From: a virus | Direction: 5' to 3' (one strand) | IMG/VR virus record: IMGVR_UViG_3300022200_003077 | Location: 1-23,244 of that record | DNA: 23,244 bases | In this document: piece after piece, positions 1 to 23,244 of the stretch | Layout: each line of letters starts with the position of its first letter | How positions within the stretch are numbered: position 1 is the stretch's first letter | The notes under the pieces: generated by a model | What the model was told of the DNA's origin: nothing | Databases searched by the model: none | What the model saw: only the letters and a program-made list of their open reading frames with translations | Translations under genes and position numbers: made by a program

Positions 1-8
1 GCAAAATG

Positions 9-23
9 CGTTAATAATATAAC
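9..23 (+). promoter_or_regulatory. Late-promoter-like motif, copy A (partial)
   Basis: CGTTAATAATATAAC lies directly before the ATG at 24. It matches the downstream block of the motif found before 13688, 16665, 17857 and 20620. The upstream ACAAA block would fall left of the window and cannot be read. Promoter function is inferred from recurrence only. Confidence 0.45.
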
Positions 24-584
24 ATGAATCAACAAGCACTTTTCATAACTCCAGCCGAAATCGTAAAATTTACGCCTATTGGTGGCAATGTAGATACCGA
101 CCGCTACATATACATTATATATGAGCAACAAAGGTATTTAATTGAAGACATAATCGGAACGGCACTATATGAGAAAATTGCAACGGACATCCTAAGCCAA
201 ACCCCGCTTACTGGCTTATATGAAACAGTACACGAAAACTATTTAAAGCCTATTTTATACAATGCCGTATTTAGCGAGTACGTTTTAACGGGGCAATATA
301 ACGTACAAGATAGCGGAATTTATAAAGCATTACCAACAAATAGCGAAAGCGCGCCTATTGATGAGGTGAGATTTTTTGCAAATAATTACAAAGCAAAGGC
401 AGATGTTTGGGTAGGTAGGTTGCAGAAATGGCTATGTGATGTAGGGGTGCAAATTCCAGAATATCAAGATGACCAACCAAATGACTTTGACCAGCACCCG
501 AATAGGGACGTTAATATAGTAGGCGGTTTTTACTTGCCAGGTCGCATGGTAAAAAAGTGGTATCATGAGGATATTTCGAGGTAG
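24..584 (+). CDS. Head-tail connector/adaptor-like structural protein
   Basis: This 186-residue soluble protein has no signal peptide or membrane segment. It resembles the DUF6712-type proteins of Bacteroidota phages (my recollection, not a search). Conserved-looking features are the N-terminal block around residues 8-45, a central LKPILYNAVFSEYV helix, and a tryptophan-containing helix at about 125-140. Such proteins sit between capsid and tail genes and probably act as head-tail joining or completion proteins. The gene starts 12-15 nt after the late motif CGTTAATA, so it may head a transcription unit that runs through the fibre and lysis genes. Its 3' end overlaps the next gene by 20 bp, which suggests translational coupling. 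The connector role is inferred from context and is not certain. Confidence 0.5.
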   Translation: MNQQALFITPAEIVKFTPIGGNVDTDRYIYIIYEQQRYLIEDIIGTALYEKIATDILSQTPLTGLYETVHENYLKPILYNAVFSEYVLTGQYNVQDSGIYKALPTNSESAPIDEVRFFANNYKAKADVWVGRLQKWLCDVGVQIPEYQDDQPNDFDQHPNRDVNIVGGFYLPGRMVKKWYHEDISR

Positions 585-1131
585 GACTGAGCCATGTAAA
601 GATGGTTTAGGTGGCGTTAAAAGGGTTTATTTATTCAAGTACTCACAGGAAGTAGCAAGGCAGGCACGAGGGCAAAGGGGCGTATCACTTACAAGCTATC
701 CACCTACTTTGGTTTATGCTTACAATGTGCAAGCGTCTAGTTTTAGCGAGAACCGCGCGCAGGATTTAGGCGATTGGTCGCAGTCATTTAGCGCGACTTT
801 GACAAAACAAACGCTATCGGACACCATAGAAATAGAAACGCTTATAGGTATTGAACTAGGGCTTATTATTGAGGGGTGGGATGGTTTATTTAGGCTTGTA
901 GGTGCAGAAAATGGCTGCAGAATTGAAAATGCAACGGCAGCAACGGGTGGCGCAAAAAATGACCTTAACGGGTACACCATTAGCATAGAAGCTAGTGAGC
1001 GTTACAAGTCGTTACTTTTTACAGATTTAGTGGCTGCAGGGTTTAGCATAGCAAGCGAAAACAATTATTTACTTAGCGAACTACTAGAAATACTAACAGA
1101 CGGGAACGCCAATAGGCTAATATACATATAA
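565..1131 (+). CDS. Phage structural protein, probable tail/virion component
   Basis: The protein has 188 residues. The N-terminal part (about 12-28) contains CKDGLGGVKRVYLFKY, a pattern I associate with a structural-protein family of flavobacterial phages. A beta-rich middle follows, including a LIGIELGLIIEGWDGLFRLVG block at about 93-113 (split here by its glycines). There is no enzymatic motif. The start overlaps the upstream gene by 20 bp and the stop overlaps the next ATG by one base, so the three genes form a tight operon. A role in the virion fits both the position and the fold. The exact part (tail tube, neck or fibre base) cannot be decided from sequence alone. Confidence 0.5.
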   Translation: MRIFRGRTEPCKDGLGGVKRVYLFKYSQEVARQARGQRGVSLTSYPPTLVYAYNVQASSFSENRAQDLGDWSQSFSATLTKQTLSDTIEIETLIGIELGLIIEGWDGLFRLVGAENGCRIENATAATGGAKNDLNGYTISIEASERYKSLLFTDLVAAGFSIASENNYLLSELLEILTDGNANRLIYI

Positions 1132-2747
1132 TGGCAGATAAATTATTTAGAGATTACTACAACGAGAAAACGGAAACAGGAAGCGTTCCCGCTGGTGGTA
1201 AATTATTGGTGCAAACAGGTGGTGCAACCGAACCGAAAAAGTTAGATATAGACTTATTGGCAACCGTTGCTAATTCCGTGCAAAAAACAGGTGCTACCGA
1301 CCAAATTATTGAAAGCACTTTGCAAGCGGAAGCATTCATTAAAGCAGGTGGAACTTCGTCGGAGTTTCTTAAAGCGGATGGTAGTGTAGATAGCACTTCT
1401 TTTTTAATACAAAACGAAAATCTAGCTTACGGGCAATCTTATTTAGATAATTTTAGAACGAGAATTTTAAACGATTTAGGTACTTCGCACCCTAGCACGT
1501 CGGCTTATGAGTTAGCAAACTTAAAGCAAAATGACTTGCTGCAAAAGGCATCTTTAATAGTAACGCCTAGCGCTACGAAAGCATCAAAACTTTACGCTAT
1601 TAAGCCACAAAATGCAGCGGGTGATTTAACCGTTGTAAGAGCAACTACCGCCACAAGAGTAAACGAGGACGGACTTATTGAAAGCGTTGCCGCAAACGTG
1701 CCTAGAATTGATTATACGGACGGTAACGGTAGTATTTTAGTTGAGCCGCAAAGGACTAATTTGTTGTTAAGAAGTGAGGAGTTTGATAATGCACCTTGGT
1801 CGAAAACTCAATTAACGGTTTCAAATAATACTGAGATTTCTCCTAATGGCACTTTGACAGCAGATACTGTGCAAACAACTGGAACTGCTGATATTCTTAG
1901 ACAAAATGTTTCAGTTACTTCTGGAAATACATACACCGCATCAATATTTTTAAAAAACATTGATGCAAATGATTTAGCTTTTGTTTTTGCAGGTGCGATA
2001 GCTACTATTGTTTTAAATATAGATTTAGTTAATAAAACGGCTTCTGTTGGGGTTGGCTCAATTATTAATTTTGGAATAGAAAATTATCAAAATGATTGGG
2101 TGAAAGTATTCGCGACTTTTACTGTAACATCAACTGATCCTTTACAATTTAGAATATCTTCATCAAGCACTAACTTAGTGTCATCTTACTACATATGGGG
2201 CGCACAACTAGAAGCAGGCTCAAACGCTACGTCCTACATTCCAACGGTAGCAAGTACGGTAACTAGAAATGCTGATGTGATTAGTAAGACTGGTATTAGT
2301 GATTTGATAAATGGTCAAGAGGGTACTATATTTTTAAATTCAGCCGCTCTAGCTAATAACACATCGGCAAGGTTTATAGAATTGAGAGGAAACACGGTCA
2401 GCCTTATAAACAATATATTTATTAGGTATGAGGGTTTTGCAAATAGGATAGCGTATTCTGTTTATTCAAATTCAGCACTTCAATGCAACATTAATTTTGA
2501 TTTAAATAGCCAGTCAGAATATAATAAAATGGCTTTTGTCTGGGCATTAAATAGGTTTGAAATTTGGGTTAACGGTAGTAAGGTTTCTGAAGATACACTA
2601 GGCATACCTCCAGCGGAAAATTTCATGAGCATAATAAATTTTTCAGATAGAAACGGAAATAATAAATTTGATGGAAATGTTAAAAGTTTTCAACTCTACA
2701 AAACAGCCTTAACAGACACCGAACTAGCAGCCTTAACAACACTATAA
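1131..2747 (+). CDS. Tail fibre / receptor-binding protein with lectin-like domains
   Basis: The protein has 538 residues. The N-terminal part (1-150) looks like a virion-attachment segment, with the fibre-type phrase GGTSSEFLKADGSVDSTSFL at about 74-93. Residues about 155-385 contain a jelly-roll carbohydrate-binding-like domain ending in YIWGAQLEAGSNATSYIPT, a motif common in phage and Bacteroidota lectin-like tails. The C-terminal part (about 388-538) looks like a concanavalin/LamG-type domain with the ending FQLYKTALTDTELAAL. It probably recognises host-surface glycans. Base use becomes visibly more AT-rich from about 1780 onward than in the first 600 bases, consistent with domain exchange at the receptor-binding end. 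Stop and next ATG are 1 bp apart. Confidence 0.75.
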   Translation: MADKLFRDYYNEKTETGSVPAGGKLLVQTGGATEPKKLDIDLLATVANSVQKTGATDQIIESTLQAEAFIKAGGTSSEFLKADGSVDSTSFLIQNENLAYGQSYLDNFRTRILNDLGTSHPSTSAYELANLKQNDLLQKASLIVTPSATKASKLYAIKPQNAAGDLTVVRATTATRVNEDGLIESVAANVPRIDYTDGNGSILVEPQRTNLLLRSEEFDNAPWSKTQLTVSNNTEISPNGTLTADTVQTTGTADILRQNVSVTSGNTYTASIFLKNIDANDLAFVFAGAIATIVLNIDLVNKTASVGVGSIINFGIENYQNDWVKVFATFTVTSTDPLQFRISSSSTNLVSSYYIWGAQLEAGSNATSYIPTVASTVTRNADVISKTGISDLINGQEGTIFLNSAALANNTSARFIELRGNTVSLINNIFIRYEGFANRIAYSVYSNSALQCNINFDLNSQSEYNKMAFVWALNRFEIWVNGSKVSEDTLGIPPAENFMSIINFSDRNGNNKFDGNVKSFQLYKTALTDTELAALTTL

Positions 2748-2748
2748 C

Positions 2749-3033
2749 ATGAACATATACAAACTAGTTTATACAGACAAAGAAACCGCAATCGCTGACT
2801 TAATAGCTAAGGGTGTTATTGATGAGCAGGGTTACACCAACGCAACGCAAGCAGTAGTGGAAATAGGTTTGATAGCTTTAACAGATGCGACATACGATGA
2901 GCAAGGCAATGAAATTACTCCAGCAGTTTTTGCAGACGGATACCACTACGATGTGATGAGTAGCGATGAGATAGTATTTGAAAGTGAGATAACAGTAACG
3001 AATCCAAAACACAGCTTCGCAGGCTTTAATTAA
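2749..3033 (+). CDS. Small tail-fibre-associated protein of unknown function
   Basis: This 94-residue acidic protein follows the fibre gene with a 1-bp gap and precedes a second fibre gene. It begins MNIYKLVYTDKETAIADLIA and contains an alternation of short beta strands. I associate similar small proteins with the fibre region of flavobacterial phages. Possible roles are a fibre-assembly chaperone or a small fibre subunit. There is no catalytic motif, signal peptide or membrane helix. The coding call is firm because of its length, spacing and conservation-like composition. The function is inferred only from neighbours. Confidence 0.5.
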   Translation: MNIYKLVYTDKETAIADLIAKGVIDEQGYTNATQAVVEIGLIALTDATYDEQGNEITPAVFADGYHYDVMSSDEIVFESEITVTNPKHSFAGFN

Positions 3034-3039
3034 AATAAC

Positions 3040-3597
3040 ATGGGGATAAAATCAAACATAGGACAAAGTTTAACCAACGATAACGTAGGCATTGGAGTAG
3101 TTCCAGTAGCAGGTACTAATAAATTACAGGTTGAGGGTAATGCCACGGTAAACGGTAATGTCGGAATAGGGACGGCTACACCAACTGGAAAATTGCAAAT
3201 TGATAAACCTCAAACTTCTGGAGTAGACTTCACAAATCCAAGCCTAAAATTAACTAGTATCACAGTAAATAATGAAGGTAGAACTTCTATAACTTTTCCC
3301 ACATCAAGTGTTGATTTATTTGGATTTTCTGTAAGCTCTTGGAGAGCTGGCACTAGCGGTGCAGATGGTAAATTTGAAATAGCAAGTCATGTTAATAATG
3401 CAACAGGGGTTTCTAGGTTTATAATAGACCAACTAAGCGGCAACTTAGGAATAGGAACAACCGCGCCAACGGAAAAACTACAAGTAAACGGCAAAATAAA
3501 AGCAACAAGTATAAACTTTACAGGGCTTCCAACAAGTCCAGTAGGTCTACAATCTGGTGATGTATGGAGTAACGCAGGAATTTTAACAATAGTATAA
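3040..3597 (+). CDS. Short tail fibre protein with GIGT-type repeats
   Basis: The protein has 185 residues. It carries repeats of the type xVGIGTxxPTxKLQV: NVGIGTATPTGKLQI at about 40-54, and LGIGTTAPTEKLQVNGKI at about 136-153. The N-terminus has a degenerate third copy (VGIGVVPVAGTNKLQV). These repeats are typical of fibre and adhesin shafts that form trimeric beta structures. The region between the repeats (about 58-125) is a different beta-rich insert, AT-richer than its flanks, which could be an exchanged binding domain. The gene lies between the fibre-associated gene and the holin, with 6-bp gaps on both sides. A structural fibre role is well supported. Which receptor it contacts is unknown. 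Confidence 0.65.
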   Translation: MGIKSNIGQSLTNDNVGIGVVPVAGTNKLQVEGNATVNGNVGIGTATPTGKLQIDKPQTSGVDFTNPSLKLTSITVNNEGRTSITFPTSSVDLFGFSVSSWRAGTSGADGKFEIASHVNNATGVSRFIIDQLSGNLGIGTTAPTEKLQVNGKIKATSINFTGLPTSPVGLQSGDVWSNAGILTIV

Positions 3598-3603
3598 TTA
3601 AAA

Positions 3604-4044
3604 ATGAACCACTTAATAACATTTATGAAGTTTATAGCACTCTACGCTTTAACACTTATTGCGCCTATACAGGGCTTACTACTTATCGCGGGTTTAGCCG
3701 TCTTAATGGACACTATTTTTGCGGTGTACTACTCAGTAAAAACAGCGGGCTGGGATAGCTTTAAAAGTACAAAGCTTTTTAATGTAGTTGTTAAGACGTT
3801 CTTTTATTTTGGAACTATAATCTTTGCCTATTTTATAGATACTCACGTGGTAAGCAATAACACTATACTAGGCGTGAACCTTTTAATTGCTAAACTTACC
3901 ACTATTTTCTGGATTTATATCGAGGTTAAAAGCATAGACGAAACCAGCGTAAAAATGGGAAACCCGTCTTTTTATGCAGTCGTTAAAAAGTTAATGGGCA
4001 GGCTCAAAGATTTAAAAAAGGATATTAACGAAATAGTGAAATAG
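3604..4044 (+). CDS. Phage holin
   Basis: The protein has 146 residues. Hydrophobic stretches lie at about 7-25, 27-45, 62-82 and 92-108, followed by a positively charged cytoplasmic-type tail (KKLMGRLKDLKKDINEIVK). This matches the multi-span holin families of Bacteroidota phages. Holins sit in the inner membrane and open it at a set time so the endolysin reaches the cell wall. The M15 peptidase gene starts 3 bp after its stop, and a spanin-like gene follows, which gives the classic lysis order. Topology was judged by eye. The number of membrane passes (three or four) is uncertain. Confidence 0.75.
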   Translation: MNHLITFMKFIALYALTLIAPIQGLLLIAGLAVLMDTIFAVYYSVKTAGWDSFKSTKLFNVVVKTFFYFGTIIFAYFIDTHVVSNNTILGVNLLIAKLTTIFWIYIEVKSIDETSVKMGNPSFYAVVKKLMGRLKDLKKDINEIVK

Positions 4045-4047
4045 CCT

Positions 4048-4419
4048 ATGAAACTAACTAAGAATTTTACGCGTGAAGAGTTTGACAGTAAAGACGGCTC
4101 AACTATGCCAGCCGACGTATTGCACAATATCCAAAAGGTAGCTAATCAACTGCAAGCACTCCGCGATGATTTAGGGCGTTCTATTACTATAAATAGCGGG
4201 TACAGGTCGCAAGCGCATAATAAGCGCATAGGAGGTGTTAAAAACAGCCAGCACACAAAAGGAACGGCAGCAGACATAGTGGTTTCTGGAATGAAGCCAA
4301 AGGACGTTGCAAAGGCGATTGAAACGCTAATTTCAAGGGGCGATATGTTACAAGGCGGAATAGGTGTATATCCTACGTTTGTGCATTACGACATACGCAA
4401 AACACGTGCGAGGTGGTAA
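4048..4419 (+). CDS. Endolysin, M15-family D,D-/L,D-peptidase
   Basis: The 123-residue protein matches the Peptidase_M15_3 family, zinc peptidases that cut peptidoglycan stem peptides. The zinc-binding signature SQHTKGTAADI supplies His69 and Asp76. The second site, FVHYDIR, supplies His113 and Asp115. The conserved INSGYRS segment is at 48-54. The length is normal for a single-domain phage endolysin. There is no signal peptide, so export depends on the holin encoded immediately upstream. The 3' end overlaps the spanin candidate by 7 bp. The assignment is firm. Bond specificity cannot be read from sequence. Confidence 0.88.
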   Translation: MKLTKNFTREEFDSKDGSTMPADVLHNIQKVANQLQALRDDLGRSITINSGYRSQAHNKRIGGVKNSQHTKGTAADIVVSGMKPKDVAKAIETLISRGDMLQGGIGVYPTFVHYDIRKTRARW

Positions 4420-4889
4420 GGGCTTTACTACTTGCTTTACTGCTTGCGGTTCTAGTTGGATGCGATAGCCTTAAAACCGCTCAGAAAACTAAACGCGACG
4501 TACAAACCAGCGAAACAATTAAAACGCAAACTAAGCGTGCTGGTGACACTTTACGCTTGCAAGTACCCAAAGTTACCTTTAGAGATACAACCATCGTTAA
4601 AACGAACTATATTAACCGTACCGAAGCGCGTATCGCGTACGACACAAACGGCAACGCCACAGTAGAATGTATAAGCGCGGAAATAAACGAACTACGCGAG
4701 GAAATACGCACGCTTTCAGATACTAGCAAAGAAAAAGAAAGCACAAAAGAAACCAGCTTCCAAAGTGAGGTAATTCTCTACGCGTTTCTAGGGCTTGCTT
4801 TGCTTATTGTGATAGTCGGAGTGGCGTTTTTTTGGGCTATGAGTAAACAAAGTTCACAAATACTTGCGGTTTTAAATAAAATTGCGTAG
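4413..4889 (+). CDS. Candidate unimolecular spanin (lipoprotein with C-terminal TM)
   Basis: The 158-residue product starts with GTG at 4413. This is the only start that keeps the signal peptide intact. Residues 3-17 form a lipoprotein signal with lipobox LVGC (Cys17). A polar, coiled-coil-prone middle region follows (about 20-118), then one membrane helix at about 121-142 (LYAFLGLALLIVIVGVAFFW) and a short cytoplasmic tail. A lipid anchor in the outer membrane plus an inner-membrane C-terminal helix is the topology known for u-spanins such as phage T1 gp11, which disrupt the outer membrane as the last lysis step. The position directly after holin and endolysin supports this. No sequence match to T1 gp11 is claimed; topology and context carry the call. 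Confidence 0.65.
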   Translation: MVRALLLALLLAVLVGCDSLKTAQKTKRDVQTSETIKTQTKRAGDTLRLQVPKVTFRDTTIVKTNYINRTEARIAYDTNGNATVECISAEINELREEIRTLSDTSKEKESTKETSFQSEVILYAFLGLALLIVIVGVAFFWAMSKQSSQILAVLNKIA

Positions 4890-4927
4890 TATTGCACTTT
4901 AATCTTTCATTTGTTTTTTGTTTTTTG

Positions 4928-4957
4928 AGCCTACTTTTGACCGAGTAGGCTTTTTTT
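4928..4957 (+). terminator. Rho-independent terminator after the lysis genes
   Basis: AGCCTACT pairs perfectly with AGTAGGCT (8 bp, 8-nt loop) and is followed directly by a run of T. It lies 38 bp after the spanin stop and closes the late fibre/lysis transcription unit before the metallophosphoesterase gene. Confidence 0.9.
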
Positions 4958-4987
4958 AAACAAAGAACTACCTAAAAAAACAAACAA

Positions 4988-5704
4988 ATGTCAAAACAAA
5001 TCAGACCACGATTAGAAAACGGTAAAAAACACGCGCACCTACATATCACAAAGCCAGAGCGTAGGATTTTAGAGATAGGCGATTTACATTGTCCCTTTGA
5101 TTTAGATGCGTACCTCCAGCATTGCATAGATACGTATAACAACTACAACTGCAATCAAGTTGTATTTATTGGCGATGTAATAGATAACCACTACTCTAGT
5201 TTTCACGAACAAGACCCCGACGGAATGGGTGGAAGTGATGAGTTGGACGTAGCAATAAACCGCTTACAGAAATACTACAAAGCGTTCCCCGTTGCTGATG
5301 TAATGATAGGAAACCATGACCGTATTATAATGCGCAAGGCTTTTAGTGGCGGGATTCCTAAGCGGTGGATAAAAGGCTTTAGCGAGGTTTTAGGTACTCC
5401 AGGGTGGAACTTTGTAGACCGCGTAATATACGACGGTGTTCAATACGTACATGGTGAAGCTGGAACGGCACGCAGCAAATGCAAGTCAGATATGATGAGT
5501 ACGGTACAAGGTCATTTGCACACGCAGATGTATGTAGAATGGGCAGTAGGTGCAAACTTTAAAATTTTTGGTAAGCAAATCGGCTGCGGAGTTGATCACG
5601 ATGCTTACGCGCTAGCCTATGCAAAGCGTGGTAAAAAGCCCGCTATTGGTTGTGGTGTTACAATAGGTGGACACACTTCGTTTAATGTACCTATGGAATT
5701 GTAA
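4988..5704 (+). CDS. Calcineurin-like metallophosphoesterase
   Basis: The 238-residue protein shows the metal-binding motifs of calcineurin-like phosphoesterases in order: GDLH (31-34), GDVIDNH (62-68), GNHD (108-111), His155 in the VHGEAGT segment, and GHLH (175-178). Two metal ions in such enzymes hydrolyse phosphoesters. Phage members act on nucleic acid ends or nucleotides, but the substrate here is unknown. The gene stands alone, after the terminator at 4928-4957 and before a host-type promoter at 5738-5767. No obvious TAnnTTTG box was found in its 98-bp upstream region, so how it is transcribed is unclear. Family assignment is firm. Confidence 0.85.
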   Translation: MSKQIRPRLENGKKHAHLHITKPERRILEIGDLHCPFDLDAYLQHCIDTYNNYNCNQVVFIGDVIDNHYSSFHEQDPDGMGGSDELDVAINRLQKYYKAFPVADVMIGNHDRIIMRKAFSGGIPKRWIKGFSEVLGTPGWNFVDRVIYDGVQYVHGEAGTARSKCKSDMMSTVQGHLHTQMYVEWAVGANFKIFGKQIGCGVDHDAYALAYAKRGKKPAIGCGVTIGGHTSFNVPMEL

Positions 5705-5737
5705 ATGTTAAAATTATGTTAAAGTAAAGGCATAGGG

Positions 5738-5767
5738 TTGCATAAGTTATAAATAGGTTTATATTTG
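5738..5767 (+). promoter_or_regulatory. Host-type Bacteroidota promoter for the early genes
   Basis: TTG at 5738-5740 and TATATTTG at 5760-5767 are separated by 19 bp, matching the Bacteroidota -33/-7 consensus (TTG and TAnnTTTG). It lies 23 bp before the ATG at 5791. It would let the unmodified host polymerase start the replication operon on infection. Confidence 0.8.
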
Positions 5768-5790
5768 CATATCACTAATTCAAAAATGAT

Positions 5791-6090
5791 ATGAAACAAA
5801 ATAAACATTTCCCACGTGTTACTACTATACACGAAAATAAAAACGGCGTTACCACAATCACCGTTAAGGACAAACTAAAAGAAGTTTATAACCTTGCAAG
5901 TGCTGGCGTTAAGCAATCCGCTGCAATAGCTACTGGTGTTAAATTGCCTAACTACTTACACAGCGATAAACCCGAAAAATTAAAGGAGCGCGTTAAGGCA
6001 ATTGAAACGGCACAAGCTAAACACGTACAGGATTCACAAGAAAGGTTAAACCAGATTAAAGTTATAGCGCATGAGGTTATCAGAGGTTAA
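5791..6090 (+). CDS. Small basic protein, first gene of the early operon
   Basis: This 99-residue, lysine-rich protein is not a family I recognise. Residues 5-25 look like a beta hairpin. Residues 28-60 include VYNLASAGVKQSAAIATGV, which could be a short helix-turn-helix. Residues 62-97 form a charged helix. It is the first gene after the host-type promoter, which is where early regulators or host-takeover proteins are often encoded. Its end overlaps the DnaA-like gene by 20 bp. A DNA-binding or regulatory role is a guess from composition and position. No catalytic motif is visible. Confidence 0.4.
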   Translation: MKQNKHFPRVTTIHENKNGVTTITVKDKLKEVYNLASAGVKQSAAIATGVKLPNYLHSDKPEKLKERVKAIETAQAKHVQDSQERLNQIKVIAHEVIRG

Positions 6091-6538
6091 GTCATTTGTA
6101 GAAGATTACTTTAGAGCAAATTTAAGAAGCCGACACAGGGGAACTAATAACATAAATGCAAGAGCAACCTATTTTAAATTAATACGCGAAAACACAAATT
6201 TAGCATTAAACGAAATAGGGCGTTCAGTTGGCGTTAATCATGCTACTGTTATAAATAGCTTAAAAAAGTTTGATATGTATCATAAGGATAGCGCAAGCGT
6301 AAGAGAGTGCTATGAAGATGCGCTAATACATTTTAAAATTAACACGGGTGTAAAAACTCAAGACTTAGAAGATTTTAAGCTAAGCAAGCCAATAGAAAAA
6401 GCGGTTAAGATTTTAAGCGAAATGACCGAATTAGAAGTAATAGAATTTTTACCACGAATAGAATTATATCACAAATCAAACATTAACAAAAAACAAAGAC
6501 AACAACAATGGCAACAACAAAAACAACAACAAGCTTAA
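6071..6538 (+). CDS. DnaA domain IV-like DNA-binding protein
   Basis: Of 155 residues, 30-66 match the helix-turn-helix of DnaA domain IV: an RATYFKLIREN helix, then NEIGRSVGVNHATVINSLKK, which parallels the IG-x-x-F/V-G-x-x-H-x-T-V signature that reads DnaA boxes. The ATPase domains of DnaA are absent. The protein may therefore bind DNA at the phage origin, or bind host DnaA boxes, without being a full initiator. The C-terminus ends in a glutamine-rich tail (about 140-154), whose CAA-rich DNA also encodes the start of the next gene in another frame (31-bp overlap). Neighbours are recombination and replication genes. The domain call is good and the exact function is inferred. Confidence 0.6.
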   Translation: MRLSEVKSFVEDYFRANLRSRHRGTNNINARATYFKLIRENTNLALNEIGRSVGVNHATVINSLKKFDMYHKDSASVRECYEDALIHFKINTGVKTQDLEDFKLSKPIEKAVKILSEMTELEVIEFLPRIELYHKSNINKKQRQQQWQQQKQQQA

Positions 6539-7014
6539 GAGAAAAGCTATTTAACGCAAAATCTGAAATAGGCAAAATTTCAAAGGATAGTACAAACCCT
6601 TTTTTTAAAAGCAAGTACTTCGATGTGAACTCACTTTTAGAACACGTCGAGCCAATTTTAAACAAGCACCGCCTTTTATTATTGCAGCCTATTATTGCTG
6701 GCAGCGTTAAAACCGAAATACTAGACATTGATAGTGATGACATAGTAGAGTGTGAAATATCTTTACCAGCAATTACAGACCCGCAAAAATTGGGCAGCTG
6801 CATTACCTACTACCGCAGATATTCGCTTCAGAGCCTTTTAGGTTTACAAGCTGAAGATGACGACGGTAACAGGGCAGCAAAGCCATCACCACCTAAAAGA
6901 GAAGTGCTTGACGAAAACCACCCAAAATGGCAACAAGCAAAAGCAGCCTTAAAAGCAGGAACTATAACGCTAGAAGCAATCAAAAATAAGTACGATGTCA
7001 GAGGGCAAATTTAG
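6508..7014 (+). CDS. erf: ERF-family single-strand annealing protein
   Basis: The 168-residue product matches the ERF superfamily, recombinases that anneal complementary single strands in phage recombination. The N-terminal helix region with NPFFKSKYFDVNSLLEHV lies at 30-47. The conserved core DPQKLGSCITYYRRYSLQSL at 91-110 leads into the acidic EDDDGN ending at about 116-121. The C-terminal 40 residues are a charged extension. The nuclease gene follows with a 20-bp overlap, and an OB-fold SSB-like protein follows that. Together they form an exonuclease-annealase-SSB recombination set. The assignment is firm at family level. Confidence 0.85.
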   Translation: MATTKTTTSLREKLFNAKSEIGKISKDSTNPFFKSKYFDVNSLLEHVEPILNKHRLLLLQPIIAGSVKTEILDIDSDDIVECEISLPAITDPQKLGSCITYYRRYSLQSLLGLQAEDDDGNRAAKPSPPKREVLDENHPKWQQAKAALKAGTITLEAIKNKYDVRGQI

Positions 7015-7588
7015 ATTTAGATGCCGCGCTAGTGGCTTAGGTAAAATAATGGGCGCGCGTGGTATGGGTAAGACTGGCGAAAGCTTTGTACAGGATTGGC
7101 TAAAAGAAAAGCTATACGGAACGCGCCGCGAGATTTACAGTAAGTACATAGACAAAGGAAATGAAAATGAAGATATCGCTATTGAAATGGCAGCGCACAC
7201 TTTAAATCACCCTATGCTATTAAAGAACGAAGATTGGTTTGAGAATGACTGGGTACACGGCACGCCTGACATCATTTTAGCCGATAGCGTAATAGATGTA
7301 AAATGTAGCTGGGATGCGTTCACGTTTCCACTATTTGAAACTGAATTACCTAATATGGATTACTACTGGCAGTTACAAGCTTATATGTGGCTCACTGGTA
7401 CAAGTTCGGGAAAAGTTGTATATTGCCTAACTGAAACCGATTACGAGCAACCGCAATATAAGGACGTGCCAGAAAGTTTAAAGATAAAAAGTTTCAATGT
7501 AGCGTATGACCCCGCTGCAATTGAAAAAATAAAGGAACGGGTCGAACAATGTAATAACTATTTAAACACAATTAACAAATGGAATTAA
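6995..7588 (+). CDS. YqaJ/lambda-exonuclease-like PD-(D/E)xK nuclease
   Basis: The 197-residue protein has the order of motifs seen in YqaJ-type viral recombinases: KGNENEDIAIE with a candidate acidic residue (about 54-64), HGTPDIILAD with Asp92, IDVKCSW with Asp101 and Lys103, and YYWQLQAYMWL with Gln126. These form a PD-(D/E)xK active site. Such enzymes resect dsDNA 5' to 3' to give the 3' single strands used by the partner annealing protein, here the ERF protein encoded just upstream. Its 3' end overlaps the SSB-like gene by 10 bp. The N-terminus is short, but the catalytic core is complete. Confidence 0.82.
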   Translation: MSEGKFRFRCRASGLGKIMGARGMGKTGESFVQDWLKEKLYGTRREIYSKYIDKGNENEDIAIEMAAHTLNHPMLLKNEDWFENDWVHGTPDIILADSVIDVKCSWDAFTFPLFETELPNMDYYWQLQAYMWLTGTSSGKVVYCLTETDYEQPQYKDVPESLKIKSFNVAYDPAAIEKIKERVEQCNNYLNTINKWN

Positions 7589-7914
7589 CAGGAACAACAA
7601 AGTACGTAGGATCAACCGAAACAGTAGGCTCGGGAAGTTTTCAAAAGAGAATTATTGCGGTGGAAATACCAGATGACAAATATCCTCAAACGCTGGCAGT
7701 AGAATTTACACAGGACAAAGTAAACCTACTAGACAATATAAACGTAGGAGATACTGTTACAATTGGCATAAACTTGCGCGGTCGTGAGTGGCAATCACCA
7801 CAGGGTGAAACTAAGTATTTTAATACGATAGCGGGCTGGAGGATAGCAGTAACAGCAGCAACGCAAGCAGCACCAGCAACGCAAATAGCAGCAAGCGATG
7901 ACTTACCATTCTAA
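7579..7914 (+). CDS. DUF3127 OB-fold, SSB-like protein
   Basis: The 111-residue protein matches DUF3127, an OB-fold family common in Bacteroidota phages and mobile elements. The beta strands VGDTVTIGINLRGREW and KYFNTIAGWRI are typical. A low-complexity Ala/Thr/Gln linker (about 92-105) leads to the terminal ASDDLPF. This copies the acidic, hydrophobic-ended tail of bacterial SSB (DDDIPF) through which partner enzymes are recruited. It probably coats single-stranded DNA during phage recombination and replication. An SD-like AAGGAGG spans its stop codon region (7913-7919). The ssDNA-binding role is inferred from fold and tail. Confidence 0.75.
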   Translation: MELTGTTKYVGSTETVGSGSFQKRIIAVEIPDDKYPQTLAVEFTQDKVNLLDNINVGDTVTIGINLRGREWQSPQGETKYFNTIAGWRIAVTAATQAAPATQIAASDDLPF

Positions 7915-8029
7915 GGAGGAACAACTGCAAGCAATAAGGGAAACAATCGGGAGTGGCTCAATCCACCCCGATAACCCTTTCTTAATCGAAATTAACAGAA
8001 AATACAGAGAATTATGCGACCAGAATTAA
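7898..8029 (+). CDS. Small overlapping ORF, 43 residues
   Basis: An ATG at 7898 opens a 43-codon frame that fills the 99-bp gap between the DUF3127 and DUF3310 genes. It overlaps the first by 17 bp and the second by 16 bp. The predicted product is hydrophilic and helical (begins MTYHSKEEQLQAIRETIG, ends YRELCDQN). It has no motif I recognise. Without it this would be an unusual gap in an otherwise gap-free operon. An AAGGAGG at 7913-7919 lies inside the frame, and an in-frame CTG at 7925 is a less likely alternative start. It is probably a real small gene, but this rests only on packing and composition. Confidence 0.45.
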   Translation: MTYHSKEEQLQAIRETIGSGSIHPDNPFLIEINRKYRELCDQN

Positions 8030-8205
8030 ACCACTACGGCGACAGACCCGACGTGATAGATTTTAATAAAAAATACGACCTTAATTTTACGCTAGGCAAC
8101 GCGGTTAAGTACATAGCACGAGCGGGCAAAAAGAACGGTGAAAGCAAAGAGAGCGATTTAAACAAGGCTATTGACTGCATTAAAAGAGAGTTGGATCATG
8201 TCTAG
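8014..8205 (+). CDS. DUF3310 small protein (nucleotide-kinase-associated family)
   Basis: The 63-residue product matches DUF3310: HYGDRPDVIDFNKKYDLNF followed by GNAVKYIARAGKK and the DLNKAIDCIKREL helix. The domain is found in many phages, including within T7 gene 1.7 nucleotide kinase, so a role in nucleotide metabolism or replication has been suggested for the family. Alone it has no P-loop, so kinase activity cannot be claimed. It lies directly before the primase-helicase gene and overlaps it by 8 bp if that gene begins at 8198. Confidence 0.75.
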   Translation: MRPELNHYGDRPDVIDFNKKYDLNFTLGNAVKYIARAGKKNGESKESDLNKAIDCIKRELDHV

Positions 8206-10444
8206 TATATCAGTATTCCCAAAGGGATTCCCGACAAAAGATGACCCTAGCAAATTTGCGCCAGCACGCATACCAGAGCAAGACATACCACTAGAAACCT
8301 ACTTTGATAATATAAAGGATGGCTTTTGGCAGGATGAAGTATTGGCATACCGAACTGGCAAAATAGATAAAACCCAGTTAAGGGGCGTAACACCATGCGG
8401 AACGTTTACAAAGCGCGCTGCAAATGCAATAAAAGAACCGTCTGGAACTATCGCGATTGACATTGATAAGCACGACCAAATAGAGGGGCTAAGGTTAGAC
8501 CACGTGCGAGTACGATTAATGCAGGACGGCTACACGCAAGCAGTACACGAAAGCGCAAGCGGAAACGGTGGTATGGTAGTTTATGTTAAGATAGACCCGA
8601 AACGCCATAAGGACGCTTTCTTAGGACTTGAGCGGCACTTTGCAAATGAGTACGGTGTAATCATAGATAAAAGTTGTAAGGACGTGAGCCGTTTTAGGTT
8701 TGTAAGCTATGACCCAGACCTGTATCACAACTCGCGATCAAAGACGTTTAAGACCTACCTTAAAAAAGAGGAGAAGCCAAACCCGAACCGCGCCACGTAT
8801 ATCCACACCTCAGAGGATTTAGACCACGTATGGCATCAGATAGCGAAAAATGGCTATGACATTGCACCAGATTATTACGACTGGCTTAGATGCGCTATGG
8901 CGCTTTCAAATCACTACGGAGGGCAAAAGGGTTTAGACCTGTTTCACTTAGTGAGCCAAAATAGTTCGAAGTATGATAGTAAAAAATGCGATGACCAATA
9001 TGCTGCGGTGAGTACTGCAAGCTATGGCGATGTAAGCATTGCAACCCTTTTATACCTAGCAAAGAACGCGGGCGTAGAAATTAAGACACCAAAGACGCGC
9101 GACATCGAAAGCGTGGTAAAGCAACGGGTCAAGGCTGTGAACACGAACGGCGGGGCTGCGACCAAAGAGGATGCTGTAAAAGATGCAGAGCGCTTTCTAG
9201 TTGAGCAAAAGGGATATGATGAAGTAAGTATTAGGGAGGTTGCCGAGCAGGTCTTAGAACTAACAGAAACGGAACTAAACCAAAATACAGGTGATGTCCT
9301 TACGGATTTAGAAATATTTGTAGAGGGACTACCTTTGAAGTTTAATGAAGTAACAATGCACTACGAATATGAGGGTGAGGATATGCGAGAGCGTGATTGG
9401 AATAACCTTTACATTGATGCGCTCAAGGTTGTTAACGACAAAATAACGCAGCAACGCTTTGAACTTATTGTAAGGAGTGAAAAGGTTACAAGCTACCACC
9501 CATTCCTAGCTTACTTTGAACGCAATAAGCATAGGACAAGCAACGGCAATTTCGCAGCACTATGCAAAGCGATAAAGCACGAGCAAGGCGGTTCTGATTA
9601 CTTAGAAGTATATCTTAAAAAATGGTTACTAGGAATGATTAGCGCAATGAATGGCACTTACTCTTTACTTATTTTGGTACTTACAGGCGGTCAAGGAACT
9701 AGCAAAACTAAGTTTTTCCGTAACCTTTTGCCAGAAGATTTAATGCGCTACTATGGTGAAACAGAACTAGACAAAGGCAAAGATGATGAACTTCTTATGA
9801 CCCAAAAGATTCTTTTGCTAGATGATGAGTTTGGCGGCAAGTCTAAAAAGGACGCTAAGAAACTAAAGAACCTATCTAGCAAGCAGTTCTTTAACATACG
9901 TCCTCCATACGGAAAACGCAACGAGGATATAAAGAGGTATGCAGTTTTGGCTGGCACTAGCAACGATGACGAAATTATAAACGACCCGACAGGTAACAGG
10001 CGTATAATTCCTTTGAGAGTTAGCAGCATCGACTTTGCAGCTTTGGCGCGCATAGATAAGAATGAACTATTTATGGAACTTTACCGCGAATGGCAGCAAG
10101 TAGGTGAGGACTGGATGTTAAGCAAAGAGGATATAGCATTATTGCAGTCTTACACGACACTAAACGAAACGCCAAGCCCAGAGGAGGAATTGATTATGCA
10201 GTATTTTACGCTTCCTACTGACTCGTTTAACGGTGAGTTTTTATCGACAACGGAAATAGTAAACTATATTCAAGCGCGAAGTATGACCAAAATTCCATTG
10301 AACGTTTACAAATTTGGTTCGGTTCTTAAAAAGTTGGGGTACGAAAAATCGCACAAAAAAGTTGACGGAAATACAAAAGGAGGTTATCTAGTGCAAAAAA
10401 TTGGTGAGGTTATCAATCCGAGTTGGCAACCTTACGGCAATTAG
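8198..10444 (+). CDS. Primase-helicase (BT4734-like primase, VirE/VapE-type ATPase)
   Basis: I chose ATG 8198 (748 residues). ATG 8171 would add nine residues, all inside the DUF3310 gene. Numbering here uses 8171. The BT4734-like primase N-domain has acidic pair IAIDIDK (Asp97, Asp99), SASGNGG at about 128-134 and the RFRFVSYDP strand. A PriCT-like segment follows (WLRCAMALSNHYGG). The C-terminal half is a VirE/VapE-type ATPase: P-loop GGQGTSKT (506-513), Walker B LLLDDE (548-553), and the AGTSNDDEIINDPTGNRR sensor/arginine region. It should lay primers and unwind DNA at the phage origin. The P-loop is unusual: Ser511 replaces the usual glycine before the lysine. The origin-like region at 10445-10716 follows directly. 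Confidence 0.82.
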   Translation: MSSISVFPKGFPTKDDPSKFAPARIPEQDIPLETYFDNIKDGFWQDEVLAYRTGKIDKTQLRGVTPCGTFTKRAANAIKEPSGTIAIDIDKHDQIEGLRLDHVRVRLMQDGYTQAVHESASGNGGMVVYVKIDPKRHKDAFLGLERHFANEYGVIIDKSCKDVSRFRFVSYDPDLYHNSRSKTFKTYLKKEEKPNPNRATYIHTSEDLDHVWHQIAKNGYDIAPDYYDWLRCAMALSNHYGGQKGLDLFHLVSQNSSKYDSKKCDDQYAAVSTASYGDVSIATLLYLAKNAGVEIKTPKTRDIESVVKQRVKAVNTNGGAATKEDAVKDAERFLVEQKGYDEVSIREVAEQVLELTETELNQNTGDVLTDLEIFVEGLPLKFNEVTMHYEYEGEDMRERDWNNLYIDALKVVNDKITQQRFELIVRSEKVTSYHPFLAYFERNKHRTSNGNFAALCKAIKHEQGGSDYLEVYLKKWLLGMISAMNGTYSLLILVLTGGQGTSKTKFFRNLLPEDLMRYYGETELDKGKDDELLMTQKILLLDDEFGGKSKKDAKKLKNLSSKQFFNIRPPYGKRNEDIKRYAVLAGTSNDDEIINDPTGNRRIIPLRVSSIDFAALARIDKNELFMELYREWQQVGEDWMLSKEDIALLQSYTTLNETPSPEEELIMQYFTLPTDSFNGEFLSTTEIVNYIQARSMTKIPLNVYKFGSVLKKLGYEKSHKKVDGNTKGGYLVQKIGEVINPSWQPYGN

Positions 10445-10459
10445 CCCAATGGTAGCAAC

Positions 10460-10575
10460 GGTTACAATGTTACACCTAAAAAAGCCGAAAACTTCTATAT
10501 GGGAAAACATTTTTTTGCACCAACTATATATAAAATATATAAAACTTTTATAGTTTCTATTGTAACCTTGTAACC
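10460..10575 (+). repeat. Inverted pair of double TGTAAC repeats
   Basis: The left arm GGTTACAATGTTACA (10460-10474) and the right arm TGTAACCTTGTAACC (10561-10575) are inverted copies with 14 of 15 bases matching. Each arm holds two TGTAAC units, so there are four iteron-like sites. The 86 bp between the arms are AT-rich. A protein dimer or pair of dimers could bind each arm. Confidence 0.7.
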
Positions 10576-10596
10576 CGCACTATCAAAGGGTTGCGA

Positions 10597-10625
10597 GGTT
10601 GTCAATAGTAATACTATTAACAACC
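10597..10625 (+). repeat. 12-bp hairpin in the non-coding region
   Basis: GGTTGTCAATAG and CTATTAACAACC form a 12-bp stem with one mismatch around the 5-nt loop TAATA. No T-run follows, so a simple terminator is unlikely. It may be a single-strand initiation site, an operator or a structured RNA. Confidence 0.65.
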
Positions 10626-10716
10626 GATTAAAAACTTAACAAATGATAAATACTTGCGTAGTAAAGTAAACCGCATAATTTTAGTTAAAAACAAATAAAA
10701 ACCGTATATTTATATT

Positions 10717-11124
10717 ATGGAAAACTGGAAAGAAATACCTTCATTTGCTGGATATTATGAAGCTAGCGATTTAGGACGCATAAGAAGAAAAAAAGGAGAA
10801 ACAATATACAAAGACGGGCGCGTTGCAAAGTTCTCTCAAACGATACTTAAACCTTCATTAAACCACAAGGGTTACAATAGGGTTTACCTATCTATGAAAT
10901 CTAAAAAGTATACTAAGACTGTTCATAGATTAGTTGCTGAAACTTTTATAGACAACCCAGAGTCAAAGAAAACCGTTAATCATATAAATATGGATAAGCT
11001 AGACAATAGTGTATCTAATTTAGAATGGATGACTAATAAGGAAAATATGAGGCACGCTTTTGCTAATGGTGCATATGATGAGAGAAATAAATACTGCATC
11101 AAAAATATAACTGACAACATTTAA
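10717..11124 (+). CDS. Free-standing NUMOD4-HNH homing endonuclease
   Basis: The 135-residue protein starts with a NUMOD4 DNA-binding motif (ENWKEIPSFAGYYEASDLGRI at 2-22, given with its variable tail to about 48). It continues with an HNH nuclease core: VHRLVAETF (His70), then TVNHINMDKLDNSVSNLEW with His89 and Asn101. The C-terminal segment HAFANGAYDE resembles the extra DNA-binding helix of such enzymes. It makes a site-specific double-strand break or nick to spread its own gene. No intron surrounds it, so it is free-standing. It is AT-richer than its neighbours and sits 1 bp before a helicase gene whose P-loop is interrupted, which may be its target site. A weak -7-like TATATTTA lies at 10705-10712. 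Confidence 0.85.
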   Translation: MENWKEIPSFAGYYEASDLGRIRRKKGETIYKDGRVAKFSQTILKPSLNHKGYNRVYLSMKSKKYTKTVHRLVAETFIDNPESKKTVNHINMDKLDNSVSNLEWMTNKENMRHAFANGAYDERNKYCIKNITDNI

Positions 11125-11125
11125 A

Positions 11126-12568
11126 ATGATAAAGTTATATCCTTATCAAGAACAAGCTGTAAAAGATTTAAGAGATAAAATAAAAGGGGGCGCGAGTAGA
11201 ATTGTACTATGCGCCCCTACATAATCTGGCGCAGGAAAAACTGTCATGTTCTCATACCTAACCAGTCGCATAATAGCAAACCAAAAGCGCGTACTAATCT
11301 TAACGCACCGAAGCGAACTACTCACGCAAGCGGGCGGAACGCTAGAACACTTTGGGCTTAACGCAATCAATATAAAGCCGTCTTACGCACCCAAAACGCT
11401 TGCAGGTAGTTTATATGTCGCAATGACACAAACGCTTGTTAGACGCTTTAAAAAGCCCTTATATGCGCAATGGCTACAAAGCGGGCTGGATGTGGTAATA
11501 GTTGACGAATGTCACCGATGCGATTTTAACACGCTACTAGAAGCACTACCACCTCACGTAATAGTGATAGGTGTAACGGCAACGCCACACCGTGAAAAGA
11601 ACCAACCAGCGCTGGACGCTTTTTACCAGTCAATGGTGGAGGTTGCACAGGTTTCGCGGCTAATCGAGTTAGGCAAACTAGCGCGCCCAAAAAGCTACGG
11701 CATAAGCATAGACCTTTCTGGAGTGAAAACCAAAGGCGGCGATTGGGATAGCCAGCAAGTCGGCAAAAGGATGGATGAGATTAAGTTGTATCACGGTGTT
11801 TATGAAAACTACATGAAGCACACGCCTGGACAAAAGGCAATCATATTCGCAAGTAGCATTGAAAGCAGCAAGACCCTAGTGCAATCGCTTAAAGATAAGG
11901 GGCTTCCCGCTAAGCACCTAGACGGCAATACCTCAACTAAGGAACGTAGGGAAACGCTGGAGTGGTTTAAGGAAACACCAAACGCGCTACTTAGTAACAT
12001 GGGTATTCTTACGGCTGGTTTTGATGAGCCGACTATCGAGGTGGTGATACTTTACCGTGCCACTAAGTCGCTGCCTTTATTCCTACAAATGGTAGGACGT
12101 GGAAGCCGAACCACGCAAAACAAGCGAAGCTTCACTATCCTAGATTTTGGAAACAACATAGCCACGCATGGATTTTGGGAACAGGATAGGGAGTGGTCTT
12201 TACAGCCGCCAAAGCGAGCGCGTAAAAGTTTAGGAGTTAGCCCTATAAAGGAATGTCCTACTTGCAATGCGTACCTTTCGGCACAGGCTAAAGAGTGCGA
12301 GTATTGCGGCCATGTATTCCCGCCTAGCAAAGCAGAAATACAAGAAAGGGTAATAGCTGAACTGCGACTACTTTCATATGACCAAGTAAAGCAAGCAGCA
12401 CAGGGAGCAAGTTTTGAGGAACTAGAACAGTTGGCAACGGCAAAAGGCTACTCTAAAAATTGGATATTTTACAATTTGCAAAACAAAGAGCAACTAAAAG
12501 ATTACGCTAAATACAAAGGATATTCACCTAAGTGGGTGGAGTATCAAATGCAGTTAAGAAATAAATAA
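11126..12568 (+). CDS. SF2 DEAD/DEAH-type helicase with an in-frame TAA in its P-loop
   Basis: The frame from ATG 11126 gives a proper helicase N-terminus (LYPYQEQAVKDLR, then IVLCAPT). It hits TAA at 11222-11224 (codon 33), then continues in the same frame as Ser-GAGKTVMFSYL. Leaving out TAATCT (11222-11227) restores the textbook Walker A APTGAGKT. The rest is intact. Counting from the first downstream ATG (11246, 440 codons), it has VDECHR (86-91), VTATP (110-114), the C-terminal helicase domain with QMVGRGSR (281-288), and a zinc ribbon CPTC/CEYC (337-354). A product started at 11246 would lack the P-loop and should be inactive as an ATPase. The gene may be inactivated, rescued by readthrough or bypass, or affected by an assembly error. 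Codon use shows no other decay. Confidence 0.8.
11222..11227 (+). other. 6-bp TAATCT interruption of the helicase Walker A codons
   Basis: Codons before it read APT and codons after it read GAGKT. Together these make a perfect P-loop, so six bases, including a TAA stop, look inserted without shifting the frame. The exact edges are ambiguous by one base (ATAATC gives the same result). Confidence 0.7.
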
Positions 12569-12578
12569 CGTTTTTTAC

Positions 12579-12606
12579 TTGCATATTAAAATAAAGGTGT
12601 ATATTG
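12579..12606 (+). promoter_or_regulatory. Possible host-type promoter
   Basis: TTG (12579-12581) and TATATTG (12600-12606) are 18 bp apart, close to the Bacteroidota -33/-7 consensus with one weak position. It lies 20 bp before the ATG at 12626 and could drive the small membrane protein, VRR-NUC and sigma genes. Confidence 0.5.
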
Positions 12607-12625
12607 CGCTAACTAAAAGTAAACT

Positions 12626-12847
12626 ATGACACTAACACTAACACTAACAAGCATAGCAATAGGCTACTTTATTTATTTAGCCGCTGCATATTTTGGATAT
12701 ATTCCACCTAGCTATTACAACATAACGCACAAGGCGCAAGGTTACGAGGTGGTAGCCGAAACGCCTTTGTGTCCGTTTTACATTAAGATGCACGATGGCT
12801 ATTTTGAAACGATAGAAGAAGCTGAAGATTTTGCTTTAAATTTATGA
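12626..12847 (+). CDS. Small protein with N-terminal membrane segment
   Basis: The 73-residue protein begins with MTLTLTLTSIAIGYFIYLAA, a hydrophobic stretch that is a likely membrane anchor. The soluble tail (about 30-73) contains YFETIEEAEDFALNL. The first codons are made of ACACTA repeated in tandem (TLTLTLT). I do not recognise the family. It follows a possible host-type promoter and overlaps the VRR-NUC gene by 4 bp (ATGA), so it appears to be co-transcribed with the nuclease and sigma genes. A membrane location is the only property that the sequence supports. Confidence 0.5.
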   Translation: MTLTLTLTSIAIGYFIYLAAAYFGYIPPSYYNITHKAQGYEVVAETPLCPFYIKMHDGYFETIEEAEDFALNL

Positions 12848-13197
12848 GTTTACCAAGCGGAGAAGATAGATTACAAGCAGACGCATACCGTTGGTTTCAT
12901 AACACGTACCCACACTTACGCGGCTTGCTTAATTACAACCACAACAACAGCCGCAATGTAATCGAGGGCGCAAAGAATAAAGCAATGGGTTTGCAAAAGG
13001 GGCGTAGTGATATGGTTTTGTATCTCGCTGGTCGGGCGTTCATGATTGAATGGAAAACGGCAAAGGGAACGCAATCAGCAAAGCAAAAGCAATGGCAGGC
13101 GCTAATAGAAAGCCACGGGTTTAGTTACTATTTAGTTCGCAGCGTTGAGGAATTTAAACACTTAATCACAATACTATGCAGCAGCTTTCAAAACTAG
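12844..13197 (+). CDS. VRR-NUC domain nuclease
   Basis: The 117-residue protein is a stand-alone VRR-NUC domain, a PD-(D/E)xK-like nuclease family. The conserved Glu in SGEDRLQ is at about 7. The catalytic core is GRSDMVLY (Asp56), then FMIEWKT (Glu69, Lys71), and the QKQWQALIESHGFSYYLVRS segment closes the fold. Phage VRR-NUC proteins are thought to cut branched DNA or flaps, so it may resolve recombination intermediates or trim replication products before packaging. It starts by a 4-bp overlap with the upstream gene and overlaps the sigma gene by 22 bp. The family call is firm and the substrate is inferred. Confidence 0.82.
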   Translation: MSLPSGEDRLQADAYRWFHNTYPHLRGLLNYNHNNSRNVIEGAKNKAMGLQKGRSDMVLYLAGRAFMIEWKTAKGTQSAKQKQWQALIESHGFSYYLVRSVEEFKHLITILCSSFQN

Positions 13198-13655
13198 CCG
13201 AACTAGATACCTACTGGCGAAACCTAGCCTTTACCATTTGCGGCTGTCACCTGTTAGCAGATGATTTGGTGCAAGATATGTATTTAAAAATATACGAGCG
13301 AAACCCACCCAGTTGGAATAAGCGATATGTTTACCGAACTATCCACAACCTATTTATAGACGAACTACGACGCACTAAAAAGCAAACCACCCTAGACTAC
13401 ATTGATGTAAGCACCGAAGAAACCGATAGCGACTGCATAGAGGCTTTGATGCAAAAGGCACTAAGCGATTTAGGCGACCCTAGTACAAGTAAAGCGGTAA
13501 TGATTAACATGGATTACACGGTTCGCAGCTCGGCACGGAAAATGGGTTACAGCGCGTATAAACTTTGGTCTAAGGTTAAAGCTGCAAAGGAAGAACTAAG
13601 CGAGCGCGAGGATTTAAAACAGGCTTATGAGCAACTTAAAAACGGGGAGATATAA
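13176..13655 (+). CDS. Phage-encoded sigma-70/ECF-like sigma factor
   Basis: The 159-residue protein has an ECF-like layout. Region 2 covers about 12-69: LLADDLVQDMYLKIYE matches the core-binding helix, and YVYRTIHNLFIDELRRTKK matches the -10 recognition helix. A short acidic linker leads to a region-4-like helix-turn-helix at about 103-141 (SKAVMINMDYTVRSSARKMG, then YKLWSKVKAAKEEL). It should bind host RNA polymerase core and direct it to new promoters. It is the last gene of the early block. A candidate late promoter (13651-13687) overlaps its stop codon and leads into the packaging genes. Near-identical motifs precede four other late genes. A late-gene sigma factor is the obvious inference. 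Region 4 is degenerate, so the exact class is uncertain. Confidence 0.75.
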   Translation: MQQLSKLAELDTYWRNLAFTICGCHLLADDLVQDMYLKIYERNPPSWNKRYVYRTIHNLFIDELRRTKKQTTLDYIDVSTEETDSDCIEALMQKALSDLGDPSTSKAVMINMDYTVRSSARKMGYSAYKLWSKVKAAKEELSEREDLKQAYEQLKNGEI

Positions 13656-13687
13656 AACAAAAAACCACACTTTAACGTTAATATAAT
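13651..13687 (+). promoter_or_regulatory. Late-promoter-like motif, copy B
   Basis: TATAAAACAA (13651-13660) and CGTTAATATAAT (13676-13687), followed at once by ATG 13688. The C of ACAAA (13658) and the C of CGTT (13676) are 18 nt apart, as in copies C, D and E. It begins inside the stop codon region of the sigma gene. Confidence 0.65.
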
Positions 13688-14056
13688 ATGGCAACACCTA
13701 AGAAAAAGAAAGCAACCAAGCCAGCCTCTAAGGGTCTAGGCGATACAATCGCAAAGGTTACTAAATGGGCAGGCATTGAACCATGTGAATCATGTAAGAA
13801 GCGACAGAACAAGCTTAACAAGCTAATCCCTTACAACTCGGTTAAAGACGAAATGACACAAGAGCAATTCCAAAGCTGGGAACAATGGGGCAAAGAGTGG
13901 AACGGTAACACGCTCAAGGATGACGATATGACATTAATAGAGGACACCTATAATTCAATAAGGCAGACCAACGTATCACCTTGCAGGACTTGCGGTGCTA
14001 GTGCATGGTCGCAGCTTATAATGGCAATTGATAGTATAGCTAGTAAGTATAAGTAA
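13688..14056 (+). CDS. CxxC-pair protein, late operon leader
   Basis: The 122-residue protein has a lysine-rich N-terminus (MATPKKKKATKPASKGLGD), then CESC (33-36) and CRTC (99-102), two CxxC pairs that could together hold a zinc ion. GLGDTIAKVTKWAGI followed by a CxxC knuckle is a pattern I associate with unnamed proteins next to terminase genes in flavobacterial phages. It directly follows late motif B and precedes the small terminase gene by 20 bp. A DNA-binding role in packaging or late regulation is plausible but inferred. No enzymatic motif was seen. Confidence 0.5.
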   Translation: MATPKKKKATKPASKGLGDTIAKVTKWAGIEPCESCKKRQNKLNKLIPYNSVKDEMTQEQFQSWEQWGKEWNGNTLKDDDMTLIEDTYNSIRQTNVSPCRTCGASAWSQLIMAIDSIASKYK

Positions 14057-14076
14057 AATCAATAATTGCAAACACA

Positions 14077-14358
14077 TTGAATGATAACAGACGAAATAAC
14101 GGAGGCAATAGCACTAAGGCAACTGGTGGCATAGACAGACGTAAGAACGAGTATAAGGATGCACTTAAACAAGCGGCAACCATTGATGACGTTGTGGACG
14201 TAATAGTAAAGCTAAAAGAGGTAGCAAGCACAGGTGACGTACCAGCGATTAAGCTATTTTTGGAATACTATGTAGGCAAACCAAAAGACAGCCTAGACAT
14301 CACCTCAGACGGTGGTGCAATAAACTTTAAAGACCTCATTCAGTTTGGTAACACTTAG
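14077..14358 (+). CDS. Probable small terminase subunit
   Basis: The 93-residue protein has a basic N-terminus (NDNRRNNGGNSTKATGG), a helical middle and the phrase AIKLFLEYYVGKPKDSLDIT, which I associate with small-terminase-like proteins that precede large-subunit genes. It would recognise phage DNA and load the large subunit. Its 3' end overlaps the large-terminase frame by 14 bp, supporting coupled translation. It is shorter than many small terminases, and no clear helix-turn-helix is visible at the N-terminus, so the call rests partly on position. Confidence 0.6.
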   Translation: MNDNRRNNGGNSTKATGGIDRRKNEYKDALKQAATIDDVVDVIVKLKEVASTGDVPAIKLFLEYYVGKPKDSLDITSDGGAINFKDLIQFGNT

Positions 14359-15544
14359 CCCGAAATATGAACTACTAGGGACGGATAGTAAATTTAGCAT
14401 AGTAACAGGTGGGCGTGGGTCGGGCAAATCTTTCGGGGTTGCCTTGCTTACGCTTTTGCTTAGCTACGAACGTGGGCATACTATACTTTTCACGCGTTAC
14501 ACTTTAAGGTCTGCCGCGATTAGTATCATTCCCGAGTTCCTGGAGAAAATAGAACTACTAGGGCGTGATGGTGATTTTGCCGTTACTAAGGATGAGATTA
14601 TAAACCGCAAGTCTGGCACGCGGATTCTATTTAGAGGTATCAAAACCTCTAGCGGTGACCAGACGGCAAACCTAAAATCCATTACAGGATTAAGCACGTG
14701 GGTACTAGACGAAGCGGAGGAACTTATGGACGAAGATAAGTTCGACACTATCAATTTATCGGTAAGGCAAAAGGGCGTACAGAACCGTGTCATCTTAATG
14801 ATGAACCCAACTACAAAAGAGCATTGGATATATCGCAGGTTCTTCCAGGAGCGTGGCGTATCGGGTGGTTGGAACGGAACTAAGGAGGACGTGAATTACA
14901 TACATACGACATACCTAGACAACTCTACCAATCTAAGCCCTAGCTACATTAAGGACATAGAGCGTTTAAAGCGAACCAATCTAAGCAAGTTTGAGCATAA
15001 GATTATGGGGGGCTGGTTAGATAAAGCGGAGGGAGTAGTATTTCAGAATTGGGAATTTGGCGACTTTAACCCAGACGGATTACAGACTAGTTTCGGGCTT
15101 GACTTTGGTTTTAGTATTGACCCAGATGCACTGACCGAAGTAGCAATCGACAAGACTAAAAGGGTGATATATTTAAGGGAGTGTATTTATGAAAAAGGTT
15201 TACAGACCAACGTTCTTAGTGAGCGACTAAATGCAATCACAGACAAACGCTTAATAATTGCAGATAGTGCAGAGCCGCGTTTAATTGCCGACCTAAGAAG
15301 TAGGGGCGCGAATATACAAGCGGTCAAAAAAGGCACAATCGAAAGCGGTGTTCAAATGTTACTAGATTACAAGTTGGTAGTTTCACCAGAAAGTAGTAAT
15401 TTAGCCAAAGAATTAAATAACTATACCTATTCAGATAGGGCAAGCAAATTGTACATAGATGACTGGAATCACTTACTGGACGGAATTAGGTATAACGTAA
15501 CGTACCATTTAGATAATCCTCATAAAGGAAAGTACTATGTTTAG
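14345..15544 (+). CDS. terL: Terminase large subunit
   Basis: The 399-residue protein is the packaging motor. Walker A GGRGSGKS is at 22-29, Walker B WVLDEAEE at about 119-126, and a coupling motif LMMNPTTKEHW at 151-161. The nuclease domain contains GLDFGFSIDPDA (Asp253), IIADSAEPRL (Asp307) and the C-terminal NHLLDGIRY (Asp379), which together form the RNase H-like active site. The start is TTG at 14345. The frame opens only at 14324, and no ATG or GTG lies between there and Walker A, so a non-ATG start is required. This may lower its expression relative to the overlapping small subunit. It resembles PBSX/Terminase_3-6 types. The portal gene that usually follows is missing. Confidence 0.92.
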   Translation: MVTLSPKYELLGTDSKFSIVTGGRGSGKSFGVALLTLLLSYERGHTILFTRYTLRSAAISIIPEFLEKIELLGRDGDFAVTKDEIINRKSGTRILFRGIKTSSGDQTANLKSITGLSTWVLDEAEELMDEDKFDTINLSVRQKGVQNRVILMMNPTTKEHWIYRRFFQERGVSGGWNGTKEDVNYIHTTYLDNSTNLSPSYIKDIERLKRTNLSKFEHKIMGGWLDKAEGVVFQNWEFGDFNPDGLQTSFGLDFGFSIDPDALTEVAIDKTKRVIYLRECIYEKGLQTNVLSERLNAITDKRLIIADSAEPRLIADLRSRGANIQAVKKGTIESGVQMLLDYKLVVSPESSNLAKELNNYTYSDRASKLYIDDWNHLLDGIRYNVTYHLDNPHKGKYYV

Positions 15545-15695
15545 GACTGACATAGAACAAAAGGTAATGCTAGTACGTCGATACATTCACGATTTTAAAG
15601 GCGTGGATATCGGTAACATTAAACTTAACGACGGTGAGGATTTAGCAAAGCTAGATTACGCTTTAAAATTTGCACAACAATACTTTAACGAATGA
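15537..15695 (+). CDS. Small ORF between terminase and tail chaperone, 52 residues
   Basis: ATG 15537 overlaps the terminase end by 8 bp, and the TGA at 15693-15695 overlaps the next ATG (ATGA). The product is 52 residues, charged and helical (begins MFRTDIEQKVMLVRRYIHDF, ends LKFAQQYFNE). It fills exactly the 147-bp gap between two well-supported genes with coupling overlaps on both sides, which strongly suggests that it is translated. I do not recognise the family. No membrane segment is present. Confidence 0.65.
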   Translation: MFRTDIEQKVMLVRRYIHDFKGVDIGNIKLNDGEDLAKLDYALKFAQQYFNE

Positions 15696-16195
15696 AACTA
15701 AGAATACCTACAAGCCAAAACGATATAACGTTAAGGCAGTACATAGAAGCGCAAGAGAAGCCCGAACGCGAGCAGATGGCAATATACCTAAATATCACAC
15801 CAGAAACGCTTGCAGAGTTACCTCAATCGGTTTATGACGAAGCTTTAGTTTGCATAGTTACGGCTTTGCAAGAGGATCAGGAAACGCACGTGAAGCGGTT
15901 CACCATAAACGGGGTGGAGTACGGCTTTGTACCTAATTTAGACCAGATAGAAAGTGGCGCGTTTGCTATTGCCGAAAGTTCAATACAAGAGGTAACAACG
16001 GCAGCGGAATTTGTTAACGCGATGTACAGACCTATTAAGCGCAAGGCTGGCGTGTTCTATTCAGTTAAGCCATTTGCAGCGGATAGGGTTACTCAAATGC
16101 TAGATGCACCGCTTTCGGCTTACACGAGTAGTGTGGTTTTTTTTTACAATTTAGGCAACGACTTAACGAGTTATATCCAGAGTTATACACCGTAA
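15692..16195 (+). CDS. Tail assembly chaperone-like protein, short form
   Basis: The 167-residue zero-frame product resembles the gpG-type tail chaperones of flavobacterial phages. It has an N-terminal RQYIEAQEKPEREQMAIYLN region, then INGVEYGFVPNLDQIESGAF at about 73-92, then AEFVNAMYRPI at about 109-119. Such proteins wrap the tape-measure protein during tail assembly. Near its end the frame runs through nine T residues (T TTT TTT in frame at 16138-16144) and terminates 17 codons later at 16195. An overlapping -1 frame continues to 16386, as in classic G/GT gene pairs. There is no tape-measure gene next to it here. Confidence 0.65.
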   Translation: MKLRIPTSQNDITLRQYIEAQEKPEREQMAIYLNITPETLAELPQSVYDEALVCIVTALQEDQETHVKRFTINGVEYGFVPNLDQIESGAFAIAESSIQEVTTAAEFVNAMYRPIKRKAGVFYSVKPFAADRVTQMLDAPLSAYTSSVVFFYNLGNDLTSYIQSYTP

Positions 16196-16386
16196 GCAGC
16201 AAGCAAACTAATGCGGATATGGTCGAGGGCTTTGGCTTAAAGTGGGGTTGGTATCATACTTTTAATGTTATGGCTGGCGGCGATTACTTTAAACTTGAGC
16301 GCATTGAAAAAGAGCCACTAGGTGCAATACTTTACTTCCTAGCATATCAAAGCGACGTTACTAAATTGAACGCGCCTAAGAGTTAA
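15692..16386 (+). CDS. Tail assembly chaperone fusion via -1 frameshift (long form)
   Basis: If ribosomes slip back one base at T TTT TTT (16138-16144), residues 1-151 of the short form are joined to 80 residues of the -1 frame, giving a 231-residue protein that ends at 16386. The -1 frame is open from 16132 and encodes a typical-looking domain: NELYPELYTV, then GLKWGWYHTFNVMAGGDYFK, then LGAILYFLAYQSDV. It has no upstream start of its own. The only in-frame ATG (16219) would give 55 residues and cut the domain. This matches the gpG-gpGT arrangement of tailed phages. The end overlaps the convergent minus-strand gene by 11 bp. Confidence 0.6.
16138..16144 (+). promoter_or_regulatory. Predicted -1 ribosomal frameshift site (T TTT TTT)
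   Basis: The zero-frame codons here are GTT TTT TTT TAC inside a run of nine T (16137-16145). This satisfies the X XXY YYZ slippery pattern. The open -1 frame downstream and the gene family (tail chaperone) support real frameshifting. No stimulatory structure was worked out. Confidence 0.6.
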
Positions 16387-16618
16387 AATGCTTAATTAAT
16401 CGTTCTTTAAGTTGTAAGTCTAGTTCAAAATCGTCATTAAATAAGTTGGTCAACTCGCTTTCTTTTGGCGGGTCGTATGGGTGGTAAAAGTTACCTGTAT
16501 AAGTGTAGCAATATAACTCACCATTTATAAATGGTATGGTGTGAATGTTATAGCCCTTATTAATTAAGTACTCTTGAACTTTATCGTTATGCGCGTGGCT
16601 TTTAATTTTTACTATCAT
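16376..16618 (-). CDS. Minus-strand small protein of unknown function, 80 residues
   Basis: An 80-residue soluble protein is encoded against the direction of all surrounding structural genes. It begins MIVKIKSHAHNDKVQEYLIN and contains a tyrosine-rich GELYCYTYTGNFYHPYDPP stretch, with an acidic C-terminus. I do not recognise it. A perfect host-type -7 box (TATATTTG, 16635-16642) lies 16 bp upstream of its start on the same strand, so it can be expressed early by host polymerase. Its 3' end overlaps the chaperone fusion by 11 bp. The coding call is supported by the promoter and by the matching arrangement of the second minus-strand gene at 17601-17810. It could be a host-interaction or superinfection gene (inference). 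Confidence 0.6.
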   Translation of the reverse strand: MIVKIKSHAHNDKVQEYLINKGYNIHTIPFINGELYCYTYTGNFYHPYDPPKESELTNLFNDDFELDLQLKERLIKHFNS

Positions 16619-16630
16619 GCTCTTGAATTT

Positions 16631-16664
16631 AAAACAAATATAAGCTATTTCACGTTAATATAAT
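16631..16664 (+). promoter_or_regulatory. Late-promoter-like motif, copy C
   Basis: AAAACAAA (16631-16638) and CGTTAATATAAT (16653-16664) precede ATG 16665. The C-to-C distance is 18 nt. The 12 bases before the ATG are identical to those of copy B. Confidence 0.65.
16635..16642 (-). promoter_or_regulatory. Host-type -7 box for the minus-strand gene
   Basis: TATATTTG on the minus strand, a perfect TAnnTTTG, lies 16 bp before the start at 16618. No TTG was seen at the expected -33 distance. The same bases (CAAATATA on the plus strand) form the upstream block of late motif C. Confidence 0.55.
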
Positions 16665-17114
16665 ATGAATGGATACTATCTTTTATTAGACTACATTAAG
16701 AGCCTGTTAGATGCCGACGTAGATTGTAACACGGTTACTACTGGCGTGGACTTGAGTAGCACCGACCTAAACCGTAAAGACATCTACCCACTCGCACATA
16801 TCGAAGCAAACGACGGAACGTTCTTAGATAACGTGATTCAGATTAATTTAGAACTGTTTAGCCTTGACCAATTAGATTTTAGCAAAGAGTTGGAAGTGGG
16901 TCAGAAGTTTATAGGCAACGATAATGAGCAAGACGTTTATAATACTACGCTGTACGTGCTTAGGCGCGTTTATAACAAGCTTTCGGTTAGTGATGGCATA
17001 TCAATACTAGGCGATGCAAATATACAGAAAACGGAGCGCGTAGAGAATAACCTCATCGGCTGGTCTATGACTTTGACTGTTGAAATTTCTGATAGTGTGA
17101 TGCGTTTCTGCTAG
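16665..17114 (+). CDS. Tail-terminator/completion-like protein
   Basis: The 149-residue protein begins MNGYYLLLDYIKSLL, a helix followed by alternating strands and helices. This length and pattern, and its place just before an HK97-gp10-like gene, resemble tail-terminator or neck proteins (gpU-like). The middle includes DVYNTTLYVLRRVYNKL, and the C-terminus is a strand-rich segment GWSMTLTVEISDS. It follows late motif C directly and the next gene starts 4 bp after it. The structural role is inferred from context. No direct motif proves it. Confidence 0.5.
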   Translation: MNGYYLLLDYIKSLLDADVDCNTVTTGVDLSSTDLNRKDIYPLAHIEANDGTFLDNVIQINLELFSLDQLDFSKELEVGQKFIGNDNEQDVYNTTLYVLRRVYNKLSVSDGISILGDANIQKTERVENNLIGWSMTLTVEISDSVMRFC

Positions 17115-17117
17115 GCT

Positions 17118-17612
17118 ATGCAAAACAGCGAAGTACAAATAGAACTAGACAAATTCGGAAAGCGATTAGTACAGGCTTCACGTAGCAGCCTTACGCAACA
17201 AAAGGTAAAGGCAAGCGGTGAACTTTACAAGTCTATTGGCTACGATTTAAAAGTAAGCCCTAATTCATTCCAGTTTAGTTTCGGCTCTACTTTGCCATAC
17301 TCCACGTTTCAAGATCAAGGGGTGAGTGGAACTGAAAAAAAATATAACACGCCTTTTAGTTACAAAAGTAAGAAGCCACCAGCAAGCGTATTTATAAGCT
17401 GGGCAAAGCAAAAGGGAATTAAGCCACGTGGTAAAAATGGGCGGTTTACATCCTATGAAAGTTTCGGCTTTGCGGTTGCAAATAGCGTATTTAGGAAAGG
17501 TATCAAACCAAAGAACTTTATTACCCGTCCATTTGAAAAAGCCTTTAAAGATTTGCCCGATGCGTTAATAGAAGCTTATGGATTGGAACTGGATAGGACG
17601 TTACTCAGATAA
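17118..17612 (+). CDS. HK97 gp10-like tail completion protein
   Basis: The 164-residue protein has the hallmarks of the HK97-gp10/minor-tail group as seen in Bacteroidota phages. The N-terminal helix ends in ASGELYKSIGYDL. FGSTLPYSTFQDQGVSG (about 55-71) is the typical strand-turn where a small beta domain holds an aromatic/acidic cluster. FISWAKQKGI, and GIKPKNFITRPFEKAF near the C-terminus, are also characteristic. Such proteins bridge head and tail or close the tail. The 3' end overlaps the convergent minus-strand gene by 12 bp. Family placement rests on recognised sequence patterns rather than a search. Confidence 0.65.
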   Translation: MQNSEVQIELDKFGKRLVQASRSSLTQQKVKASGELYKSIGYDLKVSPNSFQFSFGSTLPYSTFQDQGVSGTEKKYNTPFSYKSKKPPASVFISWAKQKGIKPRGKNGRFTSYESFGFAVANSVFRKGIKPKNFITRPFEKAFKDLPDALIEAYGLELDRTLLR

Positions 17613-17810
17613 CGCCTTAATAATATCCTTTTCGCTTATTATCTCAAAGTCATAGTGATACGTTTCTTGCCCTTTCATTGATAGCGCGTATCTAATGCCG
17701 TCATTCCTAACTAGGTAGCCAGTTACTAAATGCGGGTACTGGTCTGGGTCGGTTATAAGGAAAACCAGTTCGCCTATGTTGTGTTGTGTGTCTATTATTT
17801 GCATATTCAA
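17601..17810 (-). CDS. Minus-strand small protein of unknown function, 69 residues
   Basis: The 69-residue acidic protein begins MNMQIIDTQHNIGELVFLIT and contains GYLVRNDGIRYALSMKGQET, with a KDIIKALSE ending. I recognise it only as the kind of short beta-barrel-like protein seen in Bacteroidota phages. It has no known function. It lies against the transcription of the tail genes. A perfect host-type -7 box (TATATTTG, 17827-17834) is 16 bp upstream of its start, the same distance as for the other small minus-strand gene. Its end overlaps the plus-strand tail gene by 12 bp. The likely role is in early host interaction, but this is inference. Confidence 0.6.
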   Translation of the reverse strand: MNMQIIDTQHNIGELVFLITDPDQYPHLVTGYLVRNDGIRYALSMKGQETYHYDFEIISEKDIIKALSE

Positions 17811-17822
17811 AACGTCTTAATA

Positions 17823-17856
17823 AAAACAAATATACAACATTTTTCGTTAATAATAT
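17823..17856 (+). promoter_or_regulatory. Late-promoter-like motif, copy D
   Basis: AAAACAAA (17823-17830) and CGTTAATAATAT (17845-17856) precede ATG 17857. The C-to-C distance is again 18 nt, with a T-run just before CGTT. Confidence 0.65.
17827..17834 (-). promoter_or_regulatory. Host-type -7 box for the second minus-strand gene
   Basis: TATATTTG on the minus strand lies 16 bp before the start at 17810. It is made from the same bases as the upstream block of late motif D, so the site could act in both directions. Confidence 0.55.
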
Positions 17857-19281
17857 ATGCCAGTATTCTCAACAATTACGATAAATTTCTCAGATGCTTT
17901 CGAGCCAAACACAGCCACGCCATTAATCTTTATTAATGCTTTTGATGCAATTCAAAACGCTGGTCTTTCGGTTGTAGTCGAAAGGATAGTAGCAACCCGC
18001 ACGCAATTTGGCGAGTTTTCAACTGGTACGGATGACGTTACGCAAGCTGTATTATATAAAGATGCTCTGGATTTAGACCTCGACCCTTTGGAATATGAGG
18101 TATCTATAATAGGCAACAATGTTACAATAGGTAGCCTAAGGCAGGAAATATCATTCACCGATTTAGTAATAGGGCAACCGAACACAAGCCGTGCTACTTT
18201 TGTTATAAATAACGATGCGATAAATATACCACGCACGGAGGGTATCATTCCAGCGCGTTCTAACTACTATGTAACGCGTCCTATTGTAGATCCCAACGTG
18301 GTTAGTCAAACAGTTAAGATGTGGTTTAATTCTGACCTAATAGACCCCGACTACCAGCAACGAACGCCAGACTATCAGTCTACTCAACTAAGACCAAGTG
18401 CAAACTGGGAGAATTTTGACCTAGCTATAACACAATACGCACGCGACTTTATAAACCCGAAACTTCCAACGTTCACGGCTGGAATAGTTGATAGCGTAGC
18501 GGGGTCTGTAATTACTAGCAGCATATCTGTACGTAACAATCTGGAAGCAATAGACCAGCCTATTTTAAACCAGGCTGTAACCACACTAGGCTATGCAACC
18601 TATCAGCAAGGGGCAACGCCTAAATATAGTCAGCTTATTCTTTTGAGTTCCCAACGCCACCAAGTTAAGCGCGGTGAACTTATAATCGTACCAGTAAACA
18701 CAAACGCGGTTACAACTTCAATAGTATTTACCAATCCAGCAGGCGATTTTTTAGGGTTATATACATTAATAGCAAGCGGTGATATAACTAAGCAGATACA
18801 ATATGTTTGCTTTTCTACTGCGGGGCTTACCGATGACTTTGTAGAAGTGAACGGAACGCATATTTTTGAGTTGATAGATGAGTGCTTGTATGAAACACAG
18901 CCAGTCCGTTTCTTAAATAGGTACGGTGTATGGGAAAACCTTACATTCTTTAAAGCCGAAAAAGAAAGTTTGCAGGTAACTCGTGAGGGGAATTTTAAGA
19001 ACAACTATGTAAACGGTGGCACGTATGACACTACACGCCATTTATACCGCAATACGGACACGAACGCGCGTAGGTCGTTACAACTTACCACAGGTTATAT
19101 TAGCGAGCAGCAAAACGCAGCTATTGATGACTTGCTTTTGTCAGATTATGTGTACCTCGAAAACGGTGAGCCTATGGAAGTCGACACTAATAGCGTGGAT
19201 AAAAAGACCCGCATAGTTGATAAGCTAATTAACTACGAAATCGCTTTTAAATATAGTAGTGATTTGGTGCAAGTGGTTTAA
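17857..19281 (+). CDS. Tail/baseplate structural protein
   Basis: The 474-residue protein is beta-rich and has no enzymatic motif. The N-terminal third carries repeated strand pairs. The segment RPIVDPNVVSQTVKMWFNSDLIDPDY (given as positions about 141-166) is followed by a linker. The C-terminal third contains ECLYETQPVRFLNRYGVWEN (about 340-360) and ends with KLINYEIAFKYSSDLVQVV. The FLNRYGVW pattern is one I associate with a tail-structural family in flavobacterial phages. It starts right after late motif D. A role in the tail tip or baseplate is inferred from the size and from the large tail protein encoded downstream. The two were probably adjacent before the PAPS-reductase cassette was inserted. 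Confidence 0.55.
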   Translation: MPVFSTITINFSDAFEPNTATPLIFINAFDAIQNAGLSVVVERIVATRTQFGEFSTGTDDVTQAVLYKDALDLDLDPLEYEVSIIGNNVTIGSLRQEISFTDLVIGQPNTSRATFVINNDAINIPRTEGIIPARSNYYVTRPIVDPNVVSQTVKMWFNSDLIDPDYQQRTPDYQSTQLRPSANWENFDLAITQYARDFINPKLPTFTAGIVDSVAGSVITSSISVRNNLEAIDQPILNQAVTTLGYATYQQGATPKYSQLILLSSQRHQVKRGELIIVPVNTNAVTTSIVFTNPAGDFLGLYTLIASGDITKQIQYVCFSTAGLTDDFVEVNGTHIFELIDECLYETQPVRFLNRYGVWENLTFFKAEKESLQVTREGNFKNNYVNGGTYDTTRHLYRNTDTNARRSLQLTTGYISEQQNAAIDDLLLSDYVYLENGEPMEVDTNSVDKKTRIVDKLINYEIAFKYSSDLVQVV

Positions 19282-19315
19282 AATACCTTATCGGGTATAT
19301 TACACATAAGCGTAA

Positions 19316-19338
19316 TAAAGTGCAATTATTACACTTTA
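19316..19338 (+). terminator. Weak hairpin between convergent genes
   Basis: TAAAGTG and CACTTTA form a 7-bp stem with a 9-nt loop, followed by further short inverted repeats. It lies between the plus-strand tail gene and the minus-strand PAPS-reductase gene, so it may end transcription from both sides. The lack of a long T-run keeps this tentative. Confidence 0.35.
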
Positions 19339-19390
19339 AAGTAATAGTCTTACTATTGATGCTTGAGTTTATCCGATGTTATGCCCCATT

Positions 19391-20293
19391 TTAAGAAGCC
19401 TTGCAGAAACAATCCGTTTCAAATTCAAACAAATCACATTGTTGTTGTGAAAGTTCGTGTAAGTCTTGTGCTTTAGTAAATGGTCTTTGTGCCATTTCAA
19501 CTAATTCTTCAATGCTTTTATTAGTTCTTAAATCAAATCTTGGTATTTCTTCGGAACTATATTTTTGTTCCATTTCAAGCCACCATTTAGCACTTTCAGG
19601 ATTTTCTTTTATAATTGTCAATCTCTTTTTCAATGACTTCTTAAAACATAAATCGCAATTGCCTTGATAGTCTTTTAATCCTAAATCAAAACTTTGCTTT
19701 TCCCACCAATTACGAATAAATCGGCTATCAATTTTAACTTCGTCGCATAAAGGATAAATTACTTTTTCAATTTCAGCATTTACGCTTTTACGATGTGCTT
19801 CATCGGCTCTAATTCCTACTACTTTAATAATATCAAAGTTTTTATAATTATCACGTAAATAAGCATCAATAGGTCTTTGTTTTAATTCCCTTGTACAATT
19901 AGAAGCCATATTGTTTGGTAATGGATATTTTTTAAGCATAGCTTCAAATGGTTCTCCATTTCTTGAAGCAGTTTCATAATCAACTATTGTATAAGTTGTT
20001 CCTTTGCCTTTTTCGTTGTTAACTAATGCTTCAAGATAAACCAAATTCAATCCAAATTCCTTATCGCATTTATCCGCAAATTGCAAAGTTTCTTCACGTT
20101 CTTTTCCAGTATTCATAAAAACAAAAATGCAGTTTTTATAGTGTGGATGTTCTTTCATATACTTTGCTAAAAATGCTGAAGTTCGACCACCAGAAAACAA
20201 AACCACGTACAAAAACGAGGCATAACACGTGCTATAAGAAATAGCGGTTTCGGTGCTTTCTGAAAGTTCAGGTGTGTTTTTAAAATTAGTCAT
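19391..20293 (-). CDS. PAPS reductase-family (PP-loop) protein
   Basis: The 300-residue protein belongs to the phosphoadenosine-phosphosulfate reductase/PP-loop superfamily, which adenylates or reduces sulfur substrates. The PP-loop SGGRTSA is at 34-40, followed by FVFMNTGKEREETL, CTREL (about 133-137), and VVGIRADEAHRKS (158-170). A metal-binding CDLC is at 213-216, and Cys295 and Cys297 lie in the tail. Phage members are linked to DNA modification or sulfur metabolism, but the substrate is unknown. Residues 1-30 look foreign to the fold and are encoded by a repeat, so the true start (ATG 20293, or a GTG or TTG near residues 28-30) is open. The gene is AT-richer than its neighbours and is reversed within late genes, so it is probably a recent acquisition. 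Confidence 0.78.
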   Translation of the reverse strand: MTNFKNTPELSESTETAISYSTCYASFLYVVLFSGGRTSAFLAKYMKEHPHYKNCIFVFMNTGKEREETLQFADKCDKEFGLNLVYLEALVNNEKGKGTTYTIVDYETASRNGEPFEAMLKKYPLPNNMASNCTRELKQRPIDAYLRDNYKNFDIIKVVGIRADEAHRKSVNAEIEKVIYPLCDEVKIDSRFIRNWWEKQSFDLGLKDYQGNCDLCFKKSLKKRLTIIKENPESAKWWLEMEQKYSSEEIPRFDLRTNKSIEELVEMAQRPFTKAQDLHELSQQQCDLFEFETDCFCKAS

Positions 20294-20338
20294 AAATTTA
20301 AAGTTTAGTTTTTATTAATCCGCTACTTCTCATAGCAC
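20229..20338 (-). repeat. 19-bp inverted repeat around the PAPS-reductase start
   Basis: GTGCTATAAGAAATAGCGG (20229-20247) and, on the other strand, GTGCTATGAGAAGTAGCGG (20320-20338) match at 17 of 19 positions. The ORF start codon lies between the arms. One arm is inside the ORF and codes for its atypical N-terminus. Confidence 0.7.
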
Positions 20339-20421
20339 AACCGTTGTGTGTAATACTACATTCCATCTCCAAATAAAGTTTCTATTTGTGTTTATACAAG
20401 CAACTAACCGTTATGTGAAAT
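20339..20421 (+). repeat. Direct repeat AACCGTT(G/A)TGTG
   Basis: AACCGTTGTGTGTAAT (20339-20354) recurs as AACCGTTATGTGAAAT (20406-20421), 14 of 16 bases identical, 67 bp apart. It may mark the edge of an inserted cassette. Confidence 0.55.
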
Positions 20422-20477
20422 TAATAGTCTTTCCTATCAGCCAGTCTTATGTTAATTTAATCCGTATGACTTAATAC

Positions 20478-20556
20478 CCCCTAAAATCGGATTAGCGATA
20501 CAATCATTAACACGTCCTACATTTGCGACAACAAAGGTTTTCTTTCTTTTTAGGGG
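20478..20556 (+). repeat. Inverted repeat CCCCTAAAA / TTTTAGGGG
   Basis: Perfect 9-bp arms at 20478-20486 and 20548-20556, with 61 bp between them, lie in the spacer before the large tail gene. This could be a protein-binding pair or an insertion scar. Confidence 0.5.
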
Positions 20557-20580
20557 TTGATGTTACCGCAATAATACAAC

Positions 20581-20619
20581 TATAAAACAAAATACGCAAG
20601 TTTCACGTTAATAAAGTGC
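20581..20619 (+). promoter_or_regulatory. Late-promoter-like motif, copy E
   Basis: TATAAAACAA (20581-20590, identical to copy B) and CGTTAATAAAGTGC (20606-20619) precede ATG 20620. The C-to-C distance is 18 nt. No minus-strand gene starts here, so the motif is not explained by a reverse promoter. Confidence 0.65.
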
Positions 20620-22884
20620 ATGAACTTACAGATTTACATATCAGACGAGCAAGGAATAAACGAGCGAAAAATAGACTTATTCCCGTCCGATACTATAAAT
20701 TTAAACCAGTCGATACAATCACTCCGCGACCTTACTAAAGTTTTTACCGACTTTACGCAGTCGTTTAAAGTTCCCGCAAGCGATAGCAATAACGCGACGT
20801 TTAAGCATTACTACCAGTCGCAAATAGATGACGGCTTCGATGCTAGGACAAAAAGAAAGGCACGCATAGAAATTAACGGCATTACTTTTAAGCTGGGCAA
20901 AATGCAGCTAAACTCGGTAGGTATCAAATCCAACAAACCCGAGTTTTACGACATTCAATTCTTTGGAAATACTATTGACATTAAAGACTTAGTAGGTGAT
21001 GACACGCTACGAGATTTAGATACACTTGATGCGCTTGATTTTGAATATACCGATAGCAACGTGCGAGCTAGGCTAGAAACAAATGCAAACGTTTCTTTTA
21101 GTCTGACTTCATACGCAAAGCGGTTTCTATTTAATAGCGACGGAAATGTGAACACGCCAGAAAGTGTAAACATAAAGTATGACCCTACGTACACAAACGG
21201 TATTGACTGGAAAGATTTAAAAGGGTACGTTAAGGTAAGTAAAATCATTGATGCAATAGAGCAAGAGTACGGGTTTACATTCAGCCGTGACTTCTTTGGG
21301 CGTGCTGAATTTCAACAGCTTTACATGAGTTTAGGGAATGGTAAGAGTACTAGGGAATTACTTTCTGAAAACTTGCTAGGCGAATATAATAGGGTGGTTT
21401 TTAGGGGTTCGGGTTCTAATTATATTCAAAATTCCTACATTATAAATATGCCTGTATCAAATCAAGCAGTTGATTATAGGCTTAAAATAGAAGTTAACGG
21501 GGAGGTTCTTTTTCAAACTGGTATAGTAAGAGGTAATATAAATATAAGGTTTAACCAACAAAACGCGCCTACTGGCAACTACAATGTAAAGTACTACATT
21601 GAAGCGGAGCGCGCTATGAATGTCACCCCTAGATTAAGATTGGAAAGTGTTAATTTTCCATTAGGTAGTTCAACTCTAATAGACGAAACCGTTTCAATTA
21701 CCACACTAAACCCTACCTTTAAAGTTAGCGAAAGCATAGCAAACATAAAGGTTCTAGACTGGTTTTCTGCAATATTAAAGTCTTTTAATCTAGTAATAGT
21801 ACCACAGCCAAATGGCACGCTGTACGTTAATGACCTAAATAGCTGGTATCTGCAAGGTGCAATACTGGACGTAAGTGATTACATAGATATAAGCACGCTA
21901 CAAGTATCGCGCGGTGAACTATTTAAAGAGATTAGCTTCAAGTACGAGGACACTCCGCAAATACTAGCGGCAGAATATGAATCTACTTTCGGTAAGCAAT
22001 TTGGCGCGGAGGAAATAAGCCTTTTAGGGCTTGCAACCGATGACACCTTAGAAGTAAAGCTACCATTTGAAAACCCACAATTTGAGCGCATAACAAACAG
22101 CCTAGTGCAATACGCTTACATTGTAGATGGTGAACTTGCGCCTTACGATAATAAGCCATTTTTAGCCTATTTGCCGACGTTATTACTAGATAGAAGTAAT
22201 AGGATAGGTTTTAATACGGACAGTTCTTACATCGCTTTAAACCAAGCCAACGTGCCTAGTCATTCAATCACGCTTTCGGGTGGTTTTACCGCGCAATTTG
22301 CAGATGAATTTAGCGAATATAACAGGACTTCGCTATCAGATAACTTTTATTCACGTTTTTACAAAGATTATTTTGACGACCTATTCAGTCCTAAGCGTAG
22401 AAAGTACTCATTTGATGCAGCTTTCCCACCGTTACTATTCTCAAAAATAGAAATAAACGATAGGCTAATCATTAAAGGCGAACGATATGTAATAGATAAC
22501 ATTGATACCGACTTAATAACAGGCAAAACTAAGCTTACTTTGCTTAATGATTTATTTGAAACGCTAATAAAAACAGAAACAAGCAGCACATTAAGTGAGA
22601 AATTTGGAGTTTTTAATGACGCTGGGTCATTCTATTACGTAGGTGGTGAGCAGATAGCGATAGCCTTTACAGATGATGACTTTATTACAATAGATAGCCA
22701 GCCGCCACTAGTTAGCTTTACACTATCAGAAAACGCCACGCTTGCAGATAGGGTCGGAGTCATTCAAATACAGGACGGACTTAGCGACCCTACTTTCGTA
22801 GTGCTGCAACCTTTTAACGATTTTAGAAAACTTGCTTTTGATAGCAACCAAATAACTTTTGATAATACAAATATAACATTTTAA
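20620..22884 (+). CDS. Large tail/baseplate hub-like structural protein
   Basis: The 754-residue protein begins MNLQIYISDEQG. Its conserved-looking N-terminal block is SLRDLTKVFTDFTQSFKVPA at about 35-54, followed by NATFKHYYQSQIDDGFDARTK at about 58-78 (with one residue between). I associate this block with a large tail protein family in flavobacterial and Cellulophaga phages. The rest is beta-rich, with a long middle domain (about 270-400) that looks AT-richer, then SKIEINDRLIIKGERYVIDN near 610-630. A baseplate or tail-hub role is inferred. It is the longest late gene in the window, starts behind late motif E, and the next fibre-type gene begins 2 bp after its stop. Confidence 0.6.
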   Translation: MNLQIYISDEQGINERKIDLFPSDTINLNQSIQSLRDLTKVFTDFTQSFKVPASDSNNATFKHYYQSQIDDGFDARTKRKARIEINGITFKLGKMQLNSVGIKSNKPEFYDIQFFGNTIDIKDLVGDDTLRDLDTLDALDFEYTDSNVRARLETNANVSFSLTSYAKRFLFNSDGNVNTPESVNIKYDPTYTNGIDWKDLKGYVKVSKIIDAIEQEYGFTFSRDFFGRAEFQQLYMSLGNGKSTRELLSENLLGEYNRVVFRGSGSNYIQNSYIINMPVSNQAVDYRLKIEVNGEVLFQTGIVRGNINIRFNQQNAPTGNYNVKYYIEAERAMNVTPRLRLESVNFPLGSSTLIDETVSITTLNPTFKVSESIANIKVLDWFSAILKSFNLVIVPQPNGTLYVNDLNSWYLQGAILDVSDYIDISTLQVSRGELFKEISFKYEDTPQILAAEYESTFGKQFGAEEISLLGLATDDTLEVKLPFENPQFERITNSLVQYAYIVDGELAPYDNKPFLAYLPTLLLDRSNRIGFNTDSSYIALNQANVPSHSITLSGGFTAQFADEFSEYNRTSLSDNFYSRFYKDYFDDLFSPKRRKYSFDAAFPPLLFSKIEINDRLIIKGERYVIDNIDTDLITGKTKLTLLNDLFETLIKTETSSTLSEKFGVFNDAGSFYYVGGEQIAIAFTDDDFITIDSQPPLVSFTLSENATLADRVGVIQIQDGLSDPTFVVLQPFNDFRKLAFDSNQITFDNTNITF

Positions 22885-22886
22885 CA

Positions 22887-23244
22887 ATGGCACTACTAGA
22901 CATAGAAATAGGGAGCGAACCAAACGACGGATTAGGCGATGACTTAAGAAACGGAGCGCAAAAAATAAACCAAAACTTTTTTAATGTAGAAAACTACACA
23001 GGTGGCGCGTCTTACTTTGATGAAACTTATAAAATAGGAAGCCCGCTTGTTATAGAAGAAGGTGTCCGCACAAAATTAACGTGTGATAATGGCACTATTG
23101 TAGACGGAAATTTACCTTTTGATTTTAGCGGTGGCATGTGGAACGCGACCACCAATAAATTAGTGGCAATTAATGAAAAAGACCGTATTATATTGGAAAT
23201 TAGATTTAAGGCTTCAGCATCTGTTAACAACGCGTTTTTTGATG
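22887..23244 (+). CDS. Fibre-type structural protein, truncated by window end
   Basis: ATG 22887 opens a frame that stays open to the last base (119 codons visible). The N-terminus, GSEPNDGLGDDLRNGAQKIN followed by QNFFNVENYTGG, matches the GxxxNDGxGDxLRxAxxKIN repeat-like lead of phage tail-fibre and appendage proteins. It should attach to the baseplate protein encoded immediately upstream. The later visible part is beta-rich. The C-terminus and total length lie beyond the window. Confidence 0.65.
   Translation, partial: MALLDIEIGSEPNDGLGDDLRNGAQKINQNFFNVENYTGGASYFDETYKIGSPLVIEEGVRTKLTCDNGTIVDGNLPFDFSGGMWNATTNKLVAINEKDRIILEIRFKASASVNNAFFD

Follow-up and report, generated by a model that had tools for sequence, protein, structure and literature searches.

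Does the small sigma factor encoded in this stretch of viral DNA (23,244 nucleotides, here called the window) direct the host RNA polymerase to the late genes, and where would the late mRNAs begin? We address these questions with the sigma protein itself, with the paired sequence blocks that precede the late genes, and with the start sites of related phages.

The sigma factor and the two-block sites of the window

The genes on which the argument turns are the following.

13176–13655, + strand: phage sigma factor gene, 159 aa, with region 2, region 4 and a low-confidence linker at about residues 74–83
13688–14056, + strand: first late gene after the sigma gene, 122 aa
14345–15544, + strand: terminase large subunit (Terminase_3, E 1e-34), downstream of late promoter 1
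16665–17114, + strand: late gene, 149 aa, opening a late unit with 17118–17612
17857–19281, + strand: late gene, 474 aa
20620–22884, + strand: late gene, 754 aa
24–584, + strand: late gene, DUF6712 family

An earlier note on this DNA had taken the product of 13176–13655 for a sigma factor, and the searches agree. Pfam recognized Sigma70_r2 in the protein (E 1.3e-8) and did not pick up region 4. TIGR02937 (sigma70-ECF) spans residues 15–143 with 33.5 bits against a cutoff of 42.9, and the homologue in one relative (L045) reached 54.9 bits. Sequence matches in the PDB, obtained with a 14-sequence profile, were SigW, SigL, SigH, and SigE. The structure model (pLDDT 81, pTM 0.47) has helices at residues 2–67 and 85–155 with low confidence at 74–83, and 29 of its 30 best fold matches in the PDB were ECF sigma chains as judged by title (9n9q chain C by name); the remaining one, 9a4r, was not classed. 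The best fold match had an E value of 3.8e-4 and was the sole one below 0.001. The protein thus has regions 2 and 4 plus a linker, without regions 1.1 or 3, which is the ECF build, and judged by sequence and model it is a small sigma factor of the ECF type. Members of its family are frequent in viral contigs, and a pattern search confirmed at least 267 sigma loci among its first 600 matches; a scan of cellular genomes with a single 8-residue pattern, which copies without that pattern would escape, gave 2 loci in 84,980, both in metagenome-assembled contigs.

The candidate late promoters are located as follows.

13654–13683, + strand: late promoter 1, AAAACAAA (–35) and CGTTAATA (–10); predicted +1 at 13688, the A of ATG
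16631–16660, + strand: late promoter 2; predicted +1 at 16665, the A of ATG
17823–17852, + strand: late promoter 3; predicted +1 at 17857, the A of ATG
20584–20613, + strand: late promoter 4, –10 block 14 nt before the ATG at 20620; predicted +1 at about 20618, leader of 0–2 nt
9–16, + strand: late promoter 0, –10 block only, with the ATG at 24

The earlier note had described a block 12 to 15 nt before five late-gene ATGs, a second block at a fixed distance upstream in four of these copies, a first copy that begins within the sigma stop codon, and no copy before early genes. An exact-match scan returned the same coordinates and distances: CGTTAATA lies 12, 12, 12, 14, and 15 nt before the ATGs at 13688, 16665, 17857, 20620, and 24, and ACAAA-N14-CGTTAATA has exactly four copies in the window, at 13657, 16634, 17826, and 20587, all on the + strand and all with an N17 spacer. 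The AAAACAAA block starts at 13654, 16631, 17823, and 20584, the first of these positions falling in the sigma stop codon (13653–13655). Before the ATG at 24 the upstream DNA is cut by the window edge, and the –10 block alone is readable. No full two-block copy was found before early genes of the window.

The combination AAAACAAA-N14-CGTTAATA was present in 0 of 150 windows simulated with a Markov-1 model and in 0 of 150 with a Markov-3 model. CGTTAATA was also considered as a stand-alone signal and rejected, being not enriched (51 sites with up to one mismatch, 40 expected); three of its 8 exact copies in the window lie elsewhere (509, +; 4023, –; 17563, +). The significance rests in the two-block layout and not in CGTTAATA alone. 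Scoring of the two blocks with three mismatches was uninformative (153 sites, 136 expected).

Relatives and start-site counts

The window genome is Nonlabens-phage-like. The Nonlabens phages P12024S and P12024L (Inhavirus) have a sigma factor 66 to 67% identical to that of the window, with the same late promoters and gene order, and P12024S gp33 and P12024L gp35 are already annotated as "containing Sigma-70 region 2"; judged by title, none of the listed papers naming these phages is on their transcription. The scan of complete relatives with a position matrix, which the earlier note had proposed, gave a favorable result: the matrix was built on the four full window sites, and in P12024S as in P12024L the seven top-scoring distinct sites all lie before late genes, six of them at 12 nt from an ATG. 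In P12024S, three of these sites have scores (18.6, 16.5, and 13.3) within the range of the best chance matches in ten simulations. Six of the P12024S sites have an N17 spacer and one has N16; the site of gp08 is the counterpart of late promoter 0, with both blocks present.

Among 31 terminase matches, 20 show 52% identity or more together with 2.4 kb or more of upstream DNA, and every one of these keeps the sigma gene. Seven terminase relatives with no sigma match reach no further than 2.2 kb upstream of the terminase, possibly through truncation; a further genome without a sigma match (L072) has a terminase of only 24% identity. In L045 the terminase is 72% identical to that of the window and the sigma factor 23 to 24%, and two sites read AAC-N17-CGTATA, versus 0.07 expected. 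In the clade L047–L069, AA[AC]C-N15-19-CGTTA had few copies and none before gene starts; there TGTTTATA stands at –12 before the gene that follows the terminase, with AAGAC 16 nt upstream (15 loci). This could be a version of the same promoter in which T replaces C at –12, a reading that we keep tentative because it comes from a single clade.

Starts were counted with a simple ORF caller that takes the first in-frame ATG, after dereplication at 70% on the protein level; a start was gap-preceded if the gap was at least 15 nt. In sigma-carrying loci, 36 of the 633 gap-preceded, dereplicated starts had CGT exactly at –12 (28 of 122 loci), compared with a mean of 3.6 and a maximum of 11 at other offsets; among operon-internal genes (gap below 15 nt) the count was 3 of 778. 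The site was confined to late genes in that it preceded 27 of 236 starts downstream of the sigma gene and 4 of 373 elsewhere (4 of 296 upstream, 0 of 77 on the opposite strand; Fisher, 1.7e-8). Since 209 of the 236 gap-separated downstream starts and 94 of the 122 loci giving starts have no CGT at –12, many units and loci are without a recognized promoter. T was found at –1 in 25 of 29 cases, versus 316 of 778. Intergenic two-block sites were also collected without regard to the ATG; in this set the spacing is part of the pattern and near-identical loci remain, only exact duplicates having been removed, and an ATG-started ORF followed 11 to 15 nt on in 39 of 61 sites on the sigma strand (32 of them at 12 nt) and in 0 of 14 on the other strand.

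Six Bacteroidota phages without this sigma family, which are more distant than the close terminase relatives, had CGT at –12 in 0 of 240 starts of the whole records and in 0 of 186 starts of partial stretches. One of the six, Cellulophaga phage phiST, has one match to the two-block-plus-ATG pattern, not at a called start; since an RNA polymerase is annotated in phiST itself, this phage may rely on a different strategy.

Divergence of the –10 octamer correlated with sigma divergence after correction for the terminase (partial r 0.52, P 0.001) and gave 0.09 (P 0.22) in the reverse test against the terminase with the sigma factor corrected for, in a set of 28 non-independent loci that was not dereplicated and has 15 members from one clade. 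The octamer follows the divergence of the sigma factor more closely than that of the terminase. The sites, their position, their conservation and their late-gene specificity are established, as is the identity of the sigma factor.

Promoter form, alternatives and the proposed switch

An AAC-type –35, a CGT-type –10 and 16 to 17 nt between them make the form of an ECF promoter, and the putative late promoters have this form: among 32 late CGT sites, 24 have AC at a spacer of 16 or 17. In the promoter complex of Mycobacterium tuberculosis sigma-H, as reported in PMC6411747, GGAACA is followed by a 17-bp spacer and GTT at –11 to –9. If the A of ATG is taken as +1, AAC and GTT match the positions in that complex, and therefore the late mRNAs should be leaderless, an expectation strengthened by the exact –12 position, the T at –1, and the ECF promoter numbering. 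Leaderless mRNAs are rare in these hosts, at about 4 to 6%: the reported values are 5.5% for F. psychrophilum and, for 5' UTRs shorter than 10 nt in B. thetaiotaomicron, about 3.7%.

Very probably, the phage ECF-type sigma factor takes the host core RNA polymerase to leaderless late promoters, in a proposed cascade with host sigma-A. The product of 13176–13655 would be produced alongside early genes and bind the host core enzyme, which would then act at AAAAC-N17-CGTT promoters before the late operons and start transcription at the A of ATG or no more than 3 nt from it. Since the –10 element would lie so near the start codon, the late mRNAs would be leaderless or nearly so. Here we infer the binding of sigma to the core enzyme and to the sites, its timing, and the RNA 5' end.

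The ECF-type promoters might instead be read by a host ECF sigma, with the phage protein otherwise engaged, for example as an accessory or anti-host factor. Host ECF factors likewise read CGT-type –10 boxes according to PMC9723704, and a host sigma could therefore contribute. However, CGT at –12 accompanies the phage sigma (36 of 633 starts, versus 0 of 240 in the six phages without it), the –10 octamer follows this sigma more than the terminase, and the gene is kept in all 20 sufficiently long and close terminase relatives, all of which makes a host factor an unlikely reader. A far less probable view has the downstream block act in translation initiation, this being a phylum that lacks Shine-Dalgarno sequences, and treats the upstream block as something separate. 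The fixed distance from block to ATG would fit such a signal, as would the upstream sequence context, chiefly A at –3, that PMC6847099 describes as used in Bacteroidetes; this view is disfavored by the near absence of the motif before operon-internal genes (3 of 778), and the AC at fixed spacing upstream speaks against it too, as do sites 11, 13, and 14 nt from the ATG, which hold the two-block spacing, though the spacing is part of the search pattern.

The same sigma and promoter system could also start RNA 3 to 8 nt further upstream, which would give short leaders and not leaderless messages. Start sites are flexible. Sigma-L scaffolds with 4 to 7 nt between the –10 element and the downstream duplex were all functional, with 6 nt the best, in the data of PMC6372665; in the window, the distance to the ATG is 14 nt for site 4 and 15 nt for site 0, and after some of the sites collected without regard to the ATG the first ORF starts 21 to 84 nt on. 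Short leaders do not predict, however, that the distance from –10 to ATG is exactly 12 in 32 of 39 such sites, and the T at –1 and the sigma-H numbering, which sets +1 on the A of ATG, also argue against them; we regard short leaders as rather unlikely, and leaderless late mRNAs made with the phage sigma remain our preferred reading.

A second class of sites bears on how the phage sigma itself might be switched on.

16635–16642, – strand: host-type –7 box TATATTTG, overlapping the –35 block of late promoter 2 and facing ORF 16376–16618
17827–17834, – strand: host-type –7 box TATATTTG, overlapping the –35 block of late promoter 3 and facing ORF 17601–17810
5760–5767, + strand: host-type –7 box TATATTTG before early ORF 5791–6090, predicted leader of about 19 nt

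In 11 of 49 loci, a host box stood 11 to 13 nt from the start codon of the sigma gene or of a gene lying no more than about 420 nt upstream of it; the 49 loci were thinned by k-mer similarity and still include related phages. At the same distance in late stretches the box was found in 0 of 150. No TAnnTTTG box driving the sigma gene was found in the window. The boxes before sigma or a nearby gene suggest a leaderless cascade, with the order host sigma-A, phage sigma, late genes; in a subset of relatives, its first step would be served by a TAnnTTTG box at this distance from the start codon, either that of sigma or that of a small gene a few hundred bases upstream. It is conceivable, if somewhat doubtful, that a large phage family, with many members probably on Bacteroidota, uses leaderless mRNAs for both steps of its lytic switch and silences an early gene by overlap of the –35 with a divergent promoter. 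The first step would use host-type promoters joined directly to the start codon of sigma or of the small gene before it, and in the second, phage-made ECF promoters would adjoin the late-operon ATGs in the same way. Since several late –35 halves overlap a divergent host-type promoter, binding of the phage holoenzyme would silence the adjacent early gene. If this is true, such phages bypass the leader found on most host mRNAs. A late regulon that is leaderless by design would offer natural promoters and messages with which to probe leaderless initiation in a phylum without Shine-Dalgarno sequences, and since sigma and promoter pairs appear to covary, they may serve as a natural series for ECF specificity and as orthogonal expression tools.

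Comparison with known systems

Phage-encoded sigma factors are already known. T4 gp55, SPO1 gp28, and SPO1 gp33-gp34, which serve late or middle genes, resemble the window protein in that a phage sigma redirects the host core RNA polymerase in time, as is predicted for the window. Neither the T4 nor the SPO1 factors have the ECF build, and their late transcripts are not known to be leaderless. An ECF-type phage sigma with a mapped late regulon in Bacteroidota phages was not found in searches of open-license literature. With ECF (group IV) sigma-70 factors, such as SigH, and the flavobacterial SM6 motif, the window shares the two-domain sigma, the AAC-type –35, the CGTT-type –10, and the spacing of 16 to 17 nt. 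It differs in that its factor is phage encoded and scores below the curated ECF cutoff, in its A-rich –35 (AAAAC), and in a promoter that is fused to the start codon. Many ECF factors, though not all, are controlled by an anti-sigma factor. The late promoters of phiKZ, which are read by a multisubunit phage polymerase, have a TATG motif at the start site with the final G as +1, as described in PMC4666361; like those of the window they contain ATG at the start site, but unlike them they have no –35/–10 pair.

Late sites in the window and in complete relatives

The window record is a linear viral sequence of 23,244 bases whose genes resemble those of the Nonlabens phages P12024S and P12024L (terminase, 68-69% identity; sigma, 67%). 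Its sigma gene is the last of the early/replication block, and terminase and structural genes come after. The earlier note had described repeated sites before late genes, and this was right: AAAACAAA-N14-CGTTAATA is present in four exact copies, upstream of 13688, 16665, 17857 and 20620, and not a single copy was found in any of 300 simulated windows. A further -10 block, the fifth, precedes the gene start at 24 at the edge of the window. The sigma gene and two further window features are as follows.

13176-13655, plus strand: small sigma factor of ECF build, 159 aa
10717-11124: ORF resembling an HNH homing endonuclease on visual inspection, flanked by likely primase and helicase genes
19391-20293, minus strand: PAPS-reductase-domain gene amid the late genes; the matching interval of the annotated P12024S record is without any gene

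A matrix made from only the four window sites was scanned over both strands of P12024S (35,700 bases) and P12024L (35,652 bases). In each genome, the top seven distinct sites were directly upstream of gp01, gp05, gp08, gp35, gp41, gp44 and gp45 (numbered as in P12024S); every one is on the plus strand and none in the early block. The distance from CGTT to ATG was 12 nt at all seven genes except gp35 (11 nt), and the spacer of the gp41 site was 1 base shorter than the others. In P12024S, three of these seven sites had scores (18.6, 16.5 and 13.3) inside the range of the top chance matches in ten simulations; their weight therefore comes from position, not score. The earlier note had proposed such a scan of relatives with and without the sigma gene. 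Top sites were all late in the two sigma-bearing phages. No match above chance was found in the stretches scanned of two other phages, 41,139 bases of the 46,699 in Riemerella phage CRP6 and 25,864 of the 43,175 in Olleya phage Harreka_1, whose terminases share 35-46% identity and in whose whole records a sigma of this family was not found.

P12024L and P12024S differ in gene content at one shared position (L039:16207-18674 and L038:16313-17855 among the analyzed loci): P12024L has genes annotated as 2OGFeDO oxygenase, glucosyltransferase and methyltransferase, and P12024S has an ATPase/GNAT gene and small genes. The exchanged module may modify DNA bases. The terminase match in OQ791282.1 (Shigella phage Henu10) equals that of Riemerella phage PT15 in coordinates and score, and the record is possibly mislabelled.

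The sigma factor and its putative sites

Pfam detected Sigma70_r2 in the window sigma (E 1.3e-8); TIGR02937 (sigma70-ECF) aligned with residues 15-143 at 33.5 bits, below the cut-off of 42.9, which a homologue from the related locus L045 exceeded (54.9). A 14-sequence profile matched, among solved structures, SigW and M. tuberculosis SigL, SigH and SigE. An AlphaFold2 model from 42 sequences (pLDDT 81, pTM 0.47) had two helical domains joined by a low-confidence linker (74-83). Its top structural matches, aligned over most of the length, were ECF sigmas, mainly from initiation complexes; the best E value was 3.8e-4, the sole one below 0.001, and the TM-scores of 0.3-0.4 probably reflect the uncertain domain arrangement. 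Within what could be scanned, the family appears to be mainly viral: at least 267 members were confirmed among the 600 pattern matches listed from viral contigs (80 were kept), and a similar but longer pattern gave 2 loci in 84,980 cellular genomes. Relatives (38-39% identity over 42-53 residues) occur on metagenome-assembled contigs labelled Caulobacteraceae and Proteobacteria (L148 and L149), perhaps phage contigs binned with bacteria.

We surveyed 136 loci plus two control loci, with sigma found in 128; dereplication of ATG-called starts at 70% protein identity left 1,561. In sigma loci, CGT stood exactly at -12 before 36 of the 633 starts separated from the preceding same-strand gene by 15 nt or more, with 28 of 122 loci represented (counts at other positions: mean 3.6, maximum 11), versus 3/778 starts with shorter gaps. 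It preceded 0/240 starts in whole records (310,399 bases) of six Bacteroidota phages in which no sigma of this family was found at E up to 0.1; partial stretches of the same six had given 0/186. By place, the counts were 27/236 downstream of sigma, 4/296 upstream and 0/77 on the other strand (Fisher, 1.7e-8), excluding P12024S and the window because their late genes flank sigma on both sides; most downstream starts (209/236) are thus without such a site. AC was located 16 or 17 nt upstream of CGT in 24 of 32 late sites. In loci that were not dereplicated, [AG]AC, 16-17 nt, CGT[TA], 8 nt, ATG occurred 55 times on the sigma strand versus 12 on the other, and three versions with permuted -10 block gave 13, 6 and 9 versus 11, 3 and 6.

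Does the phage sigma read these sites? For 28 loci in which a gap precedes the post-terminase gene, distance between the octamers at -12 followed sigma distance (rank r 0.65; 0.52 after terminase correction, permutation P 0.001), and the sigma-corrected correlation with terminase distance was 0.09 (P 0.22). Because dereplication was not applied and a single clade, where TGTT replaces CGTT, makes up 15 of the loci, this covariation is supportive, not proof, of the phage sigma as putative reader. A natural swap agrees with it: the L045 terminase, at 72% identity, is nearer to that of the window than the P12024S terminase is, its sigma shares only 23-24%, and both its sites are AAC-N17-CGTATA (expected 0.07), where the window and P12024S mostly have CGTTAATA.

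Probable promoters at the start codon

Provided that +1 is the A of ATG, the N17 sites match the sigma-H complex in letters and positions: in the open complex the -10 element GTT is described at -11 to -9, with T-10 and T-9 unwound (PMC6411747), and counting along the printed scaffold from GTT puts AAC at -32 to -30. T was at -1 in 25/29 late sites versus 316/778 short-gap starts, as expected if RNA begins with that A. An intergenic listing of AAC-N16/17-CGTT[AT] that did not demand ATG gave 75 sites after removal of exact duplicates alone. On the sigma strand, an ATG-started ORF began 11-15 nt past C in 39/61 sites, exactly 12 in 32; on the other strand, in 0/14. The remaining sigma-strand sites had a more distant ORF start, a non-ATG start or none inside 120 nt; several are no more than about 1.5 kb beyond sigma, and leaders of 20-30 nt would follow if these are genuine. 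For two window sites the distance to ATG is 14 and 15 nt, and leaders of 2-3 nt are therefore expected there. On the host side, 5.5% leaderless is reported for F. psychrophilum (PMC9723704) and leaders longer than 10 nt for 87% of predicted F. johnsoniae transcripts (PMC6847099); 5' UTRs shorter than 10 nt are about 3.7% in B. thetaiotaomicron.

In one clade of relatives (L013 ~3713, L014 ~9114, L119 ~3854, L121 ~10219, L124 ~5848 and L129 ~6906), a probable late promoter, AAAC...TGTTATATTAT, precedes a mini-ORF of four codons: ATG, a codon that varies, TAT or TTT, and TTA. Its TGA stop shares bases with the main ATG (ATGA), an arrangement conserved despite the variation at codon two. At L045:12817-12853, the second AAC-N17-CGTATA site has ATG-TAA, a start and immediate stop, 11 nt past CGT.

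Host-type boxes and the proposed switch

Of 49 sigma loci with 120 nt or more of upstream sequence, 11 had the host-type box TA[ACT][ACT]TTTG 11-13 nt upstream of an ATG (that of sigma in six, of a gene 220-420 nt ahead in five); 0/150 random late stretches did. P12024S gp29, which is read in the same direction as sigma and lies four genes ahead of it, carries TATATTTG at -12. No such box was found upstream of the window sigma. TATATTGC at 12600-12607, 26 nt upstream of the ATG at 12626 two genes ahead of sigma, resembles the SM5 box TAnnTTGY described for F. psychrophilum (PMC9723704) and may serve as promoter for the sigma operon. In 2/4 full late promoters of the window and 3/7 of P12024S, the opposite strand carries TATATTTG at the -35 block or next to it, facing small divergent ORFs; only 5 copies exist in the window and 13 in P12024S. 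We infer that the two holoenzymes would mutually exclude each other at these overlapping sites.

As far as sequence can show, the earlier note's interpretation of a sigma factor with its own late promoters holds: the system would be an ECF-type phage sigma switch whose late promoters are joined directly to the start codon.
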